Of a stretch of 64,000 nucleotides of DNA, positions 1 to 64,000 are shown piece by piece. Below the pieces are notes generated by a model that saw nothing but the letters and a program-made list of their open reading frames with translations, ran no database searches and was not told the DNA's origin. Source of the DNA: Dorea longicatena (GTDB taxonomy: Bacteria > Bacillota > Clostridia > Lachnospirales > Lachnospiraceae); NCBI RefSeq assembly GCF_025150085.1, contig NZ_CP102280.1, positions 1,313,001-1,377,000 on the forward strand. Reading direction: 5' to 3'. A program made the translations under genes and the position numbers. The first letter of the stretch is position 1, and every line of letters starts with the position of its first letter.

Positions 1-338
1 AATCTGAGATTGGTAAGGTGAGAAGATTTTTAAATGAACATAATCTTCAGATTACCGAGGAAAATATGGTTGAGGAAGATGGAAAATTTTATCCAATGAT
101 GAAAGTCATACACGGAAAAAAAGAAGAATATACAATATGTGAATATACATATGGCAAACGTCTGCTTTTGGAACAGCATCCTGTCCTGAAAAAATATCTG
201 GACAGAGAGATGCAGATTAAAGAGAGTGTATTTCAACAACTTTTTAAACATCAGAACAGTGCAAGTGCTGCCGAGAGAATGGAAGAACTGAAACAGGAAA
301 TCATACTGACACAAGAGGCTTTAAAGTATTACGAGTAG
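1..338 (+). CDS. trmK: tRNA (adenine(22)-N1)-methyltransferase, C-terminal part (5' end outside window)
   Basis: The reading frame is open from the first bases (codons from base 3) and ends at the TAG at 336-338, so this is the last 111 residues or so of a gene that starts upstream. A GTG at 18 is in frame but is unlikely to be the start, because the frame continues to the left without a stop. The residues around VRRFLNEHNLQITEE and VEEDGKFYPMMKV resemble the C-terminal part of TrmK, which methylates N1 of adenine 22 in tRNA using SAM. Its SAM-binding domain lies off the window. The next gene, 19 bases downstream, is Nif3-like, and trmK-nif3 is a common Firmicutes pair. The family call rests mainly on that neighbourhood plus this short tail. 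Confidence 0.72.
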   Translation, partial: SEIGKVRRFLNEHNLQITEENMVEEDGKFYPMMKVIHGKKEEYTICEYTYGKRLLLEQHPVLKKYLDREMQIKESVFQQLFKHQNSASAAERMEELKQEIILTQEALKYYE

Positions 339-357
339 AAGAAAGGGAGTATGTAAG

Positions 358-1152
358 ATGTTGTGTAAAGATGTAATGTATGAGATTGAGAAAGAATATC
401 CGCTTAATTATGCGCTGTCGTGGGACAATGTAGGACTTCTGGTGGGAAGAGATGATAAGGAAGTAAAAAGGATTTATATTGCATTAGATGCCACAGATGA
501 AGTAATAGATGAAGCTGTCAGGACAGGAGCAGATATGTTGATTACACATCATCCGATGATATTTTCACCGATTAAGAGAATCCATAATCTGGATTTTGTC
601 GGAGAACGTATCTTAAAACTGATACAGAACGATATTTCTTATTATGCTATGCATACGAATTATGATGTACTGGGAATGGCAGACCTTTCCGGGGATAAGA
701 TGAATATGAAGAATGCAGAAATTCTGGAAGTAACTGCAGAAGGGGATATTGGGAAAGAAGATGAACCCGAAGGGATCGGAAGAGTATCTGATCTTGAGAC
801 ACCGATGACTCTCAGAGAATGCTGTGAAGATGTGAAGTCTGCATTTCATCTGGGGGCAGTAAAGGTATTCGGTAATCTGGAAGAAAAAGTAAAAAGAATA
901 GCAATCTGTCCGGGTTCCGGTAAAAGTGTGATTCAGGCGGCACTGGATAAGAATGCGGATGTTCTGATCACAGGAGATATCGGACATCATGAAGGAATTG
1001 ATGCGGTAGCCCAGGGACTGGCAATCATCGATGGCGGACATTATGGGATTGAACATATCTTTATTGAAGATATGAGACAGTATCTTGAAAAACATCTCAG
1101 TGAGGTTGAGATTGTTGCGGCACCGATCAGTCATCCGTTCCTGATCGTCTGA
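358..1152 (+). CDS. Nif3-like dinuclear metal centre hexameric protein (YqfO/YbgI family)
   Basis: A 264-residue protein of the Nif3/DUF34 family. Members form hexameric rings with a dinuclear metal site; their cellular role is unsettled, although some databases label them GTP cyclohydrolase 1 type 2 homologs. The metal-binding signatures are visible: ITHHPMIF near residue 62, ITGDIGHHEG near 201 and DGGHYGIEH near 223. A CPGSGKS-like loop lies near 178. The length matches the short form, without the PII-like insert seen in B. subtilis YqfO. AAGAAAGGGAG precedes the ATG. It follows trmK closely and probably shares its transcript. Confidence 0.9.
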   Translation: MLCKDVMYEIEKEYPLNYALSWDNVGLLVGRDDKEVKRIYIALDATDEVIDEAVRTGADMLITHHPMIFSPIKRIHNLDFVGERILKLIQNDISYYAMHTNYDVLGMADLSGDKMNMKNAEILEVTAEGDIGKEDEPEGIGRVSDLETPMTLRECCEDVKSAFHLGAVKVFGNLEEKVKRIAICPGSGKSVIQAALDKNADVLITGDIGHHEGIDAVAQGLAIIDGGHYGIEHIFIEDMRQYLEKHLSEVEIVAAPISHPFLIV

Positions 1153-1191
1153 TTCCATACATAACCCGGAGAGAAGAAATGAGGTGCAGGT

Positions 1192-2859
1192 ATGAATGAA
1201 GTTTTTTATACAGTTCAGGTAGGGGACTGTGACAGAAAGTTTCGGGAAGGAACAACATATCTGGATATTGCAAAAGAATATCAGCATGAATATGAGCACG
1301 ATATAGTATTAGTATTTGTTGATGGAAGGTTACAGGAATTATTTAAAACATTAAAAAAAGACTGTAAACTTGAGTTTGTGACGACTGCAGATTCGCTTGG
1401 ATATAAAGCGTATCGCAGAAGTATGAGCCTGATGCTCGTAAAAGCGGTATATGATGTGGCAGAACATAAGAATATCGATAAAGTCCGTATTCATTATTCT
1501 GTAAGTAAAGGGTATTATTGTACGATAGAAGGCAATATAGAACTCACACAAGAGTTTCTGGATAAGGTAGAGAGACGGATGAGGACAATGGTAGAAAAGA
1601 ATCTGCCGATTCAGAAAAAAAGTGTGCATACAGACGATGCGATTGCAATGTTTGGAGAGCATGGGATGCATGACAAAGAACGATTGTTTCATTATCGAAG
1701 GGTATCACGTGTGAATATTTACAGTATGAATGAATTTGAAGATTATTATTATGGATATATGGTTCCGAGTGCCGGATATTTAAAATATTTCAAATTATAT
1801 TTGTATGATGAAGGGTTTGTAATTCAGATGCCGACCCAGGGTGAGCCGGAAAAAGTACCTCCGTTTGAACCACAGAACCAGCTGTTTCATGTGTTACAGG
1901 AATCAACGAAATGGGGAGATGCTCAGGGAATAGAAACGGTAGGTGATTTGAACGATAAAATTACCAGAAGTGATGTGAATGAACTGGTACTGGTACAGGA
2001 AGCGCTTCAGGAAGAAAAAATAGCGCAGATTGCGGAACAGGTCAGAGTACGTTCGGATGTTCGGTTTGTACTGATCGCGGGGCCGTCTTCCTCCAGTAAG
2101 ACAACGTTTTCTCATCGTTTGTCTGTACAGCTCAGGGCGAATGGACTGTGCCCGTATCCAATTGCAGTGGACAATTATTTTAAAGAACGTGAAGAGACTC
2201 CGAAAGATGAGAATGGCAATTATGACTTTGAGGGGCTGGGAGCGGTAGATGTAGAACTGTTTAATCGTCAGCTTCAGGAACTTCTCGATGGAAAAGAAGT
2301 GGTAATACCAGAATTTAATTTTGTCACGGGACACAAAGAATATAAGGGCAGACCGAAAAAGTTAAAGGAAAATGAAGTGCTTGTAATAGAAGGAATTCAT
2401 TGCCTGAATCCGGAATTAACCAGAAATCTTCCGGATGAGAACAAGTTTAAAATATATATCAGTGCACTCACGCAGCTGAATATTGATGAACATAATCGGA
2501 TTCCGACAACAGATGGGCGTCTGATCCGCAGAATTGTCCGAGATGCGAGAACGAGAGGAACTTCTGCAAAAGAAACTATCCGTATGTGGCCGTCTGTACG
2601 AAAAGGTGAGGAGTGTAATATATTCCCATATCAGGAGGAAGCGGATGTGATGTTCAATTCTGCATTGATTTATGAACTGGCAGTATTGAAACCATATGTA
2701 GAAGCACAGCTTTTTGGAATTGAAAGAGAGTGTCCGGAATATCTGGAAGCGAAACGCTTGTTAAAGTTCCTGGATTATTTTGTAGGGATCGGAAGCGAGA
2801 ATGTGCCGGCAAATTCACTTTTAAGGGAGTTTATCGGTGGCGGATGTTTCCATGTATAA
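1192..2859 (+). CDS. TGS-like domain plus uridine kinase-like nucleoside kinase
   Basis: A 555-residue two-part protein. Roughly residues 1-70 look like the TGS and adjoining domains found at the start of threonyl-tRNA synthetase. The C-terminal half (about 285-500) is a P-loop phosphoribulokinase/uridine kinase-type kinase with Walker A GPSSSSKTTFSHR, the PIAVDNYFKERE segment and VLVIEGIHCLNPEL. The expected reaction is NTP-dependent phosphorylation of a nucleoside or related small molecule in the cytoplasm; the true substrate is not established by the sequence. Proteins of this layout are usually annotated 'nucleoside kinase' in Clostridia. The RBS GAGGTG lies just before the ATG. A terminator and a dispersed repeat copy follow. 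Confidence 0.85.
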   Translation: MNEVFYTVQVGDCDRKFREGTTYLDIAKEYQHEYEHDIVLVFVDGRLQELFKTLKKDCKLEFVTTADSLGYKAYRRSMSLMLVKAVYDVAEHKNIDKVRIHYSVSKGYYCTIEGNIELTQEFLDKVERRMRTMVEKNLPIQKKSVHTDDAIAMFGEHGMHDKERLFHYRRVSRVNIYSMNEFEDYYYGYMVPSAGYLKYFKLYLYDEGFVIQMPTQGEPEKVPPFEPQNQLFHVLQESTKWGDAQGIETVGDLNDKITRSDVNELVLVQEALQEEKIAQIAEQVRVRSDVRFVLIAGPSSSSKTTFSHRLSVQLRANGLCPYPIAVDNYFKEREETPKDENGNYDFEGLGAVDVELFNRQLQELLDGKEVVIPEFNFVTGHKEYKGRPKKLKENEVLVIEGIHCLNPELTRNLPDENKFKIYISALTQLNIDEHNRIPTTDGRLIRRIVRDARTRGTSAKETIRMWPSVRKGEECNIFPYQEEADVMFNSALIYELAVLKPYVEAQLFGIERECPEYLEAKRLLKFLDYFVGIGSENVPANSLLREFIGGGCFHV

Positions 2860-2873
2860 TGTATAAAGTATAA

Positions 2874-2915
2874 ATGCAAAAGAACCTGTCATCGTCAGCT
2901 TCTTTTGCATTTTTT
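2874..2915 (+). terminator. Rho-independent terminator after the nucleoside kinase
   Basis: An 11-bp perfect inverted repeat (2874-2884 with 2900-2910, ATGCAAAAGAA and its complement) is followed by a T run. It lies 15 bases after the stop codon. The minus-strand aroC ends about 80 bases further on. Confidence 0.8.
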
Positions 2916-2917
2916 GG

Positions 2918-2963
2918 TATAACAAAGTATGCAAGAGAAGTTGCCGGTGGCAAGTTCTATGTA
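2918..2963 (+). repeat. Dispersed 46-nt palindromic repeat, copy 1
   Basis: One of a family of about 46-nt elements. The consensus opens with TATACCAAAGTATGCAAG and closes with GGCAAGTTCTCTGTA. The middle is an imperfect palindrome (AGAGAA-g-TTGCC, 3-nt loop, GGCAA-g-TTCTCT). This copy differs at a few positions (TATAAC at the start, TTCTAT near the end). It lies between a terminator and the end of convergent aroC. Confidence 0.85.
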
Positions 2964-2994
2964 TCAACATGCGTTCGGAAGAAGCAGTCACCTA

Positions 2995-4092
2995 TTAAAG
3001 ATAAATATTTTTGAGATATTCAATACGCGAAGTCATATTCTGCATCAGAAGATCTGTAAGTGTAATTGCAGCCATGGATTCCACTACAACAACCGCACGT
3101 GGAACGATAACCGGATCATGTCGTCCAGAAATAGCAATTTCGATGTTTTCTCCGGCAGTGTTTACTGTTTTCTGTGGTTGGGAAATAGAAGGTGTCGGTT
3201 TGATGGCTGCACGTAATATAATGGAACTTCCATCGCTGATACCGCCGAGAATCCCCCCACTATGGTTGGTCTGCTTCAAAACTTGTCCGTTTTCGGAGAT
3301 GAAAGAATCATTGTTGATACTTCCTTTGGAAGATGTAACAGAGAATCCATCACCGATTTCTACACCTTTGACAGCCCCGATTGACATAACGGCTTTGGCG
3401 AGGGAAGCATCCAGTTTGTCAAAAACGGGCTCCCCGACACCTGCGGGCATACCTTCAATAATACATTCAATCAGACCGCCGGACGAATCCTGATCAGAAA
3501 TACATTGTTCCAAATAGGCAGCTGCCTGCTGTGCGTATTCCGAATTTGGCATATAAAGGCGGTTTTCATTAATTACAGAATAATCATAGGCATCGGAAGG
3601 AATGGATACAGGACCGATTGCTTTGGTATAGGTAGTAAGTTTTATTCCAAGACATTCAAGAATGCGGGAAGCGACAGCTCCGCCGGCAACGCGTCCAATA
3701 GTTTCTCTTCCGGAAGTACGTCCGCCGCCGCGATAGTCGCGTAAACCGTATTTTTTATCAAATGTATAATCGGCATGCCCCGGACGATAGCAGTCTTTGA
3801 TATTGCTGTAATCATGAGAACGCTGATCGTTATTACGGACTACGAGAGAAATAGGTGTTCCGGTCGTATACCCTTCAAAAACGCCGGAAAGAATCTCGAC
3901 TGTATCCGATTCTCTGCGGGCAGTAGTGAATTTGCTTTGACCAGGTTTTCTGCGGTCAAGAAATGCCTGTATATAATCAGTGGTGAGAGGAATCCCGGCG
4001 GGACATCCGTCTACGACGACTCCGAGAGCCGGTCCATGGGATTCACCCCAGGTTGTGATCCTGAATAAAGTTCCAAAAGTTGATCCTGCCAT
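2995..4092 (-). CDS. aroC: Chorismate synthase
   Basis: A 365-residue protein that makes chorismate from 5-enolpyruvylshikimate 3-phosphate, using reduced FMN; it is the last common step of aromatic amino-acid synthesis. The N-terminus GTLFRITTWGESHG is the family signature. Also visible are DRRKPGQ, RNNDQRSHDY, GLRDYRGGGRTSGRET and, near the C-terminus, GRHDPVIVPRAV. The length is normal for the family. It stands alone on the minus strand rather than in an aro operon; pheA is at 40.7 kb and a separate shikimate-type cluster is at 24-34 kb. An RBS-like AAGGAGAC lies upstream of the start. Confidence 0.97.
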   Translation of the reverse strand: MAGSTFGTLFRITTWGESHGPALGVVVDGCPAGIPLTTDYIQAFLDRRKPGQSKFTTARRESDTVEILSGVFEGYTTGTPISLVVRNNDQRSHDYSNIKDCYRPGHADYTFDKKYGLRDYRGGGRTSGRETIGRVAGGAVASRILECLGIKLTTYTKAIGPVSIPSDAYDYSVINENRLYMPNSEYAQQAAAYLEQCISDQDSSGGLIECIIEGMPAGVGEPVFDKLDASLAKAVMSIGAVKGVEIGDGFSVTSSKGSINNDSFISENGQVLKQTNHSGGILGGISDGSSIILRAAIKPTPSISQPQKTVNTAGENIEIAISGRHDPVIVPRAVVVVESMAAITLTDLLMQNMTSRIEYLKNIYL

Positions 4093-4317
4093 ATCTGTGT
4101 CTCCTTAGTTCGTATGTATTCGGTCATAAAAGATTGTGTTATTATATAAAATATATTATATAAAAAAAGCATCGAAGCCGCAATCATAAATTATTTATAA
4201 AATATCTTGTGAAAAAATTTGGATTTTATCTGTACTTTTCTATATATGCATATTATAATTAGAAAGCATGAACTTTATTATAAGCAGGTAAATTTCATTG
4301 TAGAGGAGTTAGAATTA

Positions 4318-5877
4318 ATGAGCATTAGAGAAAAACATACAGATAAAATGGAAGAAATATTAGAGAAAGAAATGTATGCGGATGAGGGATTTTCAGAAAT
4401 TGATGAAGAGGATCAGAGACCTGAAACACAGAAAGTAATGAAACAAGAAAGAAGACAACAAAGAAAAAACAGAAGAAAAAACTGGAAATTGCGTAATAAG
4501 ATAGCAATTGTACTTTCGCTGATCGTTTCGGTCATTGCAATTGGTTATGTGGGTACGGCAGTATTTTACAGTACACATTTCTTTTCAAAGACTGTCATTA
4601 ATGGAATAGACTGTTCGAATAAGAATGTAAAACAGGTAGAGGAATATCTGGAGAAAGAAGTTGCAGATTATAAACTGACATTACTTGAAGCCGATAATAA
4701 AACAGAAGTAATTGAAGGAAAAGACATATCATTAAAGTATGTACCCGGAAAACAGGTAGAAAAACTGATAAAAGGACAGAATCCGTTCCTGTGGATCGAG
4801 TCGTTATGGAAAGGCCGCAATATGAAGGCAAAGATCGGGGTAGAGTATGATGAAAGCGCATTAAAAACGCAGATTGCAAATCTGGAATGCATGAAAGAAG
4901 AGAATCAGATTGCACCGGTTAATGCACATCCGGAATTCAAGACGGACAAATTTGTGGTTGTACCGGAGACGGATGGTACAACGATCAAGACTGAAGAGTT
5001 CCGTAAGGCAGTAATAACCGCAGTGAACGGGGCAAATGAAAAGCTTGATCTTTTAAAAACAGGCTGCTATGAAAAGCCGGCTTACACATCAGATTCCAAA
5101 AAGGTAACAGAAGCCTGTGATGCAATGAACAAATATCTTGGAGCAACGGTTACCTATGATTTCAAACCGAATACAGAGGTTGTCGATTCTTCTATGATAT
5201 CTAAGTGGGTTAAAGTTGACGATGATATGAATGTGACATTCGATGAAAGTGCTGTGAAAGAATACGTTCAGTCACTTGCAGCAAAGTATGATACAAAGGG
5301 AAAAGAAAGAACATTTACATCAGCAAGCGGTAATACCGTTACGGTTTCGGGTGGAAGTTACGGATGGAAGATTGATCAGGAAGCAGAGTACAATGCGCTG
5401 ATCGCGAATATTCAAAAAGCGGAAACAGTAACAAGAGAGCCCAATTATTCAAGCCGTGCAGCAAGTCATGATGGAAATGATGTGGGAAATACTTACGCAG
5501 AGGTTAATCTGACAACACAGCATATGTATTATGTAAAAGATGGGCATATTGCTCTGGAGACAGATGTTGTAACGGGAAATCCAAATAAAGGAAATGCAAC
5601 TCCGACCGGTGTCTATTCGCTTGCATATAAAGCAAAAGATCAGACGCTTAAGGGAACGAAAAAGGCAGATGGTACTTATGAGTATGAGACGCCTGTAAAA
5701 TACTGGATGCCGTTTAACGGAGGTGTCGGTTTCCATGATGCATCATGGCAGCCTACATTTGGAGGCAGCAGGTATCAGACAAATGGATCACATGGATGTG
5801 TAAACATGCCGCCTGAGATGGCCGGAAAATTATTCGAACTTATTTCGGCAGGAACACCGGTGGTAGTACATAATTAG
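4318..5877 (+). CDS. Membrane-anchored L,D-transpeptidase with YkuD domain
   Basis: A 519-residue peptidoglycan cross-linking enzyme on the outer face of the membrane. I chose the ATG at 4318 over an upstream in-frame TTG at 4219 because AGAGGAG sits 9-15 bases before it. Layout: a basic cytoplasmic head of about 55 residues rich in Arg/Lys, one membrane segment (IAIVLSLIVSVIAIGYVG), an extracellular stretch of about 270 residues resembling the PG-binding domain often paired with YkuD, then the YkuD catalytic domain. The catalytic motif SHGCVNMP with its nucleophile Cys lies near the C-terminus, after GVGFHDA. Such enzymes form 3-3 cross-links or attach to wall peptides. tgt follows 19 bases later. 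Confidence 0.93.
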   Translation: MSIREKHTDKMEEILEKEMYADEGFSEIDEEDQRPETQKVMKQERRQQRKNRRKNWKLRNKIAIVLSLIVSVIAIGYVGTAVFYSTHFFSKTVINGIDCSNKNVKQVEEYLEKEVADYKLTLLEADNKTEVIEGKDISLKYVPGKQVEKLIKGQNPFLWIESLWKGRNMKAKIGVEYDESALKTQIANLECMKEENQIAPVNAHPEFKTDKFVVVPETDGTTIKTEEFRKAVITAVNGANEKLDLLKTGCYEKPAYTSDSKKVTEACDAMNKYLGATVTYDFKPNTEVVDSSMISKWVKVDDDMNVTFDESAVKEYVQSLAAKYDTKGKERTFTSASGNTVTVSGGSYGWKIDQEAEYNALIANIQKAETVTREPNYSSRAASHDGNDVGNTYAEVNLTTQHMYYVKDGHIALETDVVTGNPNKGNATPTGVYSLAYKAKDQTLKGTKKADGTYEYETPVKYWMPFNGGVGFHDASWQPTFGGSRYQTNGSHGCVNMPPEMAGKLFELISAGTPVVVHN

Positions 5878-5896
5878 AGAAAAAGGAAATATAATC

Positions 5897-7030
5897 ATGT
5901 ATGAATTAATCAAAAAAGACGGCCTTGCAAAAAGAGGACGGCTGCATACGGTACATGGGGTCATCGAGACCCCCGTGTTTATGAATGTCGGTACGGCAGC
6001 TGCAATTAAAGGGGCTGTGGCAACTACGGATTTGCAGGAGATAAAGACGCAGGTAGAATTATCAAATACTTATCATTTACATGTGCGTCCGGGAGACGAA
6101 GTGGTAAAAAAATTGGGCGGACTTCACAAATTTATGAATTGGGACAAGCCGATTCTTACCGATTCGGGCGGATTTCAGGTGTTTTCACTTGCGGGACTGC
6201 GCAGAATCAAAGAAGAGGGAGTGTATTTCAATTCCCATATTGACGGACATAAAATATTTATGGGGCCGGAAGAGAGTATGCGGATTCAGTCGAATCTGGC
6301 ATCTACGATAGCGATGGCATTTGATGAGTGCCCGTCGAGTGTAGCTGACAGGGAATATATAGAAAAATCTGTGGCGCGTACGACCAGATGGCTTGTACGA
6401 TGTAAAAAAGAAATGGAACGCCTGAATTCGCTTCCGGATACAATTAATAAGCATCAGATGCTTTTTGGAATCAATCAGGGCGGAGTATATGAAGATATCC
6501 GTATCAAACATGCGGATGAGATTTCAAAACTGGATCTGGATGGATATGCGGTTGGCGGACTGGCAGTCGGTGAATCGCATGAAGAGATGTACCGGATCCT
6601 GGATGCAGTTGTTCCCCATCTTCCAGATCATAAACCGACTTATCTGATGGGAGTCGGAACTCCGGTGAATATTCTGGAAGCAGTTGACAGAGGCGTAGAT
6701 TTCTTTGACTGTGTGTACCCAAGCAGAAATGGAAGACATGGACATGTGTACACGAATCATGGAAAACTTAATCTGTTCAATGCCAAATTTGAGCTGGATG
6801 ACAGACCGATTGAAGAAGGATGCCAGTGTCCGGCATGCCGCAATTATTCAAGAGCATATATCAGACATCTGTTAAAAGCAAAAGAAATGCTGGGAATGCG
6901 TCTGTGTGTGCTTCATAATCTGTATTTCTATAATACAATGATGGAAGAGATCCGTGATGCAATCGATCATGACTGTTATAAAGAGTATAAAGAGAGAAAA
7001 ATTGCCGCTGTAACGGGCAAGAATGAATAA
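5897..7030 (+). CDS. tgt: tRNA-guanine transglycosylase
   Basis: A 377-residue enzyme that exchanges guanine-34 in the anticodon of certain tRNAs for a queuosine precursor. Visible signatures are ELSNTYHL, LTDSGGFQVFSL (catalytic region), the recognition segment GINQGGVY, YLMGVGTP, the second catalytic Asp segment DCVYPSRNGRHGH, and the zinc site CQCPAC plus a later His. The length and order are standard. It lies in the usual Firmicutes arrangement just upstream of yajC. Its RBS (AAAAGGAAA) is 7 bases before the ATG. Confidence 0.98.
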   Translation: MYELIKKDGLAKRGRLHTVHGVIETPVFMNVGTAAAIKGAVATTDLQEIKTQVELSNTYHLHVRPGDEVVKKLGGLHKFMNWDKPILTDSGGFQVFSLAGLRRIKEEGVYFNSHIDGHKIFMGPEESMRIQSNLASTIAMAFDECPSSVADREYIEKSVARTTRWLVRCKKEMERLNSLPDTINKHQMLFGINQGGVYEDIRIKHADEISKLDLDGYAVGGLAVGESHEEMYRILDAVVPHLPDHKPTYLMGVGTPVNILEAVDRGVDFFDCVYPSRNGRHGHVYTNHGKLNLFNAKFELDDRPIEEGCQCPACRNYSRAYIRHLLKAKEMLGMRLCVLHNLYFYNTMMEEIRDAIDHDCYKEYKERKIAAVTGKNE

Positions 7031-7048
7031 AATAATGAAAAAAGCATA

Positions 7049-7075
7049 AAAAACCTTGCTGAATGTGAGGTTTTT
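7049..7075 (+). terminator. Weak hairpin between tgt and yajC
   Basis: An 8-bp AT-rich stem (AAAAACCT with AGGTTTTT, 11-nt loop) ends in T residues. It could act as a partial terminator after tgt; the short stem makes it weak. Confidence 0.45.
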
Positions 7076-7120
7076 GTGTATGATAGCAATAGTGTTTAAA
7101 GATGAGTAGGAGGAAAAGAG

Positions 7121-7429
7121 ATGTTTTCATTAGCAGCACAGAGCTCCAGCGGTACAAGCTGGGTTATTTTAATTGTTGTATATGCAGTTATTTTCGGAGG
7201 ATTCTACATGATCTTCATGAGACCTCAGAAGAAAGAACAGAAGAGAGTTCAGGCAATGATCAACGAGATGGAAGTCGGAGATACAGTACTGACAACAGGC
7301 GGATTTTACGGTGTACTGATCGATATCAGTGATGAAGATGTAATCGTAGAATTCGGAAGCAACAAGAACTGCCGTATTCCAATGCAGAAAGCAGCAATCG
7401 CACAGGTTGAAAAAGCATCTGCAGAATAA
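7121..7429 (+). CDS. yajC: Preprotein translocase accessory subunit YajC
   Basis: A 102-residue single-span membrane protein that associates with SecDF-YidC and the Sec translocon. The N-terminus has one hydrophobic segment (WVILIVVYAVIFGGFYMIF) followed by the family motif MRPQKKEQKR. The soluble tail has the usual GDTVLTTGGFYGVL and a small beta-rich region. The ATG at 7121 is preceded by AGGAGGAAAAG. The tgt-yajC order is conserved, but secDF does not follow here; a terminator and then pflB do. Confidence 0.95.
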   Translation: MFSLAAQSSSGTSWVILIVVYAVIFGGFYMIFMRPQKKEQKRVQAMINEMEVGDTVLTTGGFYGVLIDISDEDVIVEFGSNKNCRIPMQKAAIAQVEKASAE

Positions 7430-7433
7430 AATG

Positions 7434-7478
7434 CAAAAGAATGGAGAATCTGTATAATGTGCAGGTTCTTCTTTTTTA
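7434..7478 (+). terminator. Terminator-like hairpin after yajC
   Basis: A GCAAAAGAA arm and a GTTCTTCTTTTTT arm pair imperfectly, with extra pairing of GAGAATCTG-like bases inside, and end in a T run. It starts within ten bases of the yajC stop. Confidence 0.55.
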
Positions 7479-7659
7479 TACAAAAATATGTAAGAGGGAT
7501 CAGAATGCCAACGTCAGTTCCTCCACATCTTTTAGTGCCCAAAAGGTAAAATTGTGCCTGGAAAAATGCGAAATAAAGCGATATTGTTCGTATAAATATA
7601 CACAAATTGCACAAAATTGCATACAAGGGCGATTTTGAAAACGATTATCAGAATAAGCC

Positions 7660-7688
7660 TTGATATTTTCTTCACGAAATGGTATACT
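7660..7688 (+). promoter_or_regulatory. Strong sigma-A-type promoter for pflB
   Basis: TTGATA at 7660-7665 and TATACT at 7683-7688 are separated by 17 bases, about 45 bases before the pflB ATG. The rest of the 303-base gap between yajC and pflB (7430-7732) holds the yajC terminator and then an AT-rich stretch with no other recognisable element. The pflB RBS is AGGAAAGGGG. Confidence 0.75.
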
Positions 7689-7732
7689 GACGGCGCACAA
7701 GAAAATGAAAGATAGGAAAGGGGAACAAAAAG

Positions 7733-9985
7733 ATGGCACATTTTGAGCAGTGGGCTGGTTTTAAAGGAAAAGAATGGGTGAACTCAGTTGACGTTCGCAG
7801 CTTTATCCAGGAGAACTATACACCATATGAAGGAGACGAATCCTTCCTGGAAGGACCAACAGAAGCAACCGATACATTATGGGGTAAGCTTCAGGAACTT
7901 CAGAAAGAAGAGCGTGCAAAGGGCGGCGTTCTTGATATGGAAACTGAAGTAGTATCTGGTCTTACAGCATATGGCCCAGGATACATCAGTGAAGAGACAA
8001 AGGATCTTGAGAAGGTTGTTGGTCTTCAGACAGACAAACCTCTGAAGAGAGCTTTTATGCCATACGGTGGAATTAAGATGGCTGAGCAGGCTTGTACAAC
8101 TTACGGTTATCAGCCAAGCGAAGAACTTCATAAGATCTTTACAAAATATCATAAAACACACAACCAGGGAGTATTTGATATTTACACACCTGAAATGAAG
8201 AAAGCAAGACACAACAAGATCATCACAGGTCTTCCGGATACATACGGAAGAGGACGTATCGTTGGTGACTACCGTCGTGTAGCTCTTTATGGTATCGACT
8301 TCCTGATCGAGAAAAAACAGTATGACTTTGAGCGTTATGCAAGACACGGAATGAAGGGAACAGACTTCCGTCTTCGTGAAGAGCTTGCAGATCAGATCAA
8401 AGCTCTGAAAGAAATGAAAGAAATGGCAGCTGTATATGGCTATGACATTTCACAGCCGGCTAAAGATGCTCACGAAGCAGTACAGTGGCTGTACTTCGGA
8501 TATCTTGCAGCAATCAAGACTCAGAACGGAGCTGCAATGAGTGTTGGACGTATCTCTACATTCCTTGATATCTATATTGAAAGAGACTTAAAAGCTGGAA
8601 AGATCACAGAAAAAGAAGCTCAGGAATTAATCGACCACATGGTAATGAAATTCCGTATGGTTAAGTTCGCAAGAATCCCATCATACAACGAACTGTTCTC
8701 AGGAGACCCTACATGGGCAACACTGGAAGTTGGTGGACTTGGACAGGACGGACGTTCTATGGTAACAAAGAACGACTATCGTTTCCTTCACACACTGAAG
8801 AACATGGGACCTTCACCAGAACCAAACCTTACAGTACTTTACTCTTCAAGACTGCCAGAGAACTTCAAGAAGTTCGCAGCTCTGATTTCGGTAGAAACAA
8901 GCTCAATCCAGTATGAGAACGATGATGTTATGCGTCCGGTATGGGGCGATGACTATTCAATCTGCTGCTGCGTATCTGCTACAGAGACAGGTAAAGAGAT
9001 GCAGTTCTTCGGAGCTCGTGCAAACCTTGCTAAGTGTCTGTTATACGCTATCAACGGTGGTGTTGATGAAAAGAACAAAGTTCAGGTTGGACCTGCTTAC
9101 AGACCAATCACATCTGAGTACCTTGACTTCGATGAAGTAATGGAAAAATACGATGCTATGATGGAATGGTTAAGCAAACTGTATGTTGATACACTGAACA
9201 TGATCCACTATATGCATGACAAATACTACTATGAAGCAGCTCAGATGTCACTGATCGACACAGATGTTAAGCGTTCATTCGCAACAGGTATCGCTGGATT
9301 CTCTCACGTAGTAGATTCACTTTGCGCTATCAAATACGCTAAGGTTAAAGCTATTCGTGACGAAGACGGAATCACAAAAGATTTTGAGATCGAAGGAGAC
9401 TTCCCAAGATACGGTAACGATGATGACCGTGCAGATGACATGGCTATCTGGCTTCTGAAAACATTCATGCACAAACTGAACAAGTGCCACACATACAGAA
9501 ATTCTGTACCTACAACATCAATCCTTACAATTACTTCTAACGTAGTATATGGTAAGGCTACAGGATCTCTTCCAGATGGAAGAAAAGCAGGAGAACCACT
9601 TTCACCAGGTGCTAACCCATCTTACGGTGCAGAAAAGAGCGGACTTCTTGCATCTCTTAACTCTGTTGCTAAGCTGCCATACGAGCTGGCTCTGGATGGT
9701 ATTTCTAATACTCAGACAATCAGCCCAAGTGCACTTGGACACACAGATGACGAGCGTAAAGAAAATCTTGCACGTGTAATGGACGGATACTTCGATCAGG
9801 GAGCACATCACCTGAACGTTAACGTATTTGGTACAGACAAACTGGTTGACGCTATGGAACACCCAGAGAAACCAGAATACGCTAACTTCACAATCCGTGT
9901 ATCTGGATACGCAGTTAAGTTCATCGACCTGACTCGCGAACAGCAGTTAGACGTTATCGCAAGAACTTGCCACGATCATATGTAA
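7733..9985 (+). CDS. pflB: Formate C-acetyltransferase (pyruvate formate-lyase)
   Basis: A 750-residue glycyl-radical enzyme that splits pyruvate with CoA into acetyl-CoA and formate in anaerobic fermentation. The active-site cysteines lie in the [10 protein letters not shown] segment. The radical glycine is Gly725 in RVSGYAV, 25 residues from the C-terminus, where the family has it. The length is close to E. coli PflB (760). Codon choice (frequent GCT, CGT, AAC, TTC) differs from neighbouring genes and suits high expression, as does the near-consensus promoter. The activase gene pflA follows after a 180-base spacer with unusual sequence. Confidence 0.98.
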
Positions 9986-10165
9986 AAGCTATGAGCTATG
10001 CATCAGATGAGACAGATGTTATAATCAAGCTTGCTTGAATTATGATATCTGGATCAGACGATATACGGCGACAGCCGTCAGCGAGATGAAGCAAAGCGGA
10101 ATCGAGCTGCGCATGGCGGAGTACATGGCGAATTACATGTAATAAATAAGAAAAGGAGCAAAACT
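9986..10165 (+). other. pflB-pflA spacer with GC-rich segment, dyads and a tandem 12-nt repeat
   Basis: A 180-base spacer. It contains a dyad around TCAAGCTTGCTTGA (about 10021-10045), a small hairpin ACGGCgacaGCCGT, and a GC-rich stretch at about 10066-10130 that stands out from the AT-rich surroundings. At 10112-10135 a 12-nt unit beginning ATGGCG is repeated twice. A short frame, ATG at 10086 to TAA at 10142, would encode 18 residues ending MAEYMANYM, but it has no good RBS. The pflA RBS (AAAAGGAGC) is at the right end. I cannot assign a function. Confidence 0.6.
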
Positions 10166-10906
10166 ATGACCCAAGGATATATTCATTCTTTGGAAAGTTT
10201 CGGCTCCGTTGACGGTCCAGGTGTCCGGTATCTGATATTTACGACCGGCTGTGCAATGCGCTGCCAGTTCTGTCATAACCCGGACACATGGAACATGAAT
10301 TCAGGGACTCTCTACACAGCAGATGAACTGATTGATAAAGCCTGGAAATACCGCACTTACTGGGGAAGTAAGGGCGGTATTACCGTCAGTGGAGGCGAAC
10401 CGCTTCTGCAGATCGATTTTCTGCTGGAGTTGTTCCAGAAAGCCAAAGAAAGAGGAATCAACACGACACTGGATACCTGCGGGAATCCATTTACAAGAGA
10501 AGAGCCATTCTTCAGTAAATTCCAGGAACTTATGAAGGTGACAGATCTTGTGATGCTAGATATCAAGCATATTGATGACGAACAGCATAAGATCCTTACC
10601 GGACAGACGAATAAGAATATTCTTGATATGGCAAGGTATCTTTCTGATACCGGAAAACCAGTCTGGATCCGTCACGTCCTGGTTCCGGAAAGAAGCGATA
10701 AAGACGAGTATCTGCACAGACTTCATGACTTTATAGAAACACTTGATAACGTAGAGAAAGTTGAGGTTCTTCCATATCATACACTTGGTGTATATAAATG
10801 GAAAGAACTGGGAATCCCGTATCAGCTGGAAGGCATTGATCCGCCATCGAAAGAGCGTGTGGAAAATGCGAACCGGATTCTTGAAACAGCGAAATATCAT
10901 GCATAG
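10166..10906 (+). CDS. pflA: Pyruvate formate-lyase-activating enzyme (radical SAM)
   Basis: A 246-residue radical SAM enzyme that installs the glycyl radical on PflB. The 4Fe-4S/SAM motif CAMRCQFC lies near residue 30, followed by HNPDTW. The SAM-binding GG motif is VSGGEPLLQ, and the chain ends with the usual PYHTLGVYKW segment. The length matches E. coli PflA (246). It is probably cotranscribed with pflB through the 180-base spacer. The stop codon lies at the edge of a degenerate copy of the dispersed repeat. Confidence 0.97.
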   Translation: MTQGYIHSLESFGSVDGPGVRYLIFTTGCAMRCQFCHNPDTWNMNSGTLYTADELIDKAWKYRTYWGSKGGITVSGGEPLLQIDFLLELFQKAKERGINTTLDTCGNPFTREEPFFSKFQELMKVTDLVMLDIKHIDDEQHKILTGQTNKNILDMARYLSDTGKPVWIRHVLVPERSDKDEYLHRLHDFIETLDNVEKVEVLPYHTLGVYKWKELGIPYQLEGIDPPSKERVENANRILETAKYHA

Positions 10907-10938
10907 AATCTGCCGCTGGCAGTTGTATACTTTGGTAT
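10904..10938 (-). repeat. Dispersed palindromic repeat, degenerate copy 2a
   Basis: A shortened minus-orientation copy: CTGCCGCTGGCAG in the centre and the typical tail TATACTTTGGTAT, with the TTCTCT part missing. It begins at the pflA stop codon. Confidence 0.65.
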
Positions 10939-10939
10939 C

Positions 10940-10976
10940 TACAGGACCTGCCACTGGCAGCTCTTTACGAATGCAT
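10940..10976 (-). repeat. Dispersed palindromic repeat, degenerate copy 2b
   Basis: A second diverged minus-orientation copy directly after 2a: TACAGGACCTGCCACTGGCA, then a CTCTTT arm and GCAT. The ACTTTGGTATA tail is absent. Confidence 0.55.
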
Positions 10977-10982
10977 GGCAAT

Positions 10983-11027
10983 AAAAATTACGGAGCACAT
11001 AGAAATATGTGTTCCGTAATTTTTTTG
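10983..11027 (+). terminator. Strong terminator after pflA
   Basis: An 18-bp stem (10983-11000 with 11007-11024, one G-U pair) encloses a 6-nt loop and runs into seven T residues. It is flanked by repeat copies on both sides. Confidence 0.9.
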
Positions 11028-11028
11028 T

Positions 11029-11074
11029 TATACCAAAGTATGCAAGAAAAGTTGCCAGTGGCAAGTTCTCTGTA
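11029..11074 (+). repeat. Dispersed 46-nt palindromic repeat, copy 3
   Basis: A near-consensus plus-orientation copy (AAGAAAAG instead of AAGAGAAG; AGT loop). It sits directly after the terminator. With copy 2a it forms an inverted pair: the 12-nt ATACTTTGGTAT at 10927-10938 is the exact complement of 11030-11041. From here to the leuB promoter (about 11075-11220) nothing else was recognised. Confidence 0.85.
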
Positions 11075-11223
11075 TCATGCAATTGTAAAAAGCTTCCGGT
11101 TATCAAAGAGATTGCAAGAATGTATCGAGTGGATAGAAATCAACAAAGTGTACAAGAAATATGATAAAAAGTCTTTTTTAGTATGTAAAATGTAGCAATT
11201 TGTCAATTTAGCCAATTAAAGTC

Positions 11224-11252
11224 TTGAAACATGCATAAAAATACGATAATAT
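11224..11252 (+). promoter_or_regulatory. Likely promoter of the leuB-ilvD-ilvB-serC-serA operon
   Basis: TTGAAA at 11224-11229 and TAATAT at 11247-11252 are 17 bases apart, about 40 bases before the leuB ATG. No T-box or long leader with an antiterminator was seen between this site and leuB. Confidence 0.5.
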
Positions 11253-11291
11253 TATTTTTATAGATTTTTACCGAAGGAAGGAAGAAGAACT

Positions 11292-12377
11292 ATGAATCTT
11301 AAAATTGGTGTGATTAAGGGAGACGGAATTGGCCCGGAGATTGTAACGGAGGCAATGAAAGTTCTGAATAAAGTTGCAGAAGTATATGGACATACCTGTG
11401 ATTATACACAGTTACTCATGGGGGGAGCATCCATTGATGTTCACGGAGTACCGCTTACAGATGAGACGATCGCCGAGGCAAAAGCATGTGATGCAGTTCT
11501 GATGGGTTCCATCGGAGGAGATGCAAAGACATCTCCATGGTACAAGTTAGAGCCATCCAAGAGACCGGAAGCAGGACTTTTAAAGATCAGAAAAGCGCTG
11601 AATCTTTTCGCAAACTTAAGACCTGCAGTGCTTTATGATGAACTGAAAGGTGCATGCCCGCTGAAAGAAGAGATTACAGAAGGCGGATTTGACATGATGA
11701 TCATGAGAGAGCTGACCGGCGGTCTGTACTTTGGAGAGAGAAAGACAGAAGAAGTAAATGGTGTAATGACAGCACAGGATTCTCTTACATATAATGAAGA
11801 AGAGATTAGACGAATTGCAAAACGCGGATTTGATATTGCAATGAAACGCCGTAAGAAAGTCACAAGTGTAGATAAAGCGAATGTACTGGATTCTTCCAGA
11901 TTGTGGAGAAAAGTAGTAGAAGAAGTTTCAAAGGATTATCCGGAAGTAACAGTTGAAAATATGTTGGTAGACAACTGTGCAATGCAGCTTGTAAAAGATC
12001 CGAAACAGTTTGACGTTATCCTTACAGAGAACATGTTCGGAGACATTCTTTCAGATGAAGCAAGTATGGTGACAGGATCGATCGGAATGCTTGCAAGTGC
12101 CAGCTTAAATGAGACAAAATTCGGCTTGTATGAACCAAGTGGTGGATCTGCACCGGATATTGCAGGAAAAGGAATCGCGAATCCGATCGCAACCATCCTT
12201 TCAGCAGCAATGATGCTCCGTTTCAGCTTTGATCTGGACAAAGAAGCAGATTCGATCGAAGCAGCTGTTTCAAAAGTATTAAAAGACGGATATCGTACGA
12301 TTGATATTATGTCGGACGGAAAGACTCAGATTGGTACAGAAGAGATGGGAAGTCTGATCGCAGCAAACATTCAGTAA
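11292..12377 (+). CDS. leuB: 3-isopropylmalate dehydrogenase
   Basis: A 361-residue NAD-dependent beta-decarboxylating dehydrogenase of leucine synthesis. Signatures are [11 protein letters not shown] at the N-terminus, [12 protein letters not shown] near residue 138, [22 protein letters not shown], and the nucleotide-binding [22 protein letters not shown]. Isocitrate and tartrate dehydrogenases share this fold, but GGLYFGER and the neighbours (ilvD, ilvB) favour LeuB. It is the first gene of the amino-acid operon; leuA, leuC and leuD are not in the window. The RBS is GGAAGGAAG. Confidence 0.95.
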
Positions 12378-12457
12378 TTGTCTGCTGCATAGAATTACGG
12401 ATTTACAGAGTTATATAGAAGAAATTGAATAGAAAGACAACAGGAGGATAAAAAAGA

Positions 12458-14131
12458 ATGAGAAGTGATACAGTAACAAAAGGAAAACAGCAGGCGCCTC
12501 ACCGCTCGCTGTTCAATGCACTCGGACTTACCGAGGAAGAGATGAACAGACCACTGGTCGGTATCGTATGTTCATACAATGAGATCGTACCTGGACATAT
12601 GAATCTGGATAAGATCGCAAATGCAGTAAAACAGGGAGTTGCCATGGCAGGCGGTACACCGATCATGTTCCCTGCAATAGCAGTCTGTGACGGAATCGCA
12701 ATGGGACATATCGGAATGAAGTATTCTCTGGTAACCAGAGACCTGATCGCAGATTCTACAGAGGCAATGGCAATGGCACATCAGTTTGATGCGCTTGTTA
12801 TGATCCCGAATTGTGATAAGAACGTACCGGGACTTCTGATGGCTGCGGCAAGAATCAATGTTCCAACTGTATTCGTCAGCGGAGGACCGATGCTTGCAGG
12901 ACATGTAAAAGGACAGAAGAGAAGTCTTTCCAGCATGTTCGAGGCAGTAGGAGCAAACGTTGCAGGAACGATGTCAGATGCAGATCTGTGCGAATTCGAG
13001 AACAAAGTATGTCCGACATGCGGATCATGTTCAGGAATGTACACAGCGAACAGTATGAACTGTCTGACAGAAGTACTTGGTATGGGACTTCGTGGAAATG
13101 GAACAATTCCGGCAGTTTATTCAGAAAGAATCCGTCTTGCAAAGCATGCAGGTATGAAGGTTATGGAACTTCTTGAGAAGAATATCCGTCCAAGAGATAT
13201 CATGACGAAAGAAGCAATCCTGAATGCACTTACGGTTGACATGGCACTTGGATGCTCTACCAACAGTATGCTTCACCTCCCTGCAATCGCACACGAAGTA
13301 GGAATGGATTTCGAGATTGATTTTGCAAATGGAATCAGCGAAAAGACACCGAACCTCTGCCACCTTGCACCGGCAGGCCCGACATACATGGAAGATCTGA
13401 ACGAAGCCGGCGGTGTATATGCAGTTATGGCAGAGCTGAATAAGAAAGGCCTTCTGCATACAGAATGTATGACAGTTACAGGAAAGACCGTTGGAGAGAA
13501 TATCGAAGGCGTGGTCAACAAAGATCCGGAAGTAATTCGTCCAATTGATAATCCATACACACCAACAGGCGGGCTTGCAGTATTAAAAGGAAATCTTGCG
13601 CCGGACGGAAGCGTTGTAAAACGTTCCGCTGTTGTAGACGAGATGCTGGTACACGAAGGACCTGCAAGAGTATTTGACTGTGAAGAAGATGCAATTGCAG
13701 CGATCAAAGGTGGTAAGATCGTTGCCGGTGACGTTGTCGTTATCCGTTACGAAGGACCAAAGGGAGGCCCTGGAATGCGTGAGATGTTAAATCCTACATC
13801 TGCAATCGCAGGTATGGGACTTGGCTCAAGTGTAGCGCTGATCACAGACGGACGTTTCAGTGGTGCATCCAGAGGGGCATCTATCGGACACGTATCTCCG
13901 GAAGCAGCTGTTGGTGGACCAATCGCACTGGTAGAAGAAGGAGACCTGATCCAGATCGATATTCCGAACCTTTCTATTCATCTGGATGTATCCGATGAAG
14001 AACTTGCGAAGAGAAAAGCAAACTGGACTCCGAGAGAACCAAAAGTTACAACCGGATATCTTGCAAGATATGCGGCAATGGTTACTTCTGGAAACAGAGG
14101 AGCAATTCTCGAAGTTCCAAAAGCAAAATAA
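12458..14131 (+). CDS. ilvD: Dihydroxy-acid dehydratase
   Basis: A 557-residue Fe-S dehydratase that forms the 2-oxo acids of valine and isoleucine synthesis. Cluster and metal ligands are in PNCDKNVPG and [38 protein letters not shown] and [10 protein letters not shown] are also present. The length is standard. It lies 80 bases after leuB and 23 before ilvB, on the same strand, with RBS AGGAGGA. Confidence 0.98.
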
Positions 14132-14154
14132 ATCATGACAGGGGAATGAATGGT

Positions 14155-15840
14155 ATGCAGTTAACAGGATCACAGATCGTAATTGAGTGTTTGAAAGAGC
14201 AGGGCGTCGATACCGTATTCGGTTATCCGGGCGGAGCGATTTTGAACGTATACGATGAATTATATAAGCATAAAGATGAGATTACACATATCCTTACGTC
14301 ACATGAGCAGGGTGCTGCTCATGCGGCAGACGGATATGCAAGAGCGACAGGAAAAGTCGGTGTATGTCTTGCAACCAGCGGACCGGGTGCAACAAACCTT
14401 GTAACCGGAATTGCAACCGCATACATGGATTCGATTCCGGTCGTTGCAATTACCTGTAATGTAGGAGTATCACTTCTGGGAAAAGACAGTTTCCAGGAGA
14501 TCGATATTGCAGGTGTTACAATGCCAATCACCAAGCATAATTATATTGTAAAAGATGTCAATAATCTGGCGGATACGATACGTAAGGCATTCGTGATAGC
14601 CAAAGAAGGAAGACCGGGACCGGTCCTGATCGATATCCCGAAAGATGTAACTGCGAACAAAGCAGAATTTACAGCACAGGAACCAAAGGTTGTAAAACCA
14701 TCCGAAAATATCTGTGAAAAAGATCTGGAAAGTGCAGTACGTATGATCCGGGAGTCAGAGAAACCATACATATTTGTCGGTGGCGGAGCGGTATTATCAG
14801 GAGCCAGCAAAGAATTATATGAATTCGTAAAGAAGGTAGATGCTCCGGTTACCGATTCCCTGATGGGAAAAGGAGCATTCCCGGGAACAGATCCGTTATA
14901 TACCGGAATGCTCGGAATGCATGGAACAAAGGCATCCAACTACGGAGTCAGTGAATGTGATCTTCTGATCGTCGCAGGAGCAAGATTCAGTGACCGTGTA
15001 ACAGGAAATGCAAAGAAATTTGCCCAGAATGCAAAAATCTTACAGTTTGATGTAGATGCTGCAGAGATGAATAAAAATATTCTGATCACAGAAGGTGTGG
15101 TCGGTGATCTGAAAGTCGTTCTTCAGAAGATGAATGAGCGTCTGGAACAGCAGGATCACAAGGCATGGGTAGAACAGATCATGTCTTACAAAGAGAAATA
15201 TCCGATGACCTATCATCCGGATGTGCTTAGCGGACCGTTTGTTGTAGAAGAGATCTACCGTCAGACAAATGGTGAAGCAATCATTTCGACAGAAGTCGGA
15301 CAGCACCAGATGTGGGCAGCACAGTATTATAAATATACAGAGCCAAGAACACTCCTTACCTCAGGAGGACTTGGAACCATGGGATATGGTCTTGGAGCTT
15401 CACTTGGAGCCAAGGTCGGAAGACCGGAAAAGACCGTTGTCAATATCGCAGGTGACGGATGTTTCCGTATGAATATGAATGAGATCGCTACCGCGGCACG
15501 CCATAATATTCCGGTGATCCAGGTAGTGATTAACAACCATGTACTTGGTATGGTCCGCCAGTGGCAGAACCTGTTCTACGGACAGCGTTACTCGGCTACT
15601 GTACTCAATGATGCCGTAGATTTTGTAAAACTTGCAGAAGCTATGGGAGCAGAAGGAGTACGTGTGGCAACCCAGGAAGAATTCAAAGAAGCATTTGCGA
15701 ACGCGTTAAAGAGCGGACATCCGGTGGTGATCGACTGCCAGATTGACAGTGATGACAAGGTATGGCCGATGGTTGCCCCTGGCGCCCCGATCAATGAAGC
15801 TTTTGATGAAAAAGACCTGGAAGCAAAAAATGCAGAATAG
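14155..15840 (+). CDS. ilvB: Acetolactate synthase, large (catalytic) subunit
   Basis: A 561-residue ThDP enzyme that condenses pyruvate with pyruvate or 2-oxobutyrate, the first shared step to valine, leucine and isoleucine. I prefer the ATG at 14155 (MQLTGSQIV) to the one at 14146 because the RBS AGGGGA ends at 14145, leaving nine bases. Visible are FGYPGGAIL, the ThDP glutamate region LTSHEQGAAH, GPGATNLVTG, FQEIDIAG and the ThDP/Mg motif GDGCFRMNMNEIATA. No regulatory subunit gene (ilvN) follows; serC does. Confidence 0.96.
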   Translation: MQLTGSQIVIECLKEQGVDTVFGYPGGAILNVYDELYKHKDEITHILTSHEQGAAHAADGYARATGKVGVCLATSGPGATNLVTGIATAYMDSIPVVAITCNVGVSLLGKDSFQEIDIAGVTMPITKHNYIVKDVNNLADTIRKAFVIAKEGRPGPVLIDIPKDVTANKAEFTAQEPKVVKPSENICEKDLESAVRMIRESEKPYIFVGGGAVLSGASKELYEFVKKVDAPVTDSLMGKGAFPGTDPLYTGMLGMHGTKASNYGVSECDLLIVAGARFSDRVTGNAKKFAQNAKILQFDVDAAEMNKNILITEGVVGDLKVVLQKMNERLEQQDHKAWVEQIMSYKEKYPMTYHPDVLSGPFVVEEIYRQTNGEAIISTEVGQHQMWAAQYYKYTEPRTLLTSGGLGTMGYGLGASLGAKVGRPEKTVVNIAGDGCFRMNMNEIATAARHNIPVIQVVINNHVLGMVRQWQNLFYGQRYSATVLNDAVDFVKLAEAMGAEGVRVATQEEFKEAFANALKSGHPVVIDCQIDSDDKVWPMVAPGAPINEAFDEKDLEAKNAE

Positions 15841-15876
15841 TAAAAGAAAAAAGTAAAGGAAAGTGGAGGAACAACA

Positions 15877-16959
15877 ATGAGCAGAGTGTACAATTTTTCA
15901 GCAGGCCCGGCCGTATTGCCGGAAGAAGTATTAAAAGAAGCAGCAGCAGAGATGTTAGACTATCAGGGCTGTGGAATGTCGGTTATGGAAATGAGTCACC
16001 GTTCATCGGTGTTCCAGGAGATTATTGAGACAGCAGAAGCCGATATCCGTGAACTGATGCATATCCCGGATAACTATAAAGTATTATTTTTACAGGGCGG
16101 AGCGTCTCAGCAATTTGCCATGATTCCTATGAATCTGATGAAGAATAAAGTGGCTGACTATATCGTAACCGGACAGTGGGCGAAAAAGGCAGCCAAAGAA
16201 GCAGAAAAATACGGAGAGGTCCATGTGATCGCATCTTCCGAAGATAAGACATTTTCTTATATTCCGGACTGCTCAGACCTCGATATCTCTGAAGATGCAG
16301 ATTATGTATATATCTGCGAGAATAATACGATTTATGGTACGAAGTTCAAAGAGCTTCCGAATACCAAAGGAAAGACACTGGTGGCAGATGTATCATCCTG
16401 CTTCCTGTCTGAACCGGTAGATGTGTCAAAATACGGCGTGATCTACGGCGGTGTTCAGAAAAATGTCGGACCTGCAGGTGTTGTGATCGCAATTATCCGT
16501 GAGGATCTGATCACAGATGATGTATTAGAAGGTACACCGACTATGTTGAAGTATAAGACGCATGCAGATGCCAAGTCTTTATACAATACACCACCGGCAT
16601 ATGGAATCTATATCTGTGGTAAAGTGTTTAAATGGCTGAAAAAACAGGGCGGACTGGAAGCAATCAAAGAGCGCAATGAAAAGAAAGCAAAGATTCTCTA
16701 TGATTATCTGGATGAAAGCAAACTGTTCAAGGGCACGGTTGTTCCAAAAGACCGTTCGCTTATGAATGTTCCGTTTGTAACAGGTGATAAGGACCTGGAT
16801 GCAAAATTCGTGAAAGAGGCAAAAAAAGCCGGATTCGAGAACCTGAAAGGACACAGAAGTGTCGGCGGTATGCGTGCAAGTATCTACAATGCGATGCCGA
16901 TCGAAGGGGTAGAGAAACTGGTAGAATTTATGAAAGCATTTGAAAAGGAGAATCTGTAA
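15877..16959 (+). CDS. serC: Phosphoserine aminotransferase
   Basis: A 360-residue PLP enzyme converting 3-phosphohydroxypyruvate to O-phosphoserine with glutamate. The N-terminus YNFSAGPAVLPEEVL is typical, followed by EMSHRS, LFLQGGASQQF and the PLP-lysine segment GGVQKNVGPAG. The C-terminus has GHRSVGGMRASIYNA. It is separated from serA by only 2 bases, so the two are certainly cotranscribed and probably translationally coupled. The RBS is GTGGAGG. Confidence 0.98.
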   Translation: MSRVYNFSAGPAVLPEEVLKEAAAEMLDYQGCGMSVMEMSHRSSVFQEIIETAEADIRELMHIPDNYKVLFLQGGASQQFAMIPMNLMKNKVADYIVTGQWAKKAAKEAEKYGEVHVIASSEDKTFSYIPDCSDLDISEDADYVYICENNTIYGTKFKELPNTKGKTLVADVSSCFLSEPVDVSKYGVIYGGVQKNVGPAGVVIAIIREDLITDDVLEGTPTMLKYKTHADAKSLYNTPPAYGIYICGKVFKWLKKQGGLEAIKERNEKKAKILYDYLDESKLFKGTVVPKDRSLMNVPFVTGDKDLDAKFVKEAKKAGFENLKGHRSVGGMRASIYNAMPIEGVEKLVEFMKAFEKENL

Positions 16960-16961
16960 TC

Positions 16962-18125
16962 ATGTATAAGTATCATAATCTGAACCCAATTTCACAGGTA
17001 GGACTGGATGAATTCACAAAAGACTATGCACCTGTAAGCACACCAGAAACAGCAGATGCGATCCTGGTAAGAAGTGCGGCAATGCACGAGATGGAATTTG
17101 CACCGGATCTGAAAGCTATTGCAAGAGCCGGTGCGGGTGTGAATAATATTCCGCTTGAGAAATGTGCAGAACAGGGAATCGTTGTATTTAACACACCGGG
17201 AGCCAATGCGAATGGTGTAAAGGAACTGGTAATTGCCGGTATGCTTCTTGCTTCCAGAGATATCATCGGCGGTATCAACTGGGTACAGGAGAACGAAGAA
17301 GACGGGAACATTGCCAAAGATGCAGAAAAAGCCAAGAAAGCATTTGCCGGACAGGAGCTGGAAGGCAAAAAGCTTGGTGTGATCGGTCTTGGTGCAATTG
17401 GAGTTCTGGTTGCAAATGCGGCAACACATCTTGGTATGGATGTATATGGATATGATCCGTATGTATCCGTAGATTCTGCATGGAGACTGTCAAGAAGTAT
17501 CCATCATACAACAAATGTAGATGAAATTTATGAAAACTGTGATTATATCACGGTGCATGTACCGGCACTTGACAGTACGAAAGGCATGATCGGAAAAGAT
17601 GCACTGGGTCTTATGAAAGAAGGAGTGATCGTGCTGAACTTTGCAAGGGATGTACTGGTAGATTCCGAGGCAATGGTAGATGCACTTGTAGCTGGAAAAG
17701 TAAAACATTATGTCACAGACTTCCCGACACCGGAAATCGCAGGTGTCAAAGGCGCGATTGTAATTCCTCATCTCGGAGCTTCTACAGAAGAGTCCGAAGA
17801 TAATTGTGCGAAGATGGCAGTCAAAGAAGTGATGGATTATCTGGAAAATGGTAATATCAAACATTCCGTGAACTATCCGGACTGTGATATGGGACTGAGA
17901 GGCGATAAGACGCGTATTCTGGTATTACATCACAATGTGCCGAATATGATCGGTCAGATATCAGCGATCCTTGCCAAAGACAATATGAACATCGCAGACC
18001 TTACAAATAAGAGTAAGGGAAAATATGCATATACGATGATCGATGTAGATTCTGAGGTGCCGGATGGTGTTGTAGAGGAATTAAAACAGATTGGTGAAGT
18101 GTTACGTGTACGTGTCATATGTTAA
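16962..18125 (+). CDS. serA: D-3-phosphoglycerate dehydrogenase with C-terminal ACT domain
   Basis: A 387-residue NAD-dependent enzyme for the first step of serine synthesis. It has the 2-hydroxyacid dehydrogenase layout: a catalytic half with RAGAGVNNIP, the Rossmann motif GLGAIGVLVAN near residue 145, the catalytic Arg in NFARD and the His in PHLGASTEESEDN. Residues from about 315 (RILVLHHNVPNMIGQI) form an ACT domain, the usual site of serine feedback. It lacks the extra domain of the long SerA types. The RBS AAGGAG lies inside the end of serC. Confidence 0.95.
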   Translation: MYKYHNLNPISQVGLDEFTKDYAPVSTPETADAILVRSAAMHEMEFAPDLKAIARAGAGVNNIPLEKCAEQGIVVFNTPGANANGVKELVIAGMLLASRDIIGGINWVQENEEDGNIAKDAEKAKKAFAGQELEGKKLGVIGLGAIGVLVANAATHLGMDVYGYDPYVSVDSAWRLSRSIHHTTNVDEIYENCDYITVHVPALDSTKGMIGKDALGLMKEGVIVLNFARDVLVDSEAMVDALVAGKVKHYVTDFPTPEIAGVKGAIVIPHLGASTEESEDNCAKMAVKEVMDYLENGNIKHSVNYPDCDMGLRGDKTRILVLHHNVPNMIGQISAILAKDNMNIADLTNKSKGKYAYTMIDVDSEVPDGVVEELKQIGEVLRVRVIC

Positions 18126-18227
18126 ATAAAACTTAATAAATTTGTAAGAATCCCTTAATTGCGAAATATGTCGAATTAGAGTATCCTAGGATTATGCAAT
18201 GATATGAAATCTGGGGGGATACTAGGG

Positions 18228-19661
18228 ATGGATAATACAGAAATTCGAAGAAGACGAAGGAATCGGAGAAGAGTAAGAAACATTCGGGTGGGTCTTACTC
18301 TTTTTACTATTTGTATAGTTGCGATTGCAATACCGGTAGTAAGAGGAATCCTGCGAAAACCGGCGCAGATAACCATACAGGTGGCGGATGTAGAGATTAA
18401 GCAGGGAGAACAGCTTCCGGCTTATTCGGCGGACATAAAGATCCGGGATAAAGATAGAAACAAATTAACAAAAGATTATACAGCAGAAGATTTCGCTAAA
18501 GATCTGAAAAAAGGAAAGAATATTACATTTTTAAGCAAAGCGGATGCGAATACAGAAGGAACGTATGTGATCATTGCGAAATTAAATTCCAATATTAAAA
18601 AAAATCTGGAAGGAGACTGGAAAAAGAAGGTACAGGTTACAATAAAGAACGGAACATGTAAGGTAAAGAATCCGACTGGTGTATGGGAAGGAAATAAATT
18701 TAAAAAATACGATGGAACATATATAACATCGGATTTTGTGGTATCAAAAGGAAATACATATTATTTTGATTCAGATGGAAAGAAAGTAACCGGCTGGCAG
18801 ATGATAGAAGGTGCACTTTATTGCTTTGATAATAAAGGAATTATGCAGAGATCCGGCTGGGTGGCCAAAGATGATGGAAAGGCTTATCTGACAGATGAAG
18901 GAAAAGCACTGACCGGCTGGCAGACAATCAATGAAAAAGAATATTATTTTGATTCCAAAGGGATTGTAGCAACGGGAGAGGTAAAGATCGGACTTGAGAA
19001 ATGCAAATTCAACGAAAAGGGTGAGCTGATTTCGAAAGAAAAAGTAGCAATAGATCCGAAAAAGCCAATGATCGCACTTACTTTTGATGACGGTCCGGGT
19101 CCAAGAACGTCAGAACTTCTGAATCAGTTGAAAAAGTATAATGCGCATGCGACATTTTTTATGCTTGGAAAAAATGTGAAATTATATCCTGATGCTGTAA
19201 AGCAGATGCTGAAAGACGGAAATGAACTGGGAAATCATTCATATGATCACCAGCAGCTGACAAAGATTGATGGTGCGGCAGTAAAAAAAGAAGTTGATGA
19301 TACGAACCGGAATATAAAAAACATTTGTGGAAGTCCGGCAACGCTGCTCAGACCTCCGTATGGTGCAATCAATGATACGGTAAAGTCGAATGTGGGCATG
19401 CCAATGATTCTCTGGAATGTAGATACACTGGACTGGAAGACAAGGAACACGCAGAGCACGATTGACAGTGTAATGAAGAATCTGAAAGATGGGGATATTG
19501 TACTGATGCATGATATTCATAGTCAGACGATTGACGCAGCACTGGAACTTATCCCGAAACTTGAAGAAGAAGGTTATCAGCTTGTAACGGTTTCGGAAAT
19601 GGCTGCGGCAAAAAAACAAGATCTGAAAGACGGAACGGCTTACAGTGATTTTACAAATTAA
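18228..19661 (+). CDS. Wall-binding-repeat polysaccharide deacetylase (NodB family)
   Basis: A 477-residue surface enzyme. The ATG at 18228 is chosen over 18204 because GGGGGGAT lies 9 bases before it. Layout: Arg-rich head and one membrane anchor (VGLTLFTICIVAIAIPVV), a linker domain of about 120 residues, two or three choline/glucan-binding-type repeats (GWQMIEGALYCFDNKG, GWQTINEKEYYFDSKG) and a complete NodB deacetylase domain from about residue 275: TFDDGP, the metal triad with HSYDH, RPPYG, WNVDTLDW and LMHD. Likely substrate is N-acetylated wall glycan; the exact polymer is unknown. It is monocistronic, ending in a strong hairpin. Confidence 0.93.
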   Translation: MDNTEIRRRRRNRRRVRNIRVGLTLFTICIVAIAIPVVRGILRKPAQITIQVADVEIKQGEQLPAYSADIKIRDKDRNKLTKDYTAEDFAKDLKKGKNITFLSKADANTEGTYVIIAKLNSNIKKNLEGDWKKKVQVTIKNGTCKVKNPTGVWEGNKFKKYDGTYITSDFVVSKGNTYYFDSDGKKVTGWQMIEGALYCFDNKGIMQRSGWVAKDDGKAYLTDEGKALTGWQTINEKEYYFDSKGIVATGEVKIGLEKCKFNEKGELISKEKVAIDPKKPMIALTFDDGPGPRTSELLNQLKKYNAHATFFMLGKNVKLYPDAVKQMLKDGNELGNHSYDHQQLTKIDGAAVKKEVDDTNRNIKNICGSPATLLRPPYGAINDTVKSNVGMPMILWNVDTLDWKTRNTQSTIDSVMKNLKDGDIVLMHDIHSQTIDAALELIPKLEEEGYQLVTVSEMAAAKKQDLKDGTAYSDFTN

Positions 19662-19695
19662 ACAAAAGAACCTGCCAATGGCAGGTTCTTTTGTT
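19661..19695 (+). terminator. Terminator after the polysaccharide deacetylase
   Basis: A 16-bp perfect stem (19661-19676 with 19680-19695) with a 3-nt loop begins on the last base of the stop codon. Its CCTGCC/GGCAGG centre resembles the repeat family that follows directly. Confidence 0.85.
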
Positions 19696-19738
19696 ATCAC
19701 AGTATGCAAGAGAAGTCGCCGGTGGCAAGTTCTCTGTA
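19695..19738 (+). repeat. Dispersed palindromic repeat, copy 4
   Basis: A plus-orientation copy of 44 nt with a one-base change in each stem half (TCGCC). It fills the gap between the terminator and the stop codon of the convergent PRPP synthetase gene. Confidence 0.85.
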
Positions 19739-19741
19739 TTT

Positions 19742-20917
19742 TTACAAAGTACCGTTGTGTTTCTCAAGAAGACGGTGAATCTTCTCAGTTGGATCCATAA
19801 CTTTTCCGATACTGATGTCATGATTCATAGAATCAATGATCAATGCAATGAATTTACTCATGTCTGCAATCAGGAAATAAGGTTTTTCCTTTGCTTCGGC
19901 AGGAAGATAAGTAAGATTGGTAGTAATCACACGGTCGATATATCCTTTTTCATAATATTCATCGAATTTCTCGAATCCGTCTGTAAAAAGTCCGAATGTA
20001 GTGCAGACAAATACGCGGTTTGCTCCACGGTCTTTAATCTGTTTTGCAACATCGAGCATACTTTCACCGGAAGAAATCATATCATCAATGATGATCGCAT
20101 CTTTTCCATCAAGATGTTCACCTAAAAATTCGTGAGCGACAATCGGGTTTTTACCATTTACAACCGTTGAATAGTCACGACGTTTGTAGAACATACCCAT
20201 ATTCACGCCCAAAACGTTAGAGAAGTATACAGCACGCTGCATAGCTCCTTCGTCCGGACTGATGATCATTAAGTGTTCTTTGTCTACTTTAAGATCCGGC
20301 TCAGCTTTTAACAATGCTTTCATGAACTGATACGGAGGATTGAAACTGTCAAATCCGTGAAGTGGAATGGAATTCTGAACACGTGGATCGTGGGCATCAA
20401 ATGTAAAGATATTAGATACACCCATATCGATCAGTTCCTGAAGTGCGAGGGCACTGTCCAGAGACTCACGTTTGGTACGCTTGTGCTGACGGCTTTCATA
20501 GAGGAAAGGCATTACAACGTTGACACGGCGTGCTTTTCCGTTAGCAGCAGCAATGATTCTTTTTAAATCCTGAAAATGGTCGTCCGGTGACATATGATTT
20601 AAATGACCATTTACAGAATAAGTAAGACTATGATTGCAGACATCTACCATGAGGAAAAGATCTGCCCCACGGATAGATTCTGTCAGAAGTCCTTTGGCTT
20701 CTCCACTTCCAAAACGTGGACACGGACAATCGATCAGGTAATTGTCACGCATGTAATTATAATATAATGGTGAATCTGTGTTCTTGTCCATTGTGCTTTT
20801 TCTGAATTGTACAATGTAATCATTTACTTTTTCACCAAGTTCGCGGCATGATTCCAGAGCACCGATTTTAAGTGGTGCAACAGGAAGACCGCTTTCCATT
20901 AATTTGATATTTGGCAT
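19742..20917 (-). CDS. prs: Ribose-phosphate pyrophosphokinase, long form
   Basis: A 391-residue protein; ordinary PRPP synthetases have about 315. PRPP synthetase makes the ribose donor for nucleotides, histidine and tryptophan from ribose 5-phosphate and ATP. The PRPP-binding loop DDMISSGESMLDVAKQ is intact near residue 277, and earlier landmarks (PFLYESRQHKRTKRE, FDAHDPRVQNS, SPDEGAMQRA) match the family. The extra length is mainly an N-terminal extension and an insert around residues 40-80. It is convergent with the deacetylase gene and divergent from der. The RBS AGGAG lies upstream of the start. Confidence 0.9.
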   Translation of the reverse strand: MPNIKLMESGLPVAPLKIGALESCRELGEKVNDYIVQFRKSTMDKNTDSPLYYNYMRDNYLIDCPCPRFGSGEAKGLLTESIRGADLFLMVDVCNHSLTYSVNGHLNHMSPDDHFQDLKRIIAAANGKARRVNVVMPFLYESRQHKRTKRESLDSALALQELIDMGVSNIFTFDAHDPRVQNSIPLHGFDSFNPPYQFMKALLKAEPDLKVDKEHLMIISPDEGAMQRAVYFSNVLGVNMGMFYKRRDYSTVVNGKNPIVAHEFLGEHLDGKDAIIIDDMISSGESMLDVAKQIKDRGANRVFVCTTFGLFTDGFEKFDEYYEKGYIDRVITTNLTYLPAEAKEKPYFLIADMSKFIALIIDSMNHDISIGKVMDPTEKIHRLLEKHNGTL

Positions 20918-20999
20918 AATAAAAACTCCTGTGTATTTTATATGATAAGTTACTCCTAATTATTTATATCACTTTTTCTATAAAAAGGTCAACTACTGA

Positions 21000-21029
21000 T
21001 TGGACTATTTGACAAAGGTAATGTATAAT
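21000..21029 (+). promoter_or_regulatory. Probable promoter of der-plsY-gpsA
   Basis: TATAAT at 21024-21029 is an exact -10 box. TTGGAC at 21000-21005 is a reasonable -35 with 18-base spacing. A perfect TTGACA at 21009 is too close to serve this -10. Confidence 0.5.
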
Positions 21030-21077
21030 AGTATCGTTAAGTGACAAATATAGAATGAAATATAGAGGAGAGTTAAG

Positions 21078-22406
21078 ATGAGTAAACCAGTAGTTGCTAT
21101 TGTGGGAAGACCAAATGTCGGTAAGTCGACCCTTTTTAATGTACTGGCGGGAGAGATGATTTCGATCGTCAAAGATACGCCTGGAGTAACAAGAGACCGT
21201 ATCTATGCCGATGTTACATGGCTGGATAAAGAATTTACTATGATCGACACAGGGGGTATTGAACCGGAGAGCAAGGACATTATCCTTTCTCAGATGAGAG
21301 AACAGGCACAGATTGCCATTGATACTGCAGATGTGATTATTTTTATCACAGATGTAAGACAGGGGCTTGTAGATGCAGATTCCAAGGTTGCGGATATGCT
21401 TCGAAGATCCGGGAAACCAGTTGTACTGGCTGTGAATAAAGTTGACAATTTTGATAAGTTCATGCCGGATGTATATGAATTCTATAATCTGGGAATTGGT
21501 GATCCGGTGCCGGTATCGGCTGCTTCCAGACTGGGAATCGGTGATATGTTAGATGCAGTGATCGCACATTTCCCGGAACATGAAGCGGAAGAAAAAGAAG
21601 ATGAACGTCCGAGAGTGGCAATCGTAGGAAAACCGAACGTAGGAAAATCTTCTATCATTAACAAGTTGACAGGAAAGCAGCGTGTGATCGTATCTGACGT
21701 AGCCGGAACGACCAGAGATGCAATTGATACAAACGTTAAGTATAACGGAAAAGATTATGTCTTCATTGATACTGCCGGACTTCGAAGAAAGAGCAAAATT
21801 AAAGAAGAACTGGAACGTTACAGTATCATCCGTACTGTAACGGCGGTAGAACGTGCAGATGTAGTACTGGTCGTGATCGATGCGACAGAAGGTGTCACCG
21901 AACAGGATGCCAAGATTGCAGGTATTGCACATGAAAGAGGAAAAGGTATCATTATTGTTGTAAATAAATGGGATGCCATTGAAAAGAATGACAAGACCAT
22001 GAGAGAGTATGAGAATAACGTACGTCGTGTGCTTTCATTCATGCCATATGCAGAGATTATGTATGTGTCAGCAGAGACAGGACAGCGTTTGAACAAATTA
22101 TATGATATGATCGATATGGTGATCGAGAATCAGACACTGCGTGTTGCGACCGGTGTCCTGAACGAGATTATGACAGAAGCAGTTGCGATGCAGCAGCCAC
22201 CGTCAGATAAAGGAAAGAGATTGAAACTGTATTACATTACACAGGTAGCGGTAAAACCACCATCATTCGTAATTTTTGTAAATAATAAAGAACTGATGCA
22301 CTTTTCTTATACCAGATATCTGGAGAATAAGATTCGTGAGGCCTTTGGATTCCGTGGTACAGCTTTGAAATTCTTCATCAGGGAAAGAAAGGAAAAGGAT
22401 CAGTAA
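21078..22406 (+). CDS. der: Ribosome-associated GTPase Der (EngA)
   Basis: A 442-residue essential GTPase for assembly of the 50S ribosomal subunit. It has the diagnostic tandem G domains: [18 protein letters not shown] and NKVD in the first; [24 protein letters not shown] and NKWD in the second. A KH-like C-terminal domain ends with [23 protein letters not shown]. It overlaps nothing but is separated from plsY by only two bases. The RBS is GAGGAGAG. Confidence 0.98.
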
Positions 22407-22408
22407 TC

Positions 22409-23062
22409 ATGGAACGGTTGATATGTGTGCTTGTCGGATATGTGTTCGGACTGATTCAGACCGGATATCTATACGGGAAAAAGAATGGTGTTGACTTAAG
22501 AAAAAAAGGAAGCGGAAATGCGGGAACAACAAATGCACTCCGTACTATGGGATGGAAAGCCGGAGGAGTTACGCTGCTGGGAGACTGTTTTAAATGTGTT
22601 GCGGCAGTAGTGGTTGTACACATGATCTATGGGAAGACTCATACGGATATGATGCCGTTACTTTCTATGTATGCAGGAATGGGCGTGGTTCTTGGACATA
22701 ACTATCCATTTTATCTGAAGTTCAAAGGTGGAAAGGGAATTGCGGCAACGGCAGGACTTATCATCAGTACAACAAATATATGGATCGTACTGATCTGTCT
22801 TGCAGCATTTATTGCAATCGTCGCAACAACAAGATATGTATCACTTGGATCTATGACAGTTGTTACGATTTATCTGATCAGTGTGATTGTATATGGTCAA
22901 CACGGAGGATTTCATGTGGAAAATGTAGCGTATCTGCATGAGATGTATGGGATTGCAACATTTTTGATGATACTGGCATTCTGGAGACACAGAGCGAATA
23001 TAAAGAGACTTTTAAGCGGCACGGAAAATAAGATCAGTGTCGGGGGAAAAGATAAAAAATAG
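22409..23062 (+). CDS. plsY: Glycerol-3-phosphate acyltransferase PlsY
   Basis: A 217-residue polytopic membrane enzyme that acylates glycerol 3-phosphate from acyl phosphate, the first step of phospholipid synthesis. Its conserved loops are present: GSGNAGTTNALR near residue 36 and GHNYPFYLKFKGGKGIA near 102. About five membrane segments are visible. The order der-plsY-gpsA is standard and links it with the next gene, which makes its substrate. Confidence 0.97.
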   Translation: MERLICVLVGYVFGLIQTGYLYGKKNGVDLRKKGSGNAGTTNALRTMGWKAGGVTLLGDCFKCVAAVVVVHMIYGKTHTDMMPLLSMYAGMGVVLGHNYPFYLKFKGGKGIAATAGLIISTTNIWIVLICLAAFIAIVATTRYVSLGSMTVVTIYLISVIVYGQHGGFHVENVAYLHEMYGIATFLMILAFWRHRANIKRLLSGTENKISVGGKDKK

Positions 23063-23093
23063 TCAGAGACGATAAAAGAAAGGACAGGCTCTT

Positions 23094-24104
23094 ATGGCAA
23101 AAGTAAGTGTGATCGGAGCCGGAAGCTGGGGAACAGCGCTGGCACTGCTTTTATATAAAAACGGACATGATGTGACAGTCTGGTCATATCAGGAAGAAGA
23201 AGTCCGCATGCTGAGTGAGAAGAGAGAACATGTGAGTAAGCTTCCTGGAGTAAAGATTCCAGAGGGAATATTCTTTACCGCGGATATAAAAGAGGCAGTA
23301 GAAGAAAAGGATGTAGTTGTACTTGCAGTACCGTCAATCCATGTAAGAAATACCGCAAAAAAGATCAATCCATATGTAAAAGATGGACAGATCTTAGTGG
23401 ATGTAGCAAAAGGAATAGAAGAAGATACGCTGATGACTCTGTCTCAGCAAATTGAAGAAGAGATACCGCAGGCAGATGTGGCGGTCCTTTCCGGACCAAG
23501 TCATGCCGAGGAAGTAGGAAGAGGCCTTCCCACGACGGTCTGCATTGGAGCACATACAGAGGCGACTGCAAAGTATTTACAGCAGCTCTTTATGAATGAA
23601 GTGTTCCGTGTATATATTAGTCCGGATATTCTGGGAATTGAGCTTGGTGGATCGCTTAAGAATGTTATTGCACTTGCGGCAGGAGTTGCAGATGGCATGG
23701 GATACGGAGATAATACCAAAGCAGCATTAATTACCCGTGGAATTGCCGAGATATCAAGACTTGGTGTAAAGATGGGAGGTGCGGCTGAGACATTTGGCGG
23801 TCTGGCAGGTATCGGAGATCTTATTGTAACCTGTGCAAGTGTACACAGCCGTAATCGCAAAGCCGGATATCTGATGGGACAGGGTAAAACTATGAAGGAA
23901 GCCATGGATGAAGTTAAGATGGTGGTAGAAGGCGTATATTCTGCAAAGGCAGCGGCAAAGCTCGGAAAGAAATACAATGTATCACTTCCGATTATTGAGG
24001 AAGTAAATAAGGTACTGTTTGAAGATAAGAGTCCGAAAGAAGCGGTAAATGAACTGATGCTGCGTGTCGGAAAAGCAGAACACACAGCTCTTCCGTGGGA
24101 ATAA
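23094..24104 (+). CDS. gpsA: NAD(P)-dependent glycerol-3-phosphate dehydrogenase
   Basis: A 336-residue cytoplasmic enzyme that makes sn-glycerol 3-phosphate from dihydroxyacetone phosphate. Signatures are the Rossmann loop GAGSWGTALA, SGPSHAEEV, the catalytic Lys in GGSLKNVIALAAG, and GLAGIGDLIVTC with SRNRK. The length is standard. It supplies the substrate of PlsY encoded just upstream. A bidirectional terminator follows. Confidence 0.98.
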   Translation: MAKVSVIGAGSWGTALALLLYKNGHDVTVWSYQEEEVRMLSEKREHVSKLPGVKIPEGIFFTADIKEAVEEKDVVVLAVPSIHVRNTAKKINPYVKDGQILVDVAKGIEEDTLMTLSQQIEEEIPQADVAVLSGPSHAEEVGRGLPTTVCIGAHTEATAKYLQQLFMNEVFRVYISPDILGIELGGSLKNVIALAAGVADGMGYGDNTKAALITRGIAEISRLGVKMGGAAETFGGLAGIGDLIVTCASVHSRNRKAGYLMGQGKTMKEAMDEVKMVVEGVYSAKAAAKLGKKYNVSLPIIEEVNKVLFEDKSPKEAVNELMLRVGKAEHTALPWE

Positions 24105-24130
24105 TAAAAAGATTAAGCAGATATGATATA

Positions 24131-24182
24131 AAAATAACAGAGACGAAAGTTTTTTAACAATCTTTCGTCTCTGTTATTTTTT
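24131..24182. terminator. Bidirectional terminator between gpsA and the LysR gene
   Basis: A 19-bp perfect stem (24131-24149 with 24162-24180) has a 12-nt loop, A runs on the left and T runs on the right. It serves converging transcripts; the LysR stop codon begins at its right edge. Confidence 0.9.
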
Positions 24183-25068
24183 ACAGGTCTGCGTGTTCGG
24201 TTACGTATTTTTTAAAGTCCATGATAACAGGCGCCTGATAAACATTCTTTAAAGTAGCCATATAAAAGAGTCTTTCCCAGGAAGGCTTTTCGATTTCGAT
24301 AATGGATACAGGCATATAGGAAAGAACCGGCATCTTTGGAACAACTGCGATACCGAAGCCTGCACCGACAAGACCGGCAACTCCCTGGTCTTCTTCCATA
24401 GAGTAGGCAATTTGCGGATAACCTCCGCATTTTTTAAACAATTTGTCAATGACATGTCTTAAGCCGCTTCGCTTGGAAAATGCAATGTGCGGATAAGCAA
24501 GTGTATCTTTCAGATCAATAGAGCTGCGTCCTTCCAGTGGATGACCTTTGGGTACGATCAACACCAGTTCCTGCTTTGCGACAGGTGTGAATTCAATCAG
24601 CGGCTCATTGTCCATCATAGAGCAAAATGCGATGTCATATTTCCGGTCTTTTAATCCCTGAATCATATCAGAAGTAAGACCTGTGGAACTATGAAAATAA
24701 AAATCAATTTTTTTATCCGGCGTAGAATCCAGAAATCCTTTTACGAAATTGGGAACAACGGTACTGCTTAGAGCACGAAGTTCCACGATATCGATACGAC
24801 CTTCGCCACGACCTGTCATCTGAAGCTTGTTAACGCTGGAATCAATCATATCCAAAGCCTGTTCAACATCAATAAGAAAAGCCTGTCCACATTTGGTAAG
24901 TGCTACATTACGGCCCTCCTTCTCGAAAAGTTTTACCCCTAGTTCCTTTTCAAGAGATGCAATAGCATGACTCAGACTTGGCTGAGTGATGGCAAGAATT
25001 TCAGCGGCTTTTGTGTAATGCTCCAGATGGGCCAGTGTGGCAAAATATCTTAGATGATACAGATTCAT
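24181..25068 (-). CDS. LysR-family transcriptional regulator of the shikimate/quinate-type cluster
   Basis: A 295-residue regulator. The winged helix-turn-helix occupies about residues 1-60 (YFATLAHLEHYTKAAEILAITQPSLSHAI), followed by the LysR linker helix and a substrate-binding domain with VELRALSSTVVPNFVKGF and LVGAGFGIAVVPK. It is transcribed away from the catabolic operon at 25.3 kb, the classic arrangement for a LysR protein that activates the divergent operon and represses itself. The inducer is inferred to be a pathway compound such as shikimate, quinate or a dehydro form; nothing in the sequence proves this. The RBS GAAAGGGGG precedes the start. Confidence 0.92.
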   Translation of the reverse strand: MNLYHLRYFATLAHLEHYTKAAEILAITQPSLSHAIASLEKELGVKLFEKEGRNVALTKCGQAFLIDVEQALDMIDSSVNKLQMTGRGEGRIDIVELRALSSTVVPNFVKGFLDSTPDKKIDFYFHSSTGLTSDMIQGLKDRKYDIAFCSMMDNEPLIEFTPVAKQELVLIVPKGHPLEGRSSIDLKDTLAYPHIAFSKRSGLRHVIDKLFKKCGGYPQIAYSMEEDQGVAGLVGAGFGIAVVPKMPVLSYMPVSIIEIEKPSWERLFYMATLKNVYQAPVIMDFKKYVTEHADL

Positions 25069-25176
25069 AAAGCCGGCCCCCTTTCTTTCGTTATATTTAT
25101 ATATGTTTATATCTTATCATGAACGGAAGGTAAAAACCTATGAATAAAATCTATAAATTAAAATAAAATAACTAAT

Positions 25177-25205
25177 TTGTTTTTTATTTAACAAGGATAT
25201 ATAAT
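25177..25205 (+). promoter_or_regulatory. Promoter of the TIM-barrel/OYE/shikimate dehydrogenase/MFS operon
   Basis: TTGTTT at 25177-25182 and an exact TATAAT at 25200-25205 are 17 bases apart, within the 215-base divergent gap. The AT-rich stretch just upstream (25100-25170) is the likely LysR-binding region, but no clear T-N11-A dyad could be singled out. Confidence 0.6.
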
Positions 25206-25283
25206 CAAACCATAGCAAATATTACTAGATTGAACATTGAGAAAAAAGGGAATCTGTTCAATTTTAACAATGGAGGTAGAATT

Positions 25284-26120
25284 ATGTCAAAAAAGAATCC
25301 AATCACAGTAAGTTCATGGACACTTGGAGATCAGTGCAAATTTGAAGATCGTGTTATCGCTGCAAAAGAAGCAGGATACGAAGGAATCGGTCTTCGTGCA
25401 GAGACTTATGTTGATGCTTTGAATGAAGGACTTCATGATGAAGACATTCTTGCAATTCTTGACAAACATGACATGAAAGTAACAGAAGTTGAGTACATCG
25501 TTCAGTGGTGTGAAGAACATCGTTCATACGAGCAGAAATACAAAGAGCAGATGTGCTTCCATATGTGTGAACTCTTCGGAGTTGGTCATATCAACTGTGG
25601 ACTGATGGAAAACTACTCAGTAGAATATACAGCTCAGAAATTAAAAGAACTCTGCCAGAGAGCTGGAAAATATATCATCGGTGTTGAGCCAATGCCATAC
25701 AGTGGTATTCCAAACCTTCAGAAAGGCTGGGAAGTTGTAAAAGCTTCTGGATGTGAGAATGCAATGCTTATCCTTGATACATGGCACTGGGTAAGAGCTA
25801 ATCAGCCATATGACATCCTGACACCGGAAATCGCTAAGAAAGTTATTTCTATCCAGATCAACGATGCTTACGAGAGACCATACGCAGATTCAATCTTAAG
25901 AGATGAGTCAATGCATGATCGTCTTGCACCTGGAACAGGAGCAAAAGACACAGCCGGATTTGTTAAGATGATCAAAGATGCCGGAGTTGATCCAAAGGTT
26001 ATCGGTGTAGAAGTAATTTCTGATGAGATCCTTGGAAGAGGACTTAAAGAAGCAGCTGCTTATACATATGAAAATACAGAAAAAGTATTAAAAGAAGCTT
26101 GGCCAGAAATGGTTGACTAA
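25284..26120 (+). CDS. TIM-barrel sugar-phosphate isomerase/3-dehydroshikimate dehydratase-like protein
   Basis: A 278-residue protein of the xylose isomerase-like TIM-barrel family; the ATG at 25284 has GGAGG 9 bases upstream. Likely divalent-metal ligands lie in GVEPMPYS, ILDTWHW, IQINDA and GVEVISDE. The LDTWHW...IQINDA...RLAPGTG...GVEV order is also found in TIM-barrel 3-dehydroshikimate dehydratases (AsbF/QuiC type) and in many hydroxy-sugar isomerases. Given shikimate dehydrogenases, dehydroquinate dehydratase and an enoate-type reductase in the same cluster, a dehydratase or isomerase acting on 3-dehydroshikimate or a relative is a fair inference, but the sequence alone does not fix the substrate. 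It is first in the operon. Confidence 0.75.
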   Translation: MSKKNPITVSSWTLGDQCKFEDRVIAAKEAGYEGIGLRAETYVDALNEGLHDEDILAILDKHDMKVTEVEYIVQWCEEHRSYEQKYKEQMCFHMCELFGVGHINCGLMENYSVEYTAQKLKELCQRAGKYIIGVEPMPYSGIPNLQKGWEVVKASGCENAMLILDTWHWVRANQPYDILTPEIAKKVISIQINDAYERPYADSILRDESMHDRLAPGTGAKDTAGFVKMIKDAGVDPKVIGVEVISDEILGRGLKEAAAYTYENTEKVLKEAWPEMVD

Positions 26121-26162
26121 TTTAGAAAACACATTTGATCAAAAGAGAGAGGTAAAAAAATA

Positions 26163-28133
26163 ATGAAGTTCAAACATATGTTTTCTCCGATTCAGATCGG
26201 ACCAATGACAGTAAAGAACCGTTTCGTAGTACCACCAATGGGAAACAACTTTGCAAAAACAGATGGAACATGGAGCGATGAGTCTGTTGCATACTATGCT
26301 GAACGTGCAAAAGGTCAGTTCGGTCTGATTACAATTGAAGCAACAGTAGTTCATAAAGGTGCAAAGGGCGGCCCAAGAAAACCTTGTCTGTATGATGATA
26401 ACAGCATCGAGAGCCTGAAGAAGATTACCGATGCCTGTCATGCAGAAGGTGCTAAGATTTCTATTCAGCTTCAGAATGCAGGTCCGGAAGGAAATGCTAA
26501 GAATGCAGGAGCACCAATCCAGGCGGCAACATCTATTGCAGCAGCTGATGGAAGAGATATTCCGGAAGCAGTTCCTACAGAGCAGGTATATGAGCTCATT
26601 AAAGGATACGGAGATGCAGCAGTCCGCGCAATGAAGGGCGGAGCCGATGCAGTAGAAATTCACATGGCACATGGTTATCTTGTGAATTCTTTTATGTCAC
26701 CAAGAACGAACAAACGTGTAGACGAATTTGGTGGAAACTTCGAAAACAGAATGAGATTTTCCCGTCTGATCGTTGAAGAAGTAAAGAAGAGAACAGAAGG
26801 TAAAATCGCAGTTCTTGCACGTATTAACAGTACAGAAGATATGTTTGGCGGTCTGGATAATCACGATATGTGTGCAATCGCTTCTTATCTTGAAGACTGT
26901 GGAGTCGATGGACTTCACGTATCACGTGCAGTGCATCTGAAAGATGAATATATGTGGGCTCCAACAGGAATTCATGGCGGATTCTCTGCAGAGCTCGTAG
27001 CAAATATCAAAAATTGTGTATCCGTTCCGGTTATCACAGTCGGACGTTACACAGAGCCACAGTTCGCTGAACAGATGGTAAAACTTGGAAAAGCGGATCT
27101 GGTAGCATTCGGACGTCAGTCACTGGCTGATCCTCATACTCCGGAAAAGGCTCAGGAAGAAAGACTGGAAGATATGACACCTTGTATCGCATGTCTGCAG
27201 GGATGCGTTGCCAACATGTATGCAGGTAAACCTCTTTGCTGTCTGGTAAACCCAGTACTTGGACGTGAAGTTGAGGGACTTCCGAAAGCGGAAAAAGCAA
27301 AGAAAGTATACGTTATCGGTGGCGGTGTAGCAGGTATGTGTGCAGCATTCACAGCTAAGAGACGTGGACATGATGTAACATTATTTGAAGCAACAGATAA
27401 ACTTGGCGGAAACATGAGACTGGCTGCTTACCCGCCGGGAAAAGGTGACATCACAGGTATGATCAGAAGCTATATCGTAAAATGCGAAAAAGCCGGCGTA
27501 AATATCAAGATGAACACAAAAGTAACAGCTCAGATGTTAAAAGAAGATACACCGGATGCTGTTATCCTCGCAACAGGATCTGAAACATTAGTTCTTCCAT
27601 TTATCAAAGGTATCCATAATCCTGATATCGTATATGGTGTGGACTGCCTGGAAGGAACACGTCCGGTAGGACATAAAGTTTTAGTTGTAGGTGGAGGTAT
27701 GGTAGGTGCCGAGACAGCAGATTTCCTTGCTGAACAGGGACATGAAGTATCTGTTATCGAGATGAGAGATGCGATCGGACCAGACGTAATCCACGAGCAT
27801 CGTATCTTCCTTATGGAAGCCTTCGAAAAATACGGAATCGAGCAGATTACAAGCGCTGCTGTATCTGAAATCTTCTCAGATGGAGTAAGCTACAAGAATG
27901 CAGCGGATAAGTCTGATGAGACTATCTATGAAGCAAGAGGATTCGATACTGTAGTTCTTTCTATGGGATTCAGCTCCCGTTATACACACCGCGATGGTCA
28001 GAATGTTGTATATGACTTCGCTGATGAATTAAAGGACATCGTTCCGGAAGTTCATGTAGTAGGTGATGCAGTAAGAGCACGTCGTGCACTGGATGCTACA
28101 AAAGAAGCTTATGATGTGGCATTAAAACTTTAA
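26163..28133 (+). CDS. Old-yellow-enzyme-type NADH:flavin oxidoreductase with 4Fe-4S cluster and FAD/NAD domain
   Basis: A 656-residue protein laid out like 2,4-dienoyl-CoA reductase (FadH), trimethylamine dehydrogenase and BaiCD/BaiH. Residues about 1-340 are the FMN TIM barrel with the active-site segment HMAHGYLVNSFMSPRTNKR and GGNFENRMRF. The cluster ligands are C-x2-C-x3-C-x11-C (CIACLQGC to CCLVNP) near 342. The C-terminal half carries two nucleotide-binding motifs (VIGGGVAGMCAA and VVGGGMVGAETA). Such enzymes reduce C=C bonds activated by a carbonyl or thioester. Next to shikimate-type genes, reduction of the ring double bond of a dehydroshikimate-like enone is plausible but unproven. 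Confidence 0.9.
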   Translation: MKFKHMFSPIQIGPMTVKNRFVVPPMGNNFAKTDGTWSDESVAYYAERAKGQFGLITIEATVVHKGAKGGPRKPCLYDDNSIESLKKITDACHAEGAKISIQLQNAGPEGNAKNAGAPIQAATSIAAADGRDIPEAVPTEQVYELIKGYGDAAVRAMKGGADAVEIHMAHGYLVNSFMSPRTNKRVDEFGGNFENRMRFSRLIVEEVKKRTEGKIAVLARINSTEDMFGGLDNHDMCAIASYLEDCGVDGLHVSRAVHLKDEYMWAPTGIHGGFSAELVANIKNCVSVPVITVGRYTEPQFAEQMVKLGKADLVAFGRQSLADPHTPEKAQEERLEDMTPCIACLQGCVANMYAGKPLCCLVNPVLGREVEGLPKAEKAKKVYVIGGGVAGMCAAFTAKRRGHDVTLFEATDKLGGNMRLAAYPPGKGDITGMIRSYIVKCEKAGVNIKMNTKVTAQMLKEDTPDAVILATGSETLVLPFIKGIHNPDIVYGVDCLEGTRPVGHKVLVVGGGMVGAETADFLAEQGHEVSVIEMRDAIGPDVIHEHRIFLMEAFEKYGIEQITSAAVSEIFSDGVSYKNAADKSDETIYEARGFDTVVLSMGFSSRYTHRDGQNVVYDFADELKDIVPEVHVVGDAVRARRALDATKEAYDVALKL

Positions 28134-28225
28134 TCATTATATATAGAAATTGTAAGAAATGTGTATGTGACAGCTCGTAGTATGCGGGCTGTTATGAATA
28201 AAAGAAAACCAGGAGGGTTAAGATC

Positions 28226-29101
28226 ATGGAAAAAAGAATTTCCGGACATACAGGCTTAATGGCATTATTTGGAACACCAGTTGGACATTCAGGATCTCCT
28301 GCAATGTACAACTTCAGCTTCCAGCATGATGGCTTAGATTATGCTTATATGGCATTTGATGTAACAGAAGAGGAAATGCCAAAAGTATTCGAGTCTATTC
28401 GTTTATTAAATATGCGTGGTGGTAACTTCACTATGCCATGCAAGAACATCGCAGCACAGCTGGTAGATAAGCTGTCACCTGCAGCTGAGATTATCGGAGC
28501 CTGCAATGTATTTGTTAACGATGACGGAGTGATCACAGGACACATTACAGACGGTGTCGGATTTGTTAAGAATCTGGAACTCAACGGAGTACCTGTAAAA
28601 GACAAAAAGGTTGTTGTTCTTGGAGCAGGCGGAGCTGCTACAGCAATTCAGGTTCAGCTGGCACTGGACGGAGCAAAAGAAGTAAATATCTTCAATATTA
28701 AAGATAAATTCTTCGAAAGAGCAGAAGGAACAAAGGCCAAATTAGCTGAAAAGTGCCCAGAGTGTGTAGTTACAGTAGACGACCTTGACGACAAGGCAAA
28801 ACTGGAAGAAGCAATCAAAGCATGTGATATTCTTGTAAATGCTACAATTATGGGAATGAAACCACACCAGGATGTAACACTGGTAGATAAATCATTATTC
28901 CGTAAGGATCTGGTTGTTGCAGATACTGTATACAGCCCGGAAAAAACAAAGATGATCCTGGAAGCAGAAGAAGCAGGATGCAAGGCAATCGGCGGAGTAG
29001 GAATGCTTCAGCAGCAGGGAGCAGTAAACTATGGGCTGTTCGTAGGAAAAGAAATGCCGCTTGCTGAGTATCAGGAATTTCAGAAAGCACAGGCAAAATA
29101 A
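28226..29101 (+). CDS. Shikimate/quinate dehydrogenase family protein (first copy)
   Basis: A 291-residue member of the AroE/YdiB family, which interconverts 3-dehydroshikimate and shikimate, or 3-dehydroquinate and quinate, with NAD(P). The substrate-binding S-x-S (HSGSP) is near residue 20, the catalytic Lys in NFTMPCKN near 71, TDGVGF near 110 and the Rossmann loop LGAGGAATAI near 133. Its sequence is clearly different from the second copy at 33 kb (for example NFTMPCK against NVSMPNK). The operon setting with transporters and a reductase favours a catabolic role. RBS AGGAGGG. A small gap of about 90 bases with no clear terminator precedes it. Confidence 0.88.
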   Translation: MEKRISGHTGLMALFGTPVGHSGSPAMYNFSFQHDGLDYAYMAFDVTEEEMPKVFESIRLLNMRGGNFTMPCKNIAAQLVDKLSPAAEIIGACNVFVNDDGVITGHITDGVGFVKNLELNGVPVKDKKVVVLGAGGAATAIQVQLALDGAKEVNIFNIKDKFFERAEGTKAKLAEKCPECVVTVDDLDDKAKLEEAIKACDILVNATIMGMKPHQDVTLVDKSLFRKDLVVADTVYSPEKTKMILEAEEAGCKAIGGVGMLQQQGAVNYGLFVGKEMPLAEYQEFQKAQAK

Positions 29102-29128
29102 AACAACTTGATAAAGGAGAATGAGGGA

Positions 29129-30415
29129 ATGAAAGCAAAGAAATATTTATGGTCTATCATCTGTGTATATTTTTGCTATCTGACACATGGTATTCAGGCA
29201 ATCATTTTAAGCCAGAATAATGTGAATTTCGCAAAACAGTGGGGATTCAATATGTCAGATCCGCAGTCGGCAGCATATGCAGCAGGACTTGCAGCAGTAA
29301 GTACCGCAGTAGCATGGACTGGATTTGGTAAATTCGTAAGCGTATGGATCGGTGGAGAGATCTCAGACCGTGTCGGACGTAAGAAACTGATGATCGGTGG
29401 AGCAGCGTTATATATTATCTGCTTCCTTGGATTCTTATTTACTAAGAATGCACTGGTTGCTTCTGTATGCGGTTTTGCATCTGGAGTTGCAACTTCTGGA
29501 TTCTGGGATGCTTCAGGATATCCTGCAGTACAGGAAGCTTATCCGGCAGCACCTGGATCAGCACTTGTAGGAATCAAATTCTTCGTTTCACTGTCAGGTA
29601 TGGTATATCCACTTCTGGTTGTACATAACGCAAACAGCGGAAACTGGAAATTAAATGTTATGATTCCGGTAGTTATGTCAATTATCTGTCTGGTACTTGC
29701 AATTATCGCACCATTCGTATATGATGATCAGAAGAAGGCATCAGAAGGAACTGATGGCAAATCAAAAGATGCAGTGCAGGCAGAGATCGATGCAGCGAAA
29801 GCAGCAATGCTTACAAAGCCAGGGAAATTTGTAGTATTTCTGGTAATGTTTTATGCATTCCTTTGCATGGCAATCATGTATGGTGCTCAGCAGTATACAA
29901 AAGCGTTCGGATTATCCGTATGTGGACTTTCTGAGATGCAGGCAGCAGGTATGACTTCTATCTATACGATTGGTTCTATCTGTGCAGTACTTTTCTGGGC
30001 ATTCATGATGGCTAAATTAAAATGGAGCCCGCTGAAAGTTGTCTTGATTGATTCTATCTGTACTGCAGTAGCACTTGCAGGTGTTCTGTTTATTCATCAG
30101 GTAGCAATTATCTACATTGCAATTGCAATGTTAGGATTCTTTGCAGCAGGTGGTGCTCTTCAGACTGGTCTTGCAGTGGTTCAGTTATTCAACCCGGGAC
30201 CAAAGGGAAGAAACACAGGTATTTATTACACATTTATGGGTGCAGCAAGCTACCTGATTCCGGTAGTAGCAGCACAGCTTACAAAAGCATCTGGTGAGGC
30301 AAATGCAGTATACAGCCTCATGATTATGTTATTAGTATTTGCAATCCTTGCTATTTTAAGTTCCCTCTACTTAGTAGCACAGCACAAGAAAATCTTCGGA
30401 AAGAGTGCATTGTAA
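29129..30415 (+). CDS. MFS transporter
   Basis: A 428-residue major facilitator with about 12 membrane segments. The ATG at 29129 is preferred to the TTG at 29108 because AAAGGAGA lies 8 bases before it. The MFS loop motif GGEISDRVGRKK follows the second or third segment, and a hydrophilic central loop (about residues 205-230) is rich in Lys/Asp/Glu. Placed directly after the shikimate dehydrogenase gene, it probably imports the pathway substrate (quinate, shikimate or similar) across the cytoplasmic membrane; this is inferred from context only. It is the last gene of the operon and is followed by a repeat and a terminator. Confidence 0.85.
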   Translation: MKAKKYLWSIICVYFCYLTHGIQAIILSQNNVNFAKQWGFNMSDPQSAAYAAGLAAVSTAVAWTGFGKFVSVWIGGEISDRVGRKKLMIGGAALYIICFLGFLFTKNALVASVCGFASGVATSGFWDASGYPAVQEAYPAAPGSALVGIKFFVSLSGMVYPLLVVHNANSGNWKLNVMIPVVMSIICLVLAIIAPFVYDDQKKASEGTDGKSKDAVQAEIDAAKAAMLTKPGKFVVFLVMFYAFLCMAIMYGAQQYTKAFGLSVCGLSEMQAAGMTSIYTIGSICAVLFWAFMMAKLKWSPLKVVLIDSICTAVALAGVLFIHQVAIIYIAIAMLGFFAAGGALQTGLAVVQLFNPGPKGRNTGIYYTFMGAASYLIPVVAAQLTKASGEANAVYSLMIMLLVFAILAILSSLYLVAQHKKIFGKSAL

Positions 30416-30429
30416 AATATAATCAAGAA

Positions 30430-30474
30430 TACAGAAAACCTGCCACCGGCAACTTTTCTTGTATATTTGGTATA
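30430..30474 (-). repeat. Dispersed palindromic repeat, copy 5
   Basis: A minus-orientation copy of 45 nt beginning 14 bases after the MFS stop. Its outer stem reads AGAAAA/TTTTCT instead of AGAGAA/TTCTCT, so both arms have changed together and pairing is kept. Confidence 0.85.
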
Positions 30475-30475
30475 A

Positions 30476-30524
30476 AAAGGGACTGTTGTTCCGAATAATG
30501 ACGGATAGACAGTCCCTTTCTTTT
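30476..30524 (+). terminator. Terminator after the MFS gene
   Basis: An 11-bp stem (30476-30486 with 30509-30519) contains a smaller inner CCG/CGG pairing and is followed by CTTTTAA. It directly abuts repeat copy 5. Confidence 0.75.
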
Positions 30525-30587
30525 AACATGGTATTGTTAAAAAAAAGACATTCATAGAAAATGTCGAAGAAATAGAGGAAAATACAG

Positions 30588-30635
30588 GTTATTCCATAGA
30601 TATTTTTTATGGAATAACTGATATTATGTTATAGT
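30588..30635 (+). promoter_or_regulatory. Operator-like dyad overlapping the permease promoter
   Basis: An 11-bp perfect inverted repeat (GTTATTCCATA at 30588-30598; complement at 30608-30618, 9-nt spacer). Its right arm overlaps a candidate -35 (TTATGG, 30607-30612) placed 17 bases before TATAGT at 30630-30635. This geometry suits a repressor or LysR-type site controlling the permease gene separately from the upstream operon. Nothing else was recognised in the rest of the 292-base gap. Confidence 0.5.
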
Positions 30636-30707
30636 AAATTTTTGATTCCTGAAGCATACGAAAAAATTGTATGTAAAAATTATTAAAACGAAGGAGGACG
30701 CTCAAAG

Positions 30708-32141
30708 ATGAGTCCGAAAAAAGCAAAAAGAGCTAATGAACTTCCTTATATTCCTCTTGGACCATTTCAGTGGAGAATTCCTGGAATCCATTACAGAGTA
30801 GAATATGTGGAATTTTTTCAGGGTCTGATCCTTGGCGCTACAGCTTTAAGTTCCATTCCGTACCTGACTGATAATCTTGGACTTCCATATGAACTTGCAT
30901 GGAGCTGTGTCATCATTGAAGTATTTATGTATATGCTTCATGGATGGTTAGGAGATCCGGTAGTCCCGGGATGGATTACTCCGACACTTCCATTTACCCT
31001 GGCGTATTTAAATGGGTTTGAAAAAGGACCAGACAGAATCCAGGCGATGATCGCATTGCAGCTTCTGGTCGCATTTGTATTTATATTTATGGGAATTACG
31101 AAACTGGCAGACAAATTTGTAAATGGTGTGCCAAATTCAATTAAAGGTGGTATCCTGATCGCAGCACCGATTACGGTATTGCAGGGACAATTATCAGATG
31201 GAAGCCAGCTTATGACGGCACCGGTAGCAACGCTTGCCGGTACATTATTACTTGCATTTTTAAGCTTTTCACCGTTCTGTGAAAAGAACAGAAGTAAATA
31301 TAAGATATTAGATATTATGGCAAAATACGGCAACTTGTTCCCATATCTGATCGCTATGGTGGCAGGAGTTGCGCTTGGAGAATTATCAAAACCTGTATTA
31401 GAACTTGGAACAGTCATCAGAATTCCTGATTTCAGTAATATATTCCATACAGTCAGTATCTTTGCGGTAGGTTTTCCGCCGCTTTCGAAATTTATCAGTG
31501 CCATACCTCTGGCTTTGATCTGTTATGTACTGGCGTTTGGAGATTTTGTTACATCGAAGACGCTGGTAGAGGAAGCGCAGGAGAGCAGAAGTGATGAATA
31601 TATCGACTTTAACTCAAGCAGATCTAATCTGATCAGTGGCTTAAGAAACCTGATCCTTGCAATTTTTGCACCATTCCCACCGCTGGCAGGACCGTTATGG
31701 GTTGGAATGACCGTATCAGTAGCGATGCGTTACAAAGAAGGAAAGAAAGCAATGAAATCATTGATTGGTGGAATGAGTTCTTTCCGTATGGCGACATTTA
31801 TCAGTGTTATCCTGGTACCGATCGTATCTTTCATGAAACCAATCATGGGAGTCGGATCAGCAATTACATTATTGTTCCAGGCTTATGTCTGTGCCAGAAT
31901 TGGTATGGAATACTGTCAGTCTAACACAGATAAGAGTATTGCAGGTGTTATGGCAGCGGTATTGGCGTTCAAAGGATCCGGATGGGCATTGCTCGTCGGC
32001 TTTGCAATGAACCTGTTACTTTCTAATATGGATTTCCAGAAGAAAAAACTGGGAGTGCTTACAACAGAGGAACTGGATCAGGTAGATGCCAAAAGAGATG
32101 AAGAAGCGCAGAGGCTTCTTACACAGAAAAAACAGGGATAA
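30708..32141 (+). CDS. Polytopic permease, NCS2/SulP-like (solute carrier 23-type)
   Basis: A 477-residue membrane protein with roughly 11-14 hydrophobic segments. Features reminiscent of the nucleobase/sulfate transporter fold are the early FQGLILGATALSSIPYL segment, VPNSIKGGILIAAPITVL, and APFPPLAGPLWVGMTVSVAMRY. It is not close enough to classical xanthine/uracil or sulfate permeases for me to name a substrate. It lies between the MFS/shikimate dehydrogenase operon and the convergent aroE-aroD pair, so uptake of a related cyclic carboxylate is a reasonable guess. It has its own promoter with a dyad. RBS AAGGAGGA. Confidence 0.75.
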   Translation: MSPKKAKRANELPYIPLGPFQWRIPGIHYRVEYVEFFQGLILGATALSSIPYLTDNLGLPYELAWSCVIIEVFMYMLHGWLGDPVVPGWITPTLPFTLAYLNGFEKGPDRIQAMIALQLLVAFVFIFMGITKLADKFVNGVPNSIKGGILIAAPITVLQGQLSDGSQLMTAPVATLAGTLLLAFLSFSPFCEKNRSKYKILDIMAKYGNLFPYLIAMVAGVALGELSKPVLELGTVIRIPDFSNIFHTVSIFAVGFPPLSKFISAIPLALICYVLAFGDFVTSKTLVEEAQESRSDEYIDFNSSRSNLISGLRNLILAIFAPFPPLAGPLWVGMTVSVAMRYKEGKKAMKSLIGGMSSFRMATFISVILVPIVSFMKPIMGVGSAITLLFQAYVCARIGMEYCQSNTDKSIAGVMAAVLAFKGSGWALLVGFAMNLLLSNMDFQKKKLGVLTTEELDQVDAKRDEEAQRLLTQKKQG

Positions 32142-32209
32142 AAAATATGTGCCTGTGTTATGTTGTGTGGCAGGATAATATATTAAAATAAATGTAATAA
32201 ATATAAAAT

Positions 32210-32249
32210 GAGGGCCTGTGGGAATATCCATGGGCCCTCTCTCTTTTTT
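32210..32249 (+). terminator. Terminator between the permease and aroD
   Basis: GAGGGCC and GGGCCCTC arms (32210-32222 with 32228-32239) are followed by a CTCTTTTTT run. Genes converge here, so it ends the permease transcript and perhaps also the minus-strand one. Confidence 0.8.
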
Positions 32250-32255
32250 CGTTTT

Positions 32256-33017
32256 TTACAATGCATCGTGCACAATCTGAAGTGCCTGATGTAATTTTTC
32301 TGCTCCGATCTGTCCAGGTGCAGAAGCCTGTGCTCCGGAACCAAATGTCAGACAGGAACCAAATGCCTCGCAGGCAATACGGCTGATACTTCCAAGTCCA
32401 GCCATAGACATGGTGATGATCGGTCTGTCGGCATAGTCTGATGCCATCTCTTCAGTAGCAGAAAGAAGGGTCAGAACATCTTTTTTGGTCTGTGGCATAA
32501 CAGCCATTTTAGGAATATCGGCCCCCATATCCTGCATTTTGCGGAGACGGTAAATGAGATCAGATTTGGCAGGTGTTTTGTCAAAATCATGATTAGAGGC
32601 AATGACCTTTGCACCGGAAGCGTGGATTGCATCAATCATCTCCCGTACAGTGTCATCTCCTGTAAAGATCTCTACGTCAATAATATCAGCATTGCCGGTT
32701 GCTGCAACTGCTTTGTTAAGTTCGGCATATTTTTCTGTGGACATTGGATGTACGCCGCCTTCTTTGTCTGTACGGAAGGTACAGAGAAGAGGAGTATCGC
32801 CCATTACATCACGAAGTTCTTTGACGAGTTCTGTGACTTTTGCAATATCTTCAACATCTTCGTACCAGTCCATCCGCCATTCCATCAGATCCATATGCAT
32901 GTCAAGATATGTACGGGTAAGGGAAAGGATGTCTTCTTTTGCCTTTCCGACATTAGGAATGCAGATTGCCGGAATTCCATTTCCGAGTTCCAGATTTCTT
33001 ACTTTTACAGTGTTCAT
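32256..33017 (-). CDS. aroD: Type I 3-dehydroquinate dehydratase
   Basis: A 253-residue Schiff-base enzyme that interconverts 3-dehydroquinate and 3-dehydroshikimate. I use the start at 33017 (MNTVKVRNLELG), with AAGGAGAA 8 bases upstream, rather than an earlier ATG inside the preceding gene. The catalytic His is in ASNHDFDKTP, the Schiff-base Lys in PKMAVMPQ, and the lid in MAGLGSISR...SAPGQIG. Its partner just upstream is a shikimate dehydrogenase. Type I enzymes serve biosynthesis in some bacteria and quinate breakdown in others; the setting here favours a role in the surrounding cluster, though a biosynthetic role is not excluded. Confidence 0.95.
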   Translation of the reverse strand: MNTVKVRNLELGNGIPAICIPNVGKAKEDILSLTRTYLDMHMDLMEWRMDWYEDVEDIAKVTELVKELRDVMGDTPLLCTFRTDKEGGVHPMSTEKYAELNKAVAATGNADIIDVEIFTGDDTVREMIDAIHASGAKVIASNHDFDKTPAKSDLIYRLRKMQDMGADIPKMAVMPQTKKDVLTLLSATEEMASDYADRPIITMSMAGLGSISRIACEAFGSCLTFGSGAQASAPGQIGAEKLHQALQIVHDAL

Positions 33018-33030
33018 AGAAAAATTCTCC

Positions 33031-33918
33031 TTAATCTTCATAAACGTAGGAAATTCCCAGTTTTTCTTTCATGTATTCACTGTCCACACGCTTGCCGAGG
33101 ATCAGTTCGATAGCTGCAATTGCCTGGAAGAGCATCATGCCCTGTCCGTTCATTGTTTTACATCCGGCGTGTCTTGCCATTTTCAACATTGCTGTTTCGT
33201 GTGGGGCGTAGACAACGTCTGTGACGATAAGATCAGGACGGAAGAAAGAAGGATCAGGAATATAAGTGATTCCTTCGAGTGGCTTCATTCCAACGCCTGT
33301 GGCATTTGTGAAAAGATAAGAAGAATGCATCTCTTCTTTTAATTTATCCAGATCTTCTAGAGGGTAGAATGTTGCTTTACAATTGGTATTTTCGTTAATT
33401 TTCTTTACCGTATCGAGTGCATTCTGTTTGAACTTGTCATCTCTTGCGAAGATAGACATCTCAGCAACACCATCCAGTGCAGCCTGGATCTCAACAGCAG
33501 TAGCAGCTCCGCCGGAACCTACAATTGTTACTTTCTTTCCGGTAGGGTCAATGTCATTGTCCTTTAAAGACTGTACATAACCGATACCGTCTGTGATGTG
33601 TCCGACCAGGTAGCCGTCTTTATTGACGATGGTATTTACCGCACCACAGAGTTTGGCAGCCGGAGAGATTTCATCCAGATACTGATGTACGATTGTCTTA
33701 TTTGGCATAGAAACATTGGCACCACGCATCTTCAGTGCGCGTAAGCCCTTGATTGCATCTTCAAGTTCAGGTGCATCTACTTCAAATGCAAGATTTACAA
33801 TGTCAACACCTAGCTTTTCGTAAGCTGCATTATGTGTTGCAGGTGACTGCGAGTGGCGGATTGGATAAGCCAGAAGACCGATTAATTCGGTGTGTCCGGT
33901 AATCTGATGTCTTTCCAT
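33031..33918 (-). CDS. aroE: Shikimate dehydrogenase (second copy)
   Basis: A 295-residue AroE-family enzyme. It shows RHSQSPATHNAAYEKLG at the N-terminus (S-x-S carboxylate-binding motif), the catalytic Lys in NVSMPNKTIV near residue 74, GAVNTIV, TDGIGY and the Rossmann loop VGSGGAATAV. NGQGMMLFQ near the C-terminus matches the family GLGML-Q site. aroD follows 13 bases later on the same strand, so the two form an operon converging on the permease gene. It differs clearly from the copy at 28.2 kb, suggesting divided substrates (shikimate and quinate) or divided roles. Confidence 0.92.
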   Translation of the reverse strand: MERHQITGHTELIGLLAYPIRHSQSPATHNAAYEKLGVDIVNLAFEVDAPELEDAIKGLRALKMRGANVSMPNKTIVHQYLDEISPAAKLCGAVNTIVNKDGYLVGHITDGIGYVQSLKDNDIDPTGKKVTIVGSGGAATAVEIQAALDGVAEMSIFARDDKFKQNALDTVKKINENTNCKATFYPLEDLDKLKEEMHSSYLFTNATGVGMKPLEGITYIPDPSFFRPDLIVTDVVYAPHETAMLKMARHAGCKTMNGQGMMLFQAIAAIELILGKRVDSEYMKEKLGISYVYED

Positions 33919-34065
33919 AATAAGAATCTCCTTTTTGTAATAAAACTTTATCTTTGCTTATATTTTAACAAATTACAGATGCATAAACAAATGCTAAACA
34001 GATACGGAAATGATAGAAAATGACTATTGATCTGTAGTGAAAGTTCTATAAAGAGCGAAGAAGTG

Positions 34066-34073
34066 CATATACT
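34066..34073 (+). promoter_or_regulatory. Possible sigma-E -10 element for spoIVA
   Basis: CATATACT, about 30 bases before the spoIVA start, resembles the sporulation sigma-E -10 consensus (CATACAnT). A CTATAAAG stretch lies about 15 bases upstream. The assignment rests mostly on spoIVA being a known sigma-E gene in B. subtilis. Confidence 0.35.
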
Positions 34074-34103
34074 TTAACAGCACAACGGGAAGGAGCAGGG
34101 AAA

Positions 34104-35576
34104 GTGGACACAGAACAGTTATATAAAGATATAAAAGCGAGAACAAACGGAGAAATCTATATCGGCGTTGTCGGACCGGTAAGAACAGGAAAATCGACAT
34201 TTATCAAACGCTTTATGGATGTAATGGTGTTGCCAAGAATGGAAGATGAACATAAGAAAGAGCGGACAAGAGACGAACTTCCTCAGTCTGCGGCAGGCAA
34301 GACGATTATGACAACAGAGCCCAAATTTGTACCGAAAGATGCTGCAGTGATACGTCTGAACCAGGATGTTGAAGTAAGGATCCGTCTGATTGACTGTGTC
34401 GGATATATGGTAAAGGGTGCTTCGGGACACGAGGAGGCCGGGCATGAACGTATGGTAAAGACTCCGTGGTATCAGGAAGAAATACCATTTACCAAGGCAG
34501 CGGTGATTGGTACACAAAAAGTGATTCATGAACATGCAACGATAGGAATCGTGGTAACAACCGATGGAACGATTACAGATATTCTGCCGGAAAATTATGA
34601 AGATGCGGAGGCACGGACTATAAGAGAACTTCAGTCTATCCGAAAACCATTTGTAGTACTGGTGAATTCAAAAAAACCACATGGCCAGGAGGCTAAGGAG
34701 AAGGCAAAAAAACTGGAAGATACATATGGAGTTAAAGCAATGACCGTAAATTGTGAACAAATAAAGGAAGAAGATATTTATCGGATTCTGGAGGCCGTTT
34801 TGTATGAATTCCCGATATCTGAGGTACAGTTTTATATACCGAAATGGGTGGAAATGCTTCCGGTTACACACAAGATCAAACAGGACCTTCTGGAACATAT
34901 ACAAAAAATCCTCGAACACCTGGAAGAGATCAAAGATGCGGCAGCTTTAACCGGAAGACCGGAAAGTCCATACATAAAAGACTGGTATGTAGAACAGATA
35001 CAGATGGATACAGGCTGTGTTATCATTCAGATCCACATGTATGAAAAATATTATTATGAAATGTTAAGTGAGATGACAGGAACTACGATCACAGGCCAGT
35101 ATGATCTGATAAAGACGATGCAGAAACTTTCAATCTTAAAGAATGAATATGAAAATGTAGAAGATGCATTTACTGCAGTCCGGATGAAAGGGTATGGAGT
35201 AGTCAGTCCGACAAAAGAAGAGATCGTACTGGATGAACCAGAGATTATCAGACAGGGAAATAAATATGGGGTGAAAATTCATTCGCAGGCGCCGTCCATT
35301 CATTTGATCCGTGCTAATATAGAGACGGAGATAGCCCCGATTGTTGGAAATGAGCAGCAGGCGAAAGATTTGATCCAGTATATTAAAAATGAGGAAAAAA
35401 TGGAAGGAGGTATCTGGAAAACCAGTATATTCGGAAAGACAGTAGAAGAACTTGTCATGGACGGGATGAAGAATAAAATGGCAGTTATTAATGACGAAAG
35501 CCAGGAAAAACTTCAGGATACTATGCAAAAGGTTGTGAATGACAGTAATGGAGGCATGGTGTGTATCATTATTTAG
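34104..35576 (+). CDS. spoIVA: Stage IV sporulation protein A (spore coat morphogenetic ATPase)
   Basis: A 490-residue protein starting at GTG 34104 behind GAAGGAGCAGGG. SpoIVA polymerises by ATP hydrolysis on the outer forespore membrane and forms the basement layer of the spore coat. The N-terminal P-loop VGPVRTGKSTFIKRF, the switch region DCVGYMVKGASGHEE and VLVNSKKP are clear, followed by the long coiled middle and the conserved C-terminus ending VCIII. The length matches B. subtilis SpoIVA (492). Its presence shows that the organism is, or recently was, a spore former. Confidence 0.98.
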   Translation: MDTEQLYKDIKARTNGEIYIGVVGPVRTGKSTFIKRFMDVMVLPRMEDEHKKERTRDELPQSAAGKTIMTTEPKFVPKDAAVIRLNQDVEVRIRLIDCVGYMVKGASGHEEAGHERMVKTPWYQEEIPFTKAAVIGTQKVIHEHATIGIVVTTDGTITDILPENYEDAEARTIRELQSIRKPFVVLVNSKKPHGQEAKEKAKKLEDTYGVKAMTVNCEQIKEEDIYRILEAVLYEFPISEVQFYIPKWVEMLPVTHKIKQDLLEHIQKILEHLEEIKDAAALTGRPESPYIKDWYVEQIQMDTGCVIIQIHMYEKYYYEMLSEMTGTTITGQYDLIKTMQKLSILKNEYENVEDAFTAVRMKGYGVVSPTKEEIVLDEPEIIRQGNKYGVKIHSQAPSIHLIRANIETEIAPIVGNEQQAKDLIQYIKNEEKMEGGIWKTSIFGKTVEELVMDGMKNKMAVINDESQEKLQDTMQKVVNDSNGGMVCIII

Positions 35577-35603
35577 AATTATGACTTAAAATTCAAAAAA
35601 CAC

Positions 35604-35633
35604 TTGAAATATAGAATAGAATGTGTCTATAAT
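35604..35633 (+). promoter_or_regulatory. Promoter upstream of the alcohol dehydrogenase leader
   Basis: TTGAAA at 35604-35609 and an exact TATAAT at 35628-35633 are 18 bases apart. Transcription would start near 35640, upstream of the hairpin at 35651-35690. Confidence 0.65.
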
Positions 35634-35650
35634 ATGAATTAGGAATTGGT

Positions 35651-35690
35651 AAAGGGGCCATACTCGTCAGGGTGTGGTCTCTTTTTTTTA
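35651..35690 (+). terminator. Hairpin plus T run in the leader of the alcohol dehydrogenase gene
   Basis: Arms 35651-35663 and 35672-35684 pair with a few G-U wobbles around a CTCGTCAG loop and run into TTTTTTT. It lies 75 bases after the spoIVA stop but downstream of a good promoter and upstream of the adh start, so it could be a spoIVA terminator or an attenuator for adh. Confidence 0.7.
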
Positions 35691-35726
35691 CCATAATAGA
35701 CAATAAGAATCTGGAGGATGATAAAA

Positions 35727-36875
35727 ATGAAAGATTACACGTTCAAAGTACCGCAGGATATTGTATTTGGTGTAGGCTCTTTAAAAAGACTGCCGGAGCT
35801 TCTTGAAAAAAGCGGATCTAAAAAGATGATGGTAGTATCAGACAGAGGACTGGAGAAATTAGGAGTCATACAGAAAGTGCTGGATATTGTGGAGGCAGAA
35901 GGTATAGAAACAGTAAGTTTCCTTGATATTCTTCCAAACCCTACAGTAGATATGGTAAATGCGGCGACAAAGGTATATAAGGAATCAGGAGCGACAAGTA
36001 TAGTTGCACTTGGAGGAGGAAGCCCGATGGATGTTGCCAAGGCAGTAGGTGTTCTGGCAAGATACGGCGGATCCATTACAGAGTATGAAGGTGCACATCT
36101 TGTTCCGGGACCGATCGAACCAATCATAGCAATCCCTACTACAGCAGGTACCGGAAGTGAAGTTACGGCGTTCTCCGTTATTACAGATACCTCCAGAAAT
36201 TATAAATTAACGGTTTTTAGCTATGAATTACTTCCAAAATACGCACTGTTAGATCCGGAGATGATCATGTCTGTACCACCGATGGTTGCGGCTTCATGTG
36301 GAATTGATGCACTGATCCATGCATGGGAAGCATATACATCACTTGGCGCTTCACCGTTTTCTGATGCAATGGCAGAAAAAGCAATGGAACTGATCGGCGG
36401 TAATATCCGTAGATTTGTGGCAAACAGAAAGGACGAGGAAGCTGCATGTGCAATGATGTCAGGAAGTATGTTTGCGGGAATTGCATTTGCTTGGGCAAGA
36501 CTTGGAGATGTACATGCCATGTCACATCCGGTCAGCGCATTCTTTGGTGTACAGCATGGAGTGGCCAATTCAATCCTTCTTCCGGTAATTGTAGAATATA
36601 ATGCGCTGGCAGATCATGGACGTTACGAAAAGATTTACAATTATATCAGCGAAGAAAAAGAGCCGGTGAAAGATTTTAAACCGGAAATGCTGGTAGAAGA
36701 AATCAAGAAACTGAATGCATCTCTGGGAATTCCAAAAACACTTTCCGAGGTCGGTGTAACCGAAGATAAGATTCCACAGATGGCTGCAGATGCGATGAAG
36801 AGTGGAAATATTGCGGCTAATCCAAGACAGACAACATTAAAGGATGTGGAGATGTTGTACCGCAAAGCTTTATAG
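35727..36875 (+). CDS. Iron-containing alcohol dehydrogenase
   Basis: A 382-residue group III alcohol dehydrogenase. The ATG at 35727 is 9 bases from GGAGG; an earlier ATG at 35718 abuts the RBS and is less likely. The nucleotide-binding GGGSPMDVAKAVG is near residue 95, AIPTTAGTGSEVT near 136 and the metal-binding His cluster in HAMSHPVSAFFGVQHG near 268. These enzymes reduce aldehydes to alcohols (butanol, ethanol, propanediol) to recycle NADH in fermentation; the substrate here cannot be told. It is monocistronic and possibly controlled by a leader hairpin. Confidence 0.92.
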   Translation: MKDYTFKVPQDIVFGVGSLKRLPELLEKSGSKKMMVVSDRGLEKLGVIQKVLDIVEAEGIETVSFLDILPNPTVDMVNAATKVYKESGATSIVALGGGSPMDVAKAVGVLARYGGSITEYEGAHLVPGPIEPIIAIPTTAGTGSEVTAFSVITDTSRNYKLTVFSYELLPKYALLDPEMIMSVPPMVAASCGIDALIHAWEAYTSLGASPFSDAMAEKAMELIGGNIRRFVANRKDEEAACAMMSGSMFAGIAFAWARLGDVHAMSHPVSAFFGVQHGVANSILLPVIVEYNALADHGRYEKIYNYISEEKEPVKDFKPEMLVEEIKKLNASLGIPKTLSEVGVTEDKIPQMAADAMKSGNIAANPRQTTLKDVEMLYRKAL

Positions 36876-36979
36876 TATGATATTTTATTGATTCTGTATG
36901 TGTAAGATTGCATTATTTTCATAAAAGGGTTAAAATATAAAAGTATATGACTATCACAAATGAACGTTGGAGGTACGAT

Positions 36980-37450
36980 ATGAGAGTAGCAATTATTACG
37001 GCAAATACAGATATATACAAAGGAACGAAAGCGAATGAAAGCGGGGAAGCAGTGAAGCTTGTGGCAGAAGAAGCTGGACTTGAAGTTGTCTTTATGCGGG
37101 CACTTCCACTGGACAGAGAAGTATTGTCAACTGTTATGAAGCGCATGACAGATGGAAAAACAGCAGATCTGATCCTTACAACAGGCGGTGCGGGATGTAA
37201 TCCAGGTGACTGTACACCAGAAGCAACAATGAATATTGTAGACAGACCGGTACCGGGGATTCCTGAAGCAATGAGAGCGCATACTATGAAACTGACAAGA
37301 CGCAGTATGCTGAACAGAAGTGTGGCCGGAATCAGTGGAGATACACTGATTGTAAACCTTCCGGGAAAAGCACAGGCAGTAAAAGAAAGTCTCAGATTCT
37401 TACTTCCGGAACTTGTGCATGCTGTAAAGGTTATCAAGGGAGAGGCATAA
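36980..37450 (+). CDS. MoaB/MogA-type molybdopterin protein
   Basis: A 156-residue protein starting at ATG 36980, which has TTGGAGG just upstream (an in-frame ATG at 36947 has no RBS). The TTGGAGCNPGDCTPEA motif marks the MoCF-binding fold of MoaB/MogA, which adenylates molybdopterin before metal insertion. No other molybdenum cofactor genes are in the window, so the link to a molybdoenzyme cannot be judged here. The next gene starts 3 bases after its stop and is presumably cotranscribed. Confidence 0.85.
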   Translation: MRVAIITANTDIYKGTKANESGEAVKLVAEEAGLEVVFMRALPLDREVLSTVMKRMTDGKTADLILTTGGAGCNPGDCTPEATMNIVDRPVPGIPEAMRAHTMKLTRRSMLNRSVAGISGDTLIVNLPGKAQAVKESLRFLLPELVHAVKVIKGEA

Positions 37451-37453
37451 AGA

Positions 37454-38140
37454 ATGAAGATCACGTACCTGGATCACAGCGGTTTTGCTGTAGAATACAA
37501 AAAATATGTATTGATCTTCGACTGGTATAAAGGTAAACTTCCTGAATTTGATTCGGAAAAAGAAATTTATGTATTTTCCAGCCATTCACATTATGATCAT
37601 TTTGACCGGAAAATATTTGAGCTGGAGAACATATATCCGAACGTAAGATATGTACTGTCGGCAGATATTACAGAAAAGCCGGTCCCTTCAAAGGTATGGT
37701 TTGTTATTGCCGACAAAGAATATCGGATTGGTAATCTGAAAGTACAGACACTTCATTCTACGGATGCGGGTGTAGCATTTCTTGTGTATGTAGATGATAG
37801 GATTATTTATCACGCAGGAGATCTGAACTGGTGGCATTGGGAAGAAGAAAGTGAATATTATAACGAACAGATGCGGATGGATTATCAGAAAGAAATCCAT
37901 AAATTAAAAAATATACGGATTGATGTAGCATTTGTTCCGTTAGATCCAAGACAGGAAGAGCAATATTACTGGGGACTGGATTATTTCATGAAGCATACAG
38001 ATACAGAACTGGTCTTTCCGATGCATATGTGGGGACACTATGAAGTTTATGAGAAACTTATGAATAATCCGCAGGCAGAATCCTATAAAGAACATGTAAT
38101 GCATGTAAAGGTACCAGGACAGGTATTCGAATTGCCATAA
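37454..38140 (+). CDS. MBL-fold metallo-hydrolase, UlaG-like
   Basis: A 228-residue beta-lactamase-fold hydrolase. The metal motif SSHSHYDHFD is near residue 41, with further ligands likely in YHAGDLNWWHWE (about 116-127) and MHMWGH near 195. The opening LDHSGFAVEY is typical of the UlaG-like branch. No substrate can be predicted. It is almost fused to the MoaB-like gene (3-base gap), and RNase P RNA follows. Confidence 0.85.
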   Translation: MKITYLDHSGFAVEYKKYVLIFDWYKGKLPEFDSEKEIYVFSSHSHYDHFDRKIFELENIYPNVRYVLSADITEKPVPSKVWFVIADKEYRIGNLKVQTLHSTDAGVAFLVYVDDRIIYHAGDLNWWHWEEESEYYNEQMRMDYQKEIHKLKNIRIDVAFVPLDPRQEEQYYWGLDYFMKHTDTELVFPMHMWGHYEVYEKLMNNPQAESYKEHVMHVKVPGQVFELP

Positions 38141-38181
38141 GTCTGAAAGAAATTGTCTGATTATGAAATCGGAAAAAAGGT

Positions 38182-38210
38182 TTGTTATTTTGAATAAATA
38201 GTGCTATAAT
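38182..38210 (+). promoter_or_regulatory. Promoter of rnpB
   Basis: TTGTTA at 38182-38187 and TATAAT at 38205-38210 are 17 bases apart, with an extended -10 (TGC before TATAAT). The RNase P RNA begins about 20 bases later. Confidence 0.75.
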
Positions 38211-38230
38211 AATAAACGCTTTTGAAAAGT

Positions 38231-38580
38231 GCAAGTAAGACAGGTAATCGCAGCTGCAGATGCCGAAAGGCAGCAGGTGAGGAAAGTCCGGGCTTCACAG
38301 GGCAGGATGCCGGATAACGTCCGGTGGAGGCGACTCCAAGGATAGTGCAACAGAAATATACCGCCAGGATATAATTCTGGTAAGGGTGGAAGGGCAGTGT
38401 AAGAGACTACCGCCTTGCTGGTAACAGCAGGGGCATATGTAAACCCCATTCGAAGCAAGACCGGATAAAGACAATGTGGCGGCCCGTCACGTCTTAGGTA
38501 GGTTGCTTGAACCCATTGGTAACGATGGGTCTAGAAAGATGATTACCCAACGACATAACCCGGCTTATCGTTTTGCTTGC
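38231..38580 (+). ncRNA. rnpB: RNase P RNA
   Basis: The catalytic RNA of RNase P, which matures tRNA 5' ends. The universal segments are present: GAGGAAAGTCCGGGCT near 38279, the GAGACTACCGCC stretch near 38403, and the closing ACATAACCCGGCTTATCG near 38552. The P1 helix is formed by GCAAG at the 5' end and CTTGC at the 3' end, giving about 350 nt. It has its own promoter and terminator. Ends are placed by the P1 pairing and may be off by a few bases. Confidence 0.95.
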
Positions 38581-38597
38581 AATTTGAATGAATATAA

Positions 38598-38635
38598 AAA
38601 TACCGTCTGATATTAATTATCAGGCGGTATTTTTT
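38598..38635. terminator. Terminator after rnpB, shared with convergent pyrI
   Basis: A 15-bp imperfect stem (38598-38612 with 38618-38632; AAATACCGTCTGATA) with a 5-nt loop and T/A runs on both sides. It also lies just past the pyrI stop codon on the minus strand. Confidence 0.85.
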
Positions 38636-38638
38636 GCT

Positions 38639-39085
38639 TTATTTGCGTCTTCCGTCATATTTTTCTTCGCAGTATTTACAGCGGTAAACTTCTTTTTCAG
38701 GATCTGTAAGTACGAAGACATGATCCAGTCCCTGCTCAATCGAAGTGATGCAGCGAGGATTCTTGCAGTGAATCACGTTGCGGATTTCGTGAGGCAGATG
38801 GAGAGCTTTTTTGTCTACGATCTCAGAATTTTTTATAATATTTACGGTAATGTTATGATCGATAAAACCGAGGATGTCCAGATCCATAAAGTCGATCGGA
38901 CACTCAATTTTCATGATATCTTTCTTTCCCATTTTATTACTCTTTGCATTTTTTATGATTGCAACGCAGCAGTCCAGTTTATCCAGATGCAGGTATTTAT
39001 AGATATCCATGCTTCGCCCTGCCTGGATATGATCCAGAACAAATCCTTCTTCAATACGTCCGACAGTTAATGTATTTTTTACCAT
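38639..39085 (-). CDS. pyrI: Aspartate carbamoyltransferase regulatory subunit
   Basis: A 148-residue regulatory chain that gives nucleotide control to aspartate carbamoyltransferase. The start at 39085 (MVKNTLTVGRIEEG) has AGGAGGAAG 6 bases upstream; an earlier ATG overlaps the end of pyrB. The C-terminal zinc domain has four cysteines (CKNPRC and CKYC) that bind the catalytic chain. pyrB lies directly upstream. Confidence 0.96.
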   Translation of the reverse strand: MVKNTLTVGRIEEGFVLDHIQAGRSMDIYKYLHLDKLDCCVAIIKNAKSNKMGKKDIMKIECPIDFMDLDILGFIDHNITVNIIKNSEIVDKKALHLPHEIRNVIHCKNPRCITSIEQGLDHVFVLTDPEKEVYRCKYCEEKYDGRRK

Positions 39086-39098
39086 TGTTATCTTCCTC

Positions 39099-40016
39099 CT
39101 AAACTTCAATTCCCAAAAGTGTAAGTATCAGTGCCATACGGATGTAAACACCATATTGTACCTGTTTGAAATAAGCAGCTCTTGGGTCATTGTCTACTTC
39201 TGTGGCGATTTCATTTACCCTTGGGAGTGGATGGAGAATATACATATCATCTTTCGCAAGCTCCATTTTCTTGTTGTCCAGGATGTAGAAGTCTTTCATA
39301 CGTACATAATCTTCTTCGTTGAAGAAACGTTCTTTCTGAACACGGGTCATGTAAAGAATGTCCAGATCAGGAAGGGCATCTTCCAGTCGTACTACCTCTT
39401 CGTAAGGAATATTCTGACGGTCTAATACATCGTTCTTGATATAGCTTGGAAGCTTTAATTCTTCCGGTGAGATCAGAACAAAACGGATCCCCGGATAACG
39501 TACCAGTGCATGGATCAGAGAGTGTACGGTACGGCCGAATTTCAGATCGCCACATAATCCGATTGTCATATTATCGAGTCGACCTTTTAAAGAACGGATT
39601 GTAAGCAGATCTGTAAGTGTCTGGGTCGGATGCTGGTGTCCACCGTCACCGGCATTGATCACCGGAATTGTGGCATGCTGGCTTGCAACCATAGCGGCAC
39701 CCTCTTTTGGATGGCGCATTGCACAGATATCTGCAAAGCAGGAAATTACACGAATCGTATCTGCTACACTTTCCCCTTTGGAAGCAGAACTTGAATCTGC
39801 AGATGAGAAACCAAGAACGCTGCCACCCAGATTGATCATAGCTGCTTCATGGCTTAATCTGGTACGTGTGCTCGGTTCATAGAAAAGAGTGGCAAGCTTT
39901 TTGCCTTCACATGCGTGTGCATATTTTTTCGGATTTGCCTCGATATCTTTTGCAAGATCCATTAAATTGTCAAGTTCTTCCACAGAAAAATCCAGTGGAC
40001 TTAATAAGTGTCTCAT
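39099..40016 (-). CDS. pyrB: Aspartate carbamoyltransferase catalytic subunit
   Basis: A 305-residue enzyme making carbamoyl-aspartate in pyrimidine synthesis. The carbamoyl phosphate motif [13 protein letters not shown] is near residue 49, [15 protein letters not shown] near 127, and HPLPRVNEI near 262. The length is standard. It is encoded with pyrI downstream and a nitroreductase gene 16 bases upstream on the same strand. No other pyr genes and no PyrR-type leader were seen nearby. Confidence 0.98.
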
Positions 40017-40032
40017 GTCAAAACCTCCTGTT

Positions 40033-40569
40033 TTATAAATAAGTTAATAAATCATCGACAGATTTTCTCTTAGGTGCATCAGGATCAATATCAGGATATC
40101 CGATGGCGATGAGAGCAGCAAGCTCCTGATCTTCCGGAATATGTAAAAGATCGGTGATGCCGTCTTCATCCCAGATGCCCATGATTACAGTTCCAAGACC
40201 AGCTTCGTGAGCGGCAAGGCAAAGTGTCTGACTTGCAACACCGACATCGAACATCTGCCAGCGGTCTTCTTTTTTGGTGCTGTAGGAACCGTCGCGTTCA
40301 AAACCGCAGCGCCCTTTTTTGAAAGTAACTGCAATAAGCATTGGTGCCTGCTTTATAATTTTTGCGTTGAAATCTGGAGTGTAATCAGTAACGATTTTAT
40401 CAAGAATAGAAGAATCTTCGATTGCGATATATCGAGTGATCTGAGTGTTCTTCCAGGAAGGAGAATAAGATGCTGCACCGATCAGGGATTCTAAAGTTGC
40501 GTGATCTACAGGATCAGGCTTGAATTTGCGAATGCTTCTTCTTGTTTTGATACATTCTAAAGTATTCAT
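40033..40569 (-). CDS. Nitroreductase family protein
   Basis: A 178-residue FMN-dependent protein. The start at 40569 ([16 protein letters not shown]) has GGAGGT 7 bases upstream. TRRSIRKF near residue 8 and [16 protein letters not shown] near 118 are the usual FMN-contact segments, with GYPDIDP toward the end. Members reduce nitro groups, quinones or flavins with NAD(P)H; the natural substrate is unclear. It is the first gene of a minus-strand unit with pyrB and pyrI. Confidence 0.88.
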
Positions 40570-40750
40570 GGTTTTACCTCCGTTTTCAAATCTCTCATAC
40601 ATCATATAATATTTAACGATGATTTTCAATGTCTTGAAAAATTTTTCGATGATTTTTTTAAAGCAGGATGGGTAGATTTTATTTTTGGAATGTATTATAA
40701 TTTAATAAATACGCAGATTTCCTGCATAATATACAAAAAGGAGAGAGTAA

Positions 40751-41881
40751 ATGACATCATTGGAAGAACTTAGAACGCAGTTAAGTGATGTTGATGATCA
40801 GATTACGGATCTTTATGAAAAGCGAATGAAGATTTGTGAGGATCTCGGGACCTGTAAGATTAAAAATGGTTATAAAACATTTGACCGTCAGCGTGAAAAG
40901 AATAAAATAGCAGAAGTGATGGGAAAAGTTTCATCAGACTTTAATAAAAAAGGAATCGGAGAAGTATATGAACTGCTTCTTGCGATCAGTAGAAAATTAC
41001 AGTACAAGCAGCTTGTAGAAGCAGGTGCACTTGGAAGACTTCCGTTTATCGGCATTGATTCACTGGATAAGGATACAGCAAGGGTAGTATTTCAGGGAAC
41101 AGAAGGGGCTTACAGTCAGGCGGCAATGGAACATTATTTTGGAAAAGGATGTAACAGCTATCATGTACATACATTCCGAGAGGCAATGGAGGCAATTGAA
41201 GAAGGCGCGGCAGATTATGCAGTACTTCCGATTGAAAATTCAACAGCGGGAGCAGTGAATGAAATCTATGACCTTCTGGTAGAATTTGAAAATTATATTG
41301 TCGGAGAGACGATCATCCCGATCAAAAATACATTGTCAGGATTACCGGGAACAGATATATCTGAGATTGAACGTGTATATTCCAAGGCGGAAGCACTTAT
41401 GCAGGCATCGCATTTTCTGGGAGAACACGGGGACTGGCAGCAGATCAGTGTAGCGAATACCGCACTTGCTGCAAAGAAGATACTTGAAGACCAGGATAAA
41501 CATCAGGCGGCTGTATGCAGTGCTTATGCGGCATCCGTATACGGACTTTCTGTGCTTGCAGATAGTATCAATGATGAAAAGAATAATTCGACCAGATTCA
41601 TCGTTATCACAAACCAGAAAGTATTCTTAAAAGATGCGAAGAAGATAAGTATTTGTCTGGAGCTCCCTCATGAAAGCAGTTCTCTTTATCATCTGCTTTC
41701 ACATTTTGCGTATAATGATCTGAATATGACAAAAATTGAATCCCGGCCGATGGAAGGAAAAAGCTGGGAATACCGCTTCTTTATTGATTTCGAGGGAAAT
41801 CTTGCGGATCCCGCGGTGAAAAATGCAATCAGGGGACTTCGTGAAGAGGGAAGAAATTTAAGAATTCTTGGAAATTACTAG
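40751..41881 (+). CDS. pheA: Bifunctional chorismate mutase/prephenate dehydratase
   Basis: A 376-residue enzyme that takes chorismate to phenylpyruvate for phenylalanine. Residues about 1-90 are an AroQ-type chorismate mutase (LRTQLSDVDDQITDLYEKRM). The dehydratase domain starts near 110 with VVFQGTEGAYSQAA and includes IENSTAGAVNE and the catalytic NNSTRFIVI. The C-terminal ACT domain (about 298-370) has KIESRPMEGKSWEYRFFIDF, the usual site of phenylalanine feedback. It is alone, with TATAAT at 40696 upstream and RBS AAGGAGAGAG. Confidence 0.97.
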   Translation: MTSLEELRTQLSDVDDQITDLYEKRMKICEDLGTCKIKNGYKTFDRQREKNKIAEVMGKVSSDFNKKGIGEVYELLLAISRKLQYKQLVEAGALGRLPFIGIDSLDKDTARVVFQGTEGAYSQAAMEHYFGKGCNSYHVHTFREAMEAIEEGAADYAVLPIENSTAGAVNEIYDLLVEFENYIVGETIIPIKNTLSGLPGTDISEIERVYSKAEALMQASHFLGEHGDWQQISVANTALAAKKILEDQDKHQAAVCSAYAASVYGLSVLADSINDEKNNSTRFIVITNQKVFLKDAKKISICLELPHESSSLYHLLSHFAYNDLNMTKIESRPMEGKSWEYRFFIDFEGNLADPAVKNAIRGLREEGRNLRILGNY

Positions 41882-41918
41882 GCATAGCAGGTCGGATATA
41901 AAATTGGAGGAATGACAA

Positions 41919-43208
41919 ATGAGAACAAATGAGTTGATGTTATATAAACATATGGAGGAAGGACAGATCCTTCAGGATATGACATTCTTAATGGAGAATT
42001 ATCAGAATGATTACTATAACATGGAAGATATGAAGGGACTGTTATATGATGCGGTCAACGAGATTCTGGAGATGGCTGTAAGCCACGGATTCGAGGGAGA
42101 TCTCTGGCATAATTATCTGACTTACCTGATGGCAAGTCATGAGAATGCTTACAGTACCTCCTGTGAGATCGTAGGACCGGTAGACGGAAGTATCAACCAG
42201 GTTGCACTGCATGATTTTGAAATCTTCAAAGAATTATTTGATTATGACTTTGCAGATCTGGAGAATGTGATGGGTGTTGACTGTATCTCTATGTTACATG
42301 ATTATGTCGGAACCAGCGGACACGGAAGTGTGTTCAATCAGAGAATCCGCGACCGTATCTGTGATCTGAGCAAAGCACTTGCAGAAACTGAGACCGCGGT
42401 AGAATTCAAGGATATCATGACACAGTTCTACAAGGAATTCGGTGTAGGAAAGCTAGGACTTCACAAAGCGTTCCGTATCGCACATACAGAAGAAGGGGCA
42501 TTGATCGAGCCGATCACGAAGATCGCACACGTACATTTGGATGATCTGGTCGGATATGAGATTGCCAAGAAAAAGCTGATCGATAATACAAAAGCATTTG
42601 TAGAAGGCAAGAAAGCCAATAACTGTCTGTTATTCGGTGATGCCGGAACAGGAAAATCGTCTTCCATCAAAGCAATCCTGAATCAGTATTACGATCAGGG
42701 ACTTCGTATGATCGAAGTATACAAGCACCAGTTTAAGGATCTGAATGATGTGATCGCACAGATCAAGAACCGTAATTACAAATTCATCATTTACATGGAC
42801 GATCTTTCTTTTGAAGAGTTTGAGATCGAATATAAATACCTGAAGGCAGTGATCGAAGGCGGACTCGAGAAGAAGCCGGATAACGTACTAATCTATGCAA
42901 CTTCGAACAGAAGACACCTGATCCGTGAGACATTCAAAGATAAAGAAGACAGAGATGAAGAACTTCATACAAATGATACTGTTCAGGAGAAGCTGTCCCT
43001 GGTGGCAAGATTCGGTGTTACGATCTACTTTGGAAAACCGGATAAGAAGCAGTTCCAGGAGATCGTACGTGAACTGGCAAAGAAGAACGGAATTGATATG
43101 CCGGATGATGAATTATTGCTGGAAGCAAACAAGTGGGAATTAAGCCACGGAGGATTATCCGGAAGAACCGCCCAGCAGTTTATCGATTACCTGGCAGGAA
43201 CCAGATAA
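41919..43208 (+). CDS. AAA-type ATP-binding protein, DUF815 family
   Basis: A 429-residue protein. The C-terminal half is a P-loop ATPase of the DUF815 type, with Walker A LFGDAGTGKSSS near residue 239, the Walker B-like FIIYMDDLSFEEFE near 290 and ATSNRRHLIRE near 329. Residues 1-190 form a mostly helical region that I do not recognise. DUF815 proteins are widespread but their function is not established. It lies 37 bases after pheA and the MATE gene starts almost at once after it. Confidence 0.85.
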   Translation: MRTNELMLYKHMEEGQILQDMTFLMENYQNDYYNMEDMKGLLYDAVNEILEMAVSHGFEGDLWHNYLTYLMASHENAYSTSCEIVGPVDGSINQVALHDFEIFKELFDYDFADLENVMGVDCISMLHDYVGTSGHGSVFNQRIRDRICDLSKALAETETAVEFKDIMTQFYKEFGVGKLGLHKAFRIAHTEEGALIEPITKIAHVHLDDLVGYEIAKKKLIDNTKAFVEGKKANNCLLFGDAGTGKSSSIKAILNQYYDQGLRMIEVYKHQFKDLNDVIAQIKNRNYKFIIYMDDLSFEEFEIEYKYLKAVIEGGLEKKPDNVLIYATSNRRHLIRETFKDKEDRDEELHTNDTVQEKLSLVARFGVTIYFGKPDKKQFQEIVRELAKKNGIDMPDDELLLEANKWELSHGGLSGRTAQQFIDYLAGTR

Positions 43209-43211
43209 GAT

Positions 43212-44561
43212 TTGAAAAAAGATCTTACAACCGGAAATGTGACAAAGACAATGCTGCTGTTTGCAGGTCCTATGATCTTGGGAAACCTGCTGCAGCAGTG
43301 TTATAATATTGTGGACATGCTGATTGTCGGAAGGGCGCTTGGGGCGGGGGCTCTGGCGGCAGTAGGTTCGGCATACAGTCTGATGACATTTCTGACTTCG
43401 GTGCTGATCGGAATGTGTATGGGAAGCGGATCATTATTTTCTTATTCAATCGGAAAACGGGATACGGCGCGGCTGCAATATGAAATGACGGCATCATTTT
43501 CCTTTATTGGAATCGTGACGATCGTGATGAACATTGTTGTGTTTGTGTGTATGAAACCGATCCTGAATATTCTTCAGATACCGGAGGACATTTATGGAAT
43601 GATGCAGGAATATGTATGGTATATATTCTGGGGCATCTTTTTTGTTTTTCTTTATAATTACTTTTCATTTCTGCTAAGAGCGGCGGGAGATTCGGTGGTG
43701 TCACTGGTATTCCTGGGAATTTCTTCGGGACTGAATATTGTGCTGGATCTTGCACTGGTGTATGGAATCCGTATGGGAATCAAAGGTGCGGCGATCGCGA
43801 CAGTCATATCCCAGATTGTATCCGGGATTGGAATCTGTATTTATACATGGATGAAAATGCCGGAATTACGTTTTTCCCTGCGGCCGGAAAGAATAAAGGA
43901 AAGCCAAAGTGTAATGGGAGAAGTGGTGCGCTATTCGGCTGCGTCAAGTATCCAGCAGTCAGTGATGAATTTTGGAATCCTGATGATACAGGGTCTGGTC
44001 AACAGCTTTGGAACCGCAGTCATGGCGGCATTCGCAGCGGCTGTGAAGATTGATTCATTTGCTTATATGCCGGCGCAGGAATTTGCAAATGCATTTTCTA
44101 TCTTCATTTCCCAGAACCGGGGAGCCGGAAAGGAAAAAAGAGTACAGAAAGGTGTCCGTAGTGCTGTAACGGTATCAGCGGCATTCTGTATCTGTGCGTT
44201 GGTGCTGATCTACTTTGGAGCCAGATATCTGATGCTGGCATTTATCGACGGCAGTGAGCATGAGATCATCCGCGTCGGGATACAGTATCTGCATATCGAA
44301 GGAGCATTTTACTGTGGAATCGGTATTCTGTTCTTGTGGTATGGGTATTACAGAGCGGTCGGAAGACCGGAGATGTCGGTGGTGCTGACGGTGATCTCGC
44401 TTGGAACGAGAGTGCTGCTTTCTTATACACTGGCACCGATAAAGTCGATTGGAGTGATTGCAATCTGGTGGTCAATTCCGATTGGATGGTTCCTGGCAGA
44501 CGTGACAGGATATGTCTATTTGCAATATATGAATAAGAAGGCAAAAATGTGCAGGAATTAA
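43212..44561 (+). CDS. MATE-family multidrug/Na+ exporter
   Basis: A 449-residue membrane exporter with about 12 segments. The start is the TTG at 43212 (KKDLTTGNVTKTMLLFAGPMILGNLLQQCYN), because the family's conserved N-terminus begins there and no ATG fits. The RBS is weak, which suggests coupling to the DUF815 gene ending four bases earlier. MATE proteins export cationic drugs or metabolites by Na+ or H+ antiport; the substrate is unknown. Its stop codon overlaps the end of convergent rqcH within a shared terminator. Confidence 0.9.
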   Translation: MKKDLTTGNVTKTMLLFAGPMILGNLLQQCYNIVDMLIVGRALGAGALAAVGSAYSLMTFLTSVLIGMCMGSGSLFSYSIGKRDTARLQYEMTASFSFIGIVTIVMNIVVFVCMKPILNILQIPEDIYGMMQEYVWYIFWGIFFVFLYNYFSFLLRAAGDSVVSLVFLGISSGLNIVLDLALVYGIRMGIKGAAIATVISQIVSGIGICIYTWMKMPELRFSLRPERIKESQSVMGEVVRYSAASSIQQSVMNFGILMIQGLVNSFGTAVMAAFAAAVKIDSFAYMPAQEFANAFSIFISQNRGAGKEKRVQKGVRSAVTVSAAFCICALVLIYFGARYLMLAFIDGSEHEIIRVGIQYLHIEGAFYCGIGILFLWYGYYRAVGRPEMSVVLTVISLGTRVLLSYTLAPIKSIGVIAIWWSIPIGWFLADVTGYVYLQYMNKKAKMCRN

Positions 44562-44575
44562 TCCTGCACATTTTT
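44543..44575. terminator. Shared terminator inside the overlapping ends of the MATE and rqcH genes
   Basis: A 14-bp perfect stem (44543-44556 with 44562-44575) has A and T runs on its two sides. Both stop codons lie inside it, so the hairpin is partly coding on both strands. Confidence 0.85.
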
Positions 44576-46297
44576 TATATTCGATATATCAGAATCGATG
44601 ACGAGTGAATAGTTTGTATAGTAAACGACGAATCCCGGTTTTGCACCGTTTGGTTTCTTAACGTGTTTTTTCTGAATGTAGTCGATCTCTACTTTGTCAG
44701 CACCACGATTCTTAGAATAGTAAGCGGCCAGACGACCTGCTTCTTCAAAGGTACGGTCCGGAAGTTCATCCCCGCCGCTTTTGACGATAACGTGAGATCC
44801 CGGAGCACCCTTTGCATGGAACCACCAGTCATTGCCATTGGCAAAAGAAAAAGTAAGTTCTTCATTTTGCAGGTTGTTCTTTCCAACGTACATATCATAA
44901 CCATCACTGGAAATGTAATGCATTGGTTTGCTGGTCAGTTTAACTTTTTTCTTTGTATGTTTTCTGCGGATATAGCCGCTCTGCATCAGTTCCTCTTTGA
45001 TCTGGGCAAGATCCGCTTCGCTCAGAGCAATGTCAAGTGCGTTGCTGATAGATTCCAGATACTGGATATCATCGGCAGTTTCCTGGATCAGCTCCGTCAA
45101 TGCTTCAAATGTACGCTTCTGTTTGTTGTATTTTGCAAAATAACGTTGCGCATTCTCGCCCGGAGTCTGTGTCGGATCAAGCGGGATAGTAATCTCTTCG
45201 TTGGTATAATAATTCAGGGCAGTCAGTTCTTTTGATCCCGGTTCCAGATTATAGCCGTAAGTATTGATCAGTTCTCCGTAAACTTTATATTTGTCACGCT
45301 TTTCCGTTCCCTTTAACTGCTTGGACTGAAGATCGTATTTTTTGCGGTTCCGTTCCAGTGCTGTCTGGACAACGTGCCGGAGATCTGCACTTTTCTGATG
45401 GATTCTGGTCAGTGTGTTACGTGTGGAATAATACGTATAGAGGACTTCCGAGATGGAAAAGAACTCTTTTTTTGTATATTCGTTAAAATGTGTGACCGGA
45501 AGGGCGCTGAATTCCTTTGGTGCATTTCCATTATAATAAATAGAAGGATGGAAATTTCCCTGTCTTACGTCCTCCATATAATAGGTAAACTGACGGTACA
45601 GATGTGTCAGTACATCTTCGGAAAGATCATGCGCCGTCATGGAAGAGTCCACACCTGCAAGATAACAGATCTCTTCGGCAATGACCGGGCTGATACCTGT
45701 CATGCTGGAATAGATTGCTTTGGATACCGGCATCGGTTTTGCAAGGATTGCCGAAATGAATTCTTCCTGCGTAGCCGTCATCGGATTCTTTTTCGACATC
45801 GTATCCGGAATAAAGTAATCGCGTCCCGGCAATACTTCACGTACCGAACTCATCTGTGCAGAGACGTGCTTGATACTGTCGATGATGCGTCCGTTCAGAT
45901 CACAGAAAATAATGTTGCTGTGTTTTCCCATGATCTCGATGATCAGTTTTTTCCTGCACAAGTCACCCATCTCATCCAGATGCTCAATATCCAGGTGGAT
46001 GATACGCTCGAGTGACGGCTGGGAGACTGCGGTGATCCGTCCGCCTCCGATATGCTTGCGCAGAAGCATGCAGAATCCAGGAGCTGTCATCGGACTTGGT
46101 TTGTTCTCGTTGGTTAAATAGATAAGTGGAAGAGAAGCACTGGCAGAGATATAGAGCCTTTTTTGTCCTTCATTTCCTTTTATTGTTAAAAGCAGTTCGT
46201 CATTTTCTGGCTGGGCGATCTTGGAGATACGTCCGCCGACCAGAGTATGTTCTAATTCCTGAACGACTGCTGCGACTGTGATTCCGTCAAAAGCCAT
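44558..46297 (-). CDS. rqcH: NFACT-family ribosome quality control protein RqcH (FbpA-like)
   Basis: A 579-residue protein of the Rqc2/NFACT family, often still labelled fibronectin-binding protein. RqcH binds stalled 50S subunits and directs alanine tailing of trapped chains. The N-terminal NFACT-N domain starts MAFDGITVAAVVQELEHTLVGGRISKI; EIMGKHSNIIFCD is near residue 105. A helical coiled-coil middle (about 290-430) and the C-terminal NFACT-R domain with DGYDMYVGKNNLQNEEL, DWWFHAKGAPGSHVI and RLAAYYSKNRGADKVEIDY follow. The length is typical. It is monocistronic on the minus strand. Confidence 0.95.
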   Translation of the reverse strand: MAFDGITVAAVVQELEHTLVGGRISKIAQPENDELLLTIKGNEGQKRLYISASASLPLIYLTNENKPSPMTAPGFCMLLRKHIGGGRITAVSQPSLERIIHLDIEHLDEMGDLCRKKLIIEIMGKHSNIIFCDLNGRIIDSIKHVSAQMSSVREVLPGRDYFIPDTMSKKNPMTATQEEFISAILAKPMPVSKAIYSSMTGISPVIAEEICYLAGVDSSMTAHDLSEDVLTHLYRQFTYYMEDVRQGNFHPSIYYNGNAPKEFSALPVTHFNEYTKKEFFSISEVLYTYYSTRNTLTRIHQKSADLRHVVQTALERNRKKYDLQSKQLKGTEKRDKYKVYGELINTYGYNLEPGSKELTALNYYTNEEITIPLDPTQTPGENAQRYFAKYNKQKRTFEALTELIQETADDIQYLESISNALDIALSEADLAQIKEELMQSGYIRRKHTKKKVKLTSKPMHYISSDGYDMYVGKNNLQNEELTFSFANGNDWWFHAKGAPGSHVIVKSGGDELPDRTFEEAGRLAAYYSKNRGADKVEIDYIQKKHVKKPNGAKPGFVVYYTNYSLVIDSDISNIKNVQD

Positions 46298-46423
46298 ACA
46301 AAGACCTTCCTTTCCTTACAGAATTTCATATTTGTCTAGTATAGCATAGTTGACGAACTTTGCCAAATGTCTTATAATAAATGCTGGTTTATTTTAAATA
46401 ATGAATAAGAAGAGGATCATATC

Positions 46424-47305
46424 ATGATTAAGAGTATGACAGGATTCGGACGCTGCGAAGCGGCTGATGAGGAACGTAAATTCACGGTTGAGATGAAGGG
46501 AGTGAATCATCGTTATCTGGATGCCAATATCCGTATGCCGAAGAAGCTTAATTTTTTTGAAAGTGCCATTCGAAGCCTTTTAAAGGAAAGTGTTCATCGT
46601 GGAAAGGTGGACATCTTTATTACATATGAAGACTTTTCAGAGAGTCAGGTCTCTTTAAAATACAATGAGACACTGGCAGCAGAATATCTGGAAAAGTTTA
46701 AAATGATGGAAGAAAAATTCTCACTGGAGAATGACATCCGTGTATCCACATTGTCCCGTTATCCGGAAGTCCTCACAATGGAAGAGAAGATGGATGATGA
46801 AGAAGAACTGTGGAAAGGACTTAAGAAAGCACTGGATGGTGCGATCGCACAGTTCGTACAGACTAGAACCGTAGAGGGAGAGAATCTGAAGAAGGATCTG
46901 ATCGCGAAGCTGGACGGTATGCTTGAACTGGTCGGACAGATTGAAGAACGTGCACCGAAGATCATTGCGGAGTACAGAGAAAAGCTAGAAGGAAAAGTAA
47001 AAGAACTTCTGGAGGACACACAGATCGATGAGGGACGGATCGCATCAGAGATCGTGATCTTTGCGGACAAGATCTGTACCGATGAAGAAGTGGTACGTCT
47101 GAGAAGTCATGTGGAACATATGAAGGCAACCCTTCAGTCTGATGACAGTGGAATCGGACGTAAGCTTGATTTCATTGCACAGGAGATGAACCGTGAAGCG
47201 AATACGATTCTTTCGAAGGCGAATGATCTGGAGACTTCCAATATCGGAATCGAACTTAAGACAGAGATTGAGAAAGTCAGAGAGCAGATACAGAATATTG
47301 AATAA
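46424..47305 (+). CDS. YicC/YloC-family endoribonuclease-like protein
   Basis: A 293-residue YicC-family protein, beginning with the diagnostic MIKSMTGFGRCE and ending KTEIEKVREQIQNIE. Members have been linked to RNA decay and stress survival. The middle contains YPEVLTMEE and the C-terminal DUF1732-like stretch (GRKLDFIAQEMNREANTILSK). In Firmicutes it normally precedes remA-gmk-rpoZ; here remA is absent and gmk follows after 36 bases. RBS AGAAGAGGA. Confidence 0.95.
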   Translation: MIKSMTGFGRCEAADEERKFTVEMKGVNHRYLDANIRMPKKLNFFESAIRSLLKESVHRGKVDIFITYEDFSESQVSLKYNETLAAEYLEKFKMMEEKFSLENDIRVSTLSRYPEVLTMEEKMDDEEELWKGLKKALDGAIAQFVQTRTVEGENLKKDLIAKLDGMLELVGQIEERAPKIIAEYREKLEGKVKELLEDTQIDEGRIASEIVIFADKICTDEEVVRLRSHVEHMKATLQSDDSGIGRKLDFIAQEMNREANTILSKANDLETSNIGIELKTEIEKVREQIQNIE

Positions 47306-47341
47306 ATCAGATTGTTAAGAAGATTAAAAGAGGGTATCGAA

Positions 47342-47962
47342 ATGAGAGAAAAAGGGATTCTGATCGTTGTATCAGGTTTTTCAGGTTCCGGTAAGGGAAC
47401 CATTATGAAAGAGCTGTTAAAACAGTATGATAATTATGCATTATCTATTTCCGCCACCACCAGAAATCCGCGTCCGGGAGAAGAAGACGGACGGGAATAT
47501 TTCTTCAAAACTGTAGAAGATTTTGAAAAAATGATTGCGAAAGAAGAACTGATAGAGTATGCTAGGTACGTGGATAATTACTATGGAACGCCGCGTGCAT
47601 ATGTAGAGGAGCAGTTAGAGGCAGGAAAAGATGTGATTCTTGAGATAGAAATTCAGGGAGCGTTGAAAGTAAAAGAAAAATTCCCGGATACACTGCTTTT
47701 GTTTGTAACACCGCCGAGCGCAGAGGAACTTAAGAGCCGTCTGGTGGGCCGTGGAACAGAGACAATGGACGTGATCGAATTCCGCATGAACCGTGCGAAA
47801 GAAGAAGCACTGGAGATGGATCAATATGATTATCTGATCATAAATGATGACTTGCAGGAATGCGTAGAAGAGATGCATCAGATCATCCAGGGTGAGCACA
47901 GAAGAAGTTTCCGTAACGCTGAATTTATAGAGCATATGAAAGAAGAATTGAAAGGAGAATAA
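47342..47962 (+). CDS. gmk: Guanylate kinase
   Basis: A 206-residue enzyme phosphorylating GMP to GDP. The start at 47342 (MREKGILIVVSG) follows AGAGGG; an upstream TTG is in frame but lacks an RBS. The P-loop SGFSGSGKGTIMKEL, the GMP-binding TTRNPRPGEEDGREYFF and EIEIQGALKVKE are present. It is followed 4 bases later by rpoZ, the usual gmk-rpoZ pair. Confidence 0.98.
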   Translation: MREKGILIVVSGFSGSGKGTIMKELLKQYDNYALSISATTRNPRPGEEDGREYFFKTVEDFEKMIAKEELIEYARYVDNYYGTPRAYVEEQLEAGKDVILEIEIQGALKVKEKFPDTLLLFVTPPSAEELKSRLVGRGTETMDVIEFRMNRAKEEALEMDQYDYLIINDDLQECVEEMHQIIQGEHRRSFRNAEFIEHMKEELKGE

Positions 47963-47966
47963 GTGT

Positions 47967-48215
47967 ATGTTACATCCATCTTACACAGACTTAATGAAAG
48001 TAGTAAATAAAGACGTTGAAGAGGGCGAAACAAAGGTAGTTAACAGCCGTTATTCCATCGTTATGGCTACAGCAAAGAGAGCAAGAGAGATTATTGACGG
48101 ATCTATGCCGCTCGTTGATGCAAAGGTTGGCGAAAAGCCGCTTTCTATTGCAATTGATGAGATGAATCAGGGAAAGATGACGATTATTGCACAGGATGAA
48201 GAGGAAGAAGAATAA
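47967..48215 (+). CDS. rpoZ: RNA polymerase omega subunit
   Basis: An 82-residue subunit that assists assembly of RNA polymerase. It has the omega-type N-terminus (LHPSYTDLMKV), NSRYSIVMATAKRAREI and the KPLSIAIDEMNQGK segment, ending in an acidic tail EEEEE. It lies immediately after gmk with RBS AAAGGAGAA. Confidence 0.95.
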   Translation: MLHPSYTDLMKVVNKDVEEGETKVVNSRYSIVMATAKRAREIIDGSMPLVDAKVGEKPLSIAIDEMNQGKMTIIAQDEEEEE

Positions 48216-48228
48216 AATCTGACACCTT

Positions 48229-48311
48229 AAGGATCCGTTGCAGACGGATTCTTTCAGACACATTGCTGACTGAGATACAAAAGGCAGATGCCGCAAGGTG
48301 TCTGCCTTTCT
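48229..48311 (+). terminator. Two successive hairpins between rpoZ and rimO
   Basis: The first is AAGGATCCGT with ACGGATTCTT (48229-48238 with 48244-48253, then TT). The second is 13 bp with two G-U pairs (48280-48292 with 48297-48309). Both are followed only by short T runs, so termination may be partial. Confidence 0.55.
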
Positions 48312-48397
48312 TGAACTGGATATAGCAAGATAGCAAAGATGTGTGTCGAATAGAATGCATACTGCAAAAATCAGAAATAAATAAAAAGGAGAACCGA

Positions 48398-49720
48398 ATG
48401 AATATATTTTTCGTATCACTTGGCTGTGATAAGAACCTGGTAGATTCAGAGGTCATGCTTGGACTTCTGGATGCGAAAGGATACCAGATTGTTGATGATG
48501 AGACACTGGCAGATGTTATGGTGATTAATACCTGTTGTTTTATTCATGACGCAAAAGAAGAAAGTATCCAGACGATTCTGGATATGGCAAGATATAAAGA
48601 AGAAGGAAGATTAAAGGCATTGGTTGTAACCGGATGTCTGGCACAGAGATATAAGCAGGAGATTATTGATGAGATCCCGGAAGTTGATGTAGTGCTTGGA
48701 ACGACTTCGTATGATAAGATTGTAGAAGCAGTAGAAGAAGCACTGGAAGGTAAATCAGAAGTAGAACTTGCCGATATCAATGCGCTGCCGCTTCCGGAGA
48801 CAAAGAGACTTGTGACGACCGGAGGTCACTATGCATATCTGAAGATTGCAGAAGGCTGTGACAAACACTGTACATACTGTATTATCCCGAAAGTCCGTGG
48901 AAATTACCGCAGTGTACCGATGGAGCGTCTGATCAAAGAAGCACAGGAACTGGCTGACCAGGGCGTAAAAGAACTGATCCTGGTTGCACAGGAGACAACG
49001 GTATATGGACAGGATATTTACGGTGAAAAATCCCTGCATAAGCTTCTGAAAGAGTTATGTCAGATCAAAGGAATCCGCTGGATCCGCCTTCTGTACTGTT
49101 ATCCGGAAGAGATTGATGACAATCTGATACAGGTAATGAAAGAAGAACCGAAGATCTGCCATTATCTGGATCTCCCAATCCAGCATGCAAGCGATGCGAT
49201 CTTAAAGAGAATGGGAAGAAGAACTTCCAAGCAGCAGCTGATCGATACGATCACAAAACTGAGAAAAGAGATTCCGGACATCGCACTTCGTACAACGTTG
49301 ATCACCGGTTTCCCAGGGGAGACACAGGAGCAGCATGAAGAAGTAATGGAATTCGTAGATGAGATGGAATTTGAAAGACTGGGCGTATTTACTTATTCGC
49401 CGGAAGAAGATACTCCGGCGGCGACCATGCCGGATCAGATCGACGAAGAAGTAAAAGAAGACCGTCAGGCAGATATTATGGAGCTGCAGCAGGAGATTGT
49501 ATTCGATCAGGCAGAAGATATGATCGGAAAAGAAGTACTGGTTATGATCGAAGGAAAAGTTGCCGATGAGAATGCATATGTCGGAAGAACTTACCGCGAT
49601 GCACCGAATGTAGACGGACTGATTTTTGTAAATACCGATGAAGAACTGATGACTGGTGATTTCGCAAAAGTGAAAGTTACCGGAGCAGCAGAATATGATT
49701 TGATAGGAGAGTTGATATAA
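48398..49720 (+). CDS. rimO: Ribosomal protein S12 methylthiotransferase RimO
   Basis: A 440-residue radical SAM enzyme that methylthiolates an aspartate of ribosomal protein S12. The ATG at 48398 has AAAAAGGAGA 7 bases upstream. The N-terminal UPF0004 cysteines are in SLGCDKNLVDSE, NTCCF and TGCLAQRY; the radical SAM cluster is CDKHCTYCIIP; RGNYRS and a C-terminal TRAM domain follow. SLGCDKNLVDSE separates RimO from MiaB. It ends on a TAATG overlap with pgsA. Confidence 0.97.
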   Translation: MNIFFVSLGCDKNLVDSEVMLGLLDAKGYQIVDDETLADVMVINTCCFIHDAKEESIQTILDMARYKEEGRLKALVVTGCLAQRYKQEIIDEIPEVDVVLGTTSYDKIVEAVEEALEGKSEVELADINALPLPETKRLVTTGGHYAYLKIAEGCDKHCTYCIIPKVRGNYRSVPMERLIKEAQELADQGVKELILVAQETTVYGQDIYGEKSLHKLLKELCQIKGIRWIRLLYCYPEEIDDNLIQVMKEEPKICHYLDLPIQHASDAILKRMGRRTSKQQLIDTITKLRKEIPDIALRTTLITGFPGETQEQHEEVMEFVDEMEFERLGVFTYSPEEDTPAATMPDQIDEEVKEDRQADIMELQQEIVFDQAEDMIGKEVLVMIEGKVADENAYVGRTYRDAPNVDGLIFVNTDEELMTGDFAKVKVTGAAEYDLIGELI

Positions 49721-50262
49721 TGAATTTACCAAATAAGTTAACTGTTTTAAGAGTAATCATGGTTCCGTTTTTTGTATTTTTCATGCTGACAGGCGTGGGC
49801 GGAGCTGCAAACAAATGGATCGCATTGATTATTTTCTGCGTGGCAAGTCTTACAGATATGCTGGACGGAAAGATCGCCAGAGCCAGAAATCTTGTAACCA
49901 ATTTCGGAAAGTTTATGGATCCGCTGGCAGATAAACTGCTTGTATGTTCGGCTATGATCTGCATGATCCCGCTTGGAAAACTGCAGGCATGGTTTGTAAT
50001 CGTAATTATTGCAAGAGAATTTATCATCAGCGGATTCCGTCTGGTAGCAGCAGACAACGATATTGTGATCGCTGCAAGCTACTGGGGAAAATTCAAAACG
50101 GTATCCCAGATGTTCATGCTGATCCTTCTGATCGCAGATCTTGGCGGTGCATTTAACATGATCGCACAGGTACTGATCTGGGTATCTCTGGTACTTACAA
50201 TCGTATCTTTGATCGATTATATTGCAAAGAATGTACAGGTACTGACACAGGGCGGTATGTAG
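49720..50262 (+). CDS. pgsA: CDP-diacylglycerol-glycerol-3-phosphate 3-phosphatidyltransferase
   Basis: A 180-residue membrane enzyme making phosphatidylglycerol phosphate. The CDP-alcohol phosphotransferase motif reads DMLDGKIARARNLVTNFGKFMDPLADK near residue 46. About four membrane segments are seen, with the conserved opening NLPNKLTVLRVIMVPFF. The start codon overlaps the rimO stop, so it is translationally coupled; rimO-pgsA is a frequent Firmicutes order. Confidence 0.97.
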   Translation: MNLPNKLTVLRVIMVPFFVFFMLTGVGGAANKWIALIIFCVASLTDMLDGKIARARNLVTNFGKFMDPLADKLLVCSAMICMIPLGKLQAWFVIVIIAREFIISGFRLVAADNDIVIAASYWGKFKTVSQMFMLILLIADLGGAFNMIAQVLIWVSLVLTIVSLIDYIAKNVQVLTQGGM

Positions 50263-50333
50263 GTTCAGAAGAAATTTGTAAAAAAGGCAGATAAGGATTC
50301 TTTTGAAAGAAAACAGGTCGAAAGAGATATGAG

Positions 50334-50377
50334 AAGGTTCTTCTTCGGGAATGGTATTTCCCAGAGAAGAACCTTTT
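50334..50377 (+). terminator. Terminator after pgsA
   Basis: An 11-bp stem (50334-50344 with 50365-50375), extended inward by GGGAA/TTTCCC pairing, followed by TTTTG. It ends the yicC-pgsA group. TTGACG at 50433, with a weak -10, may start the next transcript. Confidence 0.7.
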
Positions 50378-50536
50378 GCAAATTGTGCCAAAAAAAGAGA
50401 AAATTCCATATAAAAATGTAGAGAAAAATCAATTGACGAATGTCGAAATATATGAGAAAATAAATACAAGTATGGATGTTAAAGAGATAACAAACCTTAC
50501 GATAAGCAAACTTACATAGTTGAAAGGAGTTTTAAA

Positions 50537-51229
50537 ATGATTTATTCACAGGAAGTAGAAATGATGTGTCCGGTAGCTCAGGGTGCAAACCACGGACCAG
50601 CTCCGATTCCGGAAGAAGCAAAATGGGTTCAGGCTAAGGAAATTAAAGATATCTCTGGTTTTACACATGGTGTAGGCTGGTGTGCTCCTCAGCAGGGTGC
50701 CTGTAAATTAACACTGAATGTTAAAGACGGTATCATCCAGGAGGCTCTCGTTGAGACTATCGGATGTTCAGGAATGACACATTCAGCAGCTATGGCTTCT
50801 GAGATTCTTCCAGGAAAAACTATTTTAGAGGCATTAAACACAGACCTTGTTTGTGACGCTATCAATACAGCAATGCGTGAGTTATTCCTGCAGATCGTAT
50901 ACGGAAGAACTCAGAGTGCATTCTCTGAAGACGGACTTGCTATCGGAGCCGGACTGGAAGACCTCGGAAAAGGACTTCGTTCACAGGTTGGTACAATGTA
51001 CGGAACATTAGCTAAAGGTCCTCGTTACCTTGAAATGGCAGAAGGATATGTAACAGGTATCGCTCTTGATGAGAACGATGAGATCATCGGATATCAGTTC
51101 GTAAGCCTTGGAAAATTTACAGACTTCGTAAAAGCTGGAGACACTCCAAACGAAGCTTGGGAGAAAGCAAAAGGACAGTACGGACGTGTTGCAGATGCAG
51201 TTAAGATCATCGACCCACGTAAGGAGTAA
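50537..51229 (+). CDS. NifU-like iron-sulfur scaffold protein paired with GGGtGRT protein
   Basis: A 230-residue protein whose first 130 residues resemble the NifU/IscU N-terminal scaffold, including GWCAPQQGAC and ETIGCSGMTHSAAMASEI, which could hold an Fe-S cluster or metal. The C-terminal 90 residues have no family I can name. It is followed 40 bases later by a GGGtGRT-family gene, a pairing common in anaerobic Clostridia, but the joint function is not known to me. Codon usage (GCT, CGT, GTT rich) suggests strong expression. RBS AAAGGAG. Confidence 0.75.
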   Translation: MIYSQEVEMMCPVAQGANHGPAPIPEEAKWVQAKEIKDISGFTHGVGWCAPQQGACKLTLNVKDGIIQEALVETIGCSGMTHSAAMASEILPGKTILEALNTDLVCDAINTAMRELFLQIVYGRTQSAFSEDGLAIGAGLEDLGKGLRSQVGTMYGTLAKGPRYLEMAEGYVTGIALDENDEIIGYQFVSLGKFTDFVKAGDTPNEAWEKAKGQYGRVADAVKIIDPRKE

Positions 51230-51269
51230 TCTCAATATTTTAAGGTAATTTAATCAGGAGGATAAATTA

Positions 51270-52280
51270 ATGGCTTTATTTGAATCATATGAAAGAAGAA
51301 TTGATAAAATCAATGAAGTATTGGCTGGTTATGGTATTTCTTCTATCGAAGAAGCACAGCAGATCACAAAGGATGCCGGACTTGATGTATACAATCAGAT
51401 CAAAGGTATTCAGCCAATCTGTTTTGAAAATGCATGCTGGGCATACATCGTAGGTGCAGCAATCGCAATCAAAAAAGGATGTAAGACAGCAGCAGAAGCT
51501 GCAGCAGCAATCGGAGAAGGACTTCAGGCTTTCTGTATTCCTGGATCAGTTGCTGATCAGAGAAAAGTAGGTCTTGGACATGGTAACTTAGGAAAGATGC
51601 TTCTGGAAGAAGATACAGAGTGTTTCGCATTCCTGGCTGGTCATGAATCATTCGCAGCTGCTGAGGGTGCTATCGGTATCGCAGAGAAGGCTAACAAAGT
51701 TCGTAAGAAACCTCTTCGTGTTATCCTGAACGGTCTTGGAAAAGATGCTGCAAAGATCATCTCAAGAATTAACGGATTCACATATGTTCAGACAGAATAT
51801 GATTACTACACAGGAGAACTGAAAGAAGTACAGAGAATCTCTTACTCTGACGGACTCCGTTCTAAAGTTAACTGCTACGGTGCTAACGACGTACGTGAGG
51901 GTGTTGCAATCATGCACAAAGAAGGCGTAGACGTATCTATCACAGGTAACTCTACAAACCCGACACGTTTCCAGCATCCAGTTGCAGGTACATATAAGAA
52001 AGAATGTATCGAGCAGGGCAAGAAGTACTTCTCAGTAGCATCAGGCGGTGGTACAGGACGTACACTTCACCCGGATAACATGGCTGCAGGTCCAGCTTCT
52101 TACGGTATGACAGATACTCTTGGACGTATGCACTCAGATGCACAGTTCGCAGGATCTTCATCAGTACCAGCTCACGTAGAAATGATGGGACTGATCGGAG
52201 CAGGAAACAACCCGATGGTTGGTATGACTGTTGCAGTTGCTGTATCCGTTGAAGAAGCAGCTCAGGCTGGTAAATTCTAA
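51270..52280 (+). CDS. GGGtGRT protein
   Basis: A 336-residue protein of the family named for its signature, seen here as GGGTGRT near residue 260 (SVASGGGTGRTLHPDNMAAGPASYGMTD). Other conserved stretches are NACWAYIVGAAIAIKKG, VADQRKVGLGHGNLGKMLL and ITGNSTNPTRFQHPVAGTYKKECIEQGKK. No catalytic function has been established for the family as far as I know. Its constant partner is the NifU-like gene upstream. Codon usage again points to high expression. RBS AGGAGGA. Strong hairpins follow. Confidence 0.9.
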   Translation: MALFESYERRIDKINEVLAGYGISSIEEAQQITKDAGLDVYNQIKGIQPICFENACWAYIVGAAIAIKKGCKTAAEAAAAIGEGLQAFCIPGSVADQRKVGLGHGNLGKMLLEEDTECFAFLAGHESFAAAEGAIGIAEKANKVRKKPLRVILNGLGKDAAKIISRINGFTYVQTEYDYYTGELKEVQRISYSDGLRSKVNCYGANDVREGVAIMHKEGVDVSITGNSTNPTRFQHPVAGTYKKECIEQGKKYFSVASGGGTGRTLHPDNMAAGPASYGMTDTLGRMHSDAQFAGSSSVPAHVEMMGLIGAGNNPMVGMTVAVAVSVEEAAQAGKF

Positions 52281-52382
52281 GGAATGGATTAAAATCAAGC
52301 TTTGTGGTATGCTTGAAAGTAGTATGAAAAATAGAATTATTTGACTATTGCTTGACAGCATACATTTGACAACTGTTAGATG

Positions 52383-52443
52383 AAAAAAGAGGATAAATAT
52401 CAAATCTCATTTAGTTGAGTGACAGATATTCATCCTCTTTTTT
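52383..52443 (+). terminator. Terminator after the GGGtGRT gene
   Basis: A 19-bp stem with one mismatch (52383-52401 with 52425-52443) ends in TTTTTT. It lies about 100 bases after the stop codon. Confidence 0.85.
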
Positions 52444-52507
52444 GCTACATTTTTTCGGGCTTTTCGTAACCTTCCGCCATTTAATTCTTCAGGCATTCGA
52501 TACCCAC

Positions 52508-52564
52508 GGAATAAAAGTTAGGAATCCTTTCCAGTGAATGTAGAGGATTCCTAACTTTTATTCC
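52508..52564. repeat. 21-bp perfect inverted repeat in the gap before the activase gene
   Basis: Arms 52508-52528 and 52544-52564 are exact complements over 21 bases, with a 15-nt loop. No T run follows on either strand, so it is not a standard terminator. Weak complementarity continues outside the arms (TACCC on the left, GGGTA on the right). It could be the remains of a small mobile element or a processing/stability hairpin for the minus-strand transcript. The rest of the 52281-52602 gap holds only the GGGtGRT terminator. Confidence 0.8.
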
Positions 52565-52602
52565 GGTCCGGGTAACCGTCGTCTGATGTATTAAATCTCC
52601 AA

Positions 52603-55600
52603 TTATTTATTCAAATTCTTATTCGCCGTAGAAAGCATCAACTTCAGTCGATTCAATTGGTTAACTTCACTTGCACCCGGATCGAAATCAATCGCTACGA
52701 TATTAGATTCCGGATAGCGTCTGCGAAGTTCTTTGATAACTCCCTTACCTACGACATGGTTCGGCAGGCAGGCGAATGGCTGTGTACACACGATATTTGG
52801 TGCACCACTGTGGATCAGCTCTAACATTTCTCCTGTAAGGAACCATCCTTCACCAGTCTGGTTACCAAGAGATACGATGTCCGAAGCCATCTTTCCAAGA
52901 TCCTGGATCTTAGCAGGTGGTGTGAAGTGCTTGCTGGCCGCAAATGCTTCGGTTGCCGGAGCACGGAACCATTCCAGAGCTTTGATACCAAGATTAGCTG
53001 TTGTGGCTTTTTTCTTTTCGAATCCAAGCTTTTCCACCTTGAAGTTCTGGTTGTAGAAGCAGTAGAGCAGGAAGTCCAGAAGATCCGGAACAACTGCCTC
53101 GGCTCCTTCGCTTTCCAGAAGATCTACCAGGTAGTTGTTGGCTGCCGGAAGGAATTTGACAAGGATTTCTCCAACGACACCAACACGAGGTTTCTTTATA
53201 TCAAGTAATTCGATGTTATTGTCAAAGTCTTCAATGATCTCACGGCAGAGACGTTTGAATTTACGCCTGCTCGGGTAGCCGTTTGATACAAAGTCCTGGC
53301 ATACCTTTACCCATTTTCTGTGCATTGCATTGACAGAGCCTGGAACAGCCTCATATGGACGCAGACGGTATACACACTTCATGAAGATGTCACCAAATAC
53401 TGCACCATAGATACCTCGTAAGATCAGGTTCGGAGTCAGTTTGAATCCTGGATTATCCTCCAGACCACTTAAGTTGATGGAGATGACCGGAATGTGTCCG
53501 TAACCGGCCTTCTTAAGGGCACGGCGGATGAATCCGATGTAGTTGGAAGCACGGCATCCACCACCGGTCTGACTGATGATCACGGCAATCTTGTGTGTGT
53601 CATATTTACCGGAAAGGATAGCTTCCATGATCTGGCCGACTACCATCAGTGACGGATAGCAGGCATCGTTATTTACATATTTCAGTCCTACGTCAACGGC
53701 CTGTTTGTTGTCGTTCGGCAGAACCTGAAGGTTATATCCGGATGAATTAAATGCAGGCTCCAGAAGCTCGAAATGGATCGGAGACATCTGCGGGCAGAGA
53801 ATCGTGTAATTCTTACGCATCTCTTTGGTAAATGCAACCTTTTTGATGGCGGAGGATTTGATCTCACGTTTATCTCCGCGCTTTTCTCGGACTCGGATCG
53901 CAGCAAGCAGTGATCTTACACGGATTCTTGCGGCACCTAAGTTGTTAACCTCGTCGATCTTAAGAGAGGTGTAGATCTTGTCAGAATCGTTCAGGATGGA
54001 TGCAACCTGATCGGTTGTAACAGCATCCAGACCACATCCGAAAGAGTTTAACTGGATCAGATCCAGATTATCTACAGTCTTTACATAGTTTGCAGCAGCA
54101 TACAGACGGGAATGATACATCCACTGATCCATAACATTTAATGGATGCTCTGCAGGATTTAAGTGGGAGATCGAATCTTCCGTCAGAACTGCAATATTAT
54201 AAGAGTTGATCAGTTCCGGGATACCATGGTTTACTTCCGGGTCGATGTGGTACGGACGTCCTGCGAGAACGATACCACGGTTGCCGGTTTCATTTAAGAA
54301 TTTGATTGTCTCTTCACCTTTTTTCTGCATATCTTTTCTGCATGCAGCGAGTTCTTCCCATGCAGTATGAGTTGCTTTTTTGATCTCATCTGCCGGGATG
54401 TGGAACTTCTCGGATAATTCTTCAACCAGTCGGTAAGAAATCGTATCTTCACTGGCAAATGAGATGAACGGATGAAGGAAATCAACCTCTCCGTGTACGA
54501 TCGCATCAATGTTGTTCTTGATATTTTCCGGGTAGGAAGTTACAATCGGGCAGTTGTAATGATTGTTGGCTTCGGCAAATTCATTCCTTTCATATGGAAT
54601 ACTAGGATAGAAGATCGTCTTAATGCCATTGTTGATCAGCCATTGTACATGTCCGTGTGCCAGCTTCGCCGGATAACACTCGGATTCACTCGGGATGGAA
54701 TCAATTCCCAGTTCGTATACCTTGCGGTTGGATACAGGAGAAAGGACAACCCGGAATCCCAGTTTATTAAAGAATGTGAACCAGAACGGATAATTCTCGT
54801 ACATGTTCAGTACACGAGGGATACCAATGAGTCCGCGAGGAGCATTTTCCTCTGCCAATGGTTCATAATCAAAATATCGTTTTAATTTATATTCAAATAA
54901 GTTCGGAAGCTTGTTTGTTGTTTTCTGTTTTCCAAGACCACGCTCACAACGGTTACCTGTGATGAACTTACGTCCGCCGCTGAAATGATTGATCGTCAGA
55001 CGGCAGTTATTCGTACATCCCTTACATTTGGTCATGGTAGTAGAATATTCCATGGCTTCAATGTCTTCAATGGAAAGCATGGTTGTGCCTTCGCAGTCAA
55101 CGTAACGCTCACGTGCGATCAGTGCAGCACCGAATGCGCCCATGATACCGGCGATGTCCGGACGAATTGCTTCGCAGTTGGCGATCTTTTCAAAGCTTCG
55201 CAGTACGGCGTTGTTGTAGAAGGTTCCTCCCTGAACAACGATGTGTTTACCGAGTTCAGATGCATCGGATACCTTGATAACCTTAAATAATGCGTTCTTG
55301 ATTACAGAATAAGCAAGACCAGCTGAAATATCAGCAACCTCCGCACCCTCTTTCTGAGCCTGCTTTACTTTTGAATTCATGAAAACAGTACAACGGGTAC
55401 CAAGGTCAATCGGATTCTTGGCAAATAATGCTTCGTGAGCAAAGTCTTCGACGGTATAATTCAGTGATTTCGCAAATGTTTCAATAAAAGAACCGCATCC
55501 GGATGAACACGCTTCGTTTAACTGCACGCTGTCAACAGTCTGATTCTTGATCTTGATACATTTCATATCCTGGCCGCCGATGTCGAGGATACAGTCTACG

Positions 55601-56847
55601 TCTGGCTCAAAGAAAGAAGCGGCGTAGTAGTGAGAGACGGTCTCGACCTCTCCTTCGTCCAACAAGAGAGCGGCCTTGATCAGCGCCTCGCCATATCCGG
55701 TAGAGCAGGAGTGGACAATTTCCACGCCTTCCGGCAGTTTGCTGTAAATGTCTTTAATTGCAGAAATCGTTGTACCAAGCGGATCTCCATCGTTATTATG
55801 ATAGAAAGAATATAATAAAGTACCGTCTTCGCCGACCAGGGCTGCCGTGGTTGTTGTAGAACCTGCATCGATACCGAGGAATGCTTTTCCCTGATAAGTT
55901 GCAAGATCTTTGACTGGCACCTGATGTTTTGCGTGACGTTCCTCAAATTCCTTAAAATCTGCTTCCGTTGCAAACAGCGGCTCCATACGGTCTACTTCGA
56001 ATTCCATCTTGATTTTTCCTTCCAGACGGCGTTGCATATCGATGAGTGCCACGTCCAGATCTTTCTTGGAATTCAGAGCAGATCCGACTGCTGCAAACAG
56101 ATGGGAATGTGTCGGGGCGATGATGTGTTCATCGTCCAGCTTCAGTGTACGGATAAATGCTTCGCGCAGCTCAGAGAGAAAGTGAAGCGGTCCTCCGAGG
56201 AATGCGACGTGTCCGCGAATCGGTTTACCACAAGCCAGTCCGCTGATCGTCTGGTTGACAACTGCCTGGAATATAGAAGCAGCAAGGTCTTCTTTGGCAG
56301 CACCGTCATTAATCAGAGGCTGGATATCTGTCTTGGCAAATACACCACATCGTGCGGCAATGGTATAGAGAGCTTTATAATTTTTCGCATATTCATTCAG
56401 TCCGGAGGCATCAGTCTGTAAAAGAGAAGCCATCTGGTCGATGAAGGATCCTGTACCACCGGCACAGACGCCGTTCATACGCTGCTCTACATTACCACCT
56501 TCAAAGTAGATGATCTTGGCATCTTCCCCGCCAAGCTCGATAGCAACGTCTGTCTGAGGTGCATAGTCCTGAAGAGCAGTTGATACGGCGATAACTTCCT
56601 GTACGAATGGTACTCCAAGGTGTTTCGCAAGTGTCAGTCCGCCGGAACCGGTGATGACCGGTGATGCATGGACAGGACCTAATTTATGTATCGCTCTTCC
56701 TAACAAATCGGAAAGAGTTTCCTGGATGTTAGCGAAATGCCTCTCATAATCAGAAAATACCACTTCATTATTCTCATCTAATATGGCAATCTTTACGGTC
56801 GTAGAACCGATGTCGATACCAAGTGTGTATAATTCCTTTTGATTCAT
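52603..56847 (-). CDS. Giant acyl-CoA dehydratase activase-type protein (two ASKHA ATPase domains plus dehydratase-like domain)
   Basis: A 1414-residue protein. Domain 1 (about 6-270) and domain 2 (about 322-585) are BcrA/BadF/HgdC-type ATPases, each with its own signature: [15 protein letters not shown] and [11 protein letters not shown], then [28 protein letters not shown] and [14 protein letters not shown] Cys segment [15 protein letters not shown] near 620 leads into a DUF2229 region, and the last 500 residues resemble 2-hydroxyacyl-CoA dehydratase subunits ([15 protein letters not shown]). HgdC-like activators drive radical dehydratases with ATP and an Fe-S centre. Proteins of this full size are common in Lachnospiraceae but their substrate is unknown to me. 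The gene is alone. Confidence 0.88.
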
Positions 56848-56925
56848 ATTATGTAACTCCTTATCATGTTAAAATATATGTCTTTCTTCTTATTAAATGC
56901 ATTTTGCTTAATTGTGACCTGTAAC

Positions 56926-56954
56926 ATTATACGACAAAAGTGGCCAAAAGACAA
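56926..56954 (-). promoter_or_regulatory. Promoter of the activase gene
   Basis: On the minus strand TTGTCT (56949-56954) and an exact TATAAT (56926-56931) are 17 bases apart, about 80 bases before the start codon. The spacer contains the palindrome TGGCCA. Confidence 0.65.
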
Positions 56955-57005
56955 TTAACAAATGTTGAAGATATGTTAAAAAGAGATGAACTTTACTTGG
57001 CATAA

Positions 57006-57034
57006 TTGACAAATATCTTTCAGGAAGGTAGAAT
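57006..57034 (+). promoter_or_regulatory. Promoter of the rhomboid-like gene
   Basis: A perfect TTGACA (57006-57011) and TAGAAT (57029-57034) are 17 bases apart, about 38 bases before the start codon. Confidence 0.75.
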
Positions 57035-57071
57035 ATCTACAGTGTGAGAATAAACATAAAGGAGCAGTTAT

Positions 57072-57944
57072 ATGAACAATTGGTTAGACAAACTTGAACG
57101 GAAATTTAGCAGATATGCGATTCCAAATCTCATGACTTATATTATAATATTATATGCAGCCGGATTTGTGCTGAATCTGATCAATCCGACGTTCTATAGC
57201 CAGTTCCTAAGCCTGGATGCCGGTAAGATTCTTCAGGGGCAGATATGGAGAATCGTTACGTTTATTATCCAGCCTCCATCTGACAGCCTGATTTTTATTG
57301 TATTCGTACTGTATCTCTATTATATGATAGGGAAGCAGTTAGAGGCAGCGTGGGGGGCTTTTCGTTTTAATCTGTATTTCTTTTCGGGAATGCTCTTTAT
57401 TGTAATAGGAGCCATACTGGCATTTTTACTGACAGGCGCTGTGTTACCGATGGATACATGGTATCTGAATCTGTCGCTATTCTTTGCATTTGCGGCACTC
57501 TACCCGGATATCCAGCTGTTATTGTTCTTTGTCATACCGATCAAGATCAAATGGCTGGCGATGCTGGATGGTCTGTATTTTGTGTATGCGATCGTACAGG
57601 CTTTTCTTCCGGCCTACGGCGGAGGTGTCTATGGCATATATTATAAGGCGAATGCACTTGCTGCGTTCATCTCGATCCTGAACTTTATCATTTTTTTCTT
57701 AAGTTCACGGAATATGAAGCCGTATTCACCGGGCCAGATGAAGAGAAAGAATGATTTCAAGCGCAAGATGAGACAGGCAGAAAGACCGGTGAATGTCTAT
57801 GCAAATGGAGCAAAACACAGATGTGCAGTCTGCGGAAGAACAGAAATGGATGATCCGAATCTGGAATTCCGGTATTGCTCAAAATGTAATGGCAATTATG
57901 AATATTGCCAGGATCATTTGTTCACACATACACATGTTAAATAA
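57072..57944 (+). CDS. Rhomboid-like membrane protein with C-terminal zinc-ribbon
   Basis: A 290-residue protein with about six membrane segments (residues 15-215) arranged like the rhomboid superfamily; GQIWRIVTFIIQPP resembles the rhomboid loop. The catalytic GxSG serine motif is not visible, so it is probably an inactive relative. Residues about 253-288 form a Cys/His-rich tail (CAVCGRTEMDDP, CSKCNGNYEYCQDH) likely to bind zinc. Function unknown. pyk follows 22 bases later on the same strand. RBS AAAGGAG. Confidence 0.75.
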   Translation: MNNWLDKLERKFSRYAIPNLMTYIIILYAAGFVLNLINPTFYSQFLSLDAGKILQGQIWRIVTFIIQPPSDSLIFIVFVLYLYYMIGKQLEAAWGAFRFNLYFFSGMLFIVIGAILAFLLTGAVLPMDTWYLNLSLFFAFAALYPDIQLLLFFVIPIKIKWLAMLDGLYFVYAIVQAFLPAYGGGVYGIYYKANALAAFISILNFIIFFLSSRNMKPYSPGQMKRKNDFKRKMRQAERPVNVYANGAKHRCAVCGRTEMDDPNLEFRYCSKCNGNYEYCQDHLFTHTHVK

Positions 57945-57966
57945 CTAAGAGAGGAATAGGGAAAAT

Positions 57967-59409
57967 ATGAAAAAAACAAAGATTATCTGTACAATGGGAC
58001 CAAATACCAACGATGAATCTCTGATGAGAAAGTTAGTCCAGAATGGAATGGACATCGCAAGATTTAACTTCTCTCATGGTGATCATGAGGAGCAAAAAGG
58101 TCGTATGGATATGTTAAAGAAGATCCGCGAGGAAGAGAACAAACCAATCGCGATCCTTCTGGATACAAAAGGACCTGAGATTCGTACAGGTGTATTAAAA
58201 GACGGAAAGAAAGTACAGCTTGAAGCAGGCGAGACATTTACCCTGACAACAGATGAGATCGTAGGAGACAATAAGATCGTATCTATTACATATAAAGGTC
58301 TGGTAGAAGATGTCAAAGCCGGAAGCACAATCCTGATCGATGACGGTCTGATCGAGCTGAAGGTAAAAGATAAAAAGGGCAATAACATCAACTGTGAAGT
58401 TGTCAATGGCGGTGAACTTGGAGAGAAGAAGGGTGTTAACGTACCGAACGTAGCAATCCGTCTTCCTGCTATCACAGACAAAGATCGTGACGATCTGAAA
58501 TTCGGTGTAGAACAGGGCGTAGACTTTATCGCTGCTTCTTTCGTAAGAAATGCAGAATGTATCCTGGAGATCAAATCATTCTTAAGAGAATGTAAAGCTC
58601 CATATATTCCGGTTATTGCTAAGATTGAAAACTTTGAGGCAATCAAGAATATCGATGAGATCATTCGCTGTGCAGACGGAATCATGGTAGCCAGAGGTGA
58701 TCTTGGTGTTGAGATTCCTGCCGAAGAAGTTCCATACCTTCAGAAAACAATTATCCAGAAATGTAACGATAACTTCAAACCGGTTATCACGGCTACACAG
58801 ATGCTGGATTCAATGATGCGTAACCCACGTCCAACAAGAGCAGAGGTTACAGACGTTGCCAATGCGGTATACGACGGAACAGATGCAGTGATGCTTTCCG
58901 GAGAGACCGCACAGGGTAAATATCCATTAGAAGCATTGCAGATGATGGTTCACATTGTTGAGAATACAGAGGAACACCTGGACTATGATATGATCCTCAG
59001 AAAAGCTGGAGAACACAGACTTAAGAGCGCATCCAGCGCACTTGCACATGCGACGGTAACAACAGCAAATAACCTTCGTGCAAAATGTATCGTAACACCT
59101 ACTGTATCCGGTGCTACAGCAAGAGTTGTATCTAAGTTCAAACCAAAGACAGGTATTATCGGTATCAGCCCAGATGAAGCAACGCTGAGAAGAATGCAGA
59201 TCAACTGGGGTGTCAGGCCACTGAAATCAGTTGCAGTATACACAACAGAAGATATCTGTGATAATGCGATCGATCTGATCTGTGCAAAACAGCTTGCAGA
59301 AGCAGGAGATATGGTTGTGTTAACACTTGGAATTCCATCTACGAATGTATCTGAGAACAGAACCGTAAGCAATATGATGAGAATCGCTATGGTAGATGAC
59401 AGAAAATAG
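57967..59409 (+). CDS. pyk: Pyruvate kinase
   Basis: A 480-residue glycolytic enzyme making pyruvate and ATP from phosphoenolpyruvate. Signatures are KIICTMGPNTND, RFNFSHG, LLDTKGPEIRTG and the active-site block IPVIAKIENFEAIKNIDEI, followed by GIMVARGDLGVEIP and MLDSMMRNPRPTRAE. It lacks the extra C-terminal PEP-utiliser domain found in Bacillus Pyk. It probably shares a transcript with the rhomboid-like gene. RBS GAGAGGAAT. Codon usage suits high expression. Confidence 0.98.
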   Translation: MKKTKIICTMGPNTNDESLMRKLVQNGMDIARFNFSHGDHEEQKGRMDMLKKIREEENKPIAILLDTKGPEIRTGVLKDGKKVQLEAGETFTLTTDEIVGDNKIVSITYKGLVEDVKAGSTILIDDGLIELKVKDKKGNNINCEVVNGGELGEKKGVNVPNVAIRLPAITDKDRDDLKFGVEQGVDFIAASFVRNAECILEIKSFLRECKAPYIPVIAKIENFEAIKNIDEIIRCADGIMVARGDLGVEIPAEEVPYLQKTIIQKCNDNFKPVITATQMLDSMMRNPRPTRAEVTDVANAVYDGTDAVMLSGETAQGKYPLEALQMMVHIVENTEEHLDYDMILRKAGEHRLKSASSALAHATVTTANNLRAKCIVTPTVSGATARVVSKFKPKTGIIGISPDEATLRRMQINWGVRPLKSVAVYTTEDICDNAIDLICAKQLAEAGDMVVLTLGIPSTNVSENRTVSNMMRIAMVDDRK

Positions 59410-59432
59410 AAGATTATAAATGAGCATGGCAA

Positions 59433-59478
59433 TACAGAGAACTTGTCACCGGCAACTTCTCTTGCATACTTTGGTATA
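59433..59478 (-). repeat. Dispersed 46-nt palindromic repeat, copy 6
   Basis: A near-consensus minus-orientation copy (GTCACC in the loop region), 23 bases after the pyk stop and just before its terminator. Confidence 0.88.
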
Positions 59479-59481
59479 GAA

Positions 59482-59535
59482 AAACAGAAAGCAAAGGGGC
59501 TTGAAATATTCGGGTCTGAAGCTTTCTGTTTTTTT
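59482..59535 (+). terminator. Terminator after pyk
   Basis: An 11-bp stem (59482-59492 with 59521-59531, AAACAGAAAGC) encloses a long loop and runs into TTTTTTT. Repeat copy 6 abuts it. Confidence 0.8.
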
Positions 59536-59570
59536 GATTGTTTTCCAGTTGTTTTTGAGAAAGATTCTCC

Positions 59571-59599
59571 TTGACATACAGAGAAAATTCACTTATAGT
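59571..59599 (+). promoter_or_regulatory. Promoter of the TrmB-lysA operon
   Basis: A perfect TTGACA (59571-59576) and TATAGT (59594-59599) are 17 bases apart. Just downstream, GTTC and GAAC form a small dyad (59600-59613) that could be an operator. Confidence 0.7.
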
Positions 59600-59644
59600 G
59601 TTCCTGTAGAGAACTACTAATGAACCCAGAGGTGAATGATTAAG

Positions 59645-60358
59645 ATGGAACAGACATCATTTACAGAGCGCCTGATGGAATTCGGACTTACAAGACAGGA
59701 GGCAAGCATTTATCAGTGCCTGCTGACAGAGGGAAAGGTAACAGGGTATGAGGTTGCAAAACAGACAGGAATATCCAGGTCTAATGCATATAATTCTCTG
59801 GCAAGTATGACAGAGAAAGGTGCGGCATATCTTGTGGAAGAGGCAAGTACCAGGAAGTATGTGCCTGTCCCGCTCAACGAGTTTTGCAAGAATCGTGTCC
59901 GCAAGCTGGAAGAATCCGCAAGATGGCTGCAGGAACATATGCCATCGGAAAAAGCATACGCAGAAGGATATATTACGATCGAAGGCGCAGAGAATATACT
60001 GAATAAGATAAAAAATCTGTTATCGCAGGTAGATCAGAGAGTTTATATCAGCTGTACAAGAAATTATCTGTTACTTCTGATCCGGGAACTGGATGCACTG
60101 ATGGAAGCGAGAAAAAAGGTTGTGATCATTACGGATCAGCCGGCAACTTTCCACAATGCAAAAGTATATCTCGGAGAGAGCAGAGGAATGCAGGTCGGAG
60201 TCATTGCTGACTCCAAATATGTACTGACAGGTGAATACGGAGAAGGAAGCATGAATACGTGTCTTTATTCCGGACAAAAAAACTTTGTGGAATTATACAA
60301 GACAGCACTTGCGAATGAGATAAAATTATTATCGATACGAGAGGAGAACAGAGATTGA
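59645..60358 (+). CDS. TrmB-family transcriptional regulator
   Basis: A 237-residue regulator. The ATG at 59645 is 9 bases from AGAGGTGA; an earlier ATG at 59636 abuts the RBS. The winged helix domain (about residues 8-75) reads LMEFGLTRQEASIYQCLLTEGKVTGYEVAKQTGISRSNAYNSLASM; a C-terminal effector domain follows. TrmB proteins are best known from sugar control in archaea but occur in bacteria. Its TGA overlaps the ATG of the diaminopimelate decarboxylase gene, so it probably senses something linked to lysine or wall-precursor supply; this is inference from the overlap. Confidence 0.88.
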   Translation: MEQTSFTERLMEFGLTRQEASIYQCLLTEGKVTGYEVAKQTGISRSNAYNSLASMTEKGAAYLVEEASTRKYVPVPLNEFCKNRVRKLEESARWLQEHMPSEKAYAEGYITIEGAENILNKIKNLLSQVDQRVYISCTRNYLLLLIRELDALMEARKKVVIITDQPATFHNAKVYLGESRGMQVGVIADSKYVLTGEYGEGSMNTCLYSGQKNFVELYKTALANEIKLLSIREENRD

Positions 60359-61632
60359 TGAAAAAAGAACCATTTGTAACAAAAGCACAGTTGGATGAGA
60401 TAATCAAAACATATCCGACACCATTTCATTTATATGATGAAAAAGGAATGCGTGAGAATATGAAAGCCTTAAAAGAAGCGTTTTCATGGAATAAGGGATA
60501 CAGAGAATATTTTGCAGTAAAGGCAACACCGAATCCATTTCTGATCAATATTTTAAGAGAATACGGATGCGGATGTGACTGTTCTTCTTATACAGAACTG
60601 ATGCTTTCCGATGCGATCGGGGCAACAGGAGAGGATATTATGTTTTCTTCGAATGATACACCTGCAGAAGAATTCGTACTGGCAGATAAGCTGAATGCGA
60701 TCATCAACCTGGATGATATCACACACATTGATTTTCTTGAAAAAGCAATCGGACATATTCCGGAGACTATCAGCTGTCGTTACAATCCGGGCGGAATGTT
60801 CAAGATCAGTAATGATATCATGGATAATCCGGGAGATGCAAAATACGGAATGACAACTGAACAGCTATTTGAAGCTTTCAAAATTCTGAAAGCAAAAGGA
60901 GCAAAAGAATTTGGTATCCATGCATTCCTTGCAAGTAATACCGTAACAAATGAATATTATCCGATGCTTGCGAAAGTACTGTTTGAAGTTGCGGTAAAAC
61001 TTCAGAAGGAAACAGGTGTACACATCAAATTCATCAACCTGTCCGGTGGTGTAGGTATTCCTTACAAACCAGATCAGGAGCCGAATGATATTCGTGCGAT
61101 CGGTGATGGTGTCCGCCGTGTATACGAAGAAGTACTGGTACCTGCAGGTATGGGAGATGTCGCAATCTATACAGAGATGGGACGTTTCATGATGGGACCT
61201 TATGGATGCCTGGTTACAACTGCAATCCACGAGAAACATACACATAAAGAATACATTGGTGTAGATGCATGTGCGGTTAACCTTATGCGTCCGGCAATGT
61301 ACGGAGCTTACCATCACATTACAGTAATGGGCAAAGAAGATACACCTTGCGATCACAAATATGATGTGACAGGATCTTTGTGTGAGAACAATGATAAATT
61401 TGCAATCGATCGTATGCTTCCGAAGATTGATATGGGAGATATACTGGTGATCCATGATACGGGAGCACATGGCTTCTCTATGGGTTACAATTACAATGGA
61501 AAATTAAAATCCGCAGAGGTTCTTCTGAAAGAGGATGGATCTACACAGCTGATCAGAAGAGCGGAGACGCCGGCAGATTATTTTGCCACATTTGATTGCT
61601 TTGATATTGGGAAAAAGCTGATAAAAGAATAG
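60358..61632 (+). CDS. lysA: Diaminopimelate decarboxylase
   Basis: A 424-residue PLP fold III decarboxylase, expected to turn meso-diaminopimelate into lysine. The start is the ATG at 60358 overlapping the regulator's stop (TGATG), with GAGGAGA upstream. The PLP-lysine is in YFAVKATPNP near residue 60; later landmarks are SGGVGIPYKPDQEP, TEMGRFMMGPYG (PLP phosphate region), VTGSLCENNDKF (catalytic Cys) and HDTGAHGFSMGYNYNG. The family also contains ornithine and arginine decarboxylases, but the TGSLCENNDKF form fits LysA. Lysine genes are otherwise absent from the window. Confidence 0.9.
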   Translation: MKKEPFVTKAQLDEIIKTYPTPFHLYDEKGMRENMKALKEAFSWNKGYREYFAVKATPNPFLINILREYGCGCDCSSYTELMLSDAIGATGEDIMFSSNDTPAEEFVLADKLNAIINLDDITHIDFLEKAIGHIPETISCRYNPGGMFKISNDIMDNPGDAKYGMTTEQLFEAFKILKAKGAKEFGIHAFLASNTVTNEYYPMLAKVLFEVAVKLQKETGVHIKFINLSGGVGIPYKPDQEPNDIRAIGDGVRRVYEEVLVPAGMGDVAIYTEMGRFMMGPYGCLVTTAIHEKHTHKEYIGVDACAVNLMRPAMYGAYHHITVMGKEDTPCDHKYDVTGSLCENNDKFAIDRMLPKIDMGDILVIHDTGAHGFSMGYNYNGKLKSAEVLLKEDGSTQLIRRAETPADYFATFDCFDIGKKLIKE

Positions 61633-61654
61633 TTTCCAGTGTGAACAAATCTGG

Positions 61655-61694
61655 TATAATGATAGTATCTTTCTGATAATGGAAAGATACTATC
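61655..61694 (+). promoter_or_regulatory. -10 box followed directly by a 13-bp perfect dyad before the lipoprotein gene
   Basis: An exact TATAAT at 61655-61660 is followed with no gap by arms 61661-61673 and 61682-61694 (GATAGTATCTTTC and complement, 8-nt loop), then a short T run. The expected transcription start falls inside the left arm. It could be an operator or an early RNA hairpin. The -35 is weak. Confidence 0.6.
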
Positions 61695-61717
61695 ACTTTT
61701 TAGAGGAGGATAAATTT

Positions 61718-62359
61718 ATGAGGAAACGGGGCGTGTTGGCAGCAATGCTGACAGGAGTAATGCTTGTGTTGTGCGGATGTGGAGGCATGACGACAGATGA
61801 AGCAAAGGATTATGTAAAATCTGCACTGGATGCCGGTTACAAGGCAGAATTTAAAGAATATGCAGAAATAACAGACTCCACAGAAAAAGAGGCAAAGAAA
61901 GAATACGAGACAAATCTTGATAACAGTATGAAGGAAGCCGGATTTGATGAAACAGGTGTTTCAGATGAATTGAAGGCTAATTATCGTAAGCTTTTTGAAA
62001 AAATGTTAAAATCTGCCAATTATAAGGTTGGAGAGGTAAAAGAAGCTGGAGATGATGAATTTAAGGTATCCGTAGAAGTTCAGCCATTTACAGCATTTTC
62101 CACAGTATCTGAAGAACTTGACAATTGGGTAACAGATACATATTCAAATATCGAATATGTCCCAAGTGATGAAGAACTGAATGAAGCGATCATGAAAAAG
62201 ATGTATGAACTTATGGATGAAAAAATGAATAATCCGACATACGGTGATAAGACTACTGTAACTGTCAATGTAAAAGTTGATAAAGACGGAGCTTATTATA
62301 TTCCACAAAAAGATCTTACAGCAGTAGACGATGCACTTTTCCCGGAAGATGCACTTTAA
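61718..62359 (+). CDS. Putative lipoprotein of unknown function
   Basis: A 213-residue exported protein starting at ATG 61718 behind GAGGAGGA. The N-terminus MRKRGVLAAMLTGVMLVLCGCGG is a lipoprotein signal with the lipobox Cys at 19 or 21, so it should be anchored outside the membrane. The rest is charged and mostly helical up to residue 110, then has alternating hydrophobic segments (FKVSVEVQPF, TTVTVNVKVDKDG) suggesting a small beta domain. I do not recognise a specific family. It is monocistronic between lysA and the surface-protein gene. Confidence 0.8.
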   Translation: MRKRGVLAAMLTGVMLVLCGCGGMTTDEAKDYVKSALDAGYKAEFKEYAEITDSTEKEAKKEYETNLDNSMKEAGFDETGVSDELKANYRKLFEKMLKSANYKVGEVKEAGDDEFKVSVEVQPFTAFSTVSEELDNWVTDTYSNIEYVPSDEELNEAIMKKMYELMDEKMNNPTYGDKTTVTVNVKVDKDGAYYIPQKDLTAVDDALFPEDAL

Positions 62360-62391
62360 AAAGTAATATACTGCTAAATAATAATTTAATA

Positions 62392-62431
62392 ACACAGGTT
62401 TTAGGGATTGACATTCTTAGAACCTGTGTTG
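62392..62431 (+). terminator. Terminator-like hairpin after the lipoprotein gene
   Basis: ACACAGGTT and AACCTGTGT arms enclose a 20-nt loop and end in TTGTATT. It is imperfect as a terminator because the T run is broken. Confidence 0.5.
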
Positions 62432-62437
62432 TATTAT
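62408..62437 (+). promoter_or_regulatory. Candidate promoter of the surface-protein gene
   Basis: A perfect TTGACA (62408-62413) and TATTAT (62432-62437) are 18 bases apart, giving a leader of about 210 nt. In that leader an RBS (GGGAGG at 62598-62603) precedes a GTG at 62606 with an 8-codon frame, and an ATG at 62633 opens a 13-codon frame overlapping the main start. No other gene was seen in 62360-62657. Confidence 0.5.
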
Positions 62438-62657
62438 ATACGAAAATACTTGAATGACATTCAGTTATTCAGTCTTTAATATCAATAAATGTTCAAAAAA
62501 GGCAGATCAGAATTCTTATATGATGTTGCCAGACAATCCATTTATATTTGTAAATATGTAAGAAAGTAATCCGGTAAAATGAACGTTGTTTTTTGAAGGG
62601 AGGTAGTGACAGCGGTCGGATTAATATTATAAATGAAAAAAGAAAGTGAGGAAACAT

Positions 62658-64000
62658 ATGACAAAGATGCATAGAGGCAAAAAGGCCGCAGCTTCTTTGA
62701 TGGCAGGAATTTTATTGTGTCAGATGTTTGTTTTTGGTGTGTCAAAGACTTCTGCAGATGCCAGAGAAGTTGCAAAAAAGATGAGTTTTGAAGTTGTTGG
62801 AGAAGGAATAGTAACAGTGACAGATACAGCAGAAAGAACGCAGGAGATTACATCCGGAAGTGTGATAGAAGTACCAAAGGGAATGTGTGTGCGCGTACAG
62901 GCCGAATCCCCGAAAGAAACGGATATTGCAGTACATGTGTTGGATAAAGACGGAAATTATGAGTTGGAAGATGTATCAGAAGTGCAGGGAAAATGTTTCT
63001 GGCGAGACGTCACTGCTATGGAATTGGAGAAGAAAGTTGTAGTTACTTTCGGTAAAGAAGATAAGAAAATAAGAGCAGTAAGAACAGGACAGACACGTGG
63101 AAATTATAATAAACCGGAAGCAGGGGATGTGTTTACCGGAAATTGTGTAATCACTGCTGTAGATGGGGGAAATGGACATACCGTACATAGTGTAACGATA
63201 GGCGGATTTACCGGAATCCTGGCTGGAGTAACAGCTACTGGTGGCTGTGCGGATCACACAGCTGCGGCTCCGTATGTTGGCCAGGAGTATACATACAGAT
63301 ATACGGTTACCGGAGTTAATAAAGTTACCGGCGAAGTGATGGGGAATCTGTATTGTACCAGTGTTACAGGATCGACGGATGGCGTAACAAAAGACAGTGG
63401 CGGAAGACTGATCGGATATCAGAGAATCAGTGGTTCTGCGTTGATCTATTACAGCGGCTATGCGAAATTAAAAAAGGGGAAAACACAGACGGTGCTTACG
63501 AATGGGAATCCACAGTATTCTCTGGAAGACGCATGCTATGGAATTTACAAAGATCGGTCGGCGACCAATGAAGCAGCGACATTTACGACGGATAAAGAAG
63601 GAAATTCTAACACTGTAGAACTTGAAGAGGGAACTTACTATGTGAAAGAAAAGAAAGCGCCGAAAGGATACCGGCTGGATGAAACGGTTTATCCTGTGAC
63701 TGTTGTTTCCGGCCAGACTGTTTCTGTAAACGTGAAGGATGTGCCGGTGTACTCGGATATGGAACTTATTCTTGAAAAGATTGATCAGGAATATAAAGCA
63801 GGAAAATCACATGGGGCAGGAAGTCTGGAGGGTGCCGAATTTACCGTATGTTATTATGCAGGCATATATGATCAGGCTACACTTCCAAAAACGCCGGACA
63901 GAACCTGGGTCTTAAAATCGAAAAAAGAAAAAGATAGATATGAAAGCAGATTGAATAAAGATTATCAAATTAGCGGGGATGATTTTTATTATGCAGAAGA
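62658..64000 (+). CDS. Cna-B/SpaA-type cell-surface protein, N-terminal part (3' end outside window)
   Basis: An open frame from ATG 62658 (GTGAGGAAAC upstream) to the end of the window, at least 447 residues and continuing. The N-terminus is a signal peptide (basic start, AAASLMAGILLCQMFVFGVS, likely cut after TSADA). Residues about 40-150 form an unrecognised beta-rich region. A Cys-containing stretch with CADHTAAAPYVGQEYTYRYTV lies near 200. From about 295, YGIYKD, EEGTYYVKEKKAPKGYRLDE and PVYSDMELILEKID form a prealbumin/SpaA-like domain, and LEGAEFTVCYYAG begins another. Such proteins are usually sortase-anchored adhesins or pilins with internal isopeptide bonds; the anchor motif lies outside the window. 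Confidence 0.85.
   Translation, partial: MTKMHRGKKAAASLMAGILLCQMFVFGVSKTSADAREVAKKMSFEVVGEGIVTVTDTAERTQEITSGSVIEVPKGMCVRVQAESPKETDIAVHVLDKDGNYELEDVSEVQGKCFWRDVTAMELEKKVVVTFGKEDKKIRAVRTGQTRGNYNKPEAGDVFTGNCVITAVDGGNGHTVHSVTIGGFTGILAGVTATGGCADHTAAAPYVGQEYTYRYTVTGVNKVTGEVMGNLYCTSVTGSTDGVTKDSGGRLIGYQRISGSALIYYSGYAKLKKGKTQTVLTNGNPQYSLEDACYGIYKDRSATNEAATFTTDKEGNSNTVELEEGTYYVKEKKAPKGYRLDETVYPVTVVSGQTVSVNVKDVPVYSDMELILEKIDQEYKAGKSHGAGSLEGAEFTVCYYAGIYDQATLPKTPDRTWVLKSKKEKDRYESRLNKDYQISGDDFYYAE

Follow-up and report, generated by a model that had tools for sequence, protein, structure and literature searches.

Does the gene cluster at positions 24181-33918 of this 64,000-nucleotide stretch of the Dorea longicatena genome (the window) break down plant shikimate and quinate, serve the cell's own shikimate pathway, or do both? 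Plants commonly contain quinic and shikimic acid. The accessible parts of a 2024 coffee-microbiome paper (PMC11602726), the one useful source that a literature search on gut shikimate metabolism returned, say that for the most part it is not known which enzymes break down quinic acid in the gut, and mention both an oxidative conversion to protocatechuic acid and a reductive one to hexahydrobenzoic acid. A preliminary description of the locus had read all eight genes as a separate catabolic system, degrading quinate or shikimate without oxygen.

All eight open reading frames of that description were found at the positions it gave in the window's ORF list, and the families it named were borne out (HTH_1 with LysR_substrate, AP_endonuc_2, Oxidored_FMN with Pyr_redox_2, Shikimate_dh_N twice, type I DHquinase and MFS_1). 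They make up two units. Unit A (24181-32141) has a LysR gene divergent from genes for a putative TIM-barrel dehydratase, an Fe-S old-yellow enzyme (OYE), a first shikimate dehydrogenase (AroE1), an MFS transporter and a PurT-type permease; unit B (32256-33918), convergent with unit A, has aroD and a second aroE (aroE2):

24181..25068, minus strand: LysR-type regulator, Lmo0488 (QuiR)-like, P0001 (HTH_1, LysR_substrate; 5ted)
25132..25161, plus strand: predicted LysR operator in the LysR/TIM divergent promoter region (matrix score 22.0)
25284..26120, plus strand: TIM-barrel dehydratase, likely QuiC2-type, P0002 (55% identical to Lmo2234; conserved residues)
26163..28133, plus strand: Fe-S flavin old-yellow-enzyme reductase, BaiCD/FadH-like, P0003 (Oxidored_FMN and Pyr_redox_2)
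28226..29101, plus strand: AroE1, module-type shikimate dehydrogenase, P0004 (NF009200, over cut-off)
29129..30415, plus strand: MFS transporter, P0005 (MFS_1)
30589..30618, minus strand: weak operator-like site before the permease (score 6.2; also read as a terminator-like stem)
30708..32141, plus strand: NAT/PurT-type permease, P0006 (PurT, 7tak)
32256..33041, minus strand: aroD, type I 3-dehydroquinate dehydratase, P0007 (TIGR01093, over cut-off)
33031..33918, minus strand: aroE2, YdiB-like shikimate/quinate dehydrogenase, P0008 (NF001313, over cut-off)
34013..34027, plus strand: ATAG-N7-CTAT dyad upstream of aroE2, weak as an operator (matrix score 2.6)

The aroE2 and aroD genes overlap by 11 bases. 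The best start of the TIM gene is ATG 25284, in a long ORF that runs from TTG 25230, and the MFS gene probably starts at ATG 29129, behind AAAGGAG, in an ORF that runs from TTG 29108.

The genome is a single contig, 99.87% complete, and a family search of it identified two AroE-type proteins and one type I dehydroquinate dehydratase, all inside the cluster; the same search found no type II dehydroquinate dehydratase, and no second aroD or further aroE outside the cluster. The idea that the AroE genes here are spares beside a biosynthetic set elsewhere was rejected, since no such set was found in the genome. Outside the cluster lie aroF, which adjoins aroB, and two shikimate kinase domains, with aroC and pheA in the window. 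Because the cluster holds the only AroD/AroE set found in the genome, some of its genes must have a biosynthetic role if the pathway operates. The preliminary description had taken the position of aroC and pheA as support for a separate catabolic role, and had named proof that these are the cell's sole biosynthetic AroD/AroE genes as what would speak against it: the argument fails, because the sole AroD and AroE proteins found are those of the cluster, and half of that proof is in hand, no other AroD or AroE having been found in the genome. Uptake or breakdown and biosynthesis thus look mixed here, not separate.

AroE1 and AroE2 are 43% identical, and the solved protein nearest to both is the same shikimate dehydrogenase, 3tnl, presumably from Listeria. 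The motif Lys and Asp, which are catalytic in the AroE superfamily, are kept in both proteins and in all 128 rows of a motif table read by eye, and the AroE1 clade has active-site motifs of its own, changed to GACN[VTA]F and GNFTMP. Relatives of AroE2 at 59% identity or above occur in 12 of 200 family genomes, this one included. Most members of the AroE2 clade, with G168 as an exception, are found in uptake-type clusters instead of plain aro operons; this would be consistent with a catabolic enzyme that has a second function.

P0002 belongs to AP_endonuc_2 and was found to have a xylose-isomerase-like TIM barrel; the preliminary description had its family right as an isomerase/dehydratase but missed its likely key role as a dehydratase. 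The closest solved protein is Lmo2234, which we take to be QuiC2. Residues E135, D165, H168, Q191, S209, H211, R213 and E243 are the same in all 80 relatives compared, the best of 131, and align with those of QuiC1 (5hmq) in a weak match (E 0.039; profile E 3.7e-4). In this alignment P0002 shares with QuiC1 the E/D/Q/E pattern, presumably the Glu/Asp/Gln/Glu metal ligands of QuiC1, plus SxHxR, whereas IolI and 3u0h carry His for Gln. With a structural model of P0002 (pLDDT 82), Foldseek returned 2g0w, 3u0h, 5hmq and 1i60 in that order and the dehydratase AsbF only 33rd; the SxHxR stretch of the model (201-220) is of low confidence (pLDDT <50). P0002 does not reach the cut-off of the NCBIfam QuiC model NF042435 (22.9 of 1200 bits), which a single-domain protein could hardly reach because the model has 635 positions and two domains. 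Taken together, these residues and relatives make P0002 a likely QuiC2-type 3-dehydroshikimate dehydratase. A role as a sugar isomerase was rejected, given Lmo2234 as the nearest protein, the QuiC1-like residues and the AroE neighbours. Close relatives (66% identity or more) occur in 8 of 200 family genomes, this one included, weak matches at 35% or less (10 further genomes and a second match in G085) having been dropped. We note that NF042435 describes QuiC, not QuiC2, that the deposited entry for Lmo2234 names it a putative sugar isomerase and that the TIM fold is common to sugar isomerases and epimerases.

P0003 combines Oxidored_FMN and Pyr_redox_2 domains; it reaches the cut-off of none of the 25 NCBIfam families shown, and stays short of that of BaiCD (NF041087; 518.1 of 825 bits). 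Cysteines 341, 344, 348 and 360, together with His167, His170 and Tyr172, are kept in 51 of 51 relatives. Of the 57 non-lactic loci, 51 have an OYE gene no more than four genes away from the TIM gene; of the 23 Lactobacillales/Gemella loci, none does. In 23 loci an SDR takes the place of the OYE; as the lactic group was typed from the SDR loci and then found, by comparison with record titles, to coincide with the Lactobacillales and Gemella records, this split (23/23 versus 0/57) is a description and not an independent test. Since an SDR stands in for it, the module can do without the OYE. P0006 has no Pfam or NCBIfam match at E<=0.001; it matches the solved transporter PurT (7tak) at E 4.2e-94, its model (pLDDT 75) folds like 7tak (Foldseek E 2.2e-27), and 19 of the 80 loci, those of the best 80 among 131 TIM relatives, carry a relative.

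Unit A recurs across Firmicutes, and records titled Blautia, Dorea, Anaerobutyricum and Megasphaera are among those that hold relatives, the nearest named relative being [Ruminococcus] faecis (L030). Of the 80 named loci, the best among 131 confirmed relatives, 61 have a divergent LysR gene immediately before the TIM gene, 73 have an AroE-type gene among the four genes that follow it, and 64 have an MFS gene; 8 of the loci end within four genes. The comparison of neighbourhoods thus bears out the arrangement of a LysR gene divergent from TIM, then OYE or SDR, AroE and MFS. The full order, including the permease and the convergent AroD/AroE2, was seen in four Blautia records (L065, L069, L070 and L072) and in genome G102. 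Judged by its protein relatives, unit A is a shikimate/quinate cluster of the Listeria qui kind, so that the LysR-linked module of the preliminary description stands, while its reading of the whole cluster as separately catabolic does not.

We therefore consider it more likely than not that the whole is an amphibolic shikimate cluster. The MFS transporter, perhaps together with the NAT permease, would import shikimate; AroE1 would convert it to 3-dehydroshikimate, and the QuiC2-type TIM barrel would convert this to protocatechuate. The latter is probably excreted, since no ring-opening or decarboxylating family occurs among the cluster's proteins, and to speak of degradation without oxygen is for this reason too strong. 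The Fe-S OYE probably uses the NAD(P)H from AroE1 to reduce a conjugated ring, most simply that of 3-dehydroshikimate, in which case shikimate would be an electron sink and not a carbon source. AroD and AroE2 would supply the third and fourth reactions of the endogenous shikimate pathway; quinate could also enter through them as 3-dehydroquinate. Genome G005 (97% complete, 6% contaminated) possesses unit A, and neither aroB nor a dehydroquinate dehydratase of either type was found in it, so the substrate of unit A there should be shikimate and not quinate. G085 (95% complete, one contig) has just one PF08501 match, which fits an AroE1 orthologue; its aroB and aroD lie elsewhere.

The same enzymes could form a mainly reductive cluster, which we judge unlikely, in which the TIM enzyme and the OYE strip hydroxyls and saturate the ring, AroE1 is the last reductase and protocatechuate is minor, heading toward dihydroshikimate and dihydroxycyclohexane carboxylate. 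The association of the OYE with non-lactic loci and the changed motifs of the AroE1 clade would suit such a route, as would the conversion of quinic to hexahydrobenzoic acid mentioned in the accessible parts of PMC11602726. However, the QuiC-type residue pattern favours aromatisation, and the changed AroE1 position is Val, Thr or Ala depending on the member. Some lactic bacteria make reduced ring acids of this kind, and yet the lactic loci lack the OYE; a literature search on dihydroshikimate returned no title on such a reduction.

The best solved relative of P0001 is 5ted, the Lmo0488 protein (E 1.1e-43, residues 89-290), which we take to be QuiR; shikimate is the inducer of QuiR. A QuiR-like LysR would turn on unit A when shikimate is present, and probably also switches a second locus, at 1.127-1.130 Mb, where a further OYE (OYE2) lies with a gene for a fused chorismate mutase-shikimate kinase. 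An operator matrix was trained on 35 distinct sites from relatives, each selected because it contains AAAATCTAT or GAAATCTAT, with the window left out; 63 regions, the window included, were extracted, those lacking the chosen sites stayed outside the training, and leave-one-locus-out scores are not fully independent, because close relatives' sites stay in. The match at 25132..25161, presumably bound by P0001, contrasts in score with the next best place in the window (9.5). A scan of 114 kb of the genome revealed a match of 25.0 at 1,129,110-1,129,139, between OYE2 and the chorismate mutase-shikimate kinase gene, about 0.2 Mb from the cluster. A random control of 6 Mb, scanned on both strands, gave 53 places that scored at least 10, 4 at least 15 and none at least 20 (maximum 18.8). 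The shared motif predicts one regulon. Operator claims for the permease (30589..30618, fifth of 127,942 window positions) and for the aroE2 dyad (rank 12) were rejected as weak, the window holding 2 ATAG-N7-CTAT dyads against 1.0 expected, and one for the Fe-ADH gene at 35718 was rejected at a matrix score of -6.6 despite a dyad at 35616.

In relatives, the motif also fronts chorismate mutase-shikimate kinase and OYE genes, and it precedes aroD or aroE2 in 11 loci of Clostridium and Streptococcus (scores 16.0-27.2) and in L044 and L093 (14.1 and 14.7). Several loci, Megasphaera included, have no strong site before aroD/aroE2 despite another AroE, so that in relatives the contrast between units A and B is not clean. 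No operator was found before the Blautia aroD/aroE2 genes (-2.9 to -15.3). The sites before aroD or aroE2 in relatives, and the adjacency of AroD/AroE2 to unit A in the same order in the four Blautia records, would fit a cluster that is catabolic throughout, AroD and AroE2 included, with biosynthesis left to other genes. We hold this to be quite improbable, as no other AroD or AroE was found in this 99.87% complete genome, where aroB, shikimate kinases, aroC and pheA are all present, and as the operator is weak before aroE2 here and missing in Blautia. In G102 and G124 likewise, a LysR/transporter cluster holds the sole AroD and AroE that were found, and aroB lies elsewhere. G145 has an AroD-AroE2 pair beside a transporter and no aroB was found in it, so such pairs can be purely dissimilatory.

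Equally improbable is plain biosynthesis by AroD/AroE2 beside an unrelated operon acting on another cyclic polyol or sugar acid: the sugar-isomerase associations of the TIM fold and of the Lmo2234 deposit, and the PurT-like permease, would allow it, but it is opposed by the AroE-type gene near TIM in 73 of 80 loci with its motif Lys and Asp always kept, by Gln191 and SxHxR, which fit QuiC1 and not IolI, and by the Lmo0488-like LysR with its motif before aroD, aroE2, chorismate mutase-shikimate kinase and OYE genes in relatives.

The amphibolic reading raises a further possibility, which we offer tentatively and consider rather doubtful: that several Lachnospiraceae have absorbed steps 3 and 4 of aromatic synthesis into a shikimate/quinate uptake regulon, one LysR system directing plant shikimate to chorismate (AroE2, chorismate mutase-shikimate kinase), to protocatechuate (QuiC2-type enzyme) or to reduction by OYE. 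If so, the cluster would switch one small set of metabolites between biosynthesis, salvage and redox disposal. The cluster offers candidate genes for the shikimate part of the gut routes, with a predicted operator and with genomes that separate the roles; and aroD or aroE in such clusters should not be called catabolic from neighbourhood alone.

How does the cluster compare with known systems? QuiC1, QsuB and AroZ belong to the quinate-shikimate catabolism of aerobes, according to the accessible parts of two papers (PMC9324987; PMC7442255); the predicted 3-dehydroshikimate dehydratase step is the same and P0002 residues align with 5hmq, whereas the TIM enzyme here is single-domain and no beta-ketoadipate genes occur among the cluster's families. 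P0003 resembles the BaiCD, FadH and bilirubin reductase OYEs in its FMN domain, cysteine motif and FAD/NAD domain, but lies under the cut-off of each of the 25 families shown and is tied to shikimate genes. A second type of Lachnospiraceae locus (L143, L189, L192, L193 and L196) combines LysR, OYE2, AroE2, MFS, AroD and a TRAP transporter, with chorismate mutase-shikimate kinase in L193 and L196 and best matrix scores of 19.8 (L189), 12.2 (L192), 10.4 (L193), 4.3 (L143) and 3.3 (L196); its gene families are those of the cluster here, but it is without the TIM dehydratase and with the TRAP transporter. The closest parallel in kind is Listeria monocytogenes, where qui1 and qui2 operons with QuiR and QuiC2 also contain OYE, AroD and MFS genes, and one LysR serves both; QuiC2 was reportedly described by Xue, Prezioso and Christendat in 2020, a paper cited in PMC9324987, and a literature search with the Listeria locus tags returned no paper. 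The nearest proteins are Lmo0488 for the LysR, Lmo2234 for the TIM enzyme and 3tnl for both AroE, and an Lmo0488-type LysR stands here beside AroE, OYE, TIM and MFS genes, as it presumably does in Listeria. Unlike in Listeria, the cluster's AroD and AroE are here the only ones found in the genome, a NAT permease is added, and the predicted second target is OYE2 with the chorismate mutase-shikimate kinase fusion.

The preliminary description named eight genes in this cluster, and all are present in the families stated, as judged from open reading frames and Pfam and NCBIfam matches. The first six listed below make up unit A (24181-32141) and the last two, convergent to them, unit B (32256-33918):

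24181-25068, minus strand, LysR regulator (family match)
25284-26120, plus strand, TIM-barrel protein, P0002 (family match)
26163-28133, plus strand, Fe-S old-yellow enzyme (OYE), 656 residues (family match)
28226-29101, plus strand, AroE1, an AroE-type protein (family match)
ending at 30415, plus strand, MFS transporter (family match)
30708-32141, plus strand, permease (match to PurT, 7tak, by sequence and predicted fold)
33041-32256, convergent to the plus-strand genes, AroD (family match)
33918-33031, convergent to the plus-strand genes, AroE2, the second AroE (family match)

The permease, for which no Pfam or NCBIfam match was found at E≤0.001, resembles the solved transporter PurT with E 4.2e-94 by sequence. 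The aroD and aroE2 genes overlap by 11 bases, and AroE1 and AroE2 share 43% identity. A class A bacterial RNase P RNA (300 bits) lies at 38232-38583.

Within the Dorea longicatena genome (one contig, 2.92 Mb, 99.87% complete), we found two Shikimate_dh_N proteins and one type I dehydroquinate dehydratase, all inside the cluster, and no type II dehydratase. A DAHP synthase gene adjoining aroB and two shikimate kinase domains, one of them fused to chorismate mutase, lie outside it, as do aroC and pheA, which were named from sequence and lie in the window. Since every AroD and AroE found sits in the cluster, the aromatic pathway, if running, goes through cluster proteins. This bears on the earlier proposal of a separate, anaerobic dissimilation of quinate or shikimate, for which a sole biosynthetic AroD/AroE set in the cluster had been named as the refuting case: that case holds by half, our search of the genome having found no others. 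The proposal is right in part: unit A, on sequence grounds, is a shikimate module of the Listeria qui kind, and unit B is most likely biosynthetic, as it holds the genome's only AroD and one of just two AroE proteins, and possibly has a second use. Among the titles and abstract openings listed by searches of the open-licence literature, a scope outside which most subscription papers fall, no publication on the cluster in gut Clostridia was found.

In 200 genomes of the family, the two types of dehydroquinate dehydratase almost exclude each other: 114 genomes yielded type I and 81 type II, three (G030, G075, G169) having both and eight neither (lists compared by eye). From these counts, type I is evidently an ordinary biosynthetic enzyme in Lachnospiraceae, the family of Dorea. 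A close relative of the TIM-barrel protein is encoded in 8 of the 200, D. longicatena included. Genome G005, apparently that of Suipraeoptans intestinalis (locus L038), is 97% complete and 6% contaminated; it carries unit A together with a single AroE, and neither aroB nor a dehydratase of type I or II was found in it, so that its unit A should not, on gene content, start from quinate. In G085 (95% complete, one contig), aroB and one aroD lie outside unit A, and the sole Shikimate_dh_N match (E 9.6e-24) fits the AroE1 of its unit A (1.2e-23 when scanned alone), which would be the shikimate dehydrogenase of this genome if its pathway works. G102 resembles the window in this respect, and so does G124, a genome of the window's genus that has no TIM gene: every AroD and AroE found in them belongs to a LysR/transporter cluster, and aroB lies apart from it. 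G145 (apparently Dorea phocaeensis, L031; 99% complete), in which aroB was not found, keeps AroD and AroE2 as a pair close to a transporter of the CitMHS type; in G163 (87% complete), aroB and a single AroE were found but no dehydroquinate dehydratase; and G104 and G119 have AroD and an additional AroE outside the module.

When 128 AroE-type sequences from loci of this kind were aligned, the motif lysine and aspartate were kept in every row. AroE1 belongs to a group carrying HSGSPAMYN, GNFTMPxK and GACN[V/T/A]F in most members, and AroE2 to a group resembling YdiB, marked by HSxSPxxHN and N[VI]SMPNK. Relatives of AroE2 at 59% identity or above occur in 12 of the 200 family genomes (next best 49%). 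Five of these relatives (L143, L189, L192, L193, L196) represent a second type of Lachnospiraceae locus, without a TIM gene, that brings together LysR, a second old-yellow enzyme (OYE2), AroE2, MFS, AroD and a TRAP transporter; L193 and L196 include a chorismate mutase-shikimate kinase fusion, and the only AroD and AroE found in G124 belong to this type. TRAP genes are present and OYE2 absent at L190 and L191, L194 (G168) has AroE2, AroD and chorismate mutase-shikimate kinase without a recognised transporter, and L195 is a short contig. The kin of AroE2 are mostly proteins of uptake clusters, even though the D. longicatena genome yielded no AroE-type protein besides it and AroE1.

The 80 loci with named records, the best of 131 relatives of the TIM-barrel protein, are titled Lachnospiraceae, other Clostridia, Megasphaera, Eggerthellaceae, Coriobacteriia, streptococci, lactobacilli, Eremococcus and Gemella. 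In 61 of these 80 the TIM gene is immediately preceded by a divergent LysR gene; within four genes after the TIM gene there is an AroE-type gene in 73 and an MFS gene in 64, and eight loci run out within four genes. OYE lies within four genes of the TIM gene in 51 of the 57 loci outside Lactobacillales and Gemella, and a short-chain dehydrogenase takes its place in the remaining 23, which are loci of Lactobacillales and Gemella (L047, L074 and L066 among them), a group drawn from the dehydrogenase-bearing loci and then compared with titles, the split being a description.

A motif around ATAG-N7-CTAT is common to the LysR/TIM intergenic regions of relatives. With a weight matrix built from 35 distinct sites, the window left out, the predicted operator at 25132-25161 scores 22.0, as compared with 9.5 for the second-best place in the 64 kb window; in 6 Mb of random sequence, read on both strands, no place reached 20, whereas 4 reached 15 and 53 reached 10. 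Three further stretches of the genome, picked for aroB and the shikimate kinases, brought the total scanned to 114 kb. The strongest predicted operator in this total (25.0; genome positions 1,129,110-1,129,139) lies between the divergent genes for OYE2, 33% identical to the unit A enzyme, and chorismate mutase-shikimate kinase (1,127,007-1,130,064; L148:5007-8064), and no score above 2.8 was found in the other two stretches. An exact ATAG-N7-CTAT dyad lies at 35616-35630, upstream of an iron alcohol dehydrogenase gene (35718-36875); the full matrix gives it no support as an operator.

When each relative was scored with its own locus withheld, sites turned up ahead of aroD or aroE2 at 11 loci of Clostridium and Streptococcus (16.0-27.2) and ahead of chorismate mutase-shikimate kinase at four loci of Blautia (L063, L069, L070, L072; 13.4-17.5), and behind that gene in L065. 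The score is 2.6 before the window's aroE2, -2.9 to -15.3 before Blautia aroD/aroE2 and -10.1 in the G102 stretch, as would fit a unit B outside the regulon where biosynthesis depends on it. This contrast is not clean: no strong operator was found before the unit B genes of Megasphaera (L095, L096), L106, L066, L068, L071, L091 and L060, nor before those of L075, L076, L080, L081, L082 and L092, and some loci without one carry another AroE. Alpha/beta hydrolase genes of one family lie near the module in L047, L049, L053, L058, L059, L094, L098 and L102; two members scanned match Abhydrolase_3, and operator matches precede three (L049, L058, L059; 15.7-21.1). The hydrolases may be esterases that act on esters of quinate or shikimate.

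One publication mentions two proposed gut routes, in which quinic acid is oxidised to protocatechuic acid or reduced to hexahydrobenzoic acid (PMC11602726). The four cysteines of OYE, together with His167, His170 and Tyr172, are conserved in 51 of 51 relatives. Conversion of shikimate to protocatechuate gives one NAD(P)H per molecule and, without ring cleavage, no carbon for the cell. 3-Dehydroshikimate is a conjugated ketone and thus a plausible OYE substrate; the enzyme could hand NAD(P)H electrons back to a conjugated ring, plausibly this one.

The TIM-barrel protein matches QuiC1 (5hmq) weakly (E 0.039 alone, 3.7e-4 by profile). In this weak alignment its Glu135, Asp165, Gln191, Glu243 and SxHxR stretch fall on QuiC1 residues, whereas IolI and 3u0h have His at the position where QuiC1 and P0002 carry Gln; none of the aligned P0002 residues varies among the 80 relatives compared (the best 80 of 131). 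On this agreement, the reaction best supported for P0002 is that of 3-dehydroshikimate being dehydrated to protocatechuate. Against this, the SxHxR stretch is the poorly modelled part of the P0002 model, and by fold sugar epimerases score nearly as high as QuiC1. P0002 also misses the NCBIfam QuiC model (22.9 of 1200 bits), which describes a longer, two-domain enzyme. The nearest solved relative of P0002 is Lmo2234 of Listeria monocytogenes (55% identity), which we take to be the QuiC2 dehydratase, and that of the LysR regulator is Lmo0488, presumably QuiR, which activates the qui1 and qui2 operons in response to shikimate.
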